DNA of 64,000 nucleotides from Lutibacter maritimus. Lineage in GTDB: Bacteria; Bacteroidota; Bacteroidia; Flavobacteriales; Flavobacteriaceae. The position numbers and the translations under genes are program-made. Positions 1-64,000 of the stretch are shown piece by piece (the stretch's first letter is position 1; every line of letters begins with the position of its first letter). A model generated the notes under the pieces. That model was given only the letters and a program-made list of their open reading frames with translations, was not told the origin of the DNA and did no database searches. The DNA is taken from positions 62,001-126,000 of the forward strand of contig NZ_FOZP01000002.1 in NCBI RefSeq assembly GCF_900116115.1, read 5' to 3'.

Positions 1-788
1 GCAAAAGCCCAACCGTTTTTATTTAAATCGGTGGCATAATTTGCCATAACTCTACCAGTATAACTCTTGTTGGTTGCTGCTGCAGAAACTTTACCTCCAG
101 CTTTATAATCTGATACTCGTGTAGTAAAATTAGTGGTTCCTAGAATATTTCCGAAAGAATGATCGGCCGAAGCAATTCCGTTTGAAAATTCTTGATTTCT
201 AAAAACATCGTTTAAGCCTCCCCAATTTCCCCATTGTGGTCGTCCATCATATAGTTTATTCATTTCAATACCATTTATTGAAATTAGTCCGTATTTAGAA
301 TCGTAACCACGAACTTTAAACCAAGATTGACTAAAATTAAAAGCGGCTGCTCTTAAAAAAGCGTCTTTTGATGATTGAAACAAACCCGCAATATTATCCG
401 AACTTCGTTCACCATTATCTAATAAATCATCGTCTGATAATAAAATAATACTCGATTCCTGAAATTCATTCTTTAACGGCTGCAAATATATTATGCCAAT
501 ATTATATTGTTTCGTGTCAGAAACAATTATTGGAATTTTTTGCACCTCGTAATTTTCTAAAAAAACTTCTAAATAATAAGTATCCGGAAGTATATTTTTA
601 AATTCAAACAAGCCATTTAAATCTGTTTTTTCAGAAATAATAGTGTTTTCAATTTTTACAGAAACTCCACTCAATTCCTTTTGAGAATTGAAATCATAAA
701 CAACTCCTCTTATAGAAGATTTTGTTTGTGCCGATATATTGAGTAAACAGAAAAATAAAACACTAGTAGTAAATACCAATGCTTTCAT
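1..788 (-). CDS. TonB-dependent receptor, N-terminal part (runs off the window)
   Basis: The first ~262 codons of an outer-membrane receptor are read from an ATG at 788. A signal peptide (residues 1-20, ending in ISAQ) is followed by a carboxypeptidase-regulatory-like beta domain at about 25-105 (the usual Bacteroidota N-terminal extension), then the start of the plug domain, where VRGYDSKYG and INGIEMN resemble plug motifs. Such receptors import siderophores, glycans or other ligands across the outer membrane using TonB energy. The beta-barrel lies outside the window, so the substrate cannot be told. No SusD-like partner is visible in the window, but one could lie beyond position 1. No exact -7 promoter match was seen upstream. 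The frame is open throughout. Confidence 0.85.
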   Translation of the reverse strand, partial: MKALVFTTSVLFFCLLNISAQTKSSIRGVVYDFNSQKELSGVSVKIENTIISEKTDLNGLFEFKNILPDTYYLEVFLENYEVQKIPIIVSDTKQYNIGIIYLQPLKNEFQESSIILLSDDDLLDNGERSSDNIAGLFQSSKDAFLRAAAFNFSQSWFKVRGYDSKYGLISINGIEMNKLYDGRPQWGNWGGLNDVFRNQEFSNGIASADHSFGNILGTTNFTTRVSDYKAGGKVSAAATNKSYTGRVMANYATDLNKNGWAF

Positions 789-887
789 ATACAATTTTTT
801 TCTAAATTACTATTTTTTAAAATATCAACCAAACTGAAATTTAAATAATTGTAAATAAAAATTTATTTTTGGACCAATATTTGTTTG

Positions 888-895
888 TAAATTTG
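888..895 (+). promoter_or_regulatory. Bacteroidota -7 element (TAAATTTG)
   Basis: Exact match to TAnnTTTG, 17 bp before the ATG of the endonuclease/phosphatase gene at 913. A TTG lies 16 bp further upstream and could be the -33 box. Confidence 0.55.
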
Positions 896-912
896 TACAT
901 CAAAAAAAATAC

Positions 913-1959
913 ATGAAACTTTTTACACTTATTTTTACCTTTATTTTATTTACTTCAAATACTATTTTTTGTCAAAAAAAATACGATATAAAAACAATTG
1001 CTTTTTATAATTTAGAAAACCTTTTTGATACTGAAAATGACACGCTGATTAATGATGAAGCAAGCCCTATTATGGAAATTAAAGAAAATAGGGCAGAAAT
1101 TTATCAGAAAAAACTAAATAACATGGCAAAAGTTATTTCAGAAATTGGTGAAGATGAAACTAAAAATAGCCCAGTAATAATTGGCGTTGCAGAAATAGAA
1201 AATAGAAAAGTGCTGGAAGATTTAATTTCAACAGATTATTTAAAGACTAAAAACTATAGCATAATACATTATGATTCACCCGATTTAAGGGGTATTGATG
1301 TTGGGTTTTTATATCAACCTTCATCTTTTAGACCTATCCACCATGAAACTTTTGAACTAAAATTATGGGAAGCAGACGGAACTAGAATCTACACTCGAGA
1401 TCAATTGTTAGTTTCTGGTTATTTAGGTGATGAATTAATTCACATCATTGTAAACCACTGGCCATCTAGACGCGGAGGGGAAGAAAAAAGCCGACCAACA
1501 CGCGAAAAAGCTGCCTATTTAAATACTCAAATAATTGAACAAATTAAATTAACAGATCCTAAGCCTAAAGTAATTATTATGGGTGATTTAAATGATGACC
1601 CAATTAATACCAGTTTAAAAGAAGTATTAAAAACAAAAGCAATTAAAGCCGAAGTTAATGAAGGGGATATTTACAACCCAATGGAAGATATGTTTAGACG
1701 TGGTCAAAACACTTTGGTTTACAGAGATAATATTAATTTATTTGATCAAATTATGTTTACTTCTCCACTATTAACTACTACAAAAGATTATAGCACCTAT
1801 AAAATGTACAAAGCTAATGTATACAATCCTCAATACTTAACAACTCAAACAGGTAAATACAAAGGATATCCTTTTAGAAGCTGGAGTTATAGCGGATTTA
1901 CTGATGGATATAGTGACCACTATCCAGTTTACATTTATTTAATTAAAGAAACTGAATAA
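913..1959 (+). CDS. Secreted endonuclease/exonuclease/phosphatase family protein
   Basis: A 348-residue protein of the EEP (DNase I / inositol phosphatase) fold. It has an N-terminal signal peptide (about 1-21). The fold's metal and catalytic motifs are all visible: NLENLFD (33-39), the metal-binding Glu in VAEIEN (E94), MGDLNDDP (223-230) and the C-terminal SDHYPV (S334-H336). It probably hydrolyses phosphodiester bonds in nucleic acid or a phosphoester outside the cytoplasm; the exact substrate is unknown. It is a single gene with its own promoter, converging on recJ with a 7-bp gap. Family assignment is secure; function beyond that is not. Confidence 0.85.
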   Translation: MKLFTLIFTFILFTSNTIFCQKKYDIKTIAFYNLENLFDTENDTLINDEASPIMEIKENRAEIYQKKLNNMAKVISEIGEDETKNSPVIIGVAEIENRKVLEDLISTDYLKTKNYSIIHYDSPDLRGIDVGFLYQPSSFRPIHHETFELKLWEADGTRIYTRDQLLVSGYLGDELIHIIVNHWPSRRGGEEKSRPTREKAAYLNTQIIEQIKLTDPKPKVIIMGDLNDDPINTSLKEVLKTKAIKAEVNEGDIYNPMEDMFRRGQNTLVYRDNINLFDQIMFTSPLLTTTKDYSTYKMYKANVYNPQYLTTQTGKYKGYPFRSWSYSGFTDGYSDHYPVYIYLIKETE

Positions 1960-1966
1960 ATTTACT

Positions 1967-3667
1967 TTAAAAATCTTCTTGTAAATCTTTCAAAAGCAAT
2001 TGAATACTGGTATTTCCATTCCAACGGTTTTCATCAATATTATAGGCTGCTTTAAAAGGTTTTCCATGTTGGATTAAATTTATTTTTGTACCCAAACCAA
2101 AACCAATGGCATTATAAGTTGATTGGTTTGAACCCTCAATAATACATAATTTTAAATGTGACTCATCTGCACCAACATTTCTACCGTAGCCATTATCTCT
2201 TAATCCCGATGAACTAAAAGTAGGTTTCATATTTTGTGGTCCAAACGGGCCTAATTGATTGATGATTCTAAAAAATTTTGGTGTTATTTCAGAAAGACTT
2301 ATTTCAGCATCAATAGAAATTTCTGGTATTCGTAGTTCCTCTGTAAGTGTGTTTTTTACAACCTCTTCAAACTTACGTTTAAAATTTAGGTAGTTTTCTT
2401 CTTTAATTGTTAATCCGGCGGCATATTTATGCCCACCAAATTGCTCAATAAATTCTGAACAAGCTTCTAGTGCTTCATATATATCAAATCCTTTTACAGA
2501 ACGTGCCGATGCCGCTAATTTATCGCCACTTTTTGTAAAAACTAAGGTTGGTTTGTAATAGGTTTCTATTAATCTAGAAGCCACAATACCAATAACACCT
2601 TTATGCCAATTTTCACTATAAACAACAGTTGAAAAGTTTTGTTGCTCATCAGTTTCTTCAATTTGTTGAAGTGCTTCATAAGTTATGGTTTTGTCTAATT
2701 CTTTTCTATCCGTATTATTTTGTTCAATCTCTGCAGCAAAATTAACTGCAGTTTCAAAATCAATTTCAGTTAATAATTCAACCGCATAATTTCCGTGCTT
2801 TATTCTTCCTGCAGCATTAATTCTTGGTGCAATAATAAAAACTACATCGGTAATTGTCAATTCTTCTTTTTTTATCTGATGAATCATTGCTTTAATTCCT
2901 GTTCTTGGTGATTGATTGATAATTTGCAATCCGTAATAAGCTAAAATCCTATTTTCACCAGTAATTGGCACAATATCTGCCGCAATTGCAACGGCAACTA
3001 AATCTAAATATTCAACTAAATCATCAATAGTTTGTCCTCTTTTTTCTGCTAATGCATGAATTAATTTAAACCCAACACCGCAACCACATAATTCTTTATA
3101 AGGATATGCACAATCTTCTCTTTTTGGATCTAAAACTGCAACAGCTTTCGGAATTTCATTTCCTGGTCTGTGATGATCACAAATAATAAAATCGATGCCT
3201 TTTTCATTGGCATACACAACTTTATCAATAGCTTTTATACCGCAATCTAATGCAATTATTAATGTAATTCCATTATCTTCAGCGTAGTCAATTCCTTGAT
3301 ATGAAATACCGTAACCTTCATCATACCTATCTGGAATATATGTTGCAACATTTGGATGAATTGTTTTTAAATATGATGCCATTAAAGAAACGGATGTAGT
3401 TCCATCAACATCATAATCTCCAAAAACCAATATGTTTTCAACGTTTTTAATTGCTTTTTCTATCCGTTCAACAGCTTTATCCATATCTTTCATTAGATAT
3501 GGGTTGTGCAAATTTTCTAATTTTGGTCTGAAAAAATCTTTTGCTTGTTCAAAAGTTTCAATTCCACGCTGTACTAACAATTTTGCAATAGTATAGTCAA
3601 CTCCTAATTCTTGAGCTAAATTTGAGGTAATAATTTTGTTTGGTTCGGGCTTAAAAGTCCAACGCAT
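1967..3667 (-). CDS. recJ: Single-stranded-DNA-specific exonuclease RecJ
   Basis: 566 residues, the usual RecJ length. RecJ degrades ssDNA 5' to 3' in recombinational and mismatch repair. The DHH-family phosphoesterase motifs are present: motif I VFGDYDVDGT (81-90), DCG (141-143) and the name-giving DHH at 164-166. The DHHA1 domain carries GGHKYAAGL near residue 415, and the C-terminal part fits the RecJ OB domain. The ATG at 3667 lies 16 bp after an exact promoter element. It is monocistronic, convergent with the EEP gene. Confidence 0.95.
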   Translation of the reverse strand: MRWTFKPEPNKIITSNLAQELGVDYTIAKLLVQRGIETFEQAKDFFRPKLENLHNPYLMKDMDKAVERIEKAIKNVENILVFGDYDVDGTTSVSLMASYLKTIHPNVATYIPDRYDEGYGISYQGIDYAEDNGITLIIALDCGIKAIDKVVYANEKGIDFIICDHHRPGNEIPKAVAVLDPKREDCAYPYKELCGCGVGFKLIHALAEKRGQTIDDLVEYLDLVAVAIAADIVPITGENRILAYYGLQIINQSPRTGIKAMIHQIKKEELTITDVVFIIAPRINAAGRIKHGNYAVELLTEIDFETAVNFAAEIEQNNTDRKELDKTITYEALQQIEETDEQQNFSTVVYSENWHKGVIGIVASRLIETYYKPTLVFTKSGDKLAASARSVKGFDIYEALEACSEFIEQFGGHKYAAGLTIKEENYLNFKRKFEEVVKNTLTEELRIPEISIDAEISLSEITPKFFRIINQLGPFGPQNMKPTFSSSGLRDNGYGRNVGADESHLKLCIIEGSNQSTYNAIGFGLGTKINLIQHGKPFKAAYNIDENRWNGNTSIQLLLKDLQEDF

Positions 3668-3683
3668 AGCATTAATTTTTCTT

Positions 3684-3691
3684 CAAAAATA
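3684..3691 (-). promoter_or_regulatory. Bacteroidota -7 element (TATTTTTG) of recJ
   Basis: Exact TAnnTTTG on the minus strand, 16 bp upstream of the recJ ATG. Confidence 0.55.
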
Positions 3692-3765
3692 AAGAAAATA
3701 TATTCAAAAAAAGCCAATTGTTTTTCACTTTTGGCCTTTTATAAATCAATATTACAATTTAAAAT

Positions 3766-4185
3766 TTACTTTTCTACATAAACTATTTCCGTAGTTACTT
3801 CCGAAAATTTACGGAACATCTCCATAACACCACAGTAGCGTTCTTCTGAAAGGTTTACTGCTTTTTCAATTTTATCTTTTTTAAAGTCTTTTCCATAAAA
3901 ACGAAACGTAACCTTCACTTTATCGTAAATTTTTGGATGTTCTTCGGTTAAATTTGCTTCTACTTCAATTTTAAAATCATCAACTTCAGCACGCATTTTT
4001 TTTAGTAACGATGCAATATCCATTGCTGAACAACCAGCCAAAGCCGTTAACATCATAGCTTTTGGACGTAAACCTTTTCCTTGACCACCAACTTCTGGAG
4101 CTGCATCAATCATTACATTTCCTTCAGGAGCAACAGATTCAAATAACATTTGCCCTTTCCAACTAACTTCAATTTTATTTGTCAT
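3766..4185 (-). CDS. OsmC family protein
   Basis: 139 residues with the OsmC/Ohr fold pattern. Two cysteines sit where the family has its peroxidatic and resolving residues: C52 in LAGCSAMD and C118 in ERYCGVMEM. Family members reduce organic hydroperoxides in the cytoplasm, though many OsmC-like proteins have no tested substrate. The gene stands alone with an exact promoter element 28 bp upstream. A second, less similar OsmC protein is encoded at 22034-22504. Confidence 0.85.
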   Translation of the reverse strand: MTNKIEVSWKGQMLFESVAPEGNVMIDAAPEVGGQGKGLRPKAMMLTALAGCSAMDIASLLKKMRAEVDDFKIEVEANLTEEHPKIYDKVKVTFRFYGKDFKKDKIEKAVNLSEERYCGVMEMFRKFSEVTTEIVYVEK

Positions 4186-4213
4186 AATAATAAATCATAA
4201 AATATATAGAAGT

Positions 4214-4221
4214 CAAATTTA
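4214..4221 (-). promoter_or_regulatory. Bacteroidota -7 element (TAAATTTG) of OsmC gene
   Basis: Exact TAnnTTTG on the minus strand, 28 bp upstream of the ATG at 4185. The remaining ~165 bp to the next gene is AT-rich with nothing recognisable except a one-mismatch element (TATATTCG, 4358-4365) that could serve the + strand operon. Confidence 0.5.
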
Positions 4222-4388
4222 CATGAAATATTTTCCTTTCCTCGTAACATTTTATACAAATTAATAACTAATACTTATATAAAGCTTCTTAAAAAAGAAA
4301 CTTTAAAATTTACAAATTAAATAACTTTTTCACGTTTATAATTAAATGAATAATTAGTATATTCGATAACGACTTAATATTGTTAAAT

Positions 4389-4967
4389 ATGAAAGATTTT
4401 TTTACTCAATTATCAACTTTAGAACAAACCTACTGGATAATAGCATTGGTTGGTTCTGCAGTTTTTATTGTTATTTTTTTTCTCACTTTTATTGGCGGTG
4501 CAGATTCCGATATGGACACAAATGCATCAGAATTTCAAGCTGATGATGGTGGTGTGGGGTTTCAATTTTTTACTTTTAAAGGAATTGTAGCCTTTTTTAC
4601 CATTTTTGGATGGACAGGTATTACTTGTTTAAATAACGGATTTTCTAGTACTGCAACTATAATAATTGCTACAATTGCCGGATTAATAATGATGGTTATA
4701 ACCTCATCATTATTTTATTGGATGCACAAATTAGCAGAATCTGGCACTTTAAATATTAATAATGCTGTTGGTGTTATTGGTGAAGTATATTTACCAATTG
4801 GTGCTGAACGCTCTAAAATGGGAAAAGTGCAAATTAAAGTGCAAGGTAGTTTACGCGAATTAGAAGCAATTACTGATGAATTAGAAGATTTAAAAACCGG
4901 CGCGATGGTAAAAGTTAGCAAAATTGTAAGTGCCGAAATATTACTTGTTGAAAAAATATCTAAATAA
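4389..4967 (+). CDS. NfeD-like membrane protein, flotillin partner
   Basis: 192 residues from the ATG at 4389; an in-frame TTG three codons earlier is a less likely start. An N-terminal transmembrane helix (about 10-32) is followed by an acidic linker, two further hydrophobic helices (about 60-105) and a C-terminal soluble part (about 120-192) predicted to be the OB fold typical of NfeD/YuaF proteins. Such proteins are encoded next to flotillins, and here the flotillin gene starts 9 bp downstream. Function is inferred from that pairing and the domain order; similarity at sequence level is modest, so the family name is tentative. Confidence 0.7.
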   Translation: MKDFFTQLSTLEQTYWIIALVGSAVFIVIFFLTFIGGADSDMDTNASEFQADDGGVGFQFFTFKGIVAFFTIFGWTGITCLNNGFSSTATIIIATIAGLIMMVITSSLFYWMHKLAESGTLNINNAVGVIGEVYLPIGAERSKMGKVQIKVQGSLRELEAITDELEDLKTGAMVKVSKIVSAEILLVEKISK

Positions 4968-4976
4968 AAAATACCT

Positions 4977-6620
4977 ATGAATTTATTATCACTTTTATTG
5001 CCACTTCAATCGGCCCCAACAGCAGTTTATTTAATTGGAGCTGCCATTTTTATTGTAGTAGTGTTCTTCTTTTCTATGATAAGAAGATACAAACGTTGTC
5101 CGTCCGACAGAATTTTAGTTGTGTACGGAAAAACTGGCGGAGGTCAATCTGCCAAATGTATTCACGGTGGAGCTTCATTTATTTGGCCAATTATTCAAGA
5201 TTACGAATTTTTGGATTTAACACCAATGTCTATTGAAGTAAACTTAACCAATGCCCTAAGTAAACAAAATATTCGTGTAAATGTACCTTCTCGTTTTACT
5301 ATTGGTATTTCAACAGAGCCAAGCGTAATGCAAAATGCTGCAGAACGTTTATTAGGCTTAACATTAGAATCTGTAAAAGATTTAGCACAAGAAATTATTT
5401 TTGGTCAGTTGCGTTTAGTGGTTGCTTCAATGGACATTGAAGAAATCAATTCAGACAGAGATCAATTTTTATCACACATTACACATAGTGTTGAAGCCGA
5501 ATTAAAAAAAGTTGGTTTAAAATTGATCAACGTAAATATTACTGATATTCATGATGAATCTGGTTATATTGAAGCTTTAGGAAAAGAAGCTGCGGCAAAA
5601 GCAATTAATGATGCTAAAATATCTGTAGCCCAAAAAGTTAGAGATGGATCTATTGGTGAAGCAGAAGCCATGCAAGACCAACGTGTAAGAGTAGCCGATG
5701 CTTTGGCTAAAGCTAAAATTGGAGAAGCGGAAGCCAACCAAACAGAACGTGTACAAGTAGCAGATAAAATTGCGACTGCAATGATTGGTGAAGCAAATGC
5801 CAACCAAAAAGAACGCGTATTAACTGCTGATGCCAGAGCAAAAGCAAAAATTGGGGAGGCAGAAGCGTTACAAATTGAAAGAATTAAAACTGCCAGTGCC
5901 AATGCAAAAGCTATTGAAGGTGAAAACCTTTCAAAAATTGAAATTGCAGAATCTGATGCTTTAAGAAGAGAGCGTGAAGCGGAAGCTGCAAAAAGAGCCA
6001 TTGCAGCTGAAAAAGTACAAGCTGCAAAAGCCTTAGAAGAAGCGTATGCTGCTGAAAAAATTGCCGAAGATGCTAGAGCAAAACGCAAGGAAGCCGAACA
6101 AGGTGCTGATATAATTGTACCTGCTCAAATTTCAAAAAGAAAAGTTGAAATTGATGCGGAAGCGGAAGCTGAACAAATTAGAAGAATTGCAAAAGGTGAA
6201 GCCGATGCTATTTTTATGAAAAAAGAAGCAGAAGCAAAAGGTATGTACGAAATACTTACTAAGCAAGCGCAAGGTTTAGACCAAATTGTAAAAGCAGCTG
6301 GTGATAATGCTAAAGATGCTGTTTTATTATTAGTTGCTGATAAGTTACCAGAACTAGTTAAAACTCAAGCCGAAGCAATTAAAAATATTAAAATTGATAA
6401 AGTTACCGTTTGGGAAAATGGCGGTGGCGCTGATGGAAAAACATCAACATCTAACTTTATTTCTGGAATGTATAAAGCTGTTCCGCCATTACAAGAAATG
6501 TTTAATATGGCTGGAATGCAATTACCAACCTATTTAAAAGGTGAAGAAATAGAAAAACCTACTGCCGAAACCAAAAAAAGCAGTGAAGATACTACTGAAT
6601 TAACTAATGAAAAAGAATAG
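4977..6620 (+). CDS. Flotillin family protein (SPFH domain)
   Basis: 547 residues. One N-terminal membrane helix (about 16-37) precedes an SPFH/band-7 domain (about 45-200) and a long alanine/glutamate-rich coiled coil (about 205-430) with a C-terminal oligomerisation region. Flotillins organise membrane microdomains and help to assemble membrane protein complexes. The coiled coil contains four exact-length 22-residue repeats (see separate entry). The C-terminal tail (about 515-547) is charged and low in complexity. It lies in an apparent operon with the NfeD-like protein, an MscS channel and an antiporter, which points to membrane stress or osmotic function. Confidence 0.9.
   Translation: MNLLSLLLPLQSAPTAVYLIGAAIFIVVVFFFSMIRRYKRCPSDRILVVYGKTGGGQSAKCIHGGASFIWPIIQDYEFLDLTPMSIEVNLTNALSKQNIRVNVPSRFTIGISTEPSVMQNAAERLLGLTLESVKDLAQEIIFGQLRLVVASMDIEEINSDRDQFLSHITHSVEAELKKVGLKLINVNITDIHDESGYIEALGKEAAAKAINDAKISVAQKVRDGSIGEAEAMQDQRVRVADALAKAKIGEAEANQTERVQVADKIATAMIGEANANQKERVLTADARAKAKIGEAEALQIERIKTASANAKAIEGENLSKIEIAESDALRREREAEAAKRAIAAEKVQAAKALEEAYAAEKIAEDARAKRKEAEQGADIIVPAQISKRKVEIDAEAEAEQIRRIAKGEADAIFMKKEAEAKGMYEILTKQAQGLDQIVKAAGDNAKDAVLLLVADKLPELVKTQAEAIKNIKIDKVTVWENGGGADGKTSTSNFISGMYKAVPPLQEMFNMAGMQLPTYLKGEEIEKPTAETKKSSEDTTELTNEKE
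5652..5915 (+). repeat. Four tandem 66-bp repeats in the flotillin coiled coil
   Basis: Units start at 5652, 5718, 5784 and 5850, each 66 bp (22 codons) and each beginning IGEAxAxQ..R. A fifth, degenerate unit follows. Twenty-two residues equals two 11-residue (hendecad) turns, the period of a long, weakly twisted coiled coil. Confidence 0.85.
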
Positions 6621-6683
6621 TTTTTATCCAATTGCCCATATGAAATTAAGTAGTATGGGCGATTAAAACTTAAATATTTAAAA

Positions 6684-7589
6684 ATGGAAGATCAATTAAA
6701 AAAAATTCTTTTTGACCCAACCGTTGGTAAATTAGTAACTATTTTAATTGGTATTATTATAATTTGGCTTGTTATTAAAGCTATTCAACGAAATTTTATT
6801 TCAAAATTAAAAGATAACAACAGTAGATATAAAACTAAAAAAATTTCAACCTTTGCTGGTTATTTATTTTCTATTATTTTAATAACTATTGTTTACAGTA
6901 ATAAATTAGGAGGTTTTACCATTGCTTTGGGTGTTGCAGGAGCAGGAATTGCTTTTGCTTTGCAAGAAGTTATTGCATCTTTTGCAGGTTGGTTAGCCAT
7001 ATTATTTGGTGGTTTTTATAAAACTGGTGATAGAGTTCAATTGGGCGGAATTAAAGGTGATGTAATGGGTATTGGTGTTTTACGAACTACCGTTATGGAA
7101 ATTGGTCAGTGGGTGGATGGCGATTTATACAACGGAAGAATAGTGTTAATTGCTAATAGTTTTGTTTTTAAAGAACCTGTTTTTAATTATTCCGGTGATT
7201 TTCCATTTTTATGGGATGAAATAAAGATACCTATTCAATTTGGAAGTAATTATGAAAAAGCTAAAATACTGTTTATTGAAATCGCAAAAAAAACAGTGGG
7301 TGATTTAACAGCTATTTCTCAAGAAAAATGGAATACTCTTCAAAAAAATTATTTATTAGAAAATGCCCAAACAGCACCAATGGTAACGCTTATTGCAAAT
7401 GATAATTGGGTTGAATTTACGTTAAGATATGTAGTGAATTTTAGAAAAAGGCGCATTACAAAATCAGAATTATTCACTCAAATATTAACAGAAGTTGAAA
7501 AAACGAATGGTGATATTAAATTTGCTTCTGCAACATTCCATTTAGTTGAAGCGCCCGAATTAAAAGTTAATCTTTCAAAAAAAATCTAA
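6684..7589 (+). CDS. MscS-type mechanosensitive channel family protein
   Basis: 301 residues with about three transmembrane helices, the last being the glycine/alanine-rich pore helix (around 85-110, GVAGAGIAFALQEVIASFAG), followed by the beta domain and a C-terminal cytoplasmic region. MscS-like channels open under membrane tension and release solutes on hypo-osmotic shock. The stop codon abuts the ATG of the next gene at 7590, so the two are probably translationally coupled. A 7-bp inverted repeat (6634-6640 / 6654-6660) lies between this gene and flotillin but has no T-run and is unlikely to stop transcription. A second, different MscS protein is encoded at 15084. Confidence 0.85.
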   Translation: MEDQLKKILFDPTVGKLVTILIGIIIIWLVIKAIQRNFISKLKDNNSRYKTKKISTFAGYLFSIILITIVYSNKLGGFTIALGVAGAGIAFALQEVIASFAGWLAILFGGFYKTGDRVQLGGIKGDVMGIGVLRTTVMEIGQWVDGDLYNGRIVLIANSFVFKEPVFNYSGDFPFLWDEIKIPIQFGSNYEKAKILFIEIAKKTVGDLTAISQEKWNTLQKNYLLENAQTAPMVTLIANDNWVEFTLRYVVNFRKRRITKSELFTQILTEVEKTNGDIKFASATFHLVEAPELKVNLSKKI

Positions 7590-8798
7590 ATGTTTTTAGC
7601 ATCAAAATTAGATCCAACTGTTGCTTTTGTTTCAGTTTTGGCAATACTTATTATTTTGTTAGGTTTAATTCTAAAAAGATTCAAACAACCATACATTATT
7701 GGTTATATTATAGTTGGTGCTTTATTGGGTGAACATGGAATTGGTTTAATTAAAGATGCCGATTCCATTCATCATTTAGGCGAAATTGGGATTATTTTAT
7801 TGCTATTTTTTATTGGAATGGAAATTAGTTTACCAGAATTGGTTAAACAATGGAAATTGGCAGTTGTTGGCACTTTATTACAGGTTTTTATTAGTGTTTT
7901 AATTGTTCTTTCTATAGGTCATTTTTTTAATTGGAACATTAATAGGTCTATTATTTTAGGTTTTGTAATTGCCTTAAGTAGCTCTGCTGTAATTATAAAA
8001 ATAATTCAAGATAAAAATTTAATAACTACAAGAATTGGAAAAAATGTTTTAAGCATTTTGCTGATGCAAGATATCATAATTGTTCCATTATTAATTATAA
8101 CATCAGTAATTGGTGGTAAGGAAGAACCAATGAAAAATATTATTTTAATGATTATTGGAGGATTGTTAGTAATGGCTATTTTAATTTACATATATGTAAA
8201 AAGAAGCATTAAATTACCTTTTGCCTCTAAATTAGAGAATGACCATGAATTGCAAGTTTTTGCGGCAATTTTGTTATGTTTTGGTGGTGCTCTATTAGCT
8301 TCTGCCTTTGGATTATCTCCTGCACTTGGTGCTTTTGTTGGTGGTATGGTTATGCACGTTTCTAAAGCAACTGACTGGATTTACGATACATTACATTCTT
8401 TTAGAGTTTTGTTTGTAGCGCTGTTTTTTGTTAGCATAGGACTACAAATAGATTTCGAATTTATCTATCAAAATTATGTAGCTATTTTAATTGTATTATT
8501 TTCGGTGTATATAACCAATCACTTCATAAATTCATTTATTCTTAAATTATTTTCTTGTAAATGGCATGAAGCAATTTTAGGCGGTGCATTATTGGCTCAA
8601 ATTGGCGAGTTGAGTTTTTTAATCAGTTCATCTGCGTATTCATTAGAAATTATGGAAAGTTTTGGCTACAAATTTACTATTAGCTTAATTTCATTAACTC
8701 TTTTAATAAGTCCTTTTTATATTTCAACAACTGAAAAACTACTTAAAACTTATCAAAAAAGGAAAATTTCACGATTAAGTAATAAAAAATATTTATAA
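7590..8798 (+). CDS. Cation:proton antiporter, CPA2 family
   Basis: 402 residues, almost entirely hydrophobic with about 12 predicted helices, matching the Na+/H+ exchanger fold of CPA2 (KefB/GerN type) proteins. The fold's signatures include the helix beginning IIGYIIVGALLGEHG (about 35-50) and SPALGAFVGGM near 245. It has no C-terminal TrkA_N or RCK domain, so any gating must come from elsewhere. It likely exchanges Na+ or K+ for H+ across the inner membrane. It begins directly at the mscS stop codon, consistent with co-translation and a shared role in ion balance. Confidence 0.88.
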   Translation: MFLASKLDPTVAFVSVLAILIILLGLILKRFKQPYIIGYIIVGALLGEHGIGLIKDADSIHHLGEIGIILLLFFIGMEISLPELVKQWKLAVVGTLLQVFISVLIVLSIGHFFNWNINRSIILGFVIALSSSAVIIKIIQDKNLITTRIGKNVLSILLMQDIIIVPLLIITSVIGGKEEPMKNIILMIIGGLLVMAILIYIYVKRSIKLPFASKLENDHELQVFAAILLCFGGALLASAFGLSPALGAFVGGMVMHVSKATDWIYDTLHSFRVLFVALFFVSIGLQIDFEFIYQNYVAILIVLFSVYITNHFINSFILKLFSCKWHEAILGGALLAQIGELSFLISSSAYSLEIMESFGYKFTISLISLTLLISPFYISTTEKLLKTYQKRKISRLSNKKYL

Positions 8799-8800
8799 AA

Positions 8801-9079
8801 ATGAGTTTTGGTGGTCACGTAAATGATATGGTTAATAGAATAAAGCAAAATGCTGCTTTAAAAAATGCCAGAAAAAGAAAGTTTAAAGGCGGAAATGATT
8901 ATGCGAATATAAAGTACACAAAAACAGAATATGATTTTCCGGAAGTTTCAGAAAAAGAATTAGAAAAAATTAAAATAAAAATTAGAAAAACAACAACATT
9001 TGAAAGAAATAAGCACTTAGTTTTTGGTGTTATTATAGCTTTTATAACTGTTTTAGCATTGTTAATTTTAAATTCTTAA
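8801..9079 (+). CDS. Small conserved flavobacterial membrane protein
   Basis: 92 residues: a basic, polar N-terminal part (MSFGGHVNDMVNRIKQN...) and one C-terminal transmembrane helix (about 72-90), so a tail-anchored inner-membrane protein. Close relatives are often labelled 'riboflavin synthase subunit beta' in databases, but there is no lumazine synthase domain here and the name should not be carried over. It begins 2 bp after the antiporter stop and is probably the last gene of the flotillin/MscS/antiporter operon. Function unknown. Confidence 0.8.
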   Translation: MSFGGHVNDMVNRIKQNAALKNARKRKFKGGNDYANIKYTKTEYDFPEVSEKELEKIKIKIRKTTTFERNKHLVFGVIIAFITVLALLILNS

Positions 9080-9191
9080 TTGTATATTTTTTGAATTTAG
9101 TTTTATATTGATTTCCTACTAAATTAATCGAGTAATAAATTTCATTTTCCTATTTTTACAAGTTATTACCTTTATTAGTTATAAATCAATA

Positions 9192-12100
9192 ATGTTAAAA
9201 AAAAATATACTGGTTTCTTTATGGTTGTTAGCGCCATTTATTTTTTTAAATAATGCTTATTCCCAAACACCACCAACATTAACTGCTGTTGGAAATCAAT
9301 ATTATTGCCCACAAAGCGAACAAAACATTGTTACAGGTTTTAGCATAACTAACCCAAGTAATGTAGAAATAAAAACAATTTATATTCAAATTTCAACAGG
9401 CTACGTTCGTGGTGAAGATATTTTAAAATTAAATGGAAACATACCAAATATTAATGCGTCAACTTTCAATTCATTAGAAGGAAAATTAGTTTTAACTTGG
9501 GTTGGTAGCGGAACAGCAAATACAAACGATTTAGTAATAGCTGTTAAAAATGTTATATTTAAAAGTAGCTCATTAAATCCTACAGGCACTAAAACTTTTT
9601 CAATTACAATTGGTGAAGCCAACTATTTACCGACCACAAAACATTATTACGAATTTGTTCCATCACTTGGAATTACATGGAAAAATGCAAAAACCGCTGC
9701 TGCAGGAAGAACTTACTACGGTTTAAAAGGCTATTTAGCTACAGTTACAACCATTGAAGAAGCAAAACTAACCGGAGAACAGGCTTCAGGTGCTGGGTGG
9801 ATTGGCGGTAGTGATGAAGCTGTTGAAGGAACTTGGAGATGGATGACAGGACCAGAAACTGGTAAATCATTTTGGATTGGAAATGGAAATGGAACAACTG
9901 CCGGCACTGATATTCCTTTTGCTTTTTGGAATGCGAATAATAATGAACCTAACAACTTAGGAAATGAAGATTATGCACATGTTACCGCTCCTGGAATTGG
10001 AACTCCTGGATCTTGGAACGATTTAAGTAATACTGGCGCAACTTCTGGAGACTATCAACCAAAAGGTTATATAGTTGAATATGGTGGAATGCCTGGAGAA
10101 ATAGAGCCAAGCATTTCAAAAAGTACTACTATTTCAATTGCTGAAATTACATCTTCTTCAGGAGATTCAAGATGTGGACCCGGAAAAGTAACTTTAACAG
10201 CTTCATCTTCATCTGGGAAAGTTCTATGGTTTAACTCGGTAAGCGGAGGAACACCAATTGCAACTGGTAACACTTTTACACCAACTATTTCAGCAACAAC
10301 AGCATATTATGCGTTAGCATCATCTGATGGAGTTTGTGAAAAAGGTGTTAGAATTTCAGTTGATGCAATTGTTCATCAAATACCAACAATTACAAATATT
10401 TCGGAAAATCAAATTTGCGGAATTGGATCAGGAATATTAACTGCAAATGCATCAGCCGGCACCGTAAATTGGTATGCAAATGCAACAGGAGGAATAGCTT
10501 TATATACTGGAAACTCTTTTAACACACCTACTATTAACAATACAACAACTTATTATGTAGATGCTACCGAAAACGGATGCACAACTTTAACTCGAACACC
10601 AGTAACATTAACAGTAGTTCACGTAAACAAACCAACAACAAATTTTGCTGAACAAACATTTTGCTCTGCCGATAATGCTACTTTAAATAACCTCTCCATT
10701 AATGGAAATGCTATTTTATGGTACGAAACAGCTAATAGCAAAATTCCTTTAAACAAAACACAAACTTTACAAAATAACACCTCATATTTTGCCACACAAA
10801 CTATAAACTCTTGCGAAAGTCCTGAGCGCCTTGAAATAAAAGTTAAAATTTATGAAACACCAAACCCTCAAATAAACATTCCAAAAATTTATACTTGCGA
10901 TTCCAATATTACTGGAACCGATGTTGATGGCGAAGAAACTTTTGACCTAACTTTAAATAATACTTTTATTTTAAATGGAAAAAACACTACCAATTTTAAC
11001 ATTAGGTTTTATAAAGATGCTGCATTAACACAACCAATAAATAATCCTACCAATTTTAAAAACACAAAAATTGGAAGCCCACAAACCATTTATTTCTTTA
11101 TTGAAAATAAAAATTTACTTTCTTGTAACGCAACTGGATCATTTCAAATTGAAGTAAATCCTTTACCAATATTAAAAAGCTCGCAAGTGATACTTGAGCA
11201 ATGTGATGATGACGAAAACAATGATGGATTTAGTTATTTTAACCTTAACCAAGCTAATGAATTAATTTCTGTAAATTATAAAAATGAGCAGTTTGAATTT
11301 TATGAAGACGCAGCATACACTCAATTAATTACAAATCCGCTAGCATATAAAAACCCAACCGTAATTAACAGTATTGTGTATGTTAAAATTAAAACCACTT
11401 TTGGTTGTGAAAGATATGCAAGTATAAAATTAAAAGTTGGAGCAACTCAAATACCAAGTGATTTTCATTTAAATTATTATGCTTGTGAAGATTTACCTTC
11501 AACAAATCAAGATGGTAAAACCATTTTTAATTTTAGTGATGCAACTCAACAATTAATTGATACAAAAAATATTTTTTCATCACAACTTGTTCGAATATCA
11601 TATTATGAAAGTTTAGAAGATGCACTTTCAGAAACAAACCCAATTTCAGATATTTCAAACTATAAAAACACCACACCTTGGGAACAAAAAATATATATAA
11701 GAATTGATAGTGATGATGTAAATGCTTGTTTAGGATTAAACCACGTAATCACGTTACATGTTGAACGTTTACCATTAGCTTATGCTGTAACTATTGATAG
11801 AGAATGTGATGATGATGATGATGGATTGTATCCTTTTGATACTTCAAAAATTGATGAAACAGTTAGAAACGGACAAACAAATATTACAATTCGTTATTTT
11901 GATGAAAATAATAATTCATTACCAAGTCCGCTACCAAATCCGTTTTTAACCAAAAGTCAAACAATTACAATTAAAGTAGAAAACACAACTTCAACAATAA
12001 CCCCAAATTGTGCCGATGAAACAACTTTAGAGTTTATTGTTGATGTTTCACCAAAAATATATCCCGTAAATATTCCTGCGCAATGTGATGATGCTCCAGA

Positions 12101-13076
12101 TACAACCGATGGATTTTCAAATTTTGATACCTCAACAATTGAATCAACATTATTAGGCGGACAAACCGGCATGAAAGTTGCGTATACAGATGCAAATAAT
12201 AATCCATTACCAAGTCCGCTGCCAAATCCATTTTTTACAAATACGCAAAAAATTACAGCTACTGTAAGCAATGTTTTAAATGAATCTTGTGCAATCTCAA
12301 CAGATTTAAATTTTGTTGTTAATCCACTTCCAAGTTTTGAAGTAGAACCCGAACAAATAGTATGTTTAAACTTATTGCCAAAAACCTTAGAAATATACAA
12401 TGCAAAGGACAATTACACCTATGAATGGTTTGATGAACAAGGAAATACAATTGCAACTAATAATGAAGTTTTAATAAATAAAGGAGGAACATATACGGTT
12501 TTAGCAACTTCTAATTTAGGCTGTGTTTCATTACCAAAATCTATTATTGTTGAAGAATCTATAATTGCAGAAATTGATTTAAATGATATTGTAATTGTTG
12601 ATGATTCAAATAATAACACCATCACAATAAACACAAGTAACAACAATTTAGGGATAGGCGATTATGAATTTTCTTTAGATGATATTTTTGGCTTTTATCA
12701 AGACGAACCATTTTTTGATAATGTTGAAGCTGGAATTCACACTATTTACATAAGAGATAAAAATAATTGTGGAATTGCTGCTATTGATGTTTCTGTTTTA
12801 GGGTTCCCAAAGTTTTTTACACCTAATAATGATGGCTACAACGATACTTGGCAGATAAAAGGTGCAAATGATTTATTTTATCCTGTTTCTTCAATTCAGA
12901 TATTTGATAGGTTTGGAAAATTAATTACTGAGCTAAATGTTTCCAGTAATGGTTGGAATGGCAATTATAAAGGTGAAATGCTTCCGTCTACAGATTATTG
13001 GTACTCTGTGCAACTTATAGACACTCATGGAATTATTAGAGAAAAGCGTGGACACTTTAGTTTAATCAGAAAATAA
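9192..13076 (+). CDS. Large secreted lectin-like adhesin with type-B T9SS sorting domain
   Basis: 1294 residues. Signal peptide 1-25 (ending AYSQ), then an N-terminal beta domain, a C-type-lectin-like domain at about 150-297 (hallmarks GWIGGSDEAVEGTWRW, NEPNN and a late WND), two Ig-like repeats of the 'VLWFNSVSGGTPI' type at about 325-475, and several 90-100-residue modules with the pattern CD(D/S)...DGxxxFD. The C-terminal ~90 residues (FTPNNDGYNDTW ... IFDRFGK ... GxWNGxYKGxxLPSxDYWY) are the CHU_C type-B sorting signal, so the protein is exported by the type IX system to the surface. Role inferred: adhesion or glycan binding linked to gliding or surface attachment. Single gene; ligand unknown. 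Confidence 0.9.
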   Translation: MLKKNILVSLWLLAPFIFLNNAYSQTPPTLTAVGNQYYCPQSEQNIVTGFSITNPSNVEIKTIYIQISTGYVRGEDILKLNGNIPNINASTFNSLEGKLVLTWVGSGTANTNDLVIAVKNVIFKSSSLNPTGTKTFSITIGEANYLPTTKHYYEFVPSLGITWKNAKTAAAGRTYYGLKGYLATVTTIEEAKLTGEQASGAGWIGGSDEAVEGTWRWMTGPETGKSFWIGNGNGTTAGTDIPFAFWNANNNEPNNLGNEDYAHVTAPGIGTPGSWNDLSNTGATSGDYQPKGYIVEYGGMPGEIEPSISKSTTISIAEITSSSGDSRCGPGKVTLTASSSSGKVLWFNSVSGGTPIATGNTFTPTISATTAYYALASSDGVCEKGVRISVDAIVHQIPTITNISENQICGIGSGILTANASAGTVNWYANATGGIALYTGNSFNTPTINNTTTYYVDATENGCTTLTRTPVTLTVVHVNKPTTNFAEQTFCSADNATLNNLSINGNAILWYETANSKIPLNKTQTLQNNTSYFATQTINSCESPERLEIKVKIYETPNPQINIPKIYTCDSNITGTDVDGEETFDLTLNNTFILNGKNTTNFNIRFYKDAALTQPINNPTNFKNTKIGSPQTIYFFIENKNLLSCNATGSFQIEVNPLPILKSSQVILEQCDDDENNDGFSYFNLNQANELISVNYKNEQFEFYEDAAYTQLITNPLAYKNPTVINSIVYVKIKTTFGCERYASIKLKVGATQIPSDFHLNYYACEDLPSTNQDGKTIFNFSDATQQLIDTKNIFSSQLVRISYYESLEDALSETNPISDISNYKNTTPWEQKIYIRIDSDDVNACLGLNHVITLHVERLPLAYAVTIDRECDDDDDGLYPFDTSKIDETVRNGQTNITIRYFDENNNSLPSPLPNPFLTKSQTITIKVENTTSTITPNCADETTLEFIVDVSPKIYPVNIPAQCDDAPDTTDGFSNFDTSTIESTLLGGQTGMKVAYTDANNNPLPSPLPNPFFTNTQKITATVSNVLNESCAISTDLNFVVNPLPSFEVEPEQIVCLNLLPKTLEIYNAKDNYTYEWFDEQGNTIATNNEVLINKGGTYTVLATSNLGCVSLPKSIIVEESIIAEIDLNDIVIVDDSNNNTITINTSNNNLGIGDYEFSLDDIFGFYQDEPFFDNVEAGIHTIYIRDKNNCGIAAIDVSVLGFPKFFTPNNDGYNDTWQIKGANDLFYPVSSIQIFDRFGKLITELNVSSNGWNGNYKGEMLPSTDYWYSVQLIDTHGIIREKRGHFSLIRK
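11787..12344 (+). repeat. Two adjacent ~93-codon repeat modules in the adhesin
   Basis: Modules at 11787-12065 and 12066-12344 share the layout CDD...DG...FDTS.I..T...GQT followed by NNxLPSPLPNPF. The DNA around LPSPLPNPF (11917-11943 and 12205-12231) is nearly identical, pointing to a recent internal duplication. Confidence 0.75.
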
Positions 13077-13091
13077 ATTTATTCTTTTTAA

Positions 13092-13895
13092 TTAAAAAAG
13101 TTGTTGTAAAAATTTAGCAACACCATCATTTTTATTAGTATCGGTAACTTTTTTTGCAGCTTTTAAAACTTCATTATTAGCATTTGCAACTGCAACTCCT
13201 AAACCAACTGCTTTTAACATTTCTATATCATTATAATTATCACCAAAAGCAATTATATTTTCCATTGATAAATGGGTGTAAATAGAACTCAATAAAACTT
13301 CAATAGCTGTTTTTTTAGAAATAGATTTATGAGAAATTTCTATATATGTTTCTTTTGATCGGTATAACATTATTTCATCTGAAAATTCACTTTCCAAAGT
13401 TTTGTATAATACATCAATTTCATTTGCATCACCCATACACATAATTTTATGAGCTCCCTTGCCTTCTGTTTTCCAGTCATTTAAAACTTCAAAATGTGAT
13501 TTTATTGTTGGTGTAACTTTGGTGTTATTTTCTTCTCTTTTTGCCCAATAATCCATTGATTGAACATACCATTCATCAGCATAAAATAAACTTAAATGAA
13601 TATTGGTATTTACACATTTATTAATGGTGGCTTCTAAAACAGAATTATCTATAACCTTTGAATGTAAAATTTTGTCGCCATCTAAAACCAAACCTCCATT
13701 ATAAGCAATTAAGGGTGTCGTTATATTTTCAAATTGATGTTGTAAATGACGCATTCCTTTTGGCATTCGTGATGAAATTAATACAAAAGGAATAGGTGAA
13801 ATACGTTTAACTTCGGCAATAGTAAGTTCAGATAATTCTCTGTCTTTATTTAATAACGTTCCATCAATATCTGTAAAAACTAATTGGTATTTCAT
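13092..13895 (-). CDS. HAD-superfamily (Cof-type) phosphatase
   Basis: 267 residues of the Cof/YbiV subfamily. Motif I is FTDIDGTLLNKD with the nucleophile Asp near residue 9, motif II ends in LISSRM, and motif IV is FGDNYNDIEML (about 216-226). A C2-type cap domain lies between. These cytoplasmic enzymes dephosphorylate sugar phosphates, FMN or pyridoxal phosphate; substrate cannot be inferred here. An exact promoter element sits 16 bp upstream. It converges on the adhesin gene with a 15-bp gap. Confidence 0.88.
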   Translation of the reverse strand: MKYQLVFTDIDGTLLNKDRELSELTIAEVKRISPIPFVLISSRMPKGMRHLQHQFENITTPLIAYNGGLVLDGDKILHSKVIDNSVLEATINKCVNTNIHLSLFYADEWYVQSMDYWAKREENNTKVTPTIKSHFEVLNDWKTEGKGAHKIMCMGDANEIDVLYKTLESEFSDEIMLYRSKETYIEISHKSISKKTAIEVLLSSIYTHLSMENIIAFGDNYNDIEMLKAVGLGVAVANANNEVLKAAKKVTDTNKNDGVAKFLQQLF

Positions 13896-13911
13896 AAAAA
13901 TAATTTAGCCG

Positions 13912-13919
13912 CAAAAATA
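13912..13919 (-). promoter_or_regulatory. Bacteroidota -7 element (TATTTTTG) of the HAD gene
   Basis: Exact TAnnTTTG on the minus strand, 16 bp upstream of the ATG at 13895; back-to-back with the + strand element at 13968. Confidence 0.5.
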
Positions 13920-13967
13920 CGGAATTCAAATAAGAATCCTTTTTAAAAAAAAACTGGTGTTTTTATG

Positions 13968-13975
13968 TACTTTTG
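13968..13975 (+). promoter_or_regulatory. Bacteroidota -7 element (TACTTTTG) fixing the next start
   Basis: Exact TAnnTTTG. It overlaps an in-frame TTG at 13973 that would extend the next gene, so translation must start at the ATG at 13988, 12 bp after the element. Confidence 0.6.
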
Positions 13976-13987
13976 AAAAAAAAACAA

Positions 13988-14233
13988 ATGAACGCAACAG
14001 ATTGGTTAGGTTTTGTAGGAGTAGCATTAATATTGTTAGCTTATTTTTTAAATGAAATAGGTAAAATTTCTAATAAAAATATAGCTTTTATACTATTAAA
14101 TTTAATAGGCTCTACATTAGCTTGTTTGGCTTCGGTATTAATAAATTATTGGCCTTTTATTATTTTAGAAGCTGCTTGGGCGCTGGTTTCCGCAGTATCG
14201 TTATACAAATATTATAAACCCTCTAAATTATAA
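13988..14233 (+). CDS. Small membrane protein, CBU_0592-like family
   Basis: 81 residues from the ATG at 13988 with two to three transmembrane helices (about 6-22, 31-50 and 53-72). It resembles the CBU_0592 family of small bacterial membrane proteins, which have no established function. It ends one base before the oppositely oriented NYN gene. The start was chosen because the promoter element occupies the upstream in-frame TTG. Confidence 0.75.
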   Translation: MNATDWLGFVGVALILLAYFLNEIGKISNKNIAFILLNLIGSTLACLASVLINYWPFIILEAAWALVSAVSLYKYYKPSKL

Positions 14234-14962
14234 TTATTTATTTTTTACATAAATTAATTTAAATCTGCCACTTGTTTTATCGCGTTCTTCAATTTCAAAT
14301 TTATTGAGCGATTTAAAGAGTTGCGTTAATTTTTCAAATCCAAAGTTACGTGCATCAAAATTTGGCTGTTTTTTTAGAAGCAATGAGCCAACATCACCCA
14401 TAAACGCCCAACCATCATCATCGGCTGCGTCATCTACAGAATTTCGTAATAAACGAATAACTTTTGGTGTAATTTTATCTATATTTTCTTTTTTATTGGT
14501 TTTTTTACCATCTTGATTTTCTTCTTCCTTTGCTAAAATTTCTAAATAAATAAATTTATCGCACGCTACAATAAATGGTTCTGGAGTTTTCTTTTCGCCA
14601 ATTCCGTATACAACCACGCCAGCTTCACGCAAACGCATTGCTAGTTTTGTAAAATCGCTATCTGATGAAACCAAGCAAAAACCATTCACTTTTTCTGAAT
14701 ATAAAATATCCATAGCATCAATAATCATAGCAGAATCTGTAGCATTTTTCCCTGTTGTATAACTATATTGCTGTATTGGATTGATGGCGTTTTCTAGCAA
14801 AAGTGTTTTCCACTTAGCTAATTGAGGTTTCGTCCAATCGCCATAAATTCGTTTTATGGTTGGTGTTCCGTATTTTGTTATTTCTTCCATCATTTCTTTA
14901 ATATATTTTGATGGAATATTATCGCCGTCAATTAAAACGGCTAATTTTGTATCTTTTATCAT
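14234..14962 (-). CDS. NYN-domain (LabA/DUF88) nuclease with C-terminal LOTUS domain
   Basis: 242 residues. The N-terminal PIN-like NYN domain (about 5-145) shows the acidic site residues in LIDGDNIP (around D12 and D14), ATDSAMIIDAMD and VSSDSDFTKLAMRLREAG. A C-terminal OST-HTH/LOTUS domain (about 165-240, GWAFMGDVGSLLLKKQPNFDARNFG) is an RNA-binding, possibly G-quadruplex-binding, fold. The combination suggests a cytoplasmic RNase or RNA-binding regulator. A one-mismatch promoter (TACCTTTA) precedes it. Target unknown. Confidence 0.85.
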   Translation of the reverse strand: MIKDTKLAVLIDGDNIPSKYIKEMMEEITKYGTPTIKRIYGDWTKPQLAKWKTLLLENAINPIQQYSYTTGKNATDSAMIIDAMDILYSEKVNGFCLVSSDSDFTKLAMRLREAGVVVYGIGEKKTPEPFIVACDKFIYLEILAKEEENQDGKKTNKKENIDKITPKVIRLLRNSVDDAADDDGWAFMGDVGSLLLKKQPNFDARNFGFEKLTQLFKSLNKFEIEERDKTSGRFKLIYVKNK

Positions 14963-15044
14963 AATTTATAAAGGTAATAAAATTAAATGCTCTTTAAATA
15001 TTTTTTTGAATATACTTCCTTTAATAAAAACAAAAAGTTTGTTG

Positions 15045-15052
15045 TATTTTTG
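15045..15052 (+). promoter_or_regulatory. Bacteroidota -7 element (TATTTTTG) of second mscS gene
   Basis: Exact TAnnTTTG, 31 bp upstream of the ATG at 15084; probably drives the mscS / ATP-grasp pair. Confidence 0.5.
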
Positions 15053-15083
15053 ACTCACTGACTTTAATTTCAAGTGCTTTACT

Positions 15084-15962
15084 ATGAAAAATATCCTAAA
15101 AACCATTAAAGAATTTTTGGAATTAGAACTAATTAGTATTGGAAATTATAAAATAATGGTGCATACCATTGTTTTTATAGTTGGCATTTTTGTTGTTACA
15201 AAAATTTTACTGTGGTTAATTAAACAAGCGCTTTATCGTCAAAAAACAACTATTAATTTAGATTCTGGCAATACGTACGCCATTTTTCAAATAATTAAAT
15301 ATATAATTTGGGTAATTGCTTTCGGATTTATTTTAGAAACCATTGGAATTAAAGTAACTGTTTTAATTGCAGGTTCTGCGGCGCTTTTGGTTGGTATTGG
15401 TTTAGGATTACAACAAACTTTTAATGATATCATTTCGGGAATAATTTTACTATCTGAACGTTCTATTAAAATTGATGATATTTTAGAAATTGATGGCGAT
15501 ATTCTTAAAATTCAAGAAATTGGATTACGCACATCAAAAGGATTAAACAGAGATGAAATTTCTATTATTATTCCAAATTCATTAATTACAACCAACAAAG
15601 TGATTAACTGGAGTCACCAATCTAAACAAACACGTTTTAAAATTAACATTGGTGTTGCTTACGGAAGTGATGTAGATTTGGTAGAAAAAGTATTGAAAGA
15701 AAGCGCTTGGGAACATCCAGAAGTTTCTGATAAAAATTTAATTAATATTCGTTTTTTAGATTTTGGAGATTCATCTTTACAATTTCAAGTAATATTTTTT
15801 AGCGAAAATATTTTTAGAATTGAACGTGTAAAAAGTGATATTAGAAAAGTAATAAACCGAAAGTTTAAAGAACATAATATTACAATTCCATTTCCTCAAA
15901 TGGATTTGCATTTTAAAACAAACTTTTCAGAAAACACACAACAGCCAAAAAATAACAGCTAA
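15084..15962 (+). CDS. MscS-type mechanosensitive channel family protein (second copy)
   Basis: 292 residues with three transmembrane helices (about 22-48, 70-88, 92-125); the pore helix contains LIAGSAALLVGIGLGLQQTFND, closer to canonical MscS than the copy at 6684. The beta domain (LSERSIKIDDILEIDG; IIIPNSLITTNKVINWS) and the alpha/beta C-terminal domain follow. It is predicted to be a tension-gated channel of the inner membrane. The TAA is directly followed by the ATG of the ATP-grasp gene, so the two are probably co-translated. Confidence 0.9.
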   Translation: MKNILKTIKEFLELELISIGNYKIMVHTIVFIVGIFVVTKILLWLIKQALYRQKTTINLDSGNTYAIFQIIKYIIWVIAFGFILETIGIKVTVLIAGSAALLVGIGLGLQQTFNDIISGIILLSERSIKIDDILEIDGDILKIQEIGLRTSKGLNRDEISIIIPNSLITTNKVINWSHQSKQTRFKINIGVAYGSDVDLVEKVLKESAWEHPEVSDKNLINIRFLDFGDSSLQFQVIFFSENIFRIERVKSDIRKVINRKFKEHNITIPFPQMDLHFKTNFSENTQQPKNNS

Positions 15963-17132
15963 ATGATACTTATTGATCAACCTTATGTTTCAGATTTTTT
16001 AATAAAAACTATTAAAGAAAATCAATTTCCAATTGTGGCAACAAGCGTTGCAAAATCTATGATTACAGATGATGCTTTAAACTGGATTTCAGAAAAAGAC
16101 GCAATTAATCAATACAATTCAAACCAAAATATCCGTGTATATTCTAATTCTGAAAATGCTATAAATTGGATTGAACAACATTTAAAAAATACCGAGTTAC
16201 CAAAAAAAATACAGCTTTTTAAAAACAAAATAGCGTTTAGAGAATTATTAAAAGACCATTTTCCTGAATACTTTTTTAAAGGAATTCCAATCAATAATTT
16301 AAAAGATTTTCCGGCTGATGAATTACAATTTCCTTTAATTATAAAACCAGCAGTTGGTTTTTTTAGTTTAGCGGTGCATAAAATTGATACCGCTAAAGAA
16401 TGGACTGAAATTATAAATGGTATTGAAGCAGAAGTTGAAACTTTTAAAGATATGTATCCGAAAGAAGTTGTTAATATTTCTGATTTTATTGTTGAAGAAT
16501 ATATTGATGGTGAAGAATATGCCGTTGATTGTTATTTTGATAAAAATGGGAAAGTAGTTGTTTTAAATATCTTGCATCATATTTTTTCATCTTCAAAAGA
16601 TGTAAGTGACCGCGTATATTCAACATCACAAAAAATTATAGAAACTCAACTTCAAAAATTTGAAAACTTTTTACAAATTGTTGGAAACAAAGCACAGTTA
16701 AAAAACTTTCCAATGCACGTTGAAGTTAGAATTAATAGCCAAGGAAAAGTGATTCCTATTGAAATAAATCCACTTCGATTTGGTGGTTGGTGCACAACCG
16801 GAGATATTTCTTGGTACGCTTTTGAAATAAATTCTTACAACTACTTTTTAAACGGAAAAGTGCCAAATTGGAATGAAATTTTTAAAAATAACTCCAATAA
16901 ATTATTCAGCTTAATTGTGTTAGATAATAATTCTGGTATAAACGCAAATGAAATAAAATCATTTAATTATGATTTGCTGCTTAAAGACTTTGAAAATCCG
17001 TTAGAAATTAGAAAAGTAAATTATAAAAAATACGGTGTTTTTGGGTTTTTATTTACCCAAACAAGCCTTGAAAATCAACAAGAATTAAATTCAATTTTAG
17101 TCTCTAAACTAACAAATTACATTGAAAAATAA
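15963..17132 (+). CDS. ATP-grasp domain protein
   Basis: 389 residues. The central ATP-grasp fold (about 95-300) shows FPLIIKPAVGFFSLAVHK (ATP-binding strand and loop), VEEYIDGEEYAVD and the metal-binding VEVRINSQGKVIPIEINPLRFGG. These enzymes join a carboxylate to an amine or thiol nucleophile through an acyl phosphate; substrate unknown. The gene starts at the base after the mscS stop. A C-terminal extension of ~85 residues is not recognised. Whether the linkage to a mechanosensitive channel is functional is open. Confidence 0.8.
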   Translation: MILIDQPYVSDFLIKTIKENQFPIVATSVAKSMITDDALNWISEKDAINQYNSNQNIRVYSNSENAINWIEQHLKNTELPKKIQLFKNKIAFRELLKDHFPEYFFKGIPINNLKDFPADELQFPLIIKPAVGFFSLAVHKIDTAKEWTEIINGIEAEVETFKDMYPKEVVNISDFIVEEYIDGEEYAVDCYFDKNGKVVVLNILHHIFSSSKDVSDRVYSTSQKIIETQLQKFENFLQIVGNKAQLKNFPMHVEVRINSQGKVIPIEINPLRFGGWCTTGDISWYAFEINSYNYFLNGKVPNWNEIFKNNSNKLFSLIVLDNNSGINANEIKSFNYDLLLKDFENPLEIRKVNYKKYGVFGFLFTQTSLENQQELNSILVSKLTNYIEK

Positions 17133-17196
17133 ACCCAATTAACATAGCAATTTTTTCAATACATTTACTGCATTAATTTTTGAATTACATTATAGA

Positions 17197-18258
17197 ATGT
17201 TTGAATTTAAATTTAAAATTGAAAATAAGTTTATAATAACATTAATTTCATTTTTATCACTTTTATTTATTGGTTTATTAGATTTTTTTACAGGTTCTGA
17301 AGTTTCCGTTTTATTAGCCTATTTAATTCCAATATTATTAATTTCATTTTATAATAAATCAGAAAAAATATTACTATTAATAAATACCATTTTTGCTGCA
17401 ACTGTTTGGTTTATTGTAGATTATTTAACTCAAAATTATTCCAACATATTTAACCCAATTTGGAATGCTTTTGTGCGATTTACAGTTTTTATGATTATTG
17501 GTTTGTTAATACTTAATTTAAAAGAAAAATATAAAAGTGTTTTAAAATTAAATGAAGATTTAAAATTAATAAACGAAGAAAAAAATAAGTTTATTGGCGT
17601 TGCCGCACATGATTTAAGAAATCCTATTGGAGCCATTTATTCATTTTCCGATTTAATTATTGAAAATTATTCAGAAAATATTGATGTTAAAGGAATGAAA
17701 ATGCTTAATCATATTAAAGATTTAAGCAATAGCTCTTTAAATTTATTAAAAGATTTATTAGACATTTCTAAAATTGAATCTGGAATCATAAAACTTCAAC
17801 TAAAAACTGAAAATTATATAGATTTTATTACTAAGTATATGTATTTCAATTTGTTAGTTTCTAAAAAGAAAGACATTACTATTAAATTAGAAACCGAACA
17901 AAAAGAATTACTTTTTTCATTTGATGAACATTATTTAAGCGAAGTAATTAATAATTTATTAACCAATGCCATCAAATTTTCGTTTCCAAAAAGCGAAATA
18001 ATTATAAAAATATCAACATCAAAAAACTTTGTAAAAACAGAAATAATTGACCAAGGACAAGGAATTCCTGTGGAAGAACAAACCAAACTTTTTAATTATT
18101 TTCAAAAAACAAGTGTTCAGCCAACAAATGGCGAAACTAGCTCTGGGCTTGGGTTGGCAATAGCAAAGAAAATTATTGTTGAACATAAAGGAACTATTGG
18201 TGTAGTTAGTGAAATAAATAAAGGCGCTAATTTTTATTTTGAGTTACCTTTAAAGTAG
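17197..18258 (+). CDS. Membrane sensor histidine kinase
   Basis: 353 residues. Four to five transmembrane helices (about 12-30, 36-52, 57-76, 90-108) form a membrane-embedded sensor with no large external domain. A short coiled linker leads to the HisKA dimerisation domain with phospho-acceptor H138 in AAHDLRNP, then the HATPase domain with N box (NNLLTNAIKFS), G1 (DQGQGIP) and G2 (SSGLGLAIAK). No response regulator gene is nearby, so its partner is elsewhere (orphan kinase). The promoter is unclear: only a 9-base variant TAATTTTTG lies upstream. Confidence 0.9.
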   Translation: MFEFKFKIENKFIITLISFLSLLFIGLLDFFTGSEVSVLLAYLIPILLISFYNKSEKILLLINTIFAATVWFIVDYLTQNYSNIFNPIWNAFVRFTVFMIIGLLILNLKEKYKSVLKLNEDLKLINEEKNKFIGVAAHDLRNPIGAIYSFSDLIIENYSENIDVKGMKMLNHIKDLSNSSLNLLKDLLDISKIESGIIKLQLKTENYIDFITKYMYFNLLVSKKKDITIKLETEQKELLFSFDEHYLSEVINNLLTNAIKFSFPKSEIIIKISTSKNFVKTEIIDQGQGIPVEEQTKLFNYFQKTSVQPTNGETSSGLGLAIAKKIIVEHKGTIGVVSEINKGANFYFELPLK

Positions 18259-18276
18259 TTTTAAAACAAAATTTTT

Positions 18277-18726
18277 ATGATTGAATTAATTAGAACCAAC
18301 TCCAAAAACCCTGATTTTATACAATTAGTAAAATTTTTAGATGCCGATTTAAAAATACGCGATGGTGAAGACCATGATTTTTACGACCAATTTAATAAAA
18401 TTGATACATTAAAAAATGTAGTTGTGGCCTACAAAAACAAATTACCTATTGGTTGCGGCGCATTTAAAATTCATCCAGAAAAGACTGCAGAAATTAAACG
18501 GATGTATGTAGCTACAAACGGAAGAAGGTTAGGAATTGCATCAAAAGTATTAACTGAATTAGAACAATGGGCTAAAGAATTAGGTATTACCAAATGTATT
18601 CTTGAAACCGGTAAAAAACAGCCCGAAGCCATTGCATTATACAAAAAATGCGGTTATACAATTACCACAAATTTTGGGTTTTATGAAAATGTTGAAAACA
18701 GTGTTTGTTTTAGAAAGTTACTGTAA
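18277..18726 (+). CDS. GNAT family N-acetyltransferase
   Basis: 149 residues with the GNAT acetyl-CoA-binding core (IKRMYVATNGRRLGIASKVLTELE, about 71-94; R/Q-x-x-G-x-G/A motif in GRRLGIAS) and the C-terminal ALYKKCGYT motif. It probably acetylates a small molecule or protein N-terminus; substrate unknown. It starts 18 bp after the histidine kinase gene and its 3' end overlaps the convergent DUF4403 gene by 9 bp. Confidence 0.85.
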   Translation: MIELIRTNSKNPDFIQLVKFLDADLKIRDGEDHDFYDQFNKIDTLKNVVVAYKNKLPIGCGAFKIHPEKTAEIKRMYVATNGRRLGIASKVLTELEQWAKELGITKCILETGKKQPEAIALYKKCGYTITTNFGFYENVENSVCFRKLL

Positions 18727-20109
18727 ACCATCAATTTTTAAAGCTACTTTTCCTGTTGTGCTAATTGTTGCAACCAACGCCTGATCTGTTAACTGAATAT
18801 TTTTAATAACAATTGGCGCTAAGTTTCCGTTAATTACAATTCCTTTTGCTGGCGAATAATTTTTTAAATAATATTCCATTTGAGTTTTAGCAACTTCCAA
18901 TTCTGGTTTAATAGAATATTTTGTGTAGGTTGCTATTTTCTTTAAAATAATTCCTTGTGCTAACCAATTAGCTGTTTTCATTAAGGTACTTTTTGTTTCT
19001 AAAACATATTTTAAATCATCAAAATAAATCAATTCTTCATCAATATTGTATTTAGGAATACCCGATAAATATATGGTTCCGTTTAAGCTTCCTTTCATTG
19101 TAAGTGCAATAACAACTTTTCCGTTTTTATGCCATAAATTTACTTTTTCAACCGTTATTTTTTTTGATCCCGAAGTAAACTCTTGACCATGAAAGTTTTT
19201 TGTAATAATTTCTGAAGCCTTTAAATAAGGTGAAACTACAATTAATGATGCTAAAAATTGATCTTTTGTTTTTGAAACCTGTTTTAATTGAATTTCATCT
19301 CTATTGAAAGTATCTTCAAAAGGTTTTCCTATAAAAGTTTCCATAAAACAAGCCAATTCTAAATTCATAGAAACCACATCTTGTTTTAGAATTGCTTCCG
19401 TTGCATTTATGCTTATTGGTTTTAATTTAAACCAAGTATCATAACTTTCATTGACACATACAGGTTTTGTTATTTCTTCTAAAGCATCTAAAACATTGTC
19501 TTGAAAATTTAAAGATTTTACAATTGCTGCATCTATTTTTTGTTCAATAGTAGATTTAAAATAATTCATTGCTGGGTTTACCAAATACGTAATTGGAACA
19601 CTTTTTCCGGCAATGGTAATACTTGGACTTTCTTTCCAAACTACCGATTGTACATTTGATTTTGCTGACAATTGCCAGTTTGTAAATTTTGCTTCACCAA
19701 TTAAGGTTGCAACGCCATTAAAATTAAGTTCGCGAGTATCGTACAAATCCATCCCAAAAACATTACTTCCATACCTTACTTTTAACCAAACTTTCAACGG
19801 TAATACAACTTTAATTTTACCTTTATCATCAGTAATTTCTATCGGAGCTTGTTTCCAAACTTTTATCATTAAATTATCATCTTCTAAAATAGCATCTTCG
19901 TAAATAAGTCCTTTTAAAATAGTATTTGTTTGATAAGCTAAATCCTTTAATTTTATTGAAACTGGGATATTTAAATACGATATTTCTTTATCATACATAA
20001 TTGGATTTGCCAAATCAGCAACTGGTTTTAAAGTTTCTATTTTTTTTGAAGAACCACAAGAAACCACAATAAAAGCAATTATAAAAACTAAAAGTACTGT
20101 AAATTTCAT
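18718..20109 (-). CDS. DUF4403 family lipoprotein
   Basis: 463 residues from the ATG at 20109. A lipoprotein signal (about 1-17; lipobox VVSC followed by GSSKK) shows it is lipid-anchored in the envelope. The remainder matches the DUF4403 pattern of repeated beta-rich segments; the family has no defined biochemical function but resembles lipid-binding, tubular (BPI/SMP-like) folds in general composition (inference). A longer frame would start at 20142, but the promoter element at 20122-20129 lies inside that extension, which settles the start. Confidence 0.85.
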   Translation of the reverse strand: MKFTVLLVFIIAFIVVSCGSSKKIETLKPVADLANPIMYDKEISYLNIPVSIKLKDLAYQTNTILKGLIYEDAILEDDNLMIKVWKQAPIEITDDKGKIKVVLPLKVWLKVRYGSNVFGMDLYDTRELNFNGVATLIGEAKFTNWQLSAKSNVQSVVWKESPSITIAGKSVPITYLVNPAMNYFKSTIEQKIDAAIVKSLNFQDNVLDALEEITKPVCVNESYDTWFKLKPISINATEAILKQDVVSMNLELACFMETFIGKPFEDTFNRDEIQLKQVSKTKDQFLASLIVVSPYLKASEIITKNFHGQEFTSGSKKITVEKVNLWHKNGKVVIALTMKGSLNGTIYLSGIPKYNIDEELIYFDDLKYVLETKSTLMKTANWLAQGIILKKIATYTKYSIKPELEVAKTQMEYYLKNYSPAKGIVINGNLAPIVIKNIQLTDQALVATISTTGKVALKIDGLQ

Positions 20110-20121
20110 AAATTTTTTCAG

Positions 20122-20129
20122 CAAAAGTA
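20122..20129 (-). promoter_or_regulatory. Bacteroidota -7 element (TACTTTTG) of DUF4403 gene
   Basis: Exact TAnnTTTG on the minus strand, 12 bp upstream of the ATG at 20109; rules out the upstream in-frame start. Confidence 0.6.
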
Positions 20130-20193
20130 TGTCGATTTTCAATTGATAATTAAATAAAATGTATTTTTAATTATTATTTAACAACTTTGTTCA

Positions 20194-20631
20194 ATGCTTA
20201 AAAATGACCCACCAATAATAACACAAGAATCTTTTAATAATTCTATTTCAGAAGTTTGGAAAGCAATTACTAATTGTGAACAAATGAAAGCATGGTTTTT
20301 TTATAATATACCCAATTTTGAAGCTAAAATTGGCTTTAAAACACAGTTCAATGTCAAATCTGAAAATAGAGATTTTTTGCATTTATGGAAGGTTATTGAC
20401 CTAGTTCCGAACAAAAAAATTACAACTAATTGGAAATATCAAAATATAAAAGGAGATTCTAACGTAACTTTTGAATTAAATGAAGACCAAAAAGGTACTA
20501 CATTAACCGTTACTTGTGAAATTTTAGAAGATTTTCCCCAAAACATTTCTGAATTTAAAACAGAAAGTTGCCAAGCAGGTTGGAATTACTTTATAAAAGA
20601 CCGTTTAAAAAATTATTTGACCTTGTTATAA
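20194..20631 (+). CDS. SRPBCC-domain (AHSA1-like) protein
   Basis: 145 residues of the START/SRPBCC fold: N-terminal ITQESFNNSISEVWKAITNCEQMKAWFF, central WKVIDLVPNKKITTNWKY and C-terminal helix GWNYFIKDRLKNYL. Bacterial members bind hydrophobic ligands or act as AHA1-like co-chaperones; no ligand can be assigned. Single gene with only a one-mismatch promoter (CAACTTTG) ending 4 bp before its ATG. Confidence 0.85.
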   Translation: MLKNDPPIITQESFNNSISEVWKAITNCEQMKAWFFYNIPNFEAKIGFKTQFNVKSENRDFLHLWKVIDLVPNKKITTNWKYQNIKGDSNVTFELNEDQKGTTLTVTCEILEDFPQNISEFKTESCQAGWNYFIKDRLKNYLTLL

Positions 20632-20665
20632 TTTAGTTTGTAAAACCTACATATTGAAATTACCG

Positions 20666-20673
20666 TATCTTTG
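20666..20673 (+). promoter_or_regulatory. Bacteroidota -7 element (TATCTTTG) of DEAD-box gene
   Basis: Exact TAnnTTTG, 24 bp upstream of the ATG at 20698. An in-frame TTG at 20671 falls inside the element and cannot be the start. Confidence 0.6.
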
Positions 20674-20697
20674 CACAAAAGTTTTCAAATAAAACGT

Positions 20698-21933
20698 ATG
20701 CAATTTAAAGATTTACAATTAAACAAACATATTTTAAAAGCAATTTCAGCAAAAGGATACGAAACTCCAACTGCTGTGCAAACACAAACAATTCCGTTAG
20801 TTTTAGCTAAAAAAGATATTATTGCTTCTGCACAAACCGGAACTGGAAAAACCGCTGCTTTTGCTTTACCTATTTTACAATTGTTGTTTGACAAACAAGA
20901 TGCTTCAAAAAAAGGAAAAAAAATTAGAGCGCTAGTTGTAAGTCCAACCCGTGAATTAGCACTTCAAATTGAAGAAAACTTTACAGATTACAGTAAATTT
21001 ACTAACTTACGAAGTACAGTTATTTTTGGAGGAACATCTATTGAACCACAAAAAGATATCCTTAAAAAAGGTGTAGATATTTTAATTGCTACACCAGGCA
21101 GATTGTTAGATTTACATAAACAAGATTGCATTAATTTAGATTATATTGAAATGCTGGTTTTAGATGAAGCCGATTTAATGCTAGATATGGGTTTTATTGA
21201 TGATGTTAAAAAAATTGAGCGTATTTGCCCAAAATCTAAACAAATATTACTTTTTTCGGCAACAATGCCTCAAAAAGTAGTAGAACTTGCCAACTCAATT
21301 TTAAATAATCCAGAAACTGTAAACGTTACACCAAAACAATCTACTGCCCAAGGAGTAAATCAAAAATTATATTACGTAGGAAAAAATAAAAAAATGGAAT
21401 TGTGTTTACATTTACTTAGAAACACAATTAAAGGAGATATTTTAATTTTTAGACGCACCAAATTTGGCGTTGAAAAATTAGAAAATATGCTAAAAAAGAA
21501 TGGCTATAATGTAGATAGTATTCATGGCGATAAAACACAAAAAGGACGCGAAGATGCCTTAAATAGTTTTAAAGATAAAAAAGTAAATATATTAATAGCC
21601 ACCGATGTTGCATCACGCGGAATTGACATTAGCAATTTAGATGCAGTTATTAATTTTGACATTCCAAATGTGCCAGAAACTTATGTACATAGAATTGGAA
21701 GAACAGGTAGAGCTGGAAATATTGGTGCTTCTTTTTCCTTTTGCGCTGCAGATGAAAAAACTTATATTAAAACCATTGAAGAATTAATTAATGATACAAT
21801 TCCTGTTGAAACAGAACATCCATATCCATTAGATCCAAAAGCAAAACCTGAAGTTTATATTAAAAAAGGAAGTAGCAATAAAAAAAATAGAAAATCAGCC
21901 GGATCTAAAAAAAATAAAAAACGTTGGTACTAA
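20698..21933 (+). CDS. DEAD-box ATP-dependent RNA helicase, RhlE-like
   Basis: 411 residues with the full helicase core: Q motif (AISAKGYETPTAVQTQTIP), Walker A ASAQTGTGKTA, PTRELALQ, DEAD in VLDEADLMLDMGF, SAT, and the C-terminal RecA-like motifs DVASRGIDI and HRIGRTGRAG. A basic tail (KKNRKSAGSKKNKKRW) probably binds RNA. It unwinds structured RNA in ribosome assembly or mRNA turnover in the cytoplasm, often cold-responsive. Monocistronic; start chosen at the ATG downstream of the promoter element. Confidence 0.95.
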   Translation: MQFKDLQLNKHILKAISAKGYETPTAVQTQTIPLVLAKKDIIASAQTGTGKTAAFALPILQLLFDKQDASKKGKKIRALVVSPTRELALQIEENFTDYSKFTNLRSTVIFGGTSIEPQKDILKKGVDILIATPGRLLDLHKQDCINLDYIEMLVLDEADLMLDMGFIDDVKKIERICPKSKQILLFSATMPQKVVELANSILNNPETVNVTPKQSTAQGVNQKLYYVGKNKKMELCLHLLRNTIKGDILIFRRTKFGVEKLENMLKKNGYNVDSIHGDKTQKGREDALNSFKDKKVNILIATDVASRGIDISNLDAVINFDIPNVPETYVHRIGRTGRAGNIGASFSFCAADEKTYIKTIEELINDTIPVETEHPYPLDPKAKPEVYIKKGSSNKKNRKSAGSKKNKKRWY

Positions 21934-21935
21934 AT

Positions 21936-22012
21936 AAAATCGTCAAAACAAGAATGAGATAAAAAAACTTCCAAAACAAACAAATCACCTCAAAAACTGT
22001 AATGACGATTTT
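21936..22012 (+). repeat. Widely spaced 10-bp inverted repeat after the helicase gene
   Basis: AAAATCGTCA (21936-21945) and its exact complement TGACGATTTT (22003-22012) bracket 57 bp and are followed by TTTT-rich sequence. They begin 2 bp after the helicase stop. This could be a long-loop transcription terminator or a folded 3' UTR; the long loop makes this uncertain. Confidence 0.35.
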
Positions 22013-22033
22013 TATAATAAACAATTATAGCAA

Positions 22034-22504
22034 TTAAGCTAATTCACTCATTTTTAAAGAATGAAATTTTCCTTTAAGCAATAAACTTATTGGTGTTGTA
22101 TTGCTTAAATTATCTGAAACAGGACATCTATCCTCAATATTTTTTAACCATTTTTCTAGCACTTCAATTGGTGCATCACAATCTGGTTCAATAGAAACAT
22201 CAATGCCTTTATAACCTGCACGCTCTTCAAACGACGAACCAAATAACCTTTCGGGATTTAAATTACCACACATTTTAATTTTTAAACTTCGTAATTCAAA
22301 ATTCATTTCTTTGGCAATTACATGTCCCATAACATTTATACAACCACAAAATGCTGCAAGCATATACTCAACCGGATTTGCTCCTTGATTGGTTCCTCCT
22401 AGGCTTTCAGGCTCATCTAACACGATTTCAAAACCTCTAGCTTTCACAATAGTTTTTGTAGAATTTTCACTATATGCTTGTACTCTAAATTTTAAATCTT
22501 CCAT
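22034..22504 (-). CDS. OsmC family protein (second)
   Basis: 156 residues, OsmC/YhfA-like. Conserved cysteine region AAFCGCINVMGH (C53, C55) and a second, RCPVSDNL (near C129), match the family's paired cysteines; E/PVEYMLAA precedes them. It probably handles organic peroxides or persulfides; substrate not defined. Low similarity to the OsmC gene at 3766, so an old paralogue rather than a recent copy. Only a one-mismatch promoter (TAATTTTA) was seen upstream. Confidence 0.85.
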   Translation of the reverse strand: MEDLKFRVQAYSENSTKTIVKARGFEIVLDEPESLGGTNQGANPVEYMLAAFCGCINVMGHVIAKEMNFELRSLKIKMCGNLNPERLFGSSFEERAGYKGIDVSIEPDCDAPIEVLEKWLKNIEDRCPVSDNLSNTTPISLLLKGKFHSLKMSELA

Positions 22505-22571
22505 ATTAATTTTATAGTTTTTTATTGAAATAAAATTACGATTTATGATAAAATTGAAAGGAAATTAAAGT

Positions 22572-22649
22572 ATGTATTACGTCATTTTAAGTAATGTAAT
22601 ATTGCATTGCAAACGGTGTATAAAAATGAGATTGGTGTTAAAAAAATAA
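22572..22649 (+). other. Possible short transcript or 25-codon frame before a strong terminator
   Basis: Between two divergent genes an ATG-initiated frame of 25 codons (MYYVILSNVILHCKRC...) ends 14 bp before a perfect 15-bp-stem terminator. No promoter element of the usual type is visible. It could be a tiny peptide gene, a decayed gene end or the body of a small RNA; none can be proven from one sequence. Confidence 0.25.
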
Positions 22650-22663
22650 GTTTATATGTATTT

Positions 22664-22702
22664 AAAAAAAGCTTGTTTCAATAATTAAAACAAGCTTTTT
22701 TT
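22664..22702. terminator. Strong Rho-independent terminator, no obvious parent gene
   Basis: Perfect 15-bp stem (AAAAAAAGCTTGTTT / AAACAAGCTTTTTTT) around a 9-base loop, with A- and T-runs on each side so it can work both ways. It lies 160 bp upstream of the OsmC start and 8 bp upstream of the esterase promoter, where no annotated gene ends. Confidence 0.8.
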
Positions 22703-22710
22703 CTATATCT

Positions 22711-22718
22711 TAGTTTTG
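22711..22718 (+). promoter_or_regulatory. Bacteroidota -7 element (TAGTTTTG) of esterase gene
   Basis: Exact TAnnTTTG directly after the terminator at 22664-22702, 39 bp upstream of the ATG at 22758. Confidence 0.55.
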
Positions 22719-22757
22719 TTAATATAACACATTAAAAAAAAATCAACTAAATTTCAA

Positions 22758-23624
22758 ATGAAAAATATAATACTAATTACAATTTTAAGTATTTACACTT
22801 TTGTAAATAGCACAGCTCAAACAGGAAAAGTATTTGATAACCTAACAATGAAAAGCACTATTTTAAAAAGTGAGCGAAAATTTGCTGTGTATTTACCACC
22901 AGATTATGAAACTTCTCAAAGAAATTATCCAGTACTATATTTATTACACGGTATGGGAGATGATCAAACTGGTTGGGTACAATTTGGTGAAGTACTTAGT
23001 ATTGTAGATAATGAAATTAAAAAAGGTACAGCAACACCAATGATAATAATTATGCCTGATGCAAATACTAATAAAATTGGTTACTTTAATACTATTGAAA
23101 GTGATTGGAACTATGAAAATTTCTTTTTTGAAGAATTAATGCCGTATGTAGAAAAAACCTACAGAATTAAAAGTGAAAAAAGATTTAGAGCAATTGCAGG
23201 ACTTTCTATGGGTGGTGGTGGTTCTTTTATGTATGCTATGCATCATCCAGAACTATTTTCTTCTGCCTGCCCTTTAAGTGCTTATATTGGTCCACTTTCA
23301 GTAGAGGATTTTAAAATTCAACTGCAAAGAATGAATTCAAAAATAACCGATGAAACTAAAATTCAATCGTATTTTGAAAATCATAATGCAATTTCATTAA
23401 TTGAAAAAACCGATGTAGCAAAATTAAAATCTGTACGATGGTTTATAGATTGTGGCGATGATGACTTTTTATATGAAGGAAATAGTTTGGTACATATTGC
23501 TATGCGTAAAAAAGAAATTCCACACGAATATAGAGTAAGAAATGGTGGGCATTCTTGGACATACTGGCGCGAATCTTTACCGGAAGTTTTAAAATTTGTT
23601 TCGGACGCTTTTCATCAATATTAA
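22758..23624 (+). CDS. Secreted esterase D-like alpha/beta hydrolase
   Basis: 288 residues with a signal peptide (about 1-20). Fits the esterase D / feruloyl-esterase-like (XynZ, Ag85) family: oxyanion region YLLHGMGDDQTGW, nucleophile S150 in AGLSMGGGGS, acid Asp in CGDDDFLY and the catalytic His in NGGHSWTYW (about 265). It likely cleaves an ester of a carbohydrate or similar compound in the periplasm. Single gene insulated by a terminator upstream. Confidence 0.88.
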   Translation: MKNIILITILSIYTFVNSTAQTGKVFDNLTMKSTILKSERKFAVYLPPDYETSQRNYPVLYLLHGMGDDQTGWVQFGEVLSIVDNEIKKGTATPMIIIMPDANTNKIGYFNTIESDWNYENFFFEELMPYVEKTYRIKSEKRFRAIAGLSMGGGGSFMYAMHHPELFSSACPLSAYIGPLSVEDFKIQLQRMNSKITDETKIQSYFENHNAISLIEKTDVAKLKSVRWFIDCGDDDFLYEGNSLVHIAMRKKEIPHEYRVRNGGHSWTYWRESLPEVLKFVSDAFHQY

Positions 23625-23670
23625 TTAAATGAAACATTGCGTAAACTTGATTTGGTATTTTATCAACATT

Positions 23671-24576
23671 TTACCAGTTAAGTTGTTCATCCTTTGTTAA
23701 AAATGTCCAAGCAACAATACGTGTTATTTTGTTGCCTTGATGCATTGGAATTGTTTTAATTTCAGTTGCACCTAATTTTTTTAACGAAGGAAATAAACTT
23801 TCAGCATTTTCTTTTTTTGATACCAATGTTGTATACCAAAAACAGTTGTTTTTAAATTTTGAACTTTCGTAAGCATACGTATGAATAAATGCTTTTTCAC
23901 CACCTTTATACCATAACTCTTGCTGTTTTCCACTAAAATTTCTTCCTTCACTTCCTTTTCCCAAACCTTCTAATTTTCTGGCATTTGCTTGCATTGCTTC
24001 TTCTTGCGATTTGTAAAAAGGGGGATTACAAATAGTTGCTGAAAAACGAGCATTTTCAACAATAATTCCTTCAAAAATATGAGTAATATCTGGTTGATAT
24101 TTTAAGATAATCTGTGAAGTAAGATTATTTTTTTCTAAAATATTCTGAGCATTTTCTAGAGATTTTTTATCAATATCAGTTCCTATAAAATTCCAACCAT
24201 ACACTGTATTTCCCAGTAAAGGGTAAATACAGTTCGCTCCAATTCCAATATCTAAAACTGTAATATTTTTAATTTTTGACGCTTTTAACAAATCCGCCAA
24301 ATAATGAATATAATCTATACGGCCAGGAATTGGTGGACATAAATTATCATCAGGAAATTCCCAAAAAGAAATATTATAATATTTAAATAATAAAGCTGTA
24401 TTTATGGCTTTTACAGCTTTAGGATTTGCAAAATCAATAGTTTCTGTTCCATATTTATTTACAAAAACATATTCTTTTAAATTAGGGTAAGCAACACATA
24501 ATTCATTAAAATAATATCCATTTAAATGTTTGTTTTTTAAATGTAACGTATTCTGTGTGTTTTTTGGTTTTGTCAT
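23671..24576 (-). CDS. rlmF: 23S rRNA (adenine-1618-N6)-methyltransferase
   Basis: 301 residues. RlmF methylates A1618 of 23S rRNA. The S-adenosylmethionine motif VLDIGIGANCIYPLLG and the N6-adenine signature CNPPFYKS are both present, and the N-terminal DFANPKAVKAINTALL and FWEFPDDNLCPPIPGRIDYIHY blocks are specific for this family. Exact promoter element 14 bp upstream of the ATG. It is divergent from the TetR operon. Confidence 0.92.
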   Translation of the reverse strand: MTKPKNTQNTLHLKNKHLNGYYFNELCVAYPNLKEYVFVNKYGTETIDFANPKAVKAINTALLFKYYNISFWEFPDDNLCPPIPGRIDYIHYLADLLKASKIKNITVLDIGIGANCIYPLLGNTVYGWNFIGTDIDKKSLENAQNILEKNNLTSQIILKYQPDITHIFEGIIVENARFSATICNPPFYKSQEEAMQANARKLEGLGKGSEGRNFSGKQQELWYKGGEKAFIHTYAYESSKFKNNCFWYTTLVSKKENAESLFPSLKKLGATEIKTIPMHQGNKITRIVAWTFLTKDEQLNW

Positions 24577-24590
24577 AACTTTCTAAAAAA

Positions 24591-24598
24591 CAAAAGTA
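24591..24598 (-). promoter_or_regulatory. Bacteroidota -7 element (TACTTTTG) of rlmF
   Basis: Exact TAnnTTTG on the minus strand, 14 bp upstream of the ATG at 24576. Confidence 0.55.
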
Positions 24599-24632
24599 CT
24601 ACATTTTAACATAATTTTATATTTACAAAGTG

Positions 24633-24646
24633 AATGAACGTTCGTT
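24633..24646. promoter_or_regulatory. Probable TetR operator (AATGAACGTTCGTT)
   Basis: A 14-bp palindrome with a perfect 8-bp core GAACGTTC (24636-24643) and a single mismatched pair further out. It lies 17 bp upstream of the -7 element of the tetR gene, where the -33 box should be, so a bound repressor would block that promoter. GAACGTTC-type palindromes are common TetR-family sites. Confidence 0.65.
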
Positions 24647-24663
24647 TTATAAATATTTTTTTA

Positions 24664-24671
24664 TATATTTG
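24664..24671 (+). promoter_or_regulatory. Bacteroidota -7 element (TATATTTG) of the tetR operon
   Basis: Exact TAnnTTTG, 22 bp upstream of the ATG at 24694. The longer frame from 24634 would begin inside the operator and contain this element, so it is rejected. Confidence 0.6.
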
Positions 24672-24693
24672 CATCATTAAAATAGATAAGTTT

Positions 24694-25272
24694 ATGGCAA
24701 TCAGGCAAAAATGTGACAAAAAAAGAATGGATTTATTAAAAGCCACCCTGCATTTGATAAATAACAATGGTTTTCACGATGCACCTATGTCTAAAATTGC
24801 AAAAACTGCTGAAATGTCACCAGCAACAATTTATATTTATTTTGAAAATAAACAAGATTTAATTAATCAGTTATATTTAGAAATGAAAGCTGCTTTTAGT
24901 ACGCATGCTTTTGAAAATTATAGTGAAGAACTATGTGTAAAAGAAAGTTTTAAAAAAATTTGGTTTAACATAGCTAATTTCAAATTAAACCAAGTTGAAG
25001 AATCTAATTTTTTATCACAATGCGATAATACACCAATTATTGATGACGAAATTAAACGTGAAGGCTTAAAACATTTACAACCATTACTTGATTTATGGGA
25101 AAGAGGAAAACAAGAAGGTACTTTAAAACCAATTTCCCCTTATTTAATGTATGCTTTCACAATTTATCCGTTAAATTTTTTAACCAACAATCAGCATAAA
25201 AATAATTATGAATTAACCGATGAAAATATAAATACCGCTTTTAACGCTGCTTGGGATAGTATAAAATTATAA
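24694..25272 (+). CDS. TetR/AcrR family transcriptional repressor
   Basis: 192 residues from the ATG at 24694. The N-terminal helix-turn-helix (about 8-55: LLKATLHLINNNGFHDAPMSKIAKTAEMSPATIYIYFENKQDL in pattern) is typical TetR; the C-terminal ligand domain is not specific. It is predicted to repress its own operon by binding the palindrome at 24633-24646. The operon continues 3 bp later with an NAD(P)-binding protein, then a nitroreductase and an alcohol dehydrogenase, suggesting that an electrophile, aldehyde or quinone-like compound is the inducer. Confidence 0.9.
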   Translation: MAIRQKCDKKRMDLLKATLHLINNNGFHDAPMSKIAKTAEMSPATIYIYFENKQDLINQLYLEMKAAFSTHAFENYSEELCVKESFKKIWFNIANFKLNQVEESNFLSQCDNTPIIDDEIKREGLKHLQPLLDLWERGKQEGTLKPISPYLMYAFTIYPLNFLTNNQHKNNYELTDENINTAFNAAWDSIKL

Positions 25273-25275
25273 ACA

Positions 25276-25938
25276 ATGGGAAAAACTGCCATTATTTTAG
25301 GGGCAACAGGTTTAACGGGGTCTATTCTTTTAAAAAAATTAATGAACGACCAACGTTACGAAACTATTAAGTTGTTTTCGCGAAAAAAAATTGAAGGATT
25401 ACCTAAAAAGGTAACACAATATATTGGTGATGTTTTAACGTTACAAAATTTTAAAGAAGAATTTAAAGCTGATGAAGTATTCTGTTGCATTGGTACAACA
25501 GCTAAAAAAACACCAAATAAAGAAACCTATAAAAAAATAGATTTTGGAATTCCTGCTACAGCTGCAAAACTTTCAAAAGAGAATAATATAAATACGTTTT
25601 TAGTAATTTCCGCATTAGGTGCCAATGAAAAAAGTGCTGTTTTTTATAATAAAACAAAGGGGCAAATGCAACAAGAAGTTTTAAAACAAAACATAGCAAA
25701 CACTTTTATTTTACAACCATCAATTATTGATGGAAACAGAAATGAAACTAGAATTGGTGAAAAAATTGGTTTAATCATTTTTAAATTAATACAACCTTTG
25801 TTTATAGGACCTTTAAAAAAATACAAAGTTATTAAGGCCGAAGAAATTGCGCAAGCCATGCTAAATTTAGCAAACACAAAAACCATCAATAAAAATTTTA
25901 TTACATCAAATTATATAAAAGAAATATCAAAAAAATAA
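25276..25938 (+). CDS. NAD(P)H-binding protein, atypical SDR (HTATIP2-like)
   Basis: 220 residues with the Rossmann motif ILGATGLTGS (8-17), a VFCCIGTTAKKTPNKETY block and FLVISALGAN, typical of the HTATIP2/TIP30-like atypical short-chain dehydrogenases. The family binds NAD(P)H; its enzymatic activity is usually unknown. It starts 3 bp after the tetR stop and is therefore co-transcribed and probably induced with it. Confidence 0.88.
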   Translation: MGKTAIILGATGLTGSILLKKLMNDQRYETIKLFSRKKIEGLPKKVTQYIGDVLTLQNFKEEFKADEVFCCIGTTAKKTPNKETYKKIDFGIPATAAKLSKENNINTFLVISALGANEKSAVFYNKTKGQMQQEVLKQNIANTFILQPSIIDGNRNETRIGEKIGLIIFKLIQPLFIGPLKKYKVIKAEEIAQAMLNLANTKTINKNFITSNYIKEISKK

Positions 25939-25966
25939 TAACTAAAAAAAAATAAGATTAAAAAAT

Positions 25967-26599
25967 ATGGATTTATTAGATAAACTAAACTGGAGATACG
26001 CCGCAAAAGCAATGACTGGAGAAAAAGTATCAGAAGAAAAAATTGCACGTATTTTAGAAGCTGCAAGGTTAGCACCAACATCAAGCGGATTACAACCATT
26101 TGAAATTATTGTAGTAAAAAATCAAGCAATTAAAGAAGCAATAAGACCCATAGCATGGAATCAATCTATGATTACTGACTGTTCTCATTTATTAGTTTTT
26201 GCTGCTTGGGATACATATACAGAAGAAAGGATTAACAAAATGTTTGATTTAACCAACGAAATTCGCGGATTTAAAAACGAAGGTTGGGAAGCTTACCGTC
26301 AGAAATTATTAAGTTTTTATCCTCAACAAGATGCCGAGGAAAACTTTAACCACGCGGCAAAACAAGCATACATTGCTTTTAGTGCGGCTATAATAGCGGC
26401 TGCTTATGAAGAAGTTGATTCAACTCCAATTGAAGGTTTTGAACCTGAAGCAGTTGATAAAATTTTAGGTTTACGTGAAAAAGGATTAAGAAGTACCGTA
26501 TTATTACCAATAGGTTATAGAGATACTGAAAAAGATTGGTTAGTAAATTTAGTGAAAGTTAGAAAAAGCACTGAAGATTTAGTAACCGTTATTGAGTAA
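25967..26599 (+). CDS. NAD(P)H-dependent nitroreductase family oxidoreductase
   Basis: 210 residues of the FMN-binding nitroreductase (NfsB/YfkO) family: N-terminal LNWRYAAKAMTGEKVSEEKI, AARLAPTSSGLQPFEIIVV (FMN contacts), and the C-terminal LPIGYRDTEKDWL. It reduces quinones, nitro compounds or similar two-electron acceptors in the cytoplasm. It lies 28 bp after the atypical SDR in the tetR operon; no separate exact promoter was seen. Confidence 0.92.
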   Translation: MDLLDKLNWRYAAKAMTGEKVSEEKIARILEAARLAPTSSGLQPFEIIVVKNQAIKEAIRPIAWNQSMITDCSHLLVFAAWDTYTEERINKMFDLTNEIRGFKNEGWEAYRQKLLSFYPQQDAEENFNHAAKQAYIAFSAAIIAAAYEEVDSTPIEGFEPEAVDKILGLREKGLRSTVLLPIGYRDTEKDWLVNLVKVRKSTEDLVTVIE

Positions 26600-26622
26600 T
26601 TTCAATTTAAAAACTAATTATT

Positions 26623-27783
26623 ATGAATAATTTTCAATATAAAAATCCAACAAAAATTTTATTTGGTAAAGGACAAATAGAAAACCTAACAAATGAAATT
26701 CCAGAAAACGCAAAAGTTTTAATGTTATATGGTGGCGGAAGCATTAAAAAAAATGGTATTTATGATCAAGTTTCTAAATCACTTTCAAAATTTGAAGTAA
26801 TTGAATTTGGAGGAATTCCTGCCAATCCAGAGTATGAAGTTTTAATGGAAGCTTTGGATATTATTAAAGCTGAAAATATTACATTTTTATTAGCCGTTGG
26901 AGGAGGTTCTGTAATTGATGGAACCAAATTTTTATCGGCTGCAGCCTTGTATGAAGGCGACGAACCTTGGGATATTTTATCAAAAAACATTAGAACATTA
27001 AAAGGAATGCCTTTTGGAACTGTATTAACTTTACCTGCAACTGGATCAGAAATGAATTCTGGAGCTGTAGTTACTAGAGCTGAAACAAAAGAAAAATTAA
27101 CTATGGGTGGCCCAGGATTATTCCCTGTATTTTCGGTTTTAGATCCTGAAGTAGTGAAATCAATTCCTAAACGTCAAATTGCCAACGGATTAGCAGATGC
27201 TTTTACGCATGTATTAGAACAATATATGACCTATCCTGTAGATGCAAAATTACAAGACAGGTTTGCAGAAAGTATTTTACAAACACTTATTGAAGTTGCT
27301 CCAGCAATATTAAAAGATACCTCTGACTATAAAGCAGCATCAAATTTTATGTGGAGCTGCACAATGGCTTTAAATGGTTTAATTCAACAAGGAGTTCCAT
27401 CAGATTGGGCTATTCACATGATGGGACACGAATTAACCGCATTATTTGGAATTGATCACGCCAGAACATTGGCAATAATTGCTGAAGGTCATTACACTTA
27501 TAACTTAGATAGTAAGAAAGATAAATTAGCTCAATATGCTGAACGTGTTTGGAATATTACTGAAGGAACTAAAGAAGAAAAAGCATCGGCTGGAATTCAA
27601 AAAACTACAGAGTTTTATCAATCTTTAGGAATTAAAACTAAACTATCTGAATATACTGAAGATTATAAAGGAACGGCTCAAATAATTTCAAAACGTTTTG
27701 AAGAACGAGGCTGGAAAGGTTTGGGTGAAAAAGGAAAAGTGAGCCCAAGTGATGTTGAAAAAATTGTAGAAATGAGCTATTAA
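26623..27783 (+). CDS. Iron-containing alcohol dehydrogenase, YqhD-like
   Basis: 386 residues, the usual length for this group. The NAD(P)-binding part has GGGSIKKNGIYDQV and GGGSVIDGTKF; the metal ligands are in NGLADAFTHVLEQY (Asp, His) and MMGHELTALFGIDHARTLAI (two His). YqhD-type enzymes reduce toxic aldehydes with NADPH in the cytoplasm. Last gene of the tetR operon, ended by a strong terminator at 27797-27830. Role inferred: detoxifying aldehydes formed with peroxide or electrophile stress. Confidence 0.92.
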   Translation: MNNFQYKNPTKILFGKGQIENLTNEIPENAKVLMLYGGGSIKKNGIYDQVSKSLSKFEVIEFGGIPANPEYEVLMEALDIIKAENITFLLAVGGGSVIDGTKFLSAAALYEGDEPWDILSKNIRTLKGMPFGTVLTLPATGSEMNSGAVVTRAETKEKLTMGGPGLFPVFSVLDPEVVKSIPKRQIANGLADAFTHVLEQYMTYPVDAKLQDRFAESILQTLIEVAPAILKDTSDYKAASNFMWSCTMALNGLIQQGVPSDWAIHMMGHELTALFGIDHARTLAIIAEGHYTYNLDSKKDKLAQYAERVWNITEGTKEEKASAGIQKTTEFYQSLGIKTKLSEYTEDYKGTAQIISKRFEERGWKGLGEKGKVSPSDVEKIVEMSY

Positions 27784-27796
27784 ATTAATAAACAAC

Positions 27797-27830
27797 AAAA
27801 AAAGCCGAAGAAAATTCTTCGGCTTTTTTT
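27797..27830. terminator. Bidirectional Rho-independent terminator
   Basis: Perfect 16-bp inverted repeat (AAAAAAAGCCGAAGAA / TTCTTCGGCTTTTTTT) with a 2-base centre, between the convergent alcohol dehydrogenase and quinone reductase genes. T-runs on both strands let it serve both. Confidence 0.9.
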
Positions 27831-27833
27831 GTT

Positions 27834-28832
27834 TTAAACTAACTTTAAAACGGTTCTTCCTTTTAATTTTCCTGCTAACATTAAGCTTAATTTTTCACTC
27901 AATTCATCTAAAGATATAGTAGTTGAATTGGCTTCTAAATTATCAAATTTCCAATCGTCGGCTAATTTATTCCAAACCTGCTCTCTGTATTTCATTGGAT
28001 AATTTTGAGAATCAATTCCGATTAACGAAACTCCTCTTAAAATAAATGGAAAAACAGTTAACTCTAATTTTATTGAGGCTGCATTTCCACAAGCAGTTAC
28101 AACACCTAACGGATTAGTAGATTTAATCATATTTTCTAAAATTATACCTCCAACAGTATCAATTCCTCCTGCAAATAAAGGTTTTAATAATGGTTTGTTT
28201 TGAAGTGCTTCAAAATCTTTACGCAAAATAACTTCATCAGCACCTAAATCTAATAAATATTGTTTTTCAGTTTCTTTTCCTGTAATTGCAGCAACTTTAT
28301 AACCTAATTTATTTAAAATCATAACAGTTACAGATCCTACGCCTCCGGTAGCTCCCGAAACAACAATTGTTCCATCTGCTGGTTTTACAGTTTCAACCAA
28401 TCTTAAAACCGACATACCAGCTGTTAAACCGGCTGTTCCAATAATCATAGCTTCTTTCATTGAAAGACCTTTTGGTAATTTTACTACCCAATTTTCAGGG
28501 ACTTTTACATATTCGGCAAAACCTCCATCGGTATTCATCCCTAAATCGTAACTTGTTACAATTACAGCTTCATCATTATTAAATTTATTTGATGTAGATG
28601 AAACAATAGTTCCAACCGCATCAATTCCTGGTGTATGTGGATAATTTCTGGTAACACCTTTATTCCCACTTGCCGATAAAGCATCTTTATAGTTTAAAGA
28701 ACTATAGTAAACTTTAACTAATACTTCACCTTGTTCCAATTCCGTAAAAGGCATTTCTTTAATTGCCGAACTAAATTTTTCGTTTTCTTCTTCAACTCTA
28801 AAAGCTTTGAAGTTCAATTTATCATTCATCAT
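27834..28832 (-). CDS. YhdH/AcuI-type quinone oxidoreductase / acrylyl-CoA reductase
   Basis: 332 residues, medium-chain dehydrogenase family without the structural zinc motif. Characteristic blocks are YSSLNYKDALSASGNKGVTRNYPHTPGIDAVG, the Rossmann motif VVSGATGGVGSVTVMILNKLG in shortened form, and PFILRGVSLIGIDSQNYPM. Members (AcuI, YhdH) reduce acrylyl-CoA or quinones with NADPH. Two consecutive ATGs (28832, 28829) could start it. It is divergent from an HxlR regulator, the typical arrangement for a regulator controlling an enzyme against reactive electrophiles. Confidence 0.9.
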   Translation of the reverse strand: MMNDKLNFKAFRVEEENEKFSSAIKEMPFTELEQGEVLVKVYYSSLNYKDALSASGNKGVTRNYPHTPGIDAVGTIVSSTSNKFNNDEAVIVTSYDLGMNTDGGFAEYVKVPENWVVKLPKGLSMKEAMIIGTAGLTAGMSVLRLVETVKPADGTIVVSGATGGVGSVTVMILNKLGYKVAAITGKETEKQYLLDLGADEVILRKDFEALQNKPLLKPLFAGGIDTVGGIILENMIKSTNPLGVVTACGNAASIKLELTVFPFILRGVSLIGIDSQNYPMKYREQVWNKLADDWKFDNLEANSTTISLDELSEKLSLMLAGKLKGRTVLKLV

Positions 28833-28893
28833 TTTAACTTTCTTTTTGTTAATTTAGCAACAAATTTCGACTAATACAACAATGTACACAAGA

Positions 28894-28936
28894 ACTTACA
28901 AATGATACACTTACGAACATTTTGTGCTGTTTTGTG
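28894..28936. promoter_or_regulatory. Direct repeats in the divergent intergenic region, possible HxlR operator
   Basis: ACTTAC occurs at 28894-28899 and 28909-28914, and TTTTGTG at 28920-28926 and 28930-28936, the second pair one helical turn apart. They lie between the divergent quinone reductase and hxlR genes. Position and repetition suggest regulator binding, but the motif is not proven. Confidence 0.35.
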
Positions 28937-28964
28937 TAAATTAAAGGTTTAATAGGTAAAAAAA

Positions 28965-29291
28965 ATGAAAAAAAGTTATTGTCCGATAGATACTTTTATA
29001 AATGTAGTTAAAGGAAAACGCAAAAGCACCATTATTTTACACCTTTCGCAAGGAGATAAAAGATATAACGAATTGGTGAAATTGATACCAGATATTAGTG
29101 AGCGAATGATGACCAAACAATTGAAAGAATTGGAGGCCGATAATTTAATAAATCGAAAAATATTTCCTGAAGTTCCACCAAGAGTTGAATATAGCTTAAC
29201 CGATTTAGGTAAAGAAATTCATCCGTTTTTAAAAGGCATGTTTAAAGGCGGAATTATTTTTGAAAAAATGATTGACTCGCAAGAAAGCTAA
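28965..29291 (+). CDS. HxlR family transcriptional regulator with a single redox-type cysteine
   Basis: 108 residues, winged helix-turn-helix of the HxlR/MarR-like group: SYCPIDTFINVVKGKRKSTIILHL, RYNELVKLIPDISERMMTKQLKELE and PRVEYSLTDLGKEI. The only cysteine is C6, the position of the redox-sensing cysteine in YodB and relatives. It is transcribed away from a quinone reductase, so it probably represses that gene and senses quinones or electrophiles through C6 (inference). It converges on rsmI with a 1-bp gap. Confidence 0.88.
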   Translation: MKKSYCPIDTFINVVKGKRKSTIILHLSQGDKRYNELVKLIPDISERMMTKQLKELEADNLINRKIFPEVPPRVEYSLTDLGKEIHPFLKGMFKGGIIFEKMIDSQES

Positions 29292-29292
29292 T

Positions 29293-29973
29293 TTATTTAT
29301 TACTTTTTCCAGCAACAACCACAACAAATTCTCCTTTAGGATCTTTTTTAGTGAAATGTGCTAAAACTTCGGTAACTGAACCTCTAACAGTTTCTTCGTA
29401 TAATTTGGTAAGTTCTCGTGAAACAGAAATCGGTCTGTCTTCACCAAAATATTCGACAAAGTTAGTTAGGGTTTTTACTAATTTATGAGGCGATTCATAA
29501 AAAATCATAGTTCTGGTTTCTTCAGCTAAAAAAGTTAAACGTGTTTGTCGTCCTTTTTTTACAGGTAAAAAACCTTCAAATACAAACTTATCATTTGGCA
29601 ATCCGCTATTCACCAAAGCTGGCACAAAAGCTGTGGCGCCAGGTAAACATTCAATATCAATATCATTTTCTAAACAAGCTCTTGTAAGCAAAAATCCTGG
29701 ATCGGAAATTGCTGGTGTTCCAGCATCAGAAATTAATGCAATAGCTTCTCCGTTTTTAATACGTTGCACAATATTAGCAACTGTTTTATGCTCGTTATGC
29801 ATATGATGACTGTGCATATGTGTGGAAATTTCAAAATGCTTTAATAATTTTCCGCTAGTACGTGTGTCTTCAGCTAAAATTAAATCTACTTCTTTTAAAA
29901 CTCTAATTGCTCTAAAAGTCATGTCTTCCAAATTTCCAATAGGTGTTGGCACTAAATACAGTTTTGCTTCCAA
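29293..29973 (-). CDS. rsmI: 16S rRNA (cytidine-1402-2'-O)-methyltransferase RsmI, TTG start
   Basis: 226 residues of the tetrapyrrole-methylase fold: KLYLVPTPIGNLEDMTFRAIRVL at the N-terminus (shown in family as LYLVxTPIGNLxD), LAEDTRTSGKLL, ALISDAGTPAISDPG and PGATAFVPALVNSGLP. It methylates the ribose of C1402 in 16S rRNA. The start codon is TTG at 29973: no in-frame ATG or GTG lies between the upstream stop (30004-30006) and it, and the protein N-terminus then matches the family. An exact promoter element lies 25 bp upstream. Bacteroidota forms are shorter than E. coli's. Confidence 0.93.
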   Translation of the reverse strand: MEAKLYLVPTPIGNLEDMTFRAIRVLKEVDLILAEDTRTSGKLLKHFEISTHMHSHHMHNEHKTVANIVQRIKNGEAIALISDAGTPAISDPGFLLTRACLENDIDIECLPGATAFVPALVNSGLPNDKFVFEGFLPVKKGRQTRLTFLAEETRTMIFYESPHKLVKTLTNFVEYFGEDRPISVSRELTKLYEETVRGSVTEVLAHFTKKDPKGEFVVVVAGKSNK

Positions 29974-29998
29974 AATTTTATAATTAATTATGAGTAAA

Positions 29999-30006
29999 CA
30001 AAGTTA
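29999..30006 (-). promoter_or_regulatory. Bacteroidota -7 element (TAACTTTG) of rsmI
   Basis: Exact TAnnTTTG on the minus strand, 25 bp upstream of the TTG start of rsmI. Confidence 0.55.
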
Positions 30007-30042
30007 CTGCTGTTTTTAAATATAACAATTTATTTAGCCTAT

Positions 30043-30078
30043 AAAAAAAGAGATGCATAATTAATAAACATCTCTTTT
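30043..30078 (-). terminator. Rho-independent terminator of the S9-like hydrolase gene
   Basis: 10-bp stem AAAAGAGATG (30046-30055) / CATCTCTTTT (30069-30078); on the minus strand the hairpin is followed by a U-run (A's at 30043-30049). It lies 27 bp past the stop at 30105. Confidence 0.8.
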
Positions 30079-30104
30079 CAAACATCAATATAAAAAACCA
30101 AACT

Positions 30105-32684
30105 TTACTTCCATTTAAACTCTCCTGAATCAATTGACCAATCATTTCCAAAAAAACCAGCACATTTTACCGCTTTATCACCATTTAATAGTACAGAATC
30201 ATCAAATAATAAAACATCTGGAAACGTTGTTCCATTTACCAAATAATGATTAGCGTATGCGGCTTTCATCCCTTTATTTCCGGTAGCTGTAACAACACCA
30301 ACACTAGCAAAATTACTATCGGTTCTTGGCACAGTAAAATATAGTCCCCATTGATTACCTTTTAACTTTTTAGAGCCAAAATTCACCAAGCCATTTTCTA
30401 CCTGAATCGGACTGTTTTTAAGCAATTTATTCCAAGCTATATTGTTAGTTTTATTTCCATAAATTATTACATTTCTATCTACATATTTTTTTGGATTAAA
30501 GTCAGTATCCTTAATAATTTCAATCGTACCATTTGCTTTATACCAAAAAGTTTCAGCATCAAATTTTGCTTTATTATAATACCACTCATTTTCAACTGCC
30601 GATCCTTTGGTTGCATATACAAATACTACATTATGCCTAAATGCATCTTTAAAACCACCATTTCTGTGTGGTCCTTTTTCTTGTAATGAAGGTTTATTTA
30701 CAATTGTCCATTCATCATTAATTTCTTTTAAATAAATATTTGAATTTGAATTAACATTCATTTCTTTTCCATCAACTAAAATAGTGGTAATGGTATCTTT
30801 TAATTTAGTGAAATCAATTTCTAATAATGCAATATTGTCAGTATCAATTTTAAAAGAATCTTCTTTTGAAAACTTAAAAGAACTTATTTCAAAAGGTTTA
30901 TTTTGTTGATGAATAGTAATAAAATTTGATGTAGCAGAAACGCCTGGCGAACCTGTATAAAACTCCAAATTTTTAATTTCACTCGGGTTTTTAAGTGTTC
31001 GTTCTTTAAAAAAGTTGAATATTTTATACCAATCTAAACTATGGTTTCCGTACCAATGCGTACCATCTGGATATTCATAGTACGTAAAATCGTTATGAAA
31101 TGTTCCTAATCGCTCACGCATATCACGTGCAATATAAGTTGGCACAACATCGTCTTTTTCTCCGTGCAAAACATACACACCATAATGTAAATAATTTCGT
31201 ATTAATTTTAATGTACGGCTAGGTGTTCCGGCCCGTTCCATTAACTTTTCAACTTCTGTTGGTATATAAGGTGTATTTATTCTGGCAACAACTTCAGGAG
31301 TCATTCCTCTTTTGGTTAATTCATCTTGAGGTAATTCTAAGGTTTTCTTTAAAAAACTATCACGGTATAACAATAAATCTGGGTATCCAGCACAAGGGGC
31401 AATAGATGCAAATTTATCGGGATATGTAGCTCCTAAATACCAAGTTCCGTGTCCACCCATTGAATGTCCAGTTAAATATATTTTAGTTGGATCTGGTTGA
31501 TAAATACTTTTTGCATCGGCTAAAACTTCTAAAGCATCTAAACGTCCCCAGTCTTCCCAAGCAAAACCAAATGGTCTTCGATTTGTTGGCGCAACTACAT
31601 TTCCCCAATCTTTTTTCTCGTAAGCATTTGCTTGATTTACTGCTTCTACAGAAGCACCGTGAACAGAAAGAAATAATGCTTGAGATTCTGAACTTTTATC
31701 GGTTGATGGCGCAACACTGTAATACTGAACACTTCCATCAATTTCGCTAATAAAGGTTTTTTTATGATGTTGGTGTTTTGTTTTTATTTCTAATTTAATT
31801 TGCTGATTTGAAACTACTTGATTGTTATTGTTTTTTAATTGAAGATTTAAATCAGCAGTTCCTAAAACTGTTTCGTTTGAAATTGATGCAATAGAAAAAG
31901 GTACTTTTAACACACTTAAAGGTGGAATTGCAATTACTTCGGATTCTTTAAAAACACCTAATAATTCAGAAGTTATTGTGTAATCTTTTATCCAATTGTT
32001 AGTAGTGTTGATAATTCTAATGGCACCTTTATAATCTTTAGTTTCTTCAACTAAAATATCTGGCATTGTTACATCTCTTGATGTAAACTGAACTGGTTTT
32101 TGAGGTTCAATTAAACGCGCTCTAATTCGTGGAAAACGTCCAACTTTTAGTACAAAAACATTGATTCCTTTTTTTAATTTTAACGGAATTAAACTCCAAC
32201 CAAAATCATAATGATCACCTTCATGTGGCAATCCATTTACAACCAACATTGTATGGCCCGAAGCTTCAAAAAGCACTGTTTTTTCAATATTAGATTTGTA
32301 CGTTAAATACACATAACTAGACCTTAAATCTTCATTATTAAATGTATTTGTTTCGTCAGTAGAAATTGTTTTCCAAATTAATTCGTTTCCTAAATAATCA
32401 ATATCAAAAACATCATTTTCAGACACTTTTAGACTAGGATTCATTAAAAACTGCTCAAAAACGGGTTCTTTAGGAAAAGACGATGAGTTAAAAGAAAAAT
32501 CTTGAATTTTTAAGGACAGTCCATTTTCAAAAACGTGTAATAATTTACCTTCGCTAATTTCATCAACTTTTTCTTTTCCAAAGTATTCAACAATATTTCC
32601 TGTTCGCTGTTGTGCAAATTGAAATGTTGAAATGAAAACAATTATGAATAAACATGTAATTTTTTTAAATTTAAAATGAAACAT
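30105..32684 (-). CDS. Secreted prolyl-oligopeptidase-like (S9) serine hydrolase
   Basis: 859 residues from the ATG at 32684 (a TTG three codons earlier is less likely). A signal peptide (about 1-24, ending QFAQQ) is followed by a beta-rich N-terminal region and an alpha/beta hydrolase domain around 330-600 with the nucleophile motif LTGHSMGGHGTWYLG, an acid-containing HGEKDDVVP and a His in PDGTHWYGNHSLDW. A C-terminal beta-rich part (~600-859) is not recognised. It is a periplasmic or exported peptidase or esterase; substrate unknown. Single gene with its own terminator; no exact promoter found. Confidence 0.82.
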   Translation of the reverse strand: MFHFKFKKITCLFIIVFISTFQFAQQRTGNIVEYFGKEKVDEISEGKLLHVFENGLSLKIQDFSFNSSSFPKEPVFEQFLMNPSLKVSENDVFDIDYLGNELIWKTISTDETNTFNNEDLRSSYVYLTYKSNIEKTVLFEASGHTMLVVNGLPHEGDHYDFGWSLIPLKLKKGINVFVLKVGRFPRIRARLIEPQKPVQFTSRDVTMPDILVEETKDYKGAIRIINTTNNWIKDYTITSELLGVFKESEVIAIPPLSVLKVPFSIASISNETVLGTADLNLQLKNNNNQVVSNQQIKLEIKTKHQHHKKTFISEIDGSVQYYSVAPSTDKSSESQALFLSVHGASVEAVNQANAYEKKDWGNVVAPTNRRPFGFAWEDWGRLDALEVLADAKSIYQPDPTKIYLTGHSMGGHGTWYLGATYPDKFASIAPCAGYPDLLLYRDSFLKKTLELPQDELTKRGMTPEVVARINTPYIPTEVEKLMERAGTPSRTLKLIRNYLHYGVYVLHGEKDDVVPTYIARDMRERLGTFHNDFTYYEYPDGTHWYGNHSLDWYKIFNFFKERTLKNPSEIKNLEFYTGSPGVSATSNFITIHQQNKPFEISSFKFSKEDSFKIDTDNIALLEIDFTKLKDTITTILVDGKEMNVNSNSNIYLKEINDEWTIVNKPSLQEKGPHRNGGFKDAFRHNVVFVYATKGSAVENEWYYNKAKFDAETFWYKANGTIEIIKDTDFNPKKYVDRNVIIYGNKTNNIAWNKLLKNSPIQVENGLVNFGSKKLKGNQWGLYFTVPRTDSNFASVGVVTATGNKGMKAAYANHYLVNGTTFPDVLLFDDSVLLNGDKAVKCAGFFGNDWSIDSGEFKWK

Positions 32685-32811
32685 TTTTACCAATTATAAT
32701 TTATAGGTATAAATATCTTATAAATAAAATTAGTATTAAAAAAATTTAGACAAATAACGCTTTAACTTCGTTAAATGTGTTTTTAAAAAGATTTAATAAT
32801 GAATACCTTTT

Positions 32812-34608
32812 TTAATCGTTATACATTTTATCAATTAACTCTTTATATTTTTTCTGAATTACTTTTCGTTTTAATTTTAAAGTTGCTGTAATTTCACCAG
32901 CTTCAATACTAAACTCTTTAGGCAAAAGCGTTACTTTTTTTATTTTTTCAAAAACAGAAAATTCTTTTTGTAATTCTTCAACACGCTTTTCAAACATATC
33001 TTTTATTTGGTTATGATTGATTAGTTCTTCAATATCTTTAAAAGTAATTTTGTGTTCTAAAGCGTATTTTTTTAAATTTTCGAAGCTTGGAACGGCTAAT
33101 GCCGTAACGTATTTTTGTTGATCGCCAATTACTGCAATTTGTTCAATAAAAGCATCATTAATTAGGGCTAACTCTAATTTTTGTGGTGCAATATATTTTC
33201 CGCCAGATGTTTTCATTAAATCTTTAATTCTGTCGGTAATAATTAAATTTCCTTTTTCATCCATCATTCCAGCATCACCAGTTTTAAACCAACCGTTTTC
33301 AAAAACTTCAGCAGTTTCCTTCGGTTTTTTATAATAACCTTTCATTACGCCAGGTCCTTTTACCAAAATCTCATCGTTTTCACCAATTTTAATTTCAGTT
33401 CCAAGAATTGTTTTTCCTGCTGAATTAAACTCAAAATGTTTATATCCAAATAATGAAACCGTAGCGGTAGTTTCAGTTAATCCGTAACCACATTTAATAT
33501 TTAAACCAAATGAGTGAAAAAACGATACCATGTCTGCTGCTAAAGGCGCACCACCGCAAGGCATAAATTTTATACGACCGCCAAAAACTTCTCTTAACTT
33601 ACTCAATACCAACTTATCAGCTATTTTAAATTTTAACTTTAATAATAATGGTACTTTTTTATCAATTCGTTTATGTTTGTTATAGTATGAATTTCCAATT
33701 CCTAAAGCCCAACTTGCTAATTTCATTTTGGTTGGAGAAGCTTCTTTTCTTTTATCTTGAATTGCGGCAAATATTTTTTCAAAAATTCGAGGAACTGTAC
33801 ACATTACCGTTGGTTTTACTTCTTTTAAAACCTCAGCAATTTGTTTTGGATCTTGATTAAAATAAACTTTTATACCACGGTGTAAACAGAAAAATACCCA
33901 AATTCGTTCATAAATATGACTGAGTGGTAAAAAACTTAATGAAACATCTTTTTCAGAAACCTCTAACTCATAATCATGTGCTTTTAACGTTTGTATAAGG
34001 TTTGTATGATCTAACATTACACCTTTAGGCTCACCAGTAGTTCCTGATGTATAAATTATACTTGCTAAATCTGTTTCTTCCGCTTCAAAATATCTTTTTT
34101 GAAGTTCTGTTTCAATTTCACTACTTGACTCAAAAGCAATAAATTTGTTTAAATGAATTGAGTTTTTATTGTTTTCAAGATGAATAGTATCAGATAATGC
34201 AACAATTAATTTTAAGTAGTTACTTGTTTGTGAAATTTCAAAAGCTTTATTATATGCTTCTTGATTTCCTACAAATAAAACACTTACTTCAGCATCATTA
34301 ATAATATATTCAACTTCTTTTTTAGAATTAGTAGCATAAATTGGCACTGTAATTCCTCTAATACTCATAATAGCAATATCTGCAATTATCCATTCAGGAG
34401 AATTCTCTGAAAAAATTGCTACATTTTGATGTTCTTGTATTCCAAAATTTAACAACGCTTTTGATAAATCTTGTATTTTTTTACCAAAATCTAACCAAGA
34501 AATTCCAACCCAAGTATTTAGTTCTATGTTTTTATAATAAATAGCATTTTCTGACTGATACTTAGTTGCTTTATCTCTAATTTCTTCACCTATATGAGTA
34601 GTAATCAT
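32812..34608 (-). CDS. Long-chain fatty-acid-CoA ligase (AMP-binding enzyme)
   Basis: 598 residues of the ACSL branch of adenylate-forming enzymes. The P-loop IIYTSGTTGEPKGVML, SFLPLSHIYER, GYGLTETTATVS and TGDAGMMDEKGNLIITDRIKDLMKTSGGK (in pattern) are all present, with the catalytic Lys in the C-terminal subdomain. It activates long-chain fatty acids to acyl-CoA at the inner membrane for oxidation or lipid synthesis. An exact promoter element lies 28 bp upstream; divergent from aspS. Confidence 0.93.
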   Translation of the reverse strand: MITTHIGEEIRDKATKYQSENAIYYKNIELNTWVGISWLDFGKKIQDLSKALLNFGIQEHQNVAIFSENSPEWIIADIAIMSIRGITVPIYATNSKKEVEYIINDAEVSVLFVGNQEAYNKAFEISQTSNYLKLIVALSDTIHLENNKNSIHLNKFIAFESSSEIETELQKRYFEAEETDLASIIYTSGTTGEPKGVMLDHTNLIQTLKAHDYELEVSEKDVSLSFLPLSHIYERIWVFFCLHRGIKVYFNQDPKQIAEVLKEVKPTVMCTVPRIFEKIFAAIQDKRKEASPTKMKLASWALGIGNSYYNKHKRIDKKVPLLLKLKFKIADKLVLSKLREVFGGRIKFMPCGGAPLAADMVSFFHSFGLNIKCGYGLTETTATVSLFGYKHFEFNSAGKTILGTEIKIGENDEILVKGPGVMKGYYKKPKETAEVFENGWFKTGDAGMMDEKGNLIITDRIKDLMKTSGGKYIAPQKLELALINDAFIEQIAVIGDQQKYVTALAVPSFENLKKYALEHKITFKDIEELINHNQIKDMFEKRVEELQKEFSVFEKIKKVTLLPKEFSIEAGEITATLKLKRKVIQKKYKELIDKMYND

Positions 34609-34636
34609 TTATAAATGGTTTTAATTTTTTGTGATG

Positions 34637-34644
34637 CAAAGCTA
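34637..34644 (-). promoter_or_regulatory. Bacteroidota -7 element (TAGCTTTG) of acyl-CoA ligase gene
   Basis: Exact TAnnTTTG on the minus strand, 28 bp upstream of the ATG at 34608. Confidence 0.5.
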
Positions 34645-34774
34645 CAAAGTTTTTTAATGTTTAAGTGTAATAGATAACATATCATCAAAAAACTCTCTAT
34701 TATACATAAGTTTCATCTAAAACGTTGGAGTTTAAAAAAATAGTATAATCTGTTTAAACTATCTATGAAATAAC

Positions 34775-34782
34775 TAAATTTG
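34775..34782 (+). promoter_or_regulatory. Bacteroidota -7 element (TAAATTTG) of aspS
   Basis: Exact TAnnTTTG, 27 bp upstream of the aspS ATG at 34810. Confidence 0.55.
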
Positions 34783-34809
34783 CACAACTTATATTAAATA
34801 AATACAACA

Positions 34810-36558
34810 ATGTATAGAACACATTCTAACGGAGAACTACGAATTGAAAATGTTGGTCAAGAAGTTATATTGGCCGGTTGGGTACAAAAAACACGCGATA
34901 AAGGATTTATGATTTGGGTTGATTTGCGTGACCGATATGGTATAACACAACTTATTTTTGATGCAGACAGAACTTCTAAAAAAATGGTTGAAGAAGCAAA
35001 AACTTTGGGTAGAGAATTTGTTATTCAGGTAAAAGGTGAAGTAATTGAACGTGTTTCTAAAAACAAAAATATTCCAACTGGTGAAATTGAAATTTTAGTT
35101 AAAGAATTAACCATTTTAAATAAATCACTAGTTCCACCATTTACTATTGAAGATGAAACGGATGGAGGTGATGAATTACGAATGAAATATCGTTACCTTG
35201 ATATTAGAAGAAACCCTGTAAAAAACAACTTAATTTTTAGAAGTAAAGTTGCTATAGAAACCCGTAAATATTTATCTGACCAAGGTTTTATTGAAGTAGA
35301 AACACCTGTTTTAATTAAATCAACACCTGAAGGCGCTCGTGATTTTGTGGTACCAAGCAGAATGAACGAAGGTCAATTTTACGCTTTACCACAATCGCCA
35401 CAAACATTTAAACAATTACTAATGGTTGGTGGATTAGATAAGTATTTTCAAATTGTAAAATGTTTTAGAGACGAAGATTTACGTGCAGACAGACAACCAG
35501 AGTTTACACAAATAGATTGTGAAATGGCTTTTGTGGAGCAAGAAGATATTTTAAACACTTTTGAAGGGTTAACACGCTATTTATTAAAAGAAATTAATGG
35601 TGTTGAAGTAGAAAAATTCCCAAGAATTACCTACGAATACGCAATGAAAACCTATGGAAATGACAAACCAGATATCAGATTTGATATGAAGTTTGGTGAG
35701 TTAAATGACGTTGCACAACATAAAGATTTTAGTGTTTTTAACAATGCTGAATTGGTTGTTGGTATTGCCGTTCCGGGAGGAAATGCATATACAAGAAAAG
35801 AAATTGATAACTTAATTGACTGGATTAAACGTCCGCAAGTTGGTGCTTTAGGAATGGTGTATGTTCGTTGTAATGATGATGGAACTTACAAATCATCTGT
35901 AGATAAGTTTTATACTGAAGAAGATTTAGCAAAATGGGCTGAAAAAACTGGCGCTAAAGCTGGCGATTTAATTTGTATTTTATCAGGAAATACTGATAAA
36001 GTTAGAACACAATTAAGTGCATTACGTATGGAATTAGCAACACGTTTAGGCTTACGTAAACCAAACGAATTTGCGCCACTTTGGGTGTTAGATTTTCCAT
36101 TATTAGAATGGGATGAAGAAACCAATCGCTACCATGCAATGCATCATCCATTTACATCACCAAAACCTGAAGATTTACATTTATTAGATACGGACCCAGG
36201 AAAAGTGCGTGCAAATGCCTATGATATGGTTTTAAATGGAAATGAAATTGGTGGTGGATCTATTAGAATTCACGACAAAAAAACCCAAGCAAGAATGTTT
36301 GATTTATTAGGGTTTACTCCTGAACAAGCAAAAGAACAATTTGGCTTTTTAATGAATGCTTTTGAATACGGAGCTCCTCCACACGGTGGATTAGCTTTTG
36401 GATTAGATAGGTTGGTTGCTATTTTAGGCGGACAAGAAACTATTAGAGATTTTATTGCGTTCCCTAAAAACAATAGTGGACGTGACGTGATGATTGACGC
36501 TCCTTCAAAAATTGATGACGCTCAATTAAAAGAATTATGTTTAAAATTAGATTTATAA
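34810..36558 (+). CDS. aspS: Aspartyl-tRNA synthetase
   Basis: 582 residues, the bacterial-type class II enzyme. The N-terminal OB anticodon-binding domain ([20 protein letters not shown]), motif 2 region ([18 protein letters not shown]), the bacterial GAD insertion (about 295-410) and motif 3 ([15 protein letters not shown]) are all visible. It charges tRNA-Asp. It has its own promoter and a terminator 3 bp after the stop, yet the next + strand gene begins only 12 bp beyond that terminator. Confidence 0.97.
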
Positions 36559-36561
36559 ACC

Positions 36562-36594
36562 AAAACCTCGATATAATTATGTCGAGGTTTTTTT
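36562..36594 (+). terminator. Rho-independent terminator after aspS
   Basis: 10-bp stem AAAACCTCGA (36562-36571) / TCGAGGTTTT (36582-36591) followed by a T-run to 36594. The downstream permease starts at 36606 with no exact promoter between, so read-through or an atypical promoter must supply it. Confidence 0.85.
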
Positions 36595-36605
36595 AAATAA
36601 AAATT

Positions 36606-38375
36606 TTGGAACCTAAGAAAATTCATAAAAAATTAAATGAATTAGCTTCAACAGCTATATGTGGAAATGATATTAGTTCTTCAGTTTTATATGTTTCAGC
36701 TTTAGCTATTGCTTTTGCTGGACAATATGCTTGGATTACACTTTTAATTGTTTCATTAGTACTGTTTTTATTTAGAAAAATTTATGGAGAAGTTGTTGGT
36801 GCTTTACCGTTAAACGGAGGAGCTTACAATGCGCTTTTAAACACCACAAGTAAAGGAATGGCCTCTTTTGCTGCAACATTAACTTTACTGTCATATATGG
36901 CAACAGCTGTAATTTCAGCCAATGAAGCTATTCATTATTTACATCATTTAATTCCTTCAATGCCAATAATTTTAACAACCATAGGGTTGTTATTATTTTT
37001 TGCAATTTTAACAATTGGTGGTATTAGAGAATCTTCAAGAGTTGCAATTGGTATTTTCCTATTTCATTTATCATCATTGGTTGTTTTAAGTGGTTTTATT
37101 ATTTACTTTTTAACAAACAATGGTGTAGAATTATTTATGCAAAATTGGAACTTCCCGGTAAAAGAAGGAAGTGTTATCAATGCTATATTTTTAGGCTTTG
37201 CGGCATCTATGTTGGGCGTTTCGGGTTTTGAAAGTTCTGCTAATTTTGTTGAAGAACAACAAGCTGGCGTATTTCCAAAAACATTAAGAAATATGTGGGC
37301 AATTGTAAGTATTATAAATCCGCTTATGGCCATTTTTGCATTGGCTTTGTTTACAATTCCTATTTTACAAAGTAGTGAATTTCAAAACACTTTACTTATT
37401 GAAATGGGACATTATGTTGGAGGAAAATGGGTAGCTATTTTAATAGCTGCGGATGCATTTTTAGTACTAAGTGGTGCAGTTTTAACTAGTTTTGTTGGAG
37501 TAACTGGTTTATTAGAACGTATGACTTTAGATAGAATTATGCCACAGTTTTTCTTAAAAAAAAGTCGTACTGGTAGTTCTTACAGAATTATAATTATGTT
37601 CTTTTTATTATCTGTTTCTGTGCTATTAATAACCAATGGCGACGTAAAATTATTAGCCGGAGTATATACCATTTCATTCTTATCAGTAATGGCGTTATTT
37701 GGCATTGGAAATATTTTATTAAAAGTTAAAAGAAATACTTTACCAAGACCAGAAACAGCCTCGTGGCCTTCAATACTTTTAGCAATTGGTGCCGTTTTAA
37801 TTGCTTTAATTGGAAATATTTTAATGGAAACACCTAAAGGTTCTCCTAGTAATGTAGTGGTATTTTTAGATTATTTTATTCCATCAATAATTTTCATAAT
37901 AATTATGTTAAACAGAACATTATTATTAAAGTTTTTATTAAACATAATTCATACAATATTTGACCCAATCAGAAAATTTGTATTTAAAATTGATAAAAAT
38001 ATTGTAGCAACCATTAATCATATTAATTCGCAAGAATTTGTGTTTTTTACTAAAGGGGATAATATTGCAACACTAAATAAAGTAATGCTGTATATTATTA
38101 AAAATGAACATACTAAAAAAATTAAAATAGTATTAGCATTAGAAAAAGGGCAGGTATCTCCTCCAAATTTATCAAATGAAATTGAATTTTTAGGAAAAGA
38201 ATATCCTGAAATTAATATTGAATTTTTAGTGGTTGAAGGTAAATTTAGCCCAAAACTTATACAAGAACTTTCCCAAAAATGGGATATTCCTGTAAACTTT
38301 ATGTTTATCGGATCACCAAGTGACAAGTTTCCATACAAAATTGAAGAACTTGGAGGAGTTCGATTAATTATTTAA
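36606..38375 (+). CDS. APC-superfamily permease with C-terminal soluble domain, KimA-like
   Basis: 589 residues: about 12 transmembrane helices of the APC fold (about 20-440), starting AICGNDISSSVLYV, then a soluble C-terminal domain (about 450-589). That order is shared with the Bacillus potassium importer KimA, which has a USP-like tail. The gene precedes the Trk/Ktr potassium genes, so K+ import is a better guess than amino-acid uptake (inference). Start is TTG at 36606; no in-frame ATG lies upstream before a stop at 36594-36596, and the first internal Met is far into the protein. Confidence 0.8.
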   Translation: MEPKKIHKKLNELASTAICGNDISSSVLYVSALAIAFAGQYAWITLLIVSLVLFLFRKIYGEVVGALPLNGGAYNALLNTTSKGMASFAATLTLLSYMATAVISANEAIHYLHHLIPSMPIILTTIGLLLFFAILTIGGIRESSRVAIGIFLFHLSSLVVLSGFIIYFLTNNGVELFMQNWNFPVKEGSVINAIFLGFAASMLGVSGFESSANFVEEQQAGVFPKTLRNMWAIVSIINPLMAIFALALFTIPILQSSEFQNTLLIEMGHYVGGKWVAILIAADAFLVLSGAVLTSFVGVTGLLERMTLDRIMPQFFLKKSRTGSSYRIIIMFFLLSVSVLLITNGDVKLLAGVYTISFLSVMALFGIGNILLKVKRNTLPRPETASWPSILLAIGAVLIALIGNILMETPKGSPSNVVVFLDYFIPSIIFIIIMLNRTLLLKFLLNIIHTIFDPIRKFVFKIDKNIVATINHINSQEFVFFTKGDNIATLNKVMLYIIKNEHTKKIKIVLALEKGQVSPPNLSNEIEFLGKEYPEINIEFLVVEGKFSPKLIQELSQKWDIPVNFMFIGSPSDKFPYKIEELGGVRLII

Positions 38376-38400
38376 CTATAATTTATTAAATAATATAAAA

Positions 38401-40170
38401 TTGATTAACAGTCTTAAAGGTTACTTTACGCTAAGGTTATTATATAAAATAGCTTTCTTTTTAACACTTTTGGGAATATTTATTTTAATTTTTGATTTTG
38501 GTTTTGATCAAATGACCAGTTTACAAAGAAAAATAAATGCGCTATATCTTGTTATTTTAAGTATCGGTATACTCACCACATTTATAAGGTATTTTACCCA
38601 ACGAAAAAGCATACAAACTAAAGTTTGGCTTTTTGATTTTTTAAGTATTTTAATCACGCTTTTTGTAATTTACATCCATTTTTTTTCTCAAGAAGCTCAT
38701 CGTCATATTACCTTTTTATATAATGATAATTGGATAAAACTTACTATAATATTAACTTTTATTAGAGAATTTTCAGAACAAAATATTAATTACAAACGCA
38801 CTTTATTAAACCCTGCACAATTATTTATAGTCAGTTTTTTGGTAATTATATTTTTAGGAGCTCTTTTATTAATGCTTCCTAATGCAACATATACAGGTAT
38901 TTCATTTATAAATGCGCTATTTACATCAACTAGTGCAGTTTGTGTAACCGGACTTATTGTTGTGGATACTAGCAGTTATTTTACACTGTTTGGACAAACA
39001 ATTCTTCTTATTTTAATACAAGCAGGCGGAATTGGGATTTTAACTTTTGCAAGTTATTTTAGTTACTTTTTTAAAGGAGTCTCATCGTATGAAAATCAAT
39101 TAGTTTTAACTGATATGACTAACTCTGAAAAAATAGGAGAAGTTTTTACCACTTTACGAAGGATCATTGTAATCACGTTTACAATTGAAATAATTGGTGC
39201 TCTATTAATTTTCTTAAGTTTAAATCCAATATTATTTGATGGTTTTTTTAATCAGGTGTTTTTTGCCTTTTTTCACTCCATTTCTGCCTTTTGTAATGCT
39301 GGTTTTTCAACCCTTCAAAATGGTTTATACGAAACTGGTTTCAGGTTCAATTATATATTGCAAGTTTTATTAATACTACTTTTAATTTTAGGTGGTTTAG
39401 GATTTCCTATTTTGGTGAATATTTTAAAATATTCAAAATATTATTTAACCAGAAAAATAATAGGTGTAAAAAGTTGGAAAAAACAGTACAAACCTTGGGT
39501 TTTAAGTTTAAATAGTAGAATTACATTAATAACAACTTTTTCATTATTAGTAGTAGGAACCATTTTATTTTACATTACTGAATATAATAATGTACTTGCC
39601 GAACACCATGGTTTAGGAAAATTTATAACTGCCTTATTTGGTTCTGCAACTCCAAGAACAGCTGGATTTAATACGGTAAACATGTCATCATTAACACTAC
39701 CAACAGTTTTAATAACAATGTTTTTAATGTGGGTTGGAGCCTCACCTGCATCAACAGGTGGTGGTATAAAAACAAGTACTTTTGCTATTGCAACCCTTAA
39801 TTTTATTAGTTTAGCAAAAGGTAAATCTAGAATTGAAATTTACCGAAGAGAAATTGCAGATTCTTCAGTAAGAAGAGCTTTTGCCATCATTTCATTATCA
39901 TTAATTATTATTGGCATTGGAATAATATCAATTTTAATTTTTGACCCAGAAAAAGGTCTTTTAAATGTTGCTTTTGAGTGTTTTTCTGCATATAGCACTG
40001 TTGGTTTAAGCTTGGGAATTACTGGATCATTAAGTGATCCAAGTAAACTTATTTTAATTACTATAATGTTTATTGGTAGAGTAAGTATGTTATCAATTTT
40101 AATTGCGGTATTTAAAAAAGTAAAACATAAAAATTATCGTTATCCAACCGAAGAGATAACAATCAACTAA
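38401..40170 (+). CDS. TrkH/KtrB family potassium uptake protein
   Basis: 589 residues. The four K+-selectivity loops are readable: SAVCVTGL (C181), SAFCNAGFS, SATPRTAGFNTV and SAYSTVGLS. About 135 extra N-terminal residues with three hydrophobic helices precede the four-fold pore unit, longer than KtrB and TrkH. It forms the inner-membrane pore of a Trk/Ktr system gated by the protein encoded next. Start is TTG at 38401; no in-frame ATG lies upstream and the next Met is residue 38. Confidence 0.92.
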   Translation: MINSLKGYFTLRLLYKIAFFLTLLGIFILIFDFGFDQMTSLQRKINALYLVILSIGILTTFIRYFTQRKSIQTKVWLFDFLSILITLFVIYIHFFSQEAHRHITFLYNDNWIKLTIILTFIREFSEQNINYKRTLLNPAQLFIVSFLVIIFLGALLLMLPNATYTGISFINALFTSTSAVCVTGLIVVDTSSYFTLFGQTILLILIQAGGIGILTFASYFSYFFKGVSSYENQLVLTDMTNSEKIGEVFTTLRRIIVITFTIEIIGALLIFLSLNPILFDGFFNQVFFAFFHSISAFCNAGFSTLQNGLYETGFRFNYILQVLLILLLILGGLGFPILVNILKYSKYYLTRKIIGVKSWKKQYKPWVLSLNSRITLITTFSLLVVGTILFYITEYNNVLAEHHGLGKFITALFGSATPRTAGFNTVNMSSLTLPTVLITMFLMWVGASPASTGGGIKTSTFAIATLNFISLAKGKSRIEIYRREIADSSVRRAFAIISLSLIIIGIGIISILIFDPEKGLLNVAFECFSAYSTVGLSLGITGSLSDPSKLILITIMFIGRVSMLSILIAVFKKVKHKNYRYPTEEITIN

Positions 40171-40185
40171 TTAAAAAATAAACAT

Positions 40186-40872
40186 ATGAAATTTTTAATA
40201 GTAGGTTTAGGAAATTTTGGAGCATCATTAGCCGAAAAATTAACAAATCAGGGAAATGAAGTTATTGGAATAGATTCTAGTATGGCAAAAGTTGATGCTT
40301 TAAAAGAGAAAATTTCACATACAATTTGTATGAATGCTACCGATGATTTTACAGTTACTGGATTACCTTTAAAAGATACCGATGTGGTAATTGTTGCTAT
40401 TGGTGAAGATCAAGGAGCTAACGTTATGGCAACAGCATTATTTAAAAACCTAAATGTTAAAAGACTTATTAGTAGAGCCATAAACCCATTGCACGAAATG
40501 GTATTAAAAGCTTTAGGTGTTGATGAAATTTTACATCCTGAAGAAGAAACCGCAGAAAGATGGGCAAAAAAATTATGTTTGGTTGGAGTTGTAGATTCTT
40601 TTGAGTTAAGCGATGATTATAGCCTAATTGAGGCGAACGTACCAGCAATTTATGCAGGAAAAAAAATTGGTGAAATTGATTTTAGAAAAAAATATAATAT
40701 TTTAATATTAACCACTATTAAAAGAACCGAAACCCAAGGCAATTTAGGAAAAAGTTTTTTTGTTAATCAAGTACAAGGTGTTGCCTCTGCAGAACTTATA
40801 TTAGAAGAAGATGATATTTTAGTACTTTACGGAGCAAATAAAGATATTCAAAAATTTTTAAATAATTATTAA
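40186..40872 (+). CDS. TrkA/KtrA family potassium-channel regulator (RCK protein)
   Basis: 228 residues. RCK_N domain (1-~135) with the nucleotide motif IVGLGNFGASLAEKL and an acidic strand end (IGIDS), then an RCK_C domain (~140-228). As a cytoplasmic ring it gates TrkH/KtrB in response to ATP/ADP or NAD(H); RCK_C domains in several species bind c-di-AMP. The gene starts 15 bp after trkH, so they are co-transcribed. Confidence 0.92.
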   Translation: MKFLIVGLGNFGASLAEKLTNQGNEVIGIDSSMAKVDALKEKISHTICMNATDDFTVTGLPLKDTDVVIVAIGEDQGANVMATALFKNLNVKRLISRAINPLHEMVLKALGVDEILHPEEETAERWAKKLCLVGVVDSFELSDDYSLIEANVPAIYAGKKIGEIDFRKKYNILILTTIKRTETQGNLGKSFFVNQVQGVASAELILEEDDILVLYGANKDIQKFLNNY

Positions 40873-40947
40873 AAGTCTTTATTCATCAATTTAGAAAGTT
40901 AATAATAACAAATTTCATTTTTTACGCATTGATTTTCAAACAATTTC

Positions 40948-40955
40948 TATATTTG
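40948..40955 (+). promoter_or_regulatory. Bacteroidota -7 element (TATATTTG) of the small Cys-rich gene
   Basis: Exact TAnnTTTG, 28 bp upstream of the GTG at 40984, with TTG 16 bp further upstream (40929-40931) as a possible -33 box. Confidence 0.5.
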
Positions 40956-40983
40956 CTTAAAATCATTCTAAATAAGCAATAGC

Positions 40984-41133
40984 GTGTTAAATGAAAAACC
41001 AAAAAGTATCTTCAATTATGATTTTGATTGGGAATCAATTAAAAAGGAATCCAATAAAGATATTTGTTGCGAAAAGTACAAAAAGAAAGGTGATAAAAAG
41101 TGCAAAAATTGCCCTAAAAGAAATGTGAAGTAA
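40984..41133 (+). CDS. Small cysteine-rich protein (49 residues)
   Basis: A 50-codon frame starting with GTG. Residues 1-27 are acidic to neutral (FNYDFDWESI), followed by a lysine-rich segment with four cysteines in the spacing CC-x10-C-x2-C (C28, C29, C40, C43) ending NCPKR. That pattern suggests a metal- (zinc- or iron-) binding knuckle. The codon use fits a real gene, it has its own promoter, and it fills the gap between trkA and the first CLC gene. I recall similar short CC...C..CP proteins in Bacteroidota, but the family has no known function. Confidence 0.7.
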   Translation: MLNEKPKSIFNYDFDWESIKKESNKDICCEKYKKKGDKKCKNCPKRNVK

Positions 41134-41144
41134 CTATATTTTGG

Positions 41145-41152
41145 TACTTTTG
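41145..41152 (+). promoter_or_regulatory. Bacteroidota -7 element (TACTTTTG) of first CLC gene
   Basis: Exact TAnnTTTG, 25 bp upstream of the ATG at 41178. Confidence 0.55.
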
Positions 41153-41177
41153 CACATCCTCATTTTTAATAAAAAAC

Positions 41178-42968
41178 ATGTCAGATCGATTTAAAAATAT
41201 TCTTAAAAGATTTTTAATTTGGAAATACCAACACCTTTCTGATAAACAATTTATATATATATCTAGCGCTGTAATTGGTTTGTTAGCAGGTCTTGGGGCT
41301 GTAATTTTAAAAAACTTAACACATTTTATTCAACATTTATTAGAAGGTGAATTTATTAACGATATTCACGTTGCCTTTTATTTCATATTTCCAATTATTG
41401 GTTTGTTTATTGTTAGAATGATAAAACGATATGTAATCAGAAAAAAGGTGGGACACGGAATTCCATCTACTCTTTTTGCCATATCAAAATTAAAAGGAGT
41501 TTTACCAAGTCACCAAATGTGGTCATCTATTATAACAGCACCTTTAACTGTAGGCTTTGGGGGTTCTGTTGGGTTAGAAGGTCCAACCGTTGCAACTGGC
41601 GCTGCGTTAGGTTCTAACTTTGCACGCTTAATGCATTTAAACCAAACTACCAGAACTTTACTTATTGGAGCTGCTGCTGCTGGAGCAATGTCTTCTATTT
41701 TTAAAGCGCCCATTGCAGCCATTGTTTTTGCCGTAGAAATTTTTAGTTTAGAACTAACTTTAGCATCAATGGTACCATTATTATTGGCATCAATAACAGC
41801 GGTACTTACATCTTATTTTTTTCTTGGAAATGATGTATTACTACATTTTGATTTACAAGATAAGTTTATGTTAAATGATGTGCTGTTTTACATTCTTTTG
41901 GGTGTTTTTTCAGCTATGGTTTCTATTTATTTTAGTAAAGTTTATTCTGCAATAGGTGAGTTTTTTAGAAATTTTAAAGGTGCGCACAAAAGATTACTTT
42001 TCGGAGGAATTTTACTAGGAGTTATGGTGTTTTTTGTTCCGCCACTTTTTGGAGAAGGTTATTCAACAATTAACCATATTTTAAAAGGAAATGTAACCGA
42101 TATTGTTTCAAATAATTTTTTCCATATAGAGGTAGATAATGTTTTATTAATTCTATTGTTTTTATTTGGCTTAATTTTATTAAAAGTTATTGCTGCCTCA
42201 CTAACTTTTGGCGCTGGTGGTGTTGGTGGTGTTTTTGCACCAACATTATTTACAGGAAGTATTACTGGGTATTTTTTTGCACTTATAATTAACAATAGCT
42301 TTTTGTTTAATCGCGAATTATCGTCTACTAATTTTGCCATGGTTGGAATGGCAGGTTTAATGGCAGGAGTTTTACAAGCGCCACTTACGGCAATTTTCTT
42401 AATAGCTGAGATAACTGGAGGTTACGAACTTTTTATTCCATTAATGATTGTAGCTTCCATATCATTTTTAATATCTAGATATTATCTTCCTCATAATATT
42501 TATGCAACTGAATTAGCCGAAAAAGGACAATTAATAACACACGATAAAGATAAAAATGTGTTAATGTTAATGGATATTGATAAAGTAATTGAAACTAACT
42601 TTATTGTTTTGCATCCAGATATGGATTTGGGTGATATTATACAAAATGCGGTAATTAAATCATCCAGAAATCATTTTCCAGTTGTAAATGAAAATGGAGA
42701 GTTTTTAGGGATTTTAATGCTTGACGATATTAGAAGTATAATGTTTGAACAAAAGTTGTATAAAAAATTAAAAGCACGCAGTTTAATGCAAACTGCACCT
42801 GCTATTATTGATTATGATAAAGATTCCATGGAAGTTATTATGGAAAAATTTAAAGAAACTGTTGCATGGAATTTACCTGTAATTAAAGATGAAAAGTATT
42901 ACGGATTTATTTCAAAATCTAGACTATTAACTTCTTATAGAAGAAAGCTGATAAATGTAACCGCTTAG
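41178..42968 (+). CDS. CLC-family chloride channel/transporter with CBS domains (copy 1)
   Basis: 596 residues: CLC membrane domain (~20-440, about 18 helices) and a C-terminal CBS pair (~455-590). The anion-pathway motifs are GHGIP (92-96) in place of GSGIP, GLEGP (132-136) with the gating Glu E134 kept, and GVFAPTLFTG near 339. The position of the inner proton glutamate of E. coli ClcA appears to be Ile188 in FAVEIF, which favours channel or altered coupling (inference by eye alignment). Copy 2 follows directly. Its own promoter precedes it. Confidence 0.92.
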   Translation: MSDRFKNILKRFLIWKYQHLSDKQFIYISSAVIGLLAGLGAVILKNLTHFIQHLLEGEFINDIHVAFYFIFPIIGLFIVRMIKRYVIRKKVGHGIPSTLFAISKLKGVLPSHQMWSSIITAPLTVGFGGSVGLEGPTVATGAALGSNFARLMHLNQTTRTLLIGAAAAGAMSSIFKAPIAAIVFAVEIFSLELTLASMVPLLLASITAVLTSYFFLGNDVLLHFDLQDKFMLNDVLFYILLGVFSAMVSIYFSKVYSAIGEFFRNFKGAHKRLLFGGILLGVMVFFVPPLFGEGYSTINHILKGNVTDIVSNNFFHIEVDNVLLILLFLFGLILLKVIAASLTFGAGGVGGVFAPTLFTGSITGYFFALIINNSFLFNRELSSTNFAMVGMAGLMAGVLQAPLTAIFLIAEITGGYELFIPLMIVASISFLISRYYLPHNIYATELAEKGQLITHDKDKNVLMLMDIDKVIETNFIVLHPDMDLGDIIQNAVIKSSRNHFPVVNENGEFLGILMLDDIRSIMFEQKLYKKLKARSLMQTAPAIIDYDKDSMEVIMEKFKETVAWNLPVIKDEKYYGFISKSRLLTSYRRKLINVTA

Positions 42969-43060
42969 TTTTAATTAAAGAAAAAGTGTTTATTAAATTT
43001 CTTCACAAAAATACTATTTTAAAAAACACCTAAATACAAAAGGTTAACAGCTATTTTTTG

Positions 43061-43068
43061 TATTTTTG
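43061..43068 (+). promoter_or_regulatory. Bacteroidota -7 element (TATTTTTG) of second CLC gene
   Basis: Exact TAnnTTTG, 29 bp upstream of the ATG at 43098, so copy 2 can be transcribed separately from copy 1. Confidence 0.55.
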
Positions 43069-43097
43069 CAAATTCTTTTTTTACTTAAACTCACATA

Positions 43098-44888
43098 ATG
43101 TCATTAGGATTTAAAAAAATTCTTAAAAAATTTCTAATTTGGAGATTTCAATATATCTCCGACAAACAATTTATTAATATATCTAGTGCAGTAATTGGCT
43201 TATTAGCTGGTATTTCCGCAGTTATTTTAAAAAACTCAACACACTATATTCAACTATTGCTAGAAGGAGAAATTATTAGAGATCTACACCATGCGTTCTA
43301 TTTTATTTTCCCAGTTATTGGATTGGCCATTGTATATATTATTAAAAAATATTTTATTCGAAAGAAAATGGGGCACGGTATTCCTATCACTCTTTTTTCT
43401 ATTTCAAAATTAAAAGGTGTAATACCAAGCTATCAAATGTGGTCTTCATTAATTACTGCACCTTTTACAGTAGGTTTTGGAGGTTCTGCAGGACTTGAAG
43501 GACCAATTGTAGCAACTGGGGCTGCATTAGGATCTAACTACGCACGTTTAATGCACTTAAACCAAACTACTAAAACATTACTAATTGGTGCAGCTGCAGC
43601 TGGTGTATTTTCTTCTATTTTTCAAGCCCCAATAGCTGCCATTGTTTTTGCTGTAGAAATATTTAGTTTAGAGTTAACAATGGTTTCTATGATTCCAATT
43701 TTGTTGGCTTCAATTACTGCTGTTTTAACCTCATATTTCTTTTTTGGTGATGATATTCTTCTTCATTTTGAAATATTAGATAAATTTCATTTAAACGATG
43801 TTATTTTTTATATTTTTTTAGGAGTTTTTTCTGCAATAGCATCTATTTATTTTAGCAAAGTTTATTTTAAAATTGGTGCTTTTTTTAGAGATTTTAAAGG
43901 GTTTCACAAAAGATTAATGTTTGGTGGAATTCTATTAGGTGTTATGGTTTATTTAATACCACCTTTATTTGGTGAAGGTTATTCAACAGTAAATAATATT
44001 TTAAGAGGAGATATTAGTAAAGTAATTTCTAATAATATTTTTCATTTTCAGGCCGATAATGTAATAATTGTTGTTGCTTTTTTAATTGGTTTAATTCTAT
44101 TTAAAGTAGTTGCAACTTCTTTGACATTTGGTGCTGGTGGAGTTGGTGGTGTTTTTGCACCAACACTTTTTACCGGAAGTGTTACAGGATATGTATTTGC
44201 ATTAATAATTAATAGTAGTAACTTATTTGATCATCAGTTATCAACTGCAAATTTTGCGATGGCAGGTATGGGCGGTTTAATGGCAGGCATTTTACAAGCA
44301 CCTTTAACCGCAATTTTTTTAATTGCCGAAATTACAGGTGGTTACCAGCTTTTTGTACCGTTAATGATTGTTTCTGCTATCAGCTATTTAATTACAAAAA
44401 TGTATATTCCTCACAATATTTATACTGCTGAATTGGCTAAAAAAGGTCAATTAATTACACATGACAAAGATAAAAAGGTGCTGTTACTTATGGATATTGA
44501 TAAGGTGATTGAAACCAATTTTATTAAAATCCATCCGAAAATGAATTTGGGAGATATTGTTCAAAAAGCAGTTATTAAATCTACCAGAAATCATTTTCCT
44601 GTTGTGAATGATGATAATGAGTTTTTAGGAATTTTAATGTTAGATGATATCCGTAATATTATGTTTGAGCAAAAATTATATAAAAAAATGAAAGCTCATA
44701 GTTTAATGCAAATTGCACCTGCAATTATTGATTACGATAAAGATTCCATGGAAACTATTATGGAGAAATTTAAAGAAACTGTTGCCTGGAATTTACCTGT
44801 TATAAAAGATGGAAAATACTACGGTTTCATTTCAAAATCAAGATTATTAACATCTTACAGAAGAAAATTAATAAATGTAACTGCTTAA
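43098..44888 (+). CDS. CLC-family chloride channel/transporter with CBS domains (copy 2)
   Basis: 596 residues, the same length as copy 1 and, by eye, roughly four-fifths identical with no gap; the CBS region is the most alike. The same GHGIP, GLEGP and GVFAP motifs and the same Ile at position 188 are found. The pair is a tandem gene duplication, with each copy keeping its own promoter and therefore possibly different regulation. The 3' end overlaps the convergent glycerophosphodiesterase gene by 4 bp. Confidence 0.92.
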   Translation: MSLGFKKILKKFLIWRFQYISDKQFINISSAVIGLLAGISAVILKNSTHYIQLLLEGEIIRDLHHAFYFIFPVIGLAIVYIIKKYFIRKKMGHGIPITLFSISKLKGVIPSYQMWSSLITAPFTVGFGGSAGLEGPIVATGAALGSNYARLMHLNQTTKTLLIGAAAAGVFSSIFQAPIAAIVFAVEIFSLELTMVSMIPILLASITAVLTSYFFFGDDILLHFEILDKFHLNDVIFYIFLGVFSAIASIYFSKVYFKIGAFFRDFKGFHKRLMFGGILLGVMVYLIPPLFGEGYSTVNNILRGDISKVISNNIFHFQADNVIIVVAFLIGLILFKVVATSLTFGAGGVGGVFAPTLFTGSVTGYVFALIINSSNLFDHQLSTANFAMAGMGGLMAGILQAPLTAIFLIAEITGGYQLFVPLMIVSAISYLITKMYIPHNIYTAELAKKGQLITHDKDKKVLLLMDIDKVIETNFIKIHPKMNLGDIVQKAVIKSTRNHFPVVNDDNEFLGILMLDDIRNIMFEQKLYKKMKAHSLMQIAPAIIDYDKDSMETIMEKFKETVAWNLPVIKDGKYYGFISKSRLLTSYRRKLINVTA

Positions 44889-45877
44889 TTTTTATTGATA
44901 AATTTTACAGCTTTATCAGGAAAATCTGTAAAAACACCATCAATATTTGCATCAAAAAGAGCCACTTGTAATAGCTCGTTAAATGTTGTAAAACCATCCA
45001 ATTTATCGGCTCTAAAGGTATATGCGTGTACTTTTAAATTATTTTTATGCGCATTTTTCACCAAGTTTGAAATCTGCCAAACACCATTTGTATCTTTTTC
45101 TTTAATAATTTGCTTATACCAAGGCCCAATTCCATCAGCATACGTTGCAAACTCTTCTAATTTATTTTCTTCATCCTCAAATTCAATTAATTGCACTAAA
45201 AATAGCTCACTTTTTAAATCAAATCGAATCCATTTTAATTCATCGCTATCAAAACACTGTAAAATACAATTATCATTTTTAGTTTTATACCCATAATTTG
45301 ATAATATTTCTAAAACAATTTTAGAAATATCCAACCCTTCATTTTTATGAAATTTAGGTTCTTTAATTTCAGGATAAATGCCAATATTTTTTCCGGTACT
45401 TTTATTTAATCCCTGAATGAATTCAATCTCATCTTGCAAAGAATGTAATTTAAATTTCGATTTTTTTAAGGGAAATCTTTCTGGAAAAACAGCTTCATTT
45501 GTTTCTGGGTTAAAACGTTCATACACATCTAATTTTTGCAATTCATCAAAAGTAAAATCTATTACATAGTATTTACCATCGGCTCTTTTTCTGTTCGGAT
45601 AAACATCCTTAACATTGGTTACTGTTTCTAAATGAATGTCATGAATTACAATTGGTACTGTATCTTTACTCAACACAATATCTTGCTCTAAATAATCCGC
45701 ATCCATAGCAAACGCCATAGCTTTTGATGCTAGCGTGTGTTCTGGTAAATAACCTGATGCTCCTCTATGCGCAATCACAATTTTTTTTGATTTCATAGCT
45801 GCTATTTTATTTGGATTACTTTTTTGATTACAACCAACAAAACAAATTACAAATAATAATACTATTAGTTTTTTCAT
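44885..45877 (-). CDS. Glycerophosphodiester phosphodiesterase, lipoprotein
   Basis: 330 residues. Signal with a lipobox (FVGC, Cys ~16) anchors it to the membrane. The GDPD core follows: AHRGASGYLPEHT (metal His and Arg), DYLEQDIVLSKDTVPIVIHD and KPEIKEPKFH-like IYPEIKEP. It hydrolyses glycerophosphodiesters such as glycerophosphocholine to glycerol-3-phosphate and an alcohol in the periplasm, resembling GlpQ. The promoter was not identified with confidence. Confidence 0.92.
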   Translation of the reverse strand: MKKLIVLLFVICFVGCNQKSNPNKIAAMKSKKIVIAHRGASGYLPEHTLASKAMAFAMDADYLEQDIVLSKDTVPIVIHDIHLETVTNVKDVYPNRKRADGKYYVIDFTFDELQKLDVYERFNPETNEAVFPERFPLKKSKFKLHSLQDEIEFIQGLNKSTGKNIGIYPEIKEPKFHKNEGLDISKIVLEILSNYGYKTKNDNCILQCFDSDELKWIRFDLKSELFLVQLIEFEDEENKLEEFATYADGIGPWYKQIIKEKDTNGVWQISNLVKNAHKNNLKVHAYTFRADKLDGFTTFNELLQVALFDANIDGVFTDFPDKAVKFINKN

Positions 45878-45915
45878 TATCTACATTTAAAATCTGTTAA
45901 ATATATTACTTTTTG

Positions 45916-45923
45916 TAGTTTTG
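45916..45923 (+). promoter_or_regulatory. Bacteroidota -7 element (TAGTTTTG)
   Basis: Exact TAnnTTTG, 24 bp upstream of the ATG at 45948. Confidence 0.5.
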
Positions 45924-45947
45924 CGCTAAATTTAAAATTATTAACTT

Positions 45948-46196
45948 ATGAAGTTTGTGTTAATTTTTCTATTAATTATAATCACAGGAACTTTATCTTA
46001 CGGATTTTATATTAAAAATAATGGCGATACAAACGGTGAAATTATAATTGGAATTAGTGTTTTGGCTGTTGCATTTATTTTTATGCCTTTATTTATTTAT
46101 CATAGATATAAAAATAAAAACATGAAGGATTTTACTTTTGAAAAGTTTAAAAAAGAATTAGAAGAAAAAAGTAAATCTGGTGATGGCTTAATTTAA
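45948..46196 (+). CDS. Small two-helix membrane protein
   Basis: 82 residues with two transmembrane helices (about 3-20 and 30-52) and a lysine/glutamate-rich cytoplasmic tail. No family recognised. An exact promoter element precedes it, and its last 9 bp overlap the convergent tadA gene. Codon use matches the neighbours, so it is probably a genuine gene of unknown function. Confidence 0.7.
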   Translation: MKFVLIFLLIIITGTLSYGFYIKNNGDTNGEIIIGISVLAVAFIFMPLFIYHRYKNKNMKDFTFEKFKKELEEKSKSGDGLI

Positions 46197-46637
46197 ATTC
46201 CGCTTTTCAATAAAAAAACGCGTTAACAAAGCACTACATTCATTTTCTAAAATACCACCAACAACAATAGTTTTTGGATGTAACGTAGTTTTTAAAACTG
46301 TAAAACCTCTTTTAACTTCGGTTGCTCCGTAAACAATTTTACCAATTTGGGTCCAGTAACTAGCGCCTGCACACATTTGGCAAGGTTCTAAAGTAACATA
46401 TAAAGTACATTCTTTTAAATATTTTCCACCCAAAAAATCGGCAGCTGCTGTAAATGCTTGCATTTCGGCGTGTGCAGTAACATCATTTAATGTTTCCGTT
46501 AAATTATGAGCTCTAGCAATTATTTGATTGTTCATTACAATTACTGCTCCAACCGGAACTTCGTTTTTATCAAATGCCAATTCAGCCTCTTGTAAGGCTT
46601 TTTTCATAAAATAAGTATCATCAAACGGATTTATCAT
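46188..46637 (-). CDS. tadA: tRNA-specific adenosine deaminase
   Basis: 149 residues of the cytidine-deaminase fold. The zinc site is complete: HAE (56-58) and PCQMC (85-89). VPVGAVIV and the LxGGILExECSALLxRFF C-terminus fit TadA, which converts A34 to inosine in tRNA-Arg; a guanine deaminase-like role is less likely. The promoter element ends only 4 bp upstream of the ATG, so the mRNA may be leaderless. Confidence 0.92.
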   Translation of the reverse strand: MINPFDDTYFMKKALQEAELAFDKNEVPVGAVIVMNNQIIARAHNLTETLNDVTAHAEMQAFTAAADFLGGKYLKECTLYVTLEPCQMCAGASYWTQIGKIVYGATEVKRGFTVLKTTLHPKTIVVGGILENECSALLTRFFIEKRNLN

Positions 46638-46641
46638 ATTT

Positions 46642-46649
46642 CAAAAATA
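46642..46649 (-). promoter_or_regulatory. Bacteroidota -7 element (TATTTTTG) touching the tadA start
   Basis: Exact TAnnTTTG on the minus strand, whose last base is only 4 bp from the ATG at 46637, implying a 5' UTR of roughly zero length. Confidence 0.5.
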
Positions 46650-46716
46650 ATTTTTTTATTTAAAAAATCACCGCAAAAGATACTTTTGTATGTAAAATTT
46701 TTATTTTGATGTTTTA

Positions 46717-47607
46717 TTATAAATCAATTAAATAGGAAATGCCAAAATTAAAATAATTTGTGTTGGTTAAGTTTGTTTCATATTCTAATTCGGAAGGTAT
46801 ATTTAGGTTATATCCAACTTCAAAATCGAAAGATTTAATGTTATATTGTAAAATAAAATTTAACTGAGTATAAATAAGCGCAAAAACATTGCTTGTTAAT
46901 TGTGCGTTTTCTGTTTCAGTTTCATAATCCAACAAATTATTTTGTACTGTTATTCCATCAATATCAATAAGTTGAGTTCCTAAAATAAAGTTTAATTGAG
47001 GTCTGAATTTTAAATTTTGGTTGTTATTTTTAAATAAATTGATGTTTGCATAACTTTTTGAAATAACCTGATATGTTGGTTCTCCTCCAAAATAATAAGA
47101 GCTCGCTACTTGGGTACCTAAACTTCTGTTTTTATTTTGCACTCCCAAACTAATACTTGCTGCACTATTGTAAAGATTGTCAAGATTATTATTTGCATAT
47201 AGGTATGCAGATAAAGAGCCGTTATATCTAAATATTTTATTTTTTCCAAAGCTTTTTCCAAAGCCAGCTGTTGCAATTGTTACATCCCAATTTGGAATAA
47301 ATTTACTATACAATATACCAGAAACACTTGCGTAAAAACCTTTGGAATGCATATAGGTTATTTGAGGTGTAAGGTTGAATTGATCTACATTAATATCACG
47401 ACCTGAAAAATATGTATTGGTATTGAAATTTACCGATACATATAAAAATTGAAGGTTAGCTAATGAGGCTACTATATCATTAAAAGATTCTTCCATTAAT
47501 AGTTCATCTAACATTTCATCTACTTCATTTGTTTTGGTTGGTAGTTCTTGCGAATTTGCAACAAGTAGTCCAGCTATATAAACTAAAATTAGAAGATATT
47601 TTTTCAT
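46717..47607 (-). CDS. Predicted outer-membrane beta-barrel protein
   Basis: 296 residues with a signal peptide (1-19, ANSQ), an acidic N-terminal stretch (DEMLDELLMEESF) and alternating hydrophobic/aromatic strands to a C-terminal FNFGISYLIDL, typical of an outer-membrane barrel. No named family. It is the last gene of the run sigma factor, predicted anti-sigma, Spy-like protein and this protein, so it may be a target of the same stress response. A weak hairpin separates it from the spy-like gene. Confidence 0.7.
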   Translation of the reverse strand: MKKYLLILVYIAGLLVANSQELPTKTNEVDEMLDELLMEESFNDIVASLANLQFLYVSVNFNTNTYFSGRDINVDQFNLTPQITYMHSKGFYASVSGILYSKFIPNWDVTIATAGFGKSFGKNKIFRYNGSLSAYLYANNNLDNLYNSAASISLGVQNKNRSLGTQVASSYYFGGEPTYQVISKSYANINLFKNNNQNLKFRPQLNFILGTQLIDIDGITVQNNLLDYETETENAQLTSNVFALIYTQLNFILQYNIKSFDFEVGYNLNIPSELEYETNLTNTNYFNFGISYLIDL

Positions 47608-47630
47608 TTTAATCTTTATTTTAAAAATTT

Positions 47631-47658
47631 AAAGTGGCCAAGTAACCTCAACCACTTT
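47631..47658 (-). terminator. Weak hairpin between spy-like and barrel genes
   Basis: 7-bp stem AAAGTGG (47631-47637) / CCACTTT (47652-47658) followed on the minus strand by a U-rich tract. It could partly stop transcription, giving more spy-like than barrel mRNA. Confidence 0.4.
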
Positions 47659-47673
47659 TTTATGATAATGAAT

Positions 47674-48165
47674 TTAATTAGAACCATTTCTATTACCTCC
47701 GCCTGAACCATTTTTTATTTTACGTTGTTCTCTTACGGTTTCTCTTAGCTCATTTCCTGTTTCGGAGCTATTATTTGCTCTAATTGACTGACGTAATTGT
47801 TGTCGTTGTTCATTTGTAATTGTATTTTTAAACTGCTCTTTTATTGCACTTACTTTCTCTTTATTTTGATTTATTAATTCTTTTTGAGCGTTGGTAAATG
47901 TGTTTCTTAATGCCTCTAGTCTTGCTTCTTTTTTAAGCTTTTGGTTTTCTAAAATGGCTAACTGCTCATCGGTAAGTGTTGCTTTAAAAGCCTCTCTGTT
48001 AGCTTTAATTAAAGCTTGTTGTTCTTTCAACAAAAGTTTTTGTTGTTCTGTTAAATTTTTCATTAACATTTGCTTATCTGCAGCATTGTTTTCTTGTGCG
48101 CTACTAACTGTAATACTTACAAGAAATACAAATACTAAAACTGTTATTAATTTTAAATTTTTCAT
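47674..48165 (-). CDS. Spy/CpxP-like periplasmic protein with four 26-residue LTxxQ repeats
   Basis: 163 residues. A signal peptide (1-23, ending SSAQ) sends it to the periplasm. LTEQQ, LTDEQ, FTNAQ and ITNEQ begin at residues 38, 64, 90 and 116, exactly 26 apart; LTxxQ is the hallmark of the Spy/CpxP stress chaperones, which have two copies. The rest is helical and rich in Lys, Glu and Gln, and the tail (GSGGGNRNGSN) is disordered. Predicted role: a helical, possibly cradle-like chaperone or binder of unfolded outer-membrane proteins. A sigma-factor promoter motif lies 35 bp upstream. Confidence 0.8.
   Translation of the reverse strand: MKNLKLITVLVFVFLVSITVSSAQENNAADKQMLMKNLTEQQKLLLKEQQALIKANREAFKATLTDEQLAILENQKLKKEARLEALRNTFTNAQKELINQNKEKVSAIKEQFKNTITNEQRQQLRQSIRANNSSETGNELRETVREQRKIKNGSGGGNRNGSN
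47743..48054 (-). repeat. Four tandem 78-bp (26-codon) repeats encoding LTxxQ units
   Basis: Units begin at codons 38, 64, 90 and 116 of the spy-like gene with no change in length. The DNA has diverged, so the array is old and length-constrained rather than a fresh expansion. Confidence 0.75.
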
Positions 48166-48200
48166 TTTTATATATTTTAATTAAATTTTACTTCCTTTTG

Positions 48201-48220
48201 AACGTTCTATTGTTTAGACC
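48201..48220 (-). promoter_or_regulatory. Predicted ECF-sigma promoter motif upstream of spy-like gene
   Basis: On the minus strand GGTCTAAAC..(6 bp)..ACGTT; 20 bp, shared at about 14 positions with the site at 49347-49366. It ends 35 bp from the ATG at 48165. It replaces the usual TAnnTTTG element, which is missing here. Confidence 0.6.
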
Positions 48221-48259
48221 TTTTATAGTTTAAAAAGTTTTAAATGAACATTATTAAAT

Positions 48260-48712
48260 TTAAAATAATTCATCCGTCATTAACTCATCTACAATGTATT
48301 CATCTAAATATTCATCAGCTAAAACATTGTCAATAAAGTTGTTTGTTAAAAATGAATCAACGTTTGCATCGTTTACAAAAAGTGAAGCAATTAATATATC
48401 ATCTTGATGAAAAGAATCAGTTAATAAATTTCCATTTTTTTGTATATTTAATGTGTCTAAAACTATTTGATTCATATCAAAATCTTTAGGAGTTTTGTAT
48501 TGCTTGTATAGTGTAAAAGCAAAAAATAATGCAAAACCTGCAGCAGCAAACCACGTTATTTTATTTTTATAAAATGTTGTTAATTTTAATTCTTTTTTTG
48601 TTGAAATCTTTGATAATATTTCATTTTTAGATTTTAAAAAATAATCATCCGGCGTTTTAAAGCCCAATTCCTTACTATGTTTTTTATTAATATTTTTATC
48701 TTTTAAATTCAT
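48260..48712 (-). CDS. Predicted anti-sigma membrane protein
   Basis: 150 residues: a basic N-terminal cytoplasmic part (1-~50), one transmembrane helix (about 52-70, TWFAAAGFALFFAFTLY) and an acidic periplasmic tail (~75-150, ending LADEYLDEYIVDELMTDELF). No zinc-binding anti-sigma motif is seen. It lies 42 bp after the ECF sigma gene in the same direction, the usual place for an anti-sigma factor; the call rests on topology and position only. Confidence 0.65.
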   Translation of the reverse strand: MNLKDKNINKKHSKELGFKTPDDYFLKSKNEILSKISTKKELKLTTFYKNKITWFAAAGFALFFAFTLYKQYKTPKDFDMNQIVLDTLNIQKNGNLLTDSFHQDDILIASLFVNDANVDSFLTNNFIDNVLADEYLDEYIVDELMTDELF

Positions 48713-48754
48713 AACTTATTATTTTTAATGAATGTCAATTATTGATTTTTTTAT

Positions 48755-49312
48755 CTAATTTTTTACAAGTAACTCTACGTTAAGCATATTTTTTTCAATG
48801 CTAGTTACAATTTTATAATAGTATGTTTTTATAGTTCCTTCGTGAATTCCTGTTATTTCTGAAATTTCACGAAATTTTAAATCATCATAATATTTCATTT
48901 GAAATATTTGCCGATCTTTCTCGGGTAATTCAGCTAAGATTCTATGTAATTTTAATTGAATTTCATCTCCTTCAAAATAAGAGTCAGATACTAAATTATC
49001 TAAATATTTTTTTTGAATATCGTCTACCGAATAATGATACTTCTTCTCTTGTTCTAAAAAACGTAACGATTCATTATAAGCTATTCGAAACATCCAAGTA
49101 GATAACGAACTCTTTTGTTGAAAATTTGGTAAACTTTTATAAACTCTTAAAAACGTATTTTGTAATACATCATTTGCATTTTCATGAGTAATTACCAATT
49201 TTCTGATGTGCCAATACAAACGCTTTTGATAAAGCTCTAGTAATTTTTTAAATGCTTCCTCTTTCTGATTTGCACTTAACAATCTACTAATAAATTCGGC
49301 TTCGCTTTTCAA
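48755..49312 (-). CDS. ECF-type RNA polymerase sigma factor
   Basis: 185 residues. Region 2 (about 18-85: LLELYQKRLYWHIRKLV, NDVLQNTFLRVYKSLPNF, STWMFRIAYN) and region 4 (about 125-178: LPEKDRQIFQMKYYDDLKFREISEITGIHEGTIKT) are both intact. Start is TTG at 49312: there is no in-frame ATG between it and the upstream stop, and the N-terminus then fits flavobacterial relatives. It heads a set with an anti-sigma, a Spy-like protein and an outer-membrane protein. A 20-bp motif 34 bp upstream is shared with the spy-like gene, so it likely activates itself. Confidence 0.93.
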   Translation of the reverse strand: MKSEAEFISRLLSANQKEEAFKKLLELYQKRLYWHIRKLVITHENANDVLQNTFLRVYKSLPNFQQKSSLSTWMFRIAYNESLRFLEQEKKYHYSVDDIQKKYLDNLVSDSYFEGDEIQLKLHRILAELPEKDRQIFQMKYYDDLKFREISEITGIHEGTIKTYYYKIVTSIEKNMLNVELLVKN

Positions 49313-49346
49313 TGTGTAATTAGTTTAAATTTTTTATCACGATTAT

Positions 49347-49366
49347 AACGTCTCTTTATTTAGACC
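49347..49366 (-). promoter_or_regulatory. Predicted ECF-sigma promoter motif upstream of the sigma gene
   Basis: Minus strand GGTCTAAAT..(6 bp)..ACGTT, same spacing as at 48201-48220; consensus on the + strand AACGTYYYWTTRTTTAGACC. It lies 34 bp from the TTG start. No TAnnTTTG element is present. Confidence 0.6.
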
Positions 49367-49520
49367 CTAAGAAATAGCAATAGTTTAAAGTTACGCACAT
49401 AAACATTAAAAGAGTGTTAAATAAGTTGCACATAATCAGTTTTTTATAAATAAAAAATAGCGAACAAACCAAAGTCATTATAAGTTGTAAATACAAAGTA
49501 AATTACAATACAAAATATTG

Positions 49521-49528
49521 TAGTTTTG
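49521..49528 (+). promoter_or_regulatory. Bacteroidota -7 element (TAGTTTTG) of dxs
   Basis: Exact TAnnTTTG, 6 bp before the ATG at 49535, so the dxs mRNA has an almost zero-length leader. It overlaps the in-frame TTG at 49526, which is rejected as start. Confidence 0.55.
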
Positions 49529-49534
49529 TATTTG

Positions 49535-51304
49535 ATGAAAACAAATTTGTTACAACATATTAACTCACCTAAAGAATTACGAAAACTTTACAACAATCAA
49601 TTACCTCAATTGGCTAAAGAATTACGTGATTTTATTATTGATATTGTTGCAACTAAAGAAGGTCATTTAGGCGCAAGTTTAGGTGTTGTAGAATTAACCA
49701 TAGCACTACATTATGTATTTGATACGCCTAATGATCTGTTAATTTGGGATGTTGGCCATCAAGCATACGGACATAAAATTTTAACTGAACGAAAAAATAT
49801 TTTTCATACCAACAGACAACTAGATGGTATTTCTGGTTTTCCAAAAAGAAAAGAAAGTGTGTATGATGCTTTTGGAACCGGACATTCTTCAACATCAATT
49901 TCTGCAGCTTTAGGAATGGCAATTGCATCAAAAATTAATGGTGATTTTGAAAAGCATCATATTGCTGTAATTGGTGATGCATCTATAGCCAGCGGAATGG
50001 CGTTTGAAGGTTTAAATCATGCAGGAGCTACAGATGCTAATTTATTAATTATTTTAAATGACAACGCTATGGGAATTGATCCGAGTGTTGGAGCTTTAAA
50101 AAATTATTTTACCAATGTAAAAGCTGGTAAAAAAGTTAGAAAAAATAATATAATTGAAGCTTTAAACTTTAGTTATTCAGGCCCTATTGATGGTCATGAC
50201 TTACCTGCTTTAATTAAAGAATTAGAACGCTTAAAATCAATAAAAGGGCCTAAATTTTTGCATGTAATTACCACTAAGGGAAAAGGACTGAAAATTGCCG
50301 AACAAGATCAGGTTAAATACCACGCTCCTGGAAAATTTAATAAAAAAACTGGCGAACTTGTTCCGAAAATTAATGAAATTCAAGCTCCAAAATATCAAGA
50401 TGTTTTTGGAAAAACACTCTTAGAATTAGCAAGAAAAAACTCTAAAATAGTAGGAATTACACCTGCAATGCCAACAGGAAGTTCATTAAAATTTATGTTA
50501 GATGAAATACCCGAAAGAGCATTTGATGTTGGTATAGCCGAACAACATGCCGTTACTTTAGCAGCAGGAATGGCAACACAAGGGTTAATTCCATACTGTA
50601 CTATCTACTCTACTTTTTTACAACGTGCCTACGATCAAATTATTCATGATGTAGCATTGCAAAACTTACCTGTTATTTTTTGTATTGATAGATCTGGGCT
50701 AGTTGGAGAAGATGGAGCTACTCATCATGGTGTCTTTGATATTGCTTATTTAAGATGCATTCCAAATTTGGTAATATTTGCACCATTAAATGAACTTGAA
50801 TTAAGAAACATAATGTTTACTGCCCAAACAGGCATAAATTTTCCTTTAGCAATACGTTATCCTAGAGGTAATGCTACACTTGTAAATTGGAAACTTCCTA
50901 TGCATCTAATAAAAATTGGCAAAGGTGAACTTGTTTTTAAAGGAAATGAAATCGCTATACTTAGTATTGGCACTATTGGAAATTCAATAATTGAAATTGA
51001 AAAAGATTTGCCTAAAAATAAGTTTTCATTATACAATATGCGATTTGTAAAACCTTTAGATGAAGATTTATTACATGACATATTTAAAAAATATAAAACT
51101 ATTATTACTATTGAAAATGGTACGATTATTGGTGGCTTTTATAGTGCGATTTTAGAATTTGCATCAAAATTTGAATATAAAAATTCTAAAGTTATACCAT
51201 TAGCAATACCAGATTCATTTATTGAACATGGTAAAGTTTACGAATTATTTAATAAAATAAACCTTTCTAATGAAAATATATTAAAAATGCTTTTAAAACT
51301 TTAA
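49535..51304 (+). CDS. dxs: 1-deoxy-D-xylulose-5-phosphate synthase
   Basis: 589 residues. First enzyme of the MEP isoprenoid pathway; condenses pyruvate and glyceraldehyde-3-phosphate with thiamine diphosphate. Motifs: GHLGASLGVVELT (catalytic His), VIGDASIASGMAFEG with the Asn of LNDNAMG (ThDP-Mg binding), FDVGIAEQHAVTLAAGMA, and DRSGLVGEDGATHHG. A little shorter than the ~620-residue E. coli enzyme. The start at 49535 follows the promoter element. Confidence 0.95.
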   Translation: MKTNLLQHINSPKELRKLYNNQLPQLAKELRDFIIDIVATKEGHLGASLGVVELTIALHYVFDTPNDLLIWDVGHQAYGHKILTERKNIFHTNRQLDGISGFPKRKESVYDAFGTGHSSTSISAALGMAIASKINGDFEKHHIAVIGDASIASGMAFEGLNHAGATDANLLIILNDNAMGIDPSVGALKNYFTNVKAGKKVRKNNIIEALNFSYSGPIDGHDLPALIKELERLKSIKGPKFLHVITTKGKGLKIAEQDQVKYHAPGKFNKKTGELVPKINEIQAPKYQDVFGKTLLELARKNSKIVGITPAMPTGSSLKFMLDEIPERAFDVGIAEQHAVTLAAGMATQGLIPYCTIYSTFLQRAYDQIIHDVALQNLPVIFCIDRSGLVGEDGATHHGVFDIAYLRCIPNLVIFAPLNELELRNIMFTAQTGINFPLAIRYPRGNATLVNWKLPMHLIKIGKGELVFKGNEIAILSIGTIGNSIIEIEKDLPKNKFSLYNMRFVKPLDEDLLHDIFKKYKTIITIENGTIIGGFYSAILEFASKFEYKNSKVIPLAIPDSFIEHGKVYELFNKINLSNENILKMLLKL

Positions 51305-51323
51305 TTTTTAATACTAAAGTTAA

Positions 51324-51331
51324 TAAATTTG
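51324..51331 (+). promoter_or_regulatory. Bacteroidota -7 element (TAAATTTG) of DUF3078 gene
   Basis: Exact TAnnTTTG, 26 bp upstream of the ATG at 51358 and 20 bp after the dxs stop. Confidence 0.55.
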
Positions 51332-51357
51332 CGTTTTATTTTTTTACCAATAATATC

Positions 51358-52314
51358 ATGAAATTTAAACTCCTAACCCTAATAGTTTTATTAACTACTA
51401 TCTCTATAAATGCTACAATTTTAAATGATTCCTTAGCTCTTAAAAAAGACTCTATAAGTCACTGGACTAAAGCAAACAAAGTACGATTGATATTTACTCA
51501 AAATTCGTTTGTTAATTGGAGTGCTGGAGGAAATAACTCCATTGCAGGTATTGTAAAAATTAATATTTCTAAAAATTACAAAAACAATCACACCACTTGG
51601 TTTAATGAACTTAAAACCAATTACGGCTTAAATAAAGAAGAAAAAAGAGAACTTAGAAAAACTGAAGATTTACTTGAAGTAAACTCAACCTTTGGATACA
51701 GACAAAATACCAATTCAAATTGGTATTACTCAGCTAAATTTAATTTTAAAACACAGTATACAAATGGATACAAATATCCAAATACTGACAAACCTATTTC
51801 AAAGTTTTTTGCGCCAGCATATTTATTTTTAGGTGTTGGAACTGAATATGCTGTAAAAGAATCAAATTTTAAGCTATACCTTTCGCCTGTAACTAATAAG
51901 ACCACTTTTGTTTTTAATCAACGATTAGCAGATGAAGGAGCTTTTGGTGTTAAAAAAGCTAGTTATGATACTGATGGAAATTTAATTTCTGAAGGTGAAA
52001 AAACAAAAATTGAATTTGGAATGTTAGCAACTGGTGAATGGAAATCTGAAGTTATGAAAAACATTCAAATGGCAAATAAATTAATTTTATATTCCGACTA
52101 TTTAAATAATTATGGCAATATTGATATTGATTGGGAAATAAATTTTGATTTAACCATTAATAAATATGTGACCGCCAATGTTGGTTCTCATTTTCTTTTT
52201 GATGATGATGTTAAACACAAAGAAGATGTTAACAATGACGGTACATTAGATATTTTAGGCCCTAAAATTCAAATAAAACAAGTTTTAGGAGTTGGTTTTA
52301 TTTACAATTTTTAA
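51358..52314 (+). CDS. DUF3078 family outer-membrane protein
   Basis: 318 residues with a signal peptide (about 1-19). The DUF3078 pattern is clear: FTQNSFVNWSAGGNNSIAG near the N-terminus and alternating strand sequences to a C-terminal GVGFIYNF, as in outer-membrane barrels. The family is confined to Bacteroidota and has no assigned function. Monocistronic, convergent with the aldehyde dehydrogenase gene. Confidence 0.88.
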   Translation: MKFKLLTLIVLLTTISINATILNDSLALKKDSISHWTKANKVRLIFTQNSFVNWSAGGNNSIAGIVKINISKNYKNNHTTWFNELKTNYGLNKEEKRELRKTEDLLEVNSTFGYRQNTNSNWYYSAKFNFKTQYTNGYKYPNTDKPISKFFAPAYLFLGVGTEYAVKESNFKLYLSPVTNKTTFVFNQRLADEGAFGVKKASYDTDGNLISEGEKTKIEFGMLATGEWKSEVMKNIQMANKLILYSDYLNNYGNIDIDWEINFDLTINKYVTANVGSHFLFDDDVKHKEDVNNDGTLDILGPKIQIKQVLGVGFIYNF

Positions 52315-52319
52315 CTATT

Positions 52320-53861
52320 TTACAAATCAAACTTTATCCCTTGTGCTAATGGTAAATTAGAGGTATAATTTATGGTATTCGTTTGTCTACGCATATAAAT
52401 TTTCCAAGCATCAGAACCAGATTCTCGTCCACCACCTGTTTCTTTTTCACCTCCAAAAGCTCCACCAATTTCAGCACCAGAAGTTCCAATATTTACATTT
52501 GCTATTCCACAATCTGAACCAGCAACTGATAAGAATTTTTCAGCTTCACGTAAATTAGTTGTCATAATTGCTGATGATAAGCCTTGCACAACACCATTCT
52601 GAATTTCTATTGCATTTTCAACTTCACCACTATATTTTATCAAATATAAAATTGGAGCAAAAGTTTCATGCTGTACAATTTCAAAAGCGTTTTTAGCTTC
52701 TGCTATTGCAGGCTTAACATAACAACCACTTTCATAACCTTCTCCTTTTAAAACACCTCCTTCAACTAATAAATTCCCACCTTCTTCTACTACTTTTTTC
52801 AAAGCATTTTCATACATCTTCACAGCATCTTTATCAATTAACGGACCTACATGGTTTTTTTCGTCTAACGGATTTCCAATTCTTAATTGTTTGTAAGCAT
52901 CAACTAATGTATTTTTTACTTGCTCATACATTGATTCATGAATAATTAATCTTCGTGTTGAAGTACAGCGTTGACCAGCAGTGCCAACGGCTCCAAAAAC
53001 AGCACCAATAATACTTATTTTTAAATCGGCATTTGGCGTAATAATTATGGCATTATTGCCTCCAAGTTCTAATAAAGATCTTCCTAAACGTTCAGCTACA
53101 GTTTTCGCAACAATTTTCCCCATTTTTATAGAACCAGTTGCAGATATTAACGGAATTCGTTTGTCAGTAGTCATAAATTCTCCAACTTTATAATCGCCAT
53201 TAACAATACATGAAATTCCTTCAGGTAAGTTGTTTTCTTTTAAAATATTTGCAATAATATGTTGACAAGCAATACTACATAAAGGTGCTTTTTCAGATGC
53301 TTTCCACACGCAAACATCTCCACAAATCCATGCTAAAGCTGTATTCCAACTCCAAACAGCAACTGGAAAATTAAAAGCTGAAATAATACCAACAATTCCC
53401 AAAGAATGGTATTGTTCATACATTCTATGTCCTGGTCTTTCAGAATGCATAGTTAAGCCGTGTAACTGGCGCGATAAGCCAACAGCAAAGTCGCATATAT
53501 CTATCATTTCCTGTACTTCACCTAAGCCTTCTTGCAAAGATTTTCCCATTTCATAAGAAACTAACTCACCTAAAGGTTGTTTTAATTCTCGTAATTTATC
53601 GCCAAACTGACGTACAATTTCACCTCTTTGAGGTGCTGGTACTAATCTCCAAGTTGTAAAAGCTTTTTGAGCGCTTTCAATTACTTTTTCGTAATCTTGC
53701 TTTGTAGTAGATATCACTTTACCTATTAATTTTCCATCAACTGGAGAATAAGATGCTATTAATTCGCCATTTCCAAAAGATTTTGAACCTGTTGATGTTC
53801 CTTTATTTACATCTTGTATGTTTAATTTTTGAAGTGATTTTTGAAGTTTTGAAGTTTCCAT
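52320..53861 (-). CDS. ALDH7-type aldehyde dehydrogenase (alpha-aminoadipic semialdehyde dehydrogenase-like)
   Basis: 513 residues from the ATG at 53861; an upstream in-frame start at 53957 is rejected because the promoter element and a terminator hairpin lie inside the extension. Catalytic Glu is in LELGGNN and Cys in GTAGQRCTSTRRL; the antiquitin-like signatures ISAFNFPVAVWSWNTALAW and NIGTSGAEIGGAFGGEKETGGGRESGSDAWK are present. It probably oxidises alpha-aminoadipate-6-semialdehyde or piperideine-6-carboxylate in lysine breakdown, or similar aldehydes. Confidence 0.93.
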   Translation of the reverse strand: METSKLQKSLQKLNIQDVNKGTSTGSKSFGNGELIASYSPVDGKLIGKVISTTKQDYEKVIESAQKAFTTWRLVPAPQRGEIVRQFGDKLRELKQPLGELVSYEMGKSLQEGLGEVQEMIDICDFAVGLSRQLHGLTMHSERPGHRMYEQYHSLGIVGIISAFNFPVAVWSWNTALAWICGDVCVWKASEKAPLCSIACQHIIANILKENNLPEGISCIVNGDYKVGEFMTTDKRIPLISATGSIKMGKIVAKTVAERLGRSLLELGGNNAIIITPNADLKISIIGAVFGAVGTAGQRCTSTRRLIIHESMYEQVKNTLVDAYKQLRIGNPLDEKNHVGPLIDKDAVKMYENALKKVVEEGGNLLVEGGVLKGEGYESGCYVKPAIAEAKNAFEIVQHETFAPILYLIKYSGEVENAIEIQNGVVQGLSSAIMTTNLREAEKFLSVAGSDCGIANVNIGTSGAEIGGAFGGEKETGGGRESGSDAWKIYMRRQTNTINYTSNLPLAQGIKFDL

Positions 53862-53891
53862 AATTGGATTTTTTATATAATTTGGTTGTAA

Positions 53892-53899
53892 CAAATTTA
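53892..53899 (-). promoter_or_regulatory. Bacteroidota -7 element (TAAATTTG) of the ALDH gene
   Basis: Exact TAnnTTTG on the minus strand, 30 bp upstream of the ATG at 53861. Confidence 0.55.
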
Positions 53900-53922
53900 C
53901 AAATAATAAATGGCATGAAAAG

Positions 53923-53952
53923 AAAAGCCATTTCAAATTTGAAACGGCTTTT
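53923..53952 (-). terminator. Rho-independent terminator of the second ECF-sigma operon
   Basis: Stem AAAAGCC (53923-53929) / GGCTTTT (53946-53952), extended inward by TTTCAAA/TTTGAAA with one mismatch, followed on the minus strand by a U-rich tract. It separates the barrel protein gene (stop at 53992) from the ALDH gene. Confidence 0.75.
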
Positions 53953-53991
53953 AACATTCAATATTTGGTAACCAACCAAATAATAAACCAA

Positions 53992-55191
53992 CTAAAACTT
54001 ATAATTTAATCCTGTATAAACTCCTAAATAGTAAGGCTGTAAACTACCTGAGTTTTTTGAAAAGGTATTTGTTTGCATTTTAAACATTGGTGATACGTTA
54101 ATGTATAGATTTTTATGAATTAAATAATCTATATCTACCCCAATATTTCCACTAAAATTAACGGATCTTAAATTGTTTGATGAACCTAAACTTTGTGAAA
54201 AATCATTAGTTTCAATAAAAACTTCATCTCTATTAAGTAATAATGTACTAAAACCACCAACTAAATTTATACCAAATTTACCATCGGTAACATTATATTT
54301 TAACTCAACAGGTATTTCCACGTAACCAAATACTTGATTTAAACTTGCTTTATTCACATCAATTGAGTTGCTTTTAGTTACTGCAGTTGAAGCGTTTCTT
54401 GATAACATAGGTTCTGCAGATATATTTGAAAAACCAATTACTGAAACTGCAGAATTAACATAAACATTATTGGTTGTAAATCCTAAATTAATTAGGTTAA
54501 CTCCCGATTGTAATGTGAATTTATTATTTAACTCATAGGCAAATTTTACGCCGTATGAATATGATGAATTTCCTGACGATGAATTATTACTAAATTGAGA
54601 ATCTACACCAGAACCATCACCTAAAGAGTTGACATAAATAGGTGCAAAAATAGTAGCTACCGTAAATTTTCCGTTTTTATTAGTTGCTTTTTCAGCGTCA
54701 TTTCTGTTTTTAAAAGAATGTTCACTTGCATCTGATAATAAAAATTTATTAACTTTATTTAAAGTGCTATTTGTATTTGTTTCTTCAGCTTCATTTTCAA
54801 ATTCATTATCATTTTGTACAATGTTTTGGTTAGATTTCGATCCTTCTAAATTTAAATCTTTAGTTGCTGGAGTTTTAATAATCGTTTTTTTACTTTGTAC
54901 AGTAGTTACTGTATTTGTTTCAGGCTCAATAGTATCTTTTTTTATGCTTCTATCTAATAAAAAGTTTTTTGAAAATCTACTTTCAGGCATTAAATAAATA
55001 GTACCAACACTAAAAAATAACACAAATAATGCTGCAATACTGGAAAGTTTCACCCAAAAAGGAATACGGCGTTTTACAGGCTGAACAACAATTTGCTTTT
55101 CAATTGCATTCCAAGCTTTGTTAGGGGGAAATACTTCAAGGTTTTTTAAATTCTCCTGAAATATTCTATCAATGTTTTTATAATCTCTCAC
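53992..55191 (-). CDS. Anti-sigma-like domain fused to an outer-membrane beta-barrel
   Basis: 399 residues starting with GTG at 55191. Residues 1-45 are polar and would be cytoplasmic (the position of an anti-sigma domain); residues 46-67 form one inner-membrane helix (VKLSSIAALFVLFFSVGTIYL); 68-175 is a Ser/Thr/Asn-rich linker; and 176-399 shows alternating strands ending GVYTGLNYKF, an outer-membrane barrel. The gene follows an ECF sigma gene by 14 bp. This suggests a trans-envelope protein that ties surface state to sigma activity. Function is inferred from topology and context. Confidence 0.72.
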   Translation of the reverse strand: MRDYKNIDRIFQENLKNLEVFPPNKAWNAIEKQIVVQPVKRRIPFWVKLSSIAALFVLFFSVGTIYLMPESRFSKNFLLDRSIKKDTIEPETNTVTTVQSKKTIIKTPATKDLNLEGSKSNQNIVQNDNEFENEAEETNTNSTLNKVNKFLLSDASEHSFKNRNDAEKATNKNGKFTVATIFAPIYVNSLGDGSGVDSQFSNNSSSGNSSYSYGVKFAYELNNKFTLQSGVNLINLGFTTNNVYVNSAVSVIGFSNISAEPMLSRNASTAVTKSNSIDVNKASLNQVFGYVEIPVELKYNVTDGKFGINLVGGFSTLLLNRDEVFIETNDFSQSLGSSNNLRSVNFSGNIGVDIDYLIHKNLYINVSPMFKMQTNTFSKNSGSLQPYYLGVYTGLNYKF

Positions 55192-55205
55192 TTTTACCTT
55201 TTATC

Positions 55206-55742
55206 TTAAACAGATTGTTGACCACTTTGATGTATCTCAATTTTTTGCTTTAAAATTGCACGTGCTCTTGCTAAATTAGATTTTGATGTTCCTTCAGCAA
55301 TTTGCATCATTTCTGAAATCTCTTTATGAGAACAACCATCAAGTACATACAGGTTAAAAACCATTCTGTATCTATCTGGTAATTCTTGAATTAGATTCAG
55401 TAAAAAATCTAAAGAAATTTCATCGTCATCAACGTCAACAATCACCTCATCAGGAATTTCTTCTGTAACAATATTTAACACGGTTTTTTTTCTATATTTT
55501 AATAAAATCGTGTTAACCATAACGCGTTTAATCCAACCTTCAAATGATCCTTCAAAATTAAATTGCCCAATTTTATTAAAAATGGTAATAAAACCATCCT
55601 GAAAATTATCTTGAGCTTCTTGTTTGTTTTTTGAATATTTTAGACATATAGAGAACAACTTACCCGCAAAAAGTTGGTAAATTTCTTTTTGTGCCCTTTG
55701 ATCATTCTTCGCACATTGTTTTATGAGTTTATTTAAACCCAA
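55206..55742 (-). CDS. ECF-type RNA polymerase sigma factor (second)
   Basis: 178 residues: region 2 (about 15-80: EIYQLFAGKLFSICLKYSKNKQEAQDNFQDGFITIFNKI) and region 4 (about 110-168: LPDRYRMVFNLYVLDGCSHKEISEMMQIAEGTSKSNLARARAIL). Start is TTG at 55742; a TAG stop lies two codons upstream and no ATG is in frame. It forms a two-gene operon with the anti-sigma/barrel fusion encoded next. No copy of the 48201/49347 motif precedes it, so its regulon should differ from that of the first ECF factor. Confidence 0.92.
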   Translation of the reverse strand: MGLNKLIKQCAKNDQRAQKEIYQLFAGKLFSICLKYSKNKQEAQDNFQDGFITIFNKIGQFNFEGSFEGWIKRVMVNTILLKYRKKTVLNIVTEEIPDEVIVDVDDDEISLDFLLNLIQELPDRYRMVFNLYVLDGCSHKEISEMMQIAEGTSKSNLARARAILKQKIEIHQSGQQSV

Positions 55743-55804
55743 ATGCTAGCGTTTTAATTGTTAATAAGATACCTAAAAAGATAATAGGTTGCGTAAATTT
55801 ACAT

Positions 55805-55812
55805 TACTTTTG
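55805..55812 (+). promoter_or_regulatory. Bacteroidota -7 element (TACTTTTG) of LuxE-like gene
   Basis: Exact TAnnTTTG. The first in-frame ATG (55815) is only 2 bp from it, too close for translation, so the ATG at 55830 is chosen. Confidence 0.6.
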
Positions 55813-55829
55813 CGATGTTTCACAATTTT

Positions 55830-56810
55830 ATGAAAAAAATTATCAGTATAAATTCAAATAATTCTCCTGATTTCGAGAAACTTGCACTTGAAATATTTCA
55901 ATTTCAGGCAAAAAATAACGCAGTTTACAAACAATTTATTGAACTATTAAATATTCAACCATCTACAATAAAAAAGCTAACTAACATTCCTTTTTTACCT
56001 ATTGAATTTTTTAAATCTCATAAAATTGTTGCAACAACAAATAAAATTCAACAAACATTTTTAAGTAGCGGAACAACAGGAATGCAGCAAAGCAAACACT
56101 TTGTTACAGATATTTCTTTGTATGAAGAAAGCTATTTAAATGGTTTCAAAATTTTTTATGGAAACATTGAAAATTACACAGTTTTAGCATTGTTACCTGC
56201 TTATTTAGAACGTGAAGGCTCCTCTTTAATTTATATGGTGGATGATTTTATAAAAAAATCTAAAAAACCAAAAAGTGGATTTTATCTGAATAATTTAGAA
56301 GAATTAGCCAAAAATTTAAAAGAATTAGATAAAAAAGGTGAAAAAACACTACTTATTGGTGTTTCTTTTGCTTTGCTAGATTTAGTTGAAACCTATAAGT
56401 TTCAGCTAAAAAACACCATAATAATGGAAACTGGTGGAATGAAAGGCAGAAGAAAAGAATTGATTAGAGAAGAATTACACCAAATTTTAAAAGAAGGTTT
56501 TGGAGTCAAAGAAATCCATTCAGAATATGGAATGACCGAATTATTAAGCCAAGCATATTCTAAAGGAAATGGTATTTTTGAATGTCCGCCTTGGATGAAA
56601 ATTTTAACGCGAGATACTGAAGATGCCTTAACCATTTTATCCACAGGAAAATCAGGTGGAATAAATATAATAGATTTAGCAAACAAAAATTCGTGCTCGT
56701 TTATTGCTACTCAAGATTTAGGAAAAACTTATGCTAACGGAACTTTTGAAGTTTTAGGGCGTTTTGATAATTCAGACATTAGAGGTTGTAATTTATTGTT
56801 ATTAAAGTAA
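55830..56810 (+). CDS. LuxE-like acyl-protein synthetase / acyltransferase
   Basis: 326 residues of the LuxE-type adenylate-forming group widespread in Bacteroidota. FLSSGTTGMQQSKHFV is the ATP-binding P-loop, HSEYGMTELLSQAYS the A4/A5 motif, and DLGKTYANGTFEVLGRFDNSDIRGCNLLLLK the C-terminal hinge. LuxE activates fatty acids as acyl-AMP and passes them to a cysteine; here no luciferase genes are present, so the acyl chain and acceptor are unknown. It is followed 11 bp later by a sialidase-like gene. Confidence 0.85.
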   Translation: MKKIISINSNNSPDFEKLALEIFQFQAKNNAVYKQFIELLNIQPSTIKKLTNIPFLPIEFFKSHKIVATTNKIQQTFLSSGTTGMQQSKHFVTDISLYEESYLNGFKIFYGNIENYTVLALLPAYLEREGSSLIYMVDDFIKKSKKPKSGFYLNNLEELAKNLKELDKKGEKTLLIGVSFALLDLVETYKFQLKNTIIMETGGMKGRRKELIREELHQILKEGFGVKEIHSEYGMTELLSQAYSKGNGIFECPPWMKILTRDTEDALTILSTGKSGGINIIDLANKNSCSFIATQDLGKTYANGTFEVLGRFDNSDIRGCNLLLLK

Positions 56811-56821
56811 AAAGTGAATAG

Positions 56822-58003
56822 ATGATTGCAGGTTTCAATTTAAAAACATTAAAATTTAGTATATTTTTTTTAATCTCCTTTTTAGGTTATGCTCAAAATG
56901 ACAGCATCCCTTTTAAAGTTGATCCTCTTTTTGATTTTAACAAACCAGAAACTTTAGGGTTACCAATTGTGAAAAATAAAGAAACAATTACTATATTTTC
57001 TCCTCATAAAAATGCCAATAAATACAACCATGGTGTTGTGTTGTTTCCATTTAAAAACATGCTATATGCACAATGGCAAAGTTCCTCAATTGATGAGGAC
57101 GGACCTGATACTCAAATATTTTATGCGCAAAGTAAAAATGGAAAAAATTGGAGTAAACCAATTGCTTTAACTTCTATATATGAAAATGGAATTAAAACAA
57201 GTGGTGGTTGGTGGAGTGACGGAGAAACGTTAATTGCATATATATGCGTATGGCCAAATGCTGATGAAAATGTGAAAGAAGGATATACAGAATATAGAAC
57301 TTCAATAAATGGGACAGCGTGGACTTCGCCTAAAAAAGTGAAAAATAAAGAAGGACAACCTGTGCTTGGAATTATTGAACAGGATATTCATAAACTACCA
57401 AATGGCAGAATTATTACAGCTTTTCATATGCAACCAGGTTTAATAGTAACTCCTTTCTTTACAGATGATCCATTAGGAGTTTTGGGTTGGACTGCTGGAA
57501 CTATGAAAAATTTACCTTCAGACAAAAACATGAGCAGAGAACTAGAACCTAGCTGGTTTTATAGAAAAAAAGACAGTGCCGTAGTAATGATTTTTAGAGA
57601 TCAGCAAAGTACTTTTAAAAAATTGGCATCTGTTAGTTTTGATAATGGAAACACTTGGACTACTCCACAAATTGTGGATACACCAGATTCTAGAGCCAAA
57701 CAAAGTGCGGGAAATTTACCAAATGGAACAGCGTTTATGGTTAATAACCCTTCGGGAAATAAAAATAGATTTCCTTTAGCAATCACATTGAGTAAGGATG
57801 GTTTTGTATTTGATACAGCTTATTTGTTAAGAAGTGGTGAGAAAAGCGATTTACAACCCCTGCGGTTTAAAGGAAAGTATAAAAGAATAGGTTACAGCTA
57901 TCCTAAAAGTGTAATTTGGAATAATTACTTGTATGTTTCATACGCTACGAATAAGGAAGACGTTGAATTAACCAGAATTCCTATTAACAGTTTAGAATAT
58001 TAA
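56822..58003 (+). CDS. Secreted sialidase-family (BNR/Asp-box) protein
   Basis: 393 residues with a signal peptide (about 1-25, ending YAQ). Asp-box repeats SKNGKNWSKP, SINGTAWTSP and SFDNGNTWTTP and the repeated GxxxxSY/F beta pattern mark a six-bladed propeller like exo-alpha-sialidases. A full set of sialidase arginines was not traced, so glycan-binding or another glycosidase activity is possible. It is probably co-transcribed with the LuxE-like gene and ends in a terminator. Confidence 0.8.
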   Translation: MIAGFNLKTLKFSIFFLISFLGYAQNDSIPFKVDPLFDFNKPETLGLPIVKNKETITIFSPHKNANKYNHGVVLFPFKNMLYAQWQSSSIDEDGPDTQIFYAQSKNGKNWSKPIALTSIYENGIKTSGGWWSDGETLIAYICVWPNADENVKEGYTEYRTSINGTAWTSPKKVKNKEGQPVLGIIEQDIHKLPNGRIITAFHMQPGLIVTPFFTDDPLGVLGWTAGTMKNLPSDKNMSRELEPSWFYRKKDSAVVMIFRDQQSTFKKLASVSFDNGNTWTTPQIVDTPDSRAKQSAGNLPNGTAFMVNNPSGNKNRFPLAITLSKDGFVFDTAYLLRSGEKSDLQPLRFKGKYKRIGYSYPKSVIWNNYLYVSYATNKEDVELTRIPINSLEY

Positions 58004-58017
58004 TACTTTTGTTTTAC

Positions 58018-58049
58018 AAAAAAAGACCATCTTTCGACAGTCTTTTTTT
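58018..58049. terminator. Bidirectional Rho-independent terminator
   Basis: 10-bp stem AAAAAAAGAC (58018-58027) / GTCTTTTTTT (58040-58049) with a 12-base loop between the convergent sialidase-like and tyrS genes. Confidence 0.85.
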
Positions 58050-58069
58050 TATAAAATTTTATTTAAAAT

Positions 58070-59356
58070 TTATACAACTTTCAATAAAAAATAACTCTTT
58101 TTACCGCGTTGTAATAACACAAATTTATCAGCAATTAAATCGGAAGTGGTAATTACAAAATCTTCTTTAACTTTTTCTTTATTTACTGAAATTGAATTTT
58201 CATTTAAAGCTCTTCTTACTTCTCCGTTAGATTTTAAAAATCCTGTTTCGGCAAAAGCAGGAACAATTTCTAATCCATTTTCAATAACTGAACGCTCAAT
58301 TTCGGCTTGAGGAACTCCATCAAAAACATCTAAAAATGTTTGTTCATTTAAACTTTTTAAATCATCAGCAGTTGAATTTCCAAATAAAATATTTGATGCT
58401 TTTATAGCATTTTCATAAGCCTCTTCACCGTGCGTCATTTTAGTCACTTCTTCACCAATTTTCTTTTGAAGAATACGTAAATGTGGTGCTTGCTTGTGTT
58501 CTGCAATTAAAGCCTCAATGATTTCTTTATCTAAAAACGTAAATATTTTAATGTAGCTTTCTGCATCTTCATCCGAAGAATTTAACCAATATTGGTAAAA
58601 TTTATAAGGTGATGTTCTATTAGCATCTAACCAAACATTTCCACCAGCTGTTTTTCCAAATTTAGTTCCGTCGGCTTTGGTAATTAATTTACATGTTAAT
58701 GCGTATGCTTTTCCTTGTGCTTTTCTTCTTACTAATTCAGTTCCCGTGGTAATATTTCCCCATTGGTCTGAACCTCCCATTTGAAGCACACAGTTTTTTT
58801 CTTTAAATAAATGGTAAAAATCGTATCCTTGAAATAATTGGTAGGTAAATTCTGTAAAACTCATTCCAGATTGCGAATCGGCATCTAAACGTTTTTTAAC
58901 AGAATCTTTAGCCATCATATAGTTTACAGTGATATGCTTTCCTACATCACGCACAAAATCAATTAATGAAATATCTTTCATCCAATCGTAGTTGTTTACC
59001 AATTCAGCTGCATTATCAGATTTGCTATCAAAATTTAAAAAACGTGCTAACTGACCTTTAACTCCCGCAACATTTTTGTTTAACGTTTCTTCATCTAACA
59101 AATTACGCTCATCTGATTTTCCCGAAGGATCACCAACCATACCTGTTGCGCCACCAACCAAAGCAATTGGATTGTGCCCAGCTTTTTGAAAGTGCATTAA
59201 AATAATAATTGGCACTAAACTTCCAATATGTAATGAATCGGCAGTTGGGTCAAAGCCAATATAGCCTGTAGTTTTATTTTTTAATAAGTATTCTTCAGTT
59301 TCGGGCATTATATCGTGTAACATGCCTCTCCAACGTAGTTCTTCAACAAAATTCAT
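58070..59356 (-). CDS. tyrS: Tyrosyl-tRNA synthetase
   Basis: 428 residues from the ATG at 59356; an in-frame upstream start (59380) falls inside the promoter element and is rejected. Class I signatures: HIGS in [13 protein letters not shown] and KFGKT in [12 protein letters not shown] (KMSKS equivalent). The tyrosine pocket [12 protein letters not shown] and a C-terminal S4 RNA-binding domain (about 360-428) are present. Charges tRNA-Tyr. Confidence 0.96.
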
Positions 59357-59377
59357 TATCAAAATTTTTAATTTAGG

Positions 59378-59385
59378 CAAAGATA
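59378..59385 (-). promoter_or_regulatory. Bacteroidota -7 element (TATCTTTG) of tyrS
   Basis: Exact TAnnTTTG on the minus strand, 21 bp upstream of the tyrS ATG at 59356. Confidence 0.6.
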
Positions 59386-59474
59386 AAATTTTACTTCTAG
59401 TTAACTATTTAAACAAGTAGTTTTTTGTGAGTTTAATTTACCATATAAACCAACATTTTTCCTATTTTCGTTTT

Positions 59475-60482
59475 ATGATATTAGTTACTGGAGGAACAGG
59501 TTTAGTTGGCGCACATTTATTGTATCATCTTTCGTTAGAAAATGATATAATTAAGGCTATTCACAGAAAAAATAGTGATTTATTAGCCGTAAAAAATGTT
59601 TTTAGTTATTATACTAAAGATTTTGAAAAATTGTTTGCAAAAATTAATTGGGTTAAAGCTGACATAACAGATATTTGTCAATTAGAAATTGCTTTTGAAA
59701 ACATTACAGAAGTTTACCATTGTGCTGCTTTAGTTTCTTTTAATCCTGCTGATTATAAGGAAATGCGTAAAATTAATATTGAAGGAACTTCAAATATTGT
59801 AAACTTTTGTATTGCTAATTCTATTAAAAAATTGTGCTTTGTAAGTTCCATTGCAACCATTGAAAAAGCAGTAAATAAAAAAATTATTACTGAAGAAAAC
59901 GAATGGAATATTGAAAAAAATAATTATGGGTACGCTATTACAAAATACGGTGCTGAAATGGAAGTTTGGAGAGCTTCACAAGAAAATGTAGATGTTGTAG
60001 TTGTAAATCCGGGTGTTATTTTAGGTGCTGGTTTTTGGAAAACCGGATCTGGAGCTATGTTTTCTAAAATTAATAACGGAATGCCTTTTTACTCTGAAGG
60101 AATTACTGGTTTTGTTGATGTTAGGGATGTTGTAAAAATTATGATACAACTCATGAAAAGTACTATTAAAAACGAACGTTTTATTTTAGTTGCTGAAAAT
60201 ATTAGTTTTAAAACTGTTTTTAATGAAATTGCAAAAAATTTAAACAAAAAAGCGCCTTCTATTAAAGTAACAAAATTATTAAGTGAAATTGGTTGGAGAT
60301 TAGAATGGATAAAAGCTTTTATAACTAACAAACCTCCATTATTAACCAAACAATCTGCTAAATCAATTCATAATAAGCACTTTTATGCTTCAGAAAAAGT
60401 GAAAAACATGCTACATTATAATTTTGAAACTGTTTCAAATACAATAAAATATGTAAGTGAATTATATAAAAAAGTAAATTAG
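59475..60482 (+). CDS. NAD(P)-dependent epimerase/dehydratase family protein (extended SDR)
   Basis: 335 residues from the ATG at 59475, which places the Rossmann motif MILVTGGTGLVGAHLL at the very N-terminus as the family requires; a longer frame from 59427 adds 16 unsupported residues. The YxxxK active site is YAITKYGAE near 170. The family acts on nucleotide sugars, dihydroflavonol-like ketones or sterols; substrate unknown. A near-promoter TATTTTCG ends 4 bp before the ATG. Confidence 0.88.
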   Translation: MILVTGGTGLVGAHLLYHLSLENDIIKAIHRKNSDLLAVKNVFSYYTKDFEKLFAKINWVKADITDICQLEIAFENITEVYHCAALVSFNPADYKEMRKINIEGTSNIVNFCIANSIKKLCFVSSIATIEKAVNKKIITEENEWNIEKNNYGYAITKYGAEMEVWRASQENVDVVVVNPGVILGAGFWKTGSGAMFSKINNGMPFYSEGITGFVDVRDVVKIMIQLMKSTIKNERFILVAENISFKTVFNEIAKNLNKKAPSIKVTKLLSEIGWRLEWIKAFITNKPPLLTKQSAKSIHNKHFYASEKVKNMLHYNFETVSNTIKYVSELYKKVN

Positions 60483-60488
60483 GTGTGA

Positions 60489-60899
60489 TTATTTTACAAA
60501 AGCATCACCTTCATTTTCGTCTATTGTTCTTTTATAATTTTTAATAGAATCTTGTACTCTTTTCTCCTTTTCGTATTTATGTAACATTTCATTTAAACGA
60601 GTTTCAACTTTTCTAATAATTTGGTCATATTCATCAACTTTTGTAGAATAATAGTAATTACTTTCTTTAAATCGAGTGCTATCAATATTGTATTTTTCAA
60701 AAACTAATGGGTAATAATTTACTTTTCTTTTAAGTTGTAAATTTTTAACATTTTCAGCTCCAGAAGCCAATAACAAATCTGTTAATAAATCTACCATTTG
60801 ATTTTCCGGAATTAAATGGTCTGGTTTTTTAATAATTGTATTACTGGTACAATTAATTAAAATAATGCTTAAAAATAATATGCTTAAAAATCTATTCAT
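60489..60899 (-). CDS. DUF4296 lipoprotein
   Basis: 136 residues with a lipoprotein signal (lipobox LINC, Cys about 17) and the DUF4296 core, including NQMVDLLTDLLLASGAENVK and YPLVFEKYNIDSTRFKES. The C-terminal tail is charged and coiled. The family is limited to Bacteroidota and has no known function. Its ATG overlaps the dihydroorotase stop by 8 bp, implying coupled translation, probably a historical rather than functional pairing. Confidence 0.9.
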   Translation of the reverse strand: MNRFLSILFLSIILINCTSNTIIKKPDHLIPENQMVDLLTDLLLASGAENVKNLQLKRKVNYYPLVFEKYNIDSTRFKESNYYYSTKVDEYDQIIRKVETRLNEMLHKYEKEKRVQDSIKNYKRTIDENEGDAFVK

Positions 60900-62241
60900 T
60901 TTTTCTGTTAAACTTCAAACGTTGTCCTTTAAAAGTATCATTAATTATACCATTTTTGTATACTAAATGTCCATTTACAAATGTATGTGTAATTTTTGAA
61001 TAAAAAGTATCTCCTTCAAATGGTGACCAACTACATTTGTATAAAATGTTAGATTTATTTACTGTCCAAGGTGATGCTATATCAACCAAAACTAAATCGG
61101 CATAATATCCTTTTTTTACAAATCCTCTTTTTTCAATATTAAAAATTATAGCTGGGTTGTGACACATTTTTTCTACAATTTTTTCAATAGAAATAAGCCC
61201 TTGTTTATATGCTTTTAACATAGCTGGCAATGCATGTTGCACTAAAGGACCTCCGCTTGGCGCTTTTGTATAGCTTTGTTGTTTTTCTTCAAGTGTATGT
61301 GGCGCATGGTCTGTTGCAATTACATCAATTTTATCTTCAAGCAATGCTTTCCAAAGTCCTTCTTTATCTTTTTGGGTTTTTACTGCTGGATTCCACTTAA
61401 TTAGCGTTCCTTTTGTTTTATAATCTTCCTCATCAAACCATAAATGATGTACGCAAACTTCAGCCGTAATTTGTTTTTTAGCTAACGGTGTTTTATTGGA
61501 AAATAAATGCGTTTCTTTTTCTGTTGATAAATGAAAAACGTGTAAACGAGCCCCTGTTTTTTTAGCTAGTTTTATAGCTTTTGAAGAAGATAAATAACAA
61601 GCTTCTTCACTTCTTATTTTAGGATGTAATTCAATAGGAATTTCCTCACCATATTCTTTTAAATAGGTTTCTAAATTCTTTTTTATAGTGGCTTCATCTT
61701 CACAATGTACAGCAATTAACATTTTTGTTGAAGAAAATATTTTCTCAAGAACTTCTTCATTATCTACCAACATATTACCTGTTGATGAGCCTAAAAATAA
61801 TTTTATTCCTGCAACATTTTCTGGGTCGGTTTTTAATAATTCTTCTAAATTATCATTAGTTCCTCCAAACATAAACGAATAATTTGCATACGATGAATTT
61901 GATGCAATTTCAAATTTTTCTTCTAATAAAGCTTGTGTTGTAGCTTGCGGAACTGTATTTGGCATCTCAATAAAAGAAGTAATCCCACCTGCAACAGCAG
62001 CTTTACTTTCAGATTCTATAGTAGCTTTGTGAGTTAATCCTGGTTCGCGAAAATGAACTTGATCATCAATAACTCCAGGAAATAAATATTTTCCTTCAGC
62101 ATCAATTACAGTGGTATTTGAAGATTTTAAACTTATAGATGCATCAATATCAACAATATATTCACCATCAATTAATACATCACCTTCAAATATTTTTCCC
62201 TCATTAACAATTTGAGCATTTTTAATAAGTGTTAAACTCAT
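60892..62241 (-). CDS. Dihydroorotase (amidohydrolase family)
   Basis: 449 residues. Amidohydrolase core with the N-terminal metal block GVIDDQVHFREPG (56-68), in which the first of the usual two histidines is Gln61 while His63 and Arg65 remain. The carbamylated Lys (K147 in GIKLFLGSS), His in AVHCEDE and HVFHLST, and the catalytic Asp in ATDHAPH are present. It closes the pyrimidine precursor ring from carbamoyl aspartate; an allantoinase-like hydrolase is the alternative. It is in an operon between the glycosyltransferase (10 bp upstream) and DUF4296 genes. Confidence 0.88.
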   Translation of the reverse strand: MSLTLIKNAQIVNEGKIFEGDVLIDGEYIVDIDASISLKSSNTTVIDAEGKYLFPGVIDDQVHFREPGLTHKATIESESKAAVAGGITSFIEMPNTVPQATTQALLEEKFEIASNSSYANYSFMFGGTNDNLEELLKTDPENVAGIKLFLGSSTGNMLVDNEEVLEKIFSSTKMLIAVHCEDEATIKKNLETYLKEYGEEIPIELHPKIRSEEACYLSSSKAIKLAKKTGARLHVFHLSTEKETHLFSNKTPLAKKQITAEVCVHHLWFDEEDYKTKGTLIKWNPAVKTQKDKEGLWKALLEDKIDVIATDHAPHTLEEKQQSYTKAPSGGPLVQHALPAMLKAYKQGLISIEKIVEKMCHNPAIIFNIEKRGFVKKGYYADLVLVDIASPWTVNKSNILYKCSWSPFEGDTFYSKITHTFVNGHLVYKNGIINDTFKGQRLKFNRKNE

Positions 62242-62251
62242 ATTTTTTTCT

Positions 62252-62971
62252 TTATGATTGCAATCCTTTTAATTTCATTTTAATTACACCAAAAATAGCT
62301 TCTGAAATTATTGATGAGCTCATTTTTGATGTTCCTCTTTTGCGGTCAGTAAAAATGATTGAAACTTCTTTATGTTTAAATCCTTTTTTCCAAGCGTTAA
62401 ATTTCATTTCAATTTGAAAAGCGTACCCTACAAATTCAATTTTATCTAAATCAATACTTTCTAATACTTTTTTATGATAACAAACAAATCCTGCAGTTGT
62501 ATCATAAATAGGGATCCCTGTAATTATTCTAACGTATTTTGAAGCAAAATATGATAAAAATAATCGCTTAAAATCCCATTGTACAACGTTAATTTTATTA
62601 TTTACGTATCTTGACCCAATAGCATAATCTGCTCCATCAACTTTGCAAGCATTGTTTAATTTTATTAAATCTGATGGATTGTGCGAAAAATCCGCATCCA
62701 TTTCCATAATATAATCGTACCCATTAACTAATGCCCACTTAAAACCATGAATATAGGCAGTTCCTAAACCATTCTTTTCTTTTCTTACTTCTAAAAATAA
62801 ATTTAAAAATTCTGATTGTAGTTGTTTTACAATTTCAGCAGTTCCGTCTGGTGAACTATCATCAACAATTAAAATGTCAAAATTATTTTCTTGAGAGAAA
62901 ACGGCTCTTACAATAGCTTCAATATTTTCTTTTTCGTTGTATGTTGGTATTATTACAAGTGTTTTTGACAT
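62252..62971 (-). CDS. Polyprenol-phosphate mannosyltransferase-like GT2 enzyme
   Basis: 239 residues, GT2 fold of the dolichol-phosphate mannose synthase type. VIIPTYNEKENIEAIV starts the nucleotide-sugar domain; ILIVDDSSPDGTAE and MEMDADFSHNPSDL carry the acidic metal-binding residues; the C-terminus FTDRKRGTSKMSSSIISEA is typical. It probably moves mannose or glucose from a nucleotide sugar to a polyprenyl phosphate at the inner membrane, feeding protein or lipid glycosylation. It heads a three-gene operon with dihydroorotase and DUF4296. Confidence 0.9.
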   Translation of the reverse strand: MSKTLVIIPTYNEKENIEAIVRAVFSQENNFDILIVDDSSPDGTAEIVKQLQSEFLNLFLEVRKEKNGLGTAYIHGFKWALVNGYDYIMEMDADFSHNPSDLIKLNNACKVDGADYAIGSRYVNNKINVVQWDFKRLFLSYFASKYVRIITGIPIYDTTAGFVCYHKKVLESIDLDKIEFVGYAFQIEMKFNAWKKGFKHKEVSIIFTDRKRGTSKMSSSIISEAIFGVIKMKLKGLQS

Positions 62972-62987
62972 ATAGCAAAATTATGCG

Positions 62988-62995
62988 CAAAGATA
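62988..62995 (-). promoter_or_regulatory. Bacteroidota -7 element (TATCTTTG) of the GT2/dihydroorotase operon
   Basis: Exact TAnnTTTG on the minus strand, 16 bp upstream of the ATG at 62971. Confidence 0.55.
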
Positions 62996-63009
62996 AAACA
63001 ATTTATTGC

Positions 63010-63017
63010 TAATTTTG
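63010..63017 (+). promoter_or_regulatory. Bacteroidota -7 element (TAATTTTG) of DUF4271 gene
   Basis: Exact TAnnTTTG, 19 bp upstream of the ATG at 63037; divergent from the GT2 operon promoter 14 bp away. Confidence 0.55.
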
Positions 63018-63036
63018 TGTTTTAATAACTAAGTTA

Positions 63037-63699
63037 ATGTTTGAAGCAACAAAAATAATTTCACAAAATAACGATTGGATGGCTTTCGTTTTTTTAATTA
63101 TTTTATTTCTTTTAACACTTAATAAGTTGTTTTTTAACGACAGAATTTTACATACCAGTACTCTGTTTCTTCAAAAAAGATTTTTATTAATTTATTATAA
63201 TAAAGAAAAAAGTGTTGTTTTCAATCTTTTTCAAGTTATCTTTTTTTTAATTAAAATATTGGTAATTTCATTAATAGCATATCATATAAATGTTTTTTTT
63301 AAAATTTATGAAAATATAAATGGCTTAAAAGGTTATAGTATATTATTAGGCGGTGTTGTAATTTACTTTTTATTTCATTACTTAATTGGTGCTTTTATTG
63401 CTGAAACTTTAAACTTCGGAAAAATTTACAACAAAATAGTCTATGAAAAAATAAGTTATTTCAATAACCTAATTTTATGGGTGTTGCCATTTTTAATTAT
63501 TTACACATACACGCATAGTTTTAACACGTTTTTTTTTAATATTTTATTCTTTCTTTCACTACTTTTATTAGCAATACGTTATGGCTTACTTTTATACAAT
63601 AATAAAAACCTAATTTTTAATAACATATTTTATTTTATTTTGTACCTTTGCGCACTTGAAATAGCACCTTTTGTGATTATTTTAAAACTAACCAATTAA
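63037..63699 (+). CDS. DUF4271 membrane protein
   Basis: 220 residues with about six transmembrane helices (16-32, 66-84, 100-118, 146-160, 166-182, 195-215). Matches the DUF4271 family of Bacteroidota by length, layout and its position next to uroporphyrinogen-III synthase, an arrangement I recall from related genomes. Function unknown. The last part of the gene contains the predicted promoter of the next gene. Confidence 0.85.
   Translation: MFEATKIISQNNDWMAFVFLIILFLLTLNKLFFNDRILHTSTLFLQKRFLLIYYNKEKSVVFNLFQVIFFLIKILVISLIAYHINVFFKIYENINGLKGYSILLGGVVIYFLFHYLIGAFIAETLNFGKIYNKIVYEKISYFNNLILWVLPFLIIYTYTHSFNTFFFNILFFLSLLLLAIRYGLLLYNNKNLIFNNIFYFILYLCALEIAPFVIILKLTN
63643..63650 (+). promoter_or_regulatory. 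Bacteroidota -7 element (TACCTTTG) inside DUF4271 gene
   Basis: Exact TAnnTTTG within the 3' end of the DUF4271 gene, 66 bp upstream of the hemD-like ATG; would give it separate transcription. Confidence 0.4.
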
Positions 63700-63716
63700 A
63701 GACAAAATTGAAGTTT

Positions 63717-64000
63717 ATGAAAGTGAAAACAATTTTGGTTTCTCAACCAGCTCCAAAAGCCGAAAACTCACCTTATTCCGATTTAATAGAAAAACAAAAA
63801 GTTAAAATTGACTTTAGACCTTTTATTCATGTTGAAGGTGTTCAAGCTAAAGAGGTAAGAGCACAGAAAATTGATTTAAAAAACTATACTGCAATTATTT
63901 TAACAAGTAGAAATGCTGTTGATCATTTTTTTAGAATTGCCGAAGAAATGAGATTTACAGTACCTGATGATATGAAATATTTCTGCGAATCAGAAGCTGT
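63717..64000 (+). CDS. hemD: Uroporphyrinogen-III synthase, N-terminal part (runs off the window)
   Basis: The first 94 codons from the ATG at 63717. The N-terminal sequence TILVSQPAPKAENSPYSDLIEK, VKIDFRPFIHVEGVQ and AIILTSRNAVDHFF is typical of the Bacteroidota form of uroporphyrinogen-III synthase, which closes hydroxymethylbilane to the heme precursor ring in the cytoplasm. The sequence similarity in this family is low, but the LTSRNAVDHFF block and gene neighbour support it. The C-terminal domain is beyond the window. Confidence 0.85.
   Translation, partial: MKVKTILVSQPAPKAENSPYSDLIEKQKVKIDFRPFIHVEGVQAKEVRAQKIDLKNYTAIILTSRNAVDHFFRIAEEMRFTVPDDMKYFCESEA

Follow-up and report, generated by a model that had tools for sequence, protein, structure and literature searches.

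The window, a 64,000-nucleotide stretch of the Lutibacter maritimus genome (contig NZ_FOZP01000002.1, positions 62,001 to 126,000), carries on its minus strand a cluster with genes for an ECF sigma factor, a putative anti-sigma factor, a Spy-like secreted protein and a predicted outer-membrane beta-barrel. The features of this cluster, in window coordinates, are:

49360..49386, minus strand: predicted ECF promoter of the sigma gene, AAACTATTGCTATTTCTTAGGGTCTAA; exact AAACT-N15-GGTCTAA, kept upstream of orthologues; -35 box AAACT at 49386-49382 and -10 box GGTCTAA at 49366-49360, 47 nt before the TTG
48755..49312, minus strand: ECF sigma factor, 185 aa, TTG start; PF04542, PF08281 and TIGR02937 above cut-off
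48260..48712, minus strand: putative membrane-spanning anti-sigma factor, 150 aa, assigned by position and conservation
48214..48240, minus strand: predicted ECF promoter of the Spy-like gene, AAACTTTTTAAACTATAAAAGGTCTAA; exact AAACT-N15-GGTCTAA, kept upstream of orthologues; -35 box at 48240-48236 and -10 box at 48220-48214, 48 nt before the ATG
48200..48207, no strand assigned: GAACGTTC palindrome, 6 nt after the -10 box, at or close to the point where transcription of the Spy-like gene is predicted to begin
47674..48165, minus strand: Spy-like secreted protein, 163 aa, with LTxxQ-like repeats; PF07813 found in homologues
47631..47658, minus strand: terminator-like hairpin (predicted fold) between the Spy-like and barrel genes
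46717..47607, minus strand: predicted outer-membrane beta-barrel gene, conserved as the next gene in the cluster; no separate ECF promoter

Gene content and order in related loci

We compared the same-genus orthologous loci and 52 named loci from Lutibacter, Flavivirga, Wenyingzhuangia, Ochrovirga, Aquimarina, Maribacter, Polaribacter, Nonlabens and unclassified relatives, the closest named loci being Lutibacter records with 82% identity in the sigma factor. Most counts refer to a set of 56 loci, i.e. the window locus, L122-L173, L013, L018 and L118, with L174 and L175 (Desulfobacterota, 28-29% identity) excluded; several of these loci are closely related, and locus counts do not equal independent events. 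A spy-family match is present in 44 of the 56 loci and always lies downstream of the anti-sigma gene, giving the order sigma, anti-sigma, Spy; in three of the 44, a lipoprotein gene of the regulon family described below lies between the latter two.

The window sigma factor is a two-domain ECF protein comprising regions 2 and 4 only. The 150-aa protein encoded next to it shows no Pfam or NCBIfam match, one hydrophobic segment recognised by eye and an acidic C-terminal part, and it is from gene position that we designate it a putative anti-sigma factor. In Bacteroidetes, class I anti-sigma domains are reported to adjoin only 6% of the ECFs (PMC7406223).

The assignment of the secreted protein as Spy-like is made because of its LTxxQ-like repeats and the presence of PF07813 at E<=0.01 in 10 of 26 homologues, the window protein itself reaching 11 bits against a cut-off of 24.3. 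Residues Q42, Q68, Q94 and Q120 are invariant in the alignment, and the match to CpxP (3qzc) has an E-value of only 0.85. The predicted model is all-helical with a mean pLDDT of 71.6; a structure search with this model ranked Spy (6owy) third at E 2.2 and CpxP (3itf) seventh at E 3.0, none of the matches being significant, and the structure search was dropped as an argument for a Spy fold.

PDB matches of the barrel protein include NanC, KdgM and Tsx. Following its signal peptide we observed an acidic motif resembling E[IV]D..[IL]D[ED]LF, a similar motif being present in the regulon lipoprotein (14/15 at p<=0.05; control 2/120), while the anti-sigma protein shows no clear match (18/53, L153 left out). 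The idea that barrel, lipoprotein and anti-sigma protein share this motif as a common Spy ligand was supported in part only and is not put forward, in view of the anti-sigma count and of between-family profile probabilities of at most 31%. A hairpin occupies the gap between Spy and barrel genes in 21 of 24 loci inspected by eye on predicted folds, with differing stem sequences, suggesting partial termination before the barrel gene. In the corresponding gap of L158 (Aquimarina), a very long hairpin with about 33 pairs occupies the position of the Lutibacter terminator-like hairpin.

A two-box element shared by the sigma and Spy-like genes

A preceding sequence-only reading of this DNA had reported a 20-bp motif, with AACGT as one of its boxes, in front of both the sigma and the Spy-like gene and had interpreted it as the mark of an autoregulated ECF promoter. 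The exact copies exist at 48201-48220 and 49347-49366, 35 bp from the Spy-like ATG (48165) and 34 bp from the sigma TTG (49312), respectively, and, as had been stated, neither the 213 bp preceding the sigma gene nor the 94 bp preceding the Spy-like gene contains the housekeeping element TAnnTTTG in gene sense. A genome-wide search (3.48 Mb) with AACGT-N7-TTTAGACC gave two exact matches, both being these copies, against one for the reversed-pattern control. A search of 60 genomes, i.e. the source and 59 relatives, gave 13 genomes with the 20-mer, source included; only the source has two matches, and the single matches in the 12 others lie at the Spy leader in ten cases and elsewhere in two. The full 20-mer at the sigma gene is peculiar to the source genome among the 60 searched.

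The unit common to the sigma and Spy upstream regions across the homologous loci is a different one, AAACT-N15-GGTCTAA in gene sense, which many relatives have at both genes and which reads as an RpoE-like promoter with GGTCTAA as predicted -10 and AAACT, 15 bp upstream, as predicted -35. The idea of an ECF-type promoter common to both genes stands, whereas the box assignment was wrong: the -35 box lies outside the interval reported, and AACGT is an element of the Spy leader downstream of the promoter. Conservation upstream of the orthologous genes, on which the earlier proposal had been made to depend, is found for AAACT-N15-GGTCTAA.

This conservation was quantified by a promoter matrix trained on 19 sigma promoters, the score being compared with 40 shuffles per region. 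The element beats all shuffles upstream of the sigma gene in 46/56 loci (19 of these being training rows) and upstream of Spy in 29/44 loci, none of which was used in training, as well as in 27/54 anti-sigma upstream regions; for the barrel gene this is the case in only 1/37 regions. Part of the shortfall at the sigma gene (10/56) and at Spy (15/44) is due to the use of a matrix built from close relatives on more distant loci.

The source genome contains four exact matches to AAACT-N15-GGTCTAA, of which only the sigma and Spy sites precede a gene start. For the other two, no ORF of >=50 aa begins on the same strand in the next 300 bp, which would fit the view that the two upstream regions resemble each other by chance or through a recent duplication. 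The element is, however, conserved across several genera with divergent spacers, and its copies at sigma 3' ends, described below, occur in eight registers, and we attribute practically no probability to this view. With one mismatch allowed, the source genome gave 28 matches versus 33 for the control, i.e. no excess, and a large regulon is not seen at this level.

A palindrome conserved in Spy leaders

The GAACGTTC site at 48200..48207 overlaps the 20-mer. Of the 31 Spy leaders in which a -10 could be recognised, 19, including those of Ochrovirga and Aquimarina, have it 5-7 nt downstream of the -10 box, and none of the 38 sigma leaders compared has it. Since even ACGTT is present within 20 nt in only 2/38 of these sigma leaders, the AACGT resemblance in the source sigma leader looks accidental. 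Comparison of the leaders thus places the AACGT half in the palindrome and outside the shared promoter, and identifies the 20-mer as the predicted -10 fused with a Spy-leader element that the sigma leader of the source genome happens to resemble. As a functional unit the 20-mer was rejected: among the other genomes searched it recurs at the cluster in the Spy leader only, and the palindrome is missing from the 38 sigma leaders compared.

These leaders also bear on the explanation that the shared element is the operator of a separate DNA-binding regulator. Conservation of GAACGTTC as far as Aquimarina makes a second regulator at Spy plausible, but a regulator of both genes is opposed by the lack of the palindrome in the sigma leaders and by the shared part itself, which is asymmetric and consists of two RpoE-like boxes at a fixed 15-bp spacing. 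We regard this explanation as very improbable and read the shared element as a promoter. The palindrome could possibly act as a DNA site at the transcription start or as an element of the mRNA 5' end. AGAACGTTCW was found at 11 places of the source genome (14 strand-wise rows) versus five for the control, and the palindrome as a genome-wide operator was discarded.

Promoter type, sigma clade and candidate regulon

The -35 box occurs in two types, AAACT and AAACC. A type could be assigned to the upstream promoter of 60 of the 69 sigma factors in a tree (43 AAACT, 17 AAACC). On this tree, a quick one with many weak branches, there is a single change of type, versus at least 11 changes (mean 15) in 100 label shuffles, showing that promoter and sigma factor evolve together. 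Sigma residues 84, 160 and 166 separate the two types almost completely, an exception being L018, which has alanine at 160 and is of T type. Residues 160 and 166 lie in region 4 and are candidate specificity residues for the fifth -35 base (T or C).

The source genome encodes a paralogous sigma factor (G000 contig 19), whose promoters, AAACC-N15-NGTCTWA, differ from the window type by a few bases. A pattern covering both types, AAACYWTT-N13-GTCTWA, gave seven matches in the source genome versus two for the reversed-pattern control. Two of the seven are the window sites and two belong to the paralogous sigma and anti-sigma genes; of the others, one precedes the gene of a small secreted protein, one lies 29 nt before the start of a membrane-protein gene and one has no ORF nearby. 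The element of the small secreted protein gene (L195; G000 contig 11, 162929) is of AAACC type and lies 26 nt before the ATG. By sequence this protein is possibly Spy-like; a third Spy-like gene was not accepted, as Pfam matches are sub-threshold only (Metal_resist, E 0.047). The same pattern gave 106 matches versus 40 for the control in 25 genomes of the genus and 13 versus 20 in 15 genomes outside the genus, these totals being summed by hand from the per-genome table.

A lipoprotein family is present in 15 of 37 genus genomes, the source genome not being among them. All 15 genus members have the two-box element within 150 bp (shuffles 1/1,500), and 14/15 have it by a stricter pattern allowing two mismatches (shuffles 28/1,500); eight of these promoters are of AAACT and seven of AAACC type. 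The stricter test comprised 19 lipoprotein-like loci, of which three outside the genus (L191, L193, L194) gave no ORF and a fourth (L192) did not show the element. In two Flavivirga loci and L141 the lipoprotein gene lies inside the operon between anti-sigma and Spy genes, and here neither the lipoprotein gene nor Spy has a separate element beating the shuffles. We also observed the exact element 32-38 bp before the start of a cytochrome-c-like lipoprotein gene (CYACHSV, recognised by eye) in L102, L104 and L106.

The near-identity of the paralogue promoters makes cross-recognition possible, and the promoters might be read mainly by the paralogous sigma factor or by several ECF sigma factors, resulting in cross-regulation. 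The occurrence of lipoprotein promoters of both types in related genomes, seven of 15 being AAACC, points in this direction, as do the overlapping ECF regulons suggested for Flavobacterium psychrophilum (PMC9723704). In contrast, the -35 type tracks the sigma clade with a single change, and the region 4 residues 160 and 166 segregate with the type with one exception. Cross-regulation as the main mode is thus unlikely in our assessment, and recognition of the AAACT-type promoters by the sigma factor encoded next to them is the reading we prefer.

A further copy of the element at the end of the sigma gene

In 38 of the 56 loci, a two-box element straddles or closely follows the 3' end of the sigma gene, in front of the putative anti-sigma gene. 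Controls gave 0/11,200 Markov shuffles and 0/361 other ORF ends, the anti-sigma ends having been left out of the latter because the Spy promoter sits there. The copy was also found in 8/12 further loci of distant relatives and paralogues. The paralogous sigma operon of the source genome has it, but the window sigma operon and its close relative L122 are without it.

The copy occurs in eight registers to the stop codon: counted from the end of that codon, its start lies between 27 nt upstream and 9 nt downstream. This register changed at least eight times on the sigma tree, as measured from a stop codon whose own position may have shifted. Sixteen loci share the commonest register, in which the sigma stop codon TAA forms the end of the GGTCTAA -10 box. 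Conserved C-terminal amino acids were rejected as the cause of the copy, since registers occur in each of the three reading frames and also downstream of the stop codon. L173 (same place as L012) has a lipoprotein-like gene between its sigma and anti-sigma genes; this gene and the anti-sigma gene each have their own copy, resulting in four copies in one cluster.

This anti-sigma copy in relatives is the unexpected part of our analysis. A sigma-dependent anti-sigma promoter inside a sigma gene is not described in the portion of PMC3498285 covered by a limited literature search. We favour, with moderate confidence, the view of a flavobacterial stress operon family in which each regulatory gene would have its own copy of the sigma promoter, the anti-sigma copy over or just past the sigma end acting as a built-in brake that is absent in some lineages including that of the window. 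If true, the end of the sigma gene doubles as a switch for making its own inhibitor.

Discussion

Our data support a model according to which the window encodes an autoregulated ECF stress circuit in which the sigma factor reads AAACT-N15-GGTCTAA at its own operon and at the Spy-like gene; based on the conserved elements we consider this highly probable. An envelope signal, presumably sensed in the periplasm, would free the sigma factor from its membrane-bound putative anti-sigma partner, and the freed sigma factor would read the element before its own operon and before the Spy-like gene. Given these two positions, activation is expected to produce more sigma factor, i.e. self-amplification, together with a periplasmic output if the Spy-like protein acts as a chaperone. 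In most homologous loci the 3'-end copy would provide the anti-sigma gene with a separate start that depends on the sigma factor, and should thereby add a negative feedback. The analysis provides a sequence-level promoter consensus and candidate regulon members for this ECF sigma family in Flavobacteriaceae, and the absence of the anti-sigma copy from the close clade of the window offers a natural comparison for the extra negative-feedback promoter.

Sigma-E with its RpoE/RseA pair is an autoregulated sigma/anti-sigma operon; unlike this system, the putative window anti-sigma factor has no Pfam or NCBIfam match. The CnrYXH system combines a metal-responsive ECF sigma factor, a membrane anti-sigma factor and a Spy-like periplasmic protein, and in comparison Metal_resist (PF13801) stays below cut-off in the window Spy-like protein. 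The promoter boxes resemble those of proteobacterial sigma-E, as the reported E. coli -35 box GGAACTT has AACTT in common with AAACTTT and the meningococcal -10 box TCTAA is identical to the end of GGTCTAA (PMC2893595).

Within the same taxonomic family, the SM6 ECF promoter class of Flavobacterium psychrophilum has a GT-containing -10 box, and its targets include one ECF/anti-sigma pair, both likenesses to the window (PMC9723704). Its conserved box is described as CGT, however, and the targets considered here include several T9SS components and Band-7 proteins but no Spy gene (PMC9723704). The arrangement of the cluster is also like that of CirY/CirZ-Spy of Phocaeicola vulgatus, with the order ECF sigma factor, anti-sigma factor and Spy-like protein (PMC13114119). 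In that system spy is reported as co-transcribed with cirYZ, whereas the window Spy-like gene has its own promoter copy, and the genes that come after spy may act on peptidoglycan, whereas the window has the barrel gene at this place. Deletion of the anti-sigma factor CirZ is reported to raise both cirY and spy (PMC13114119).
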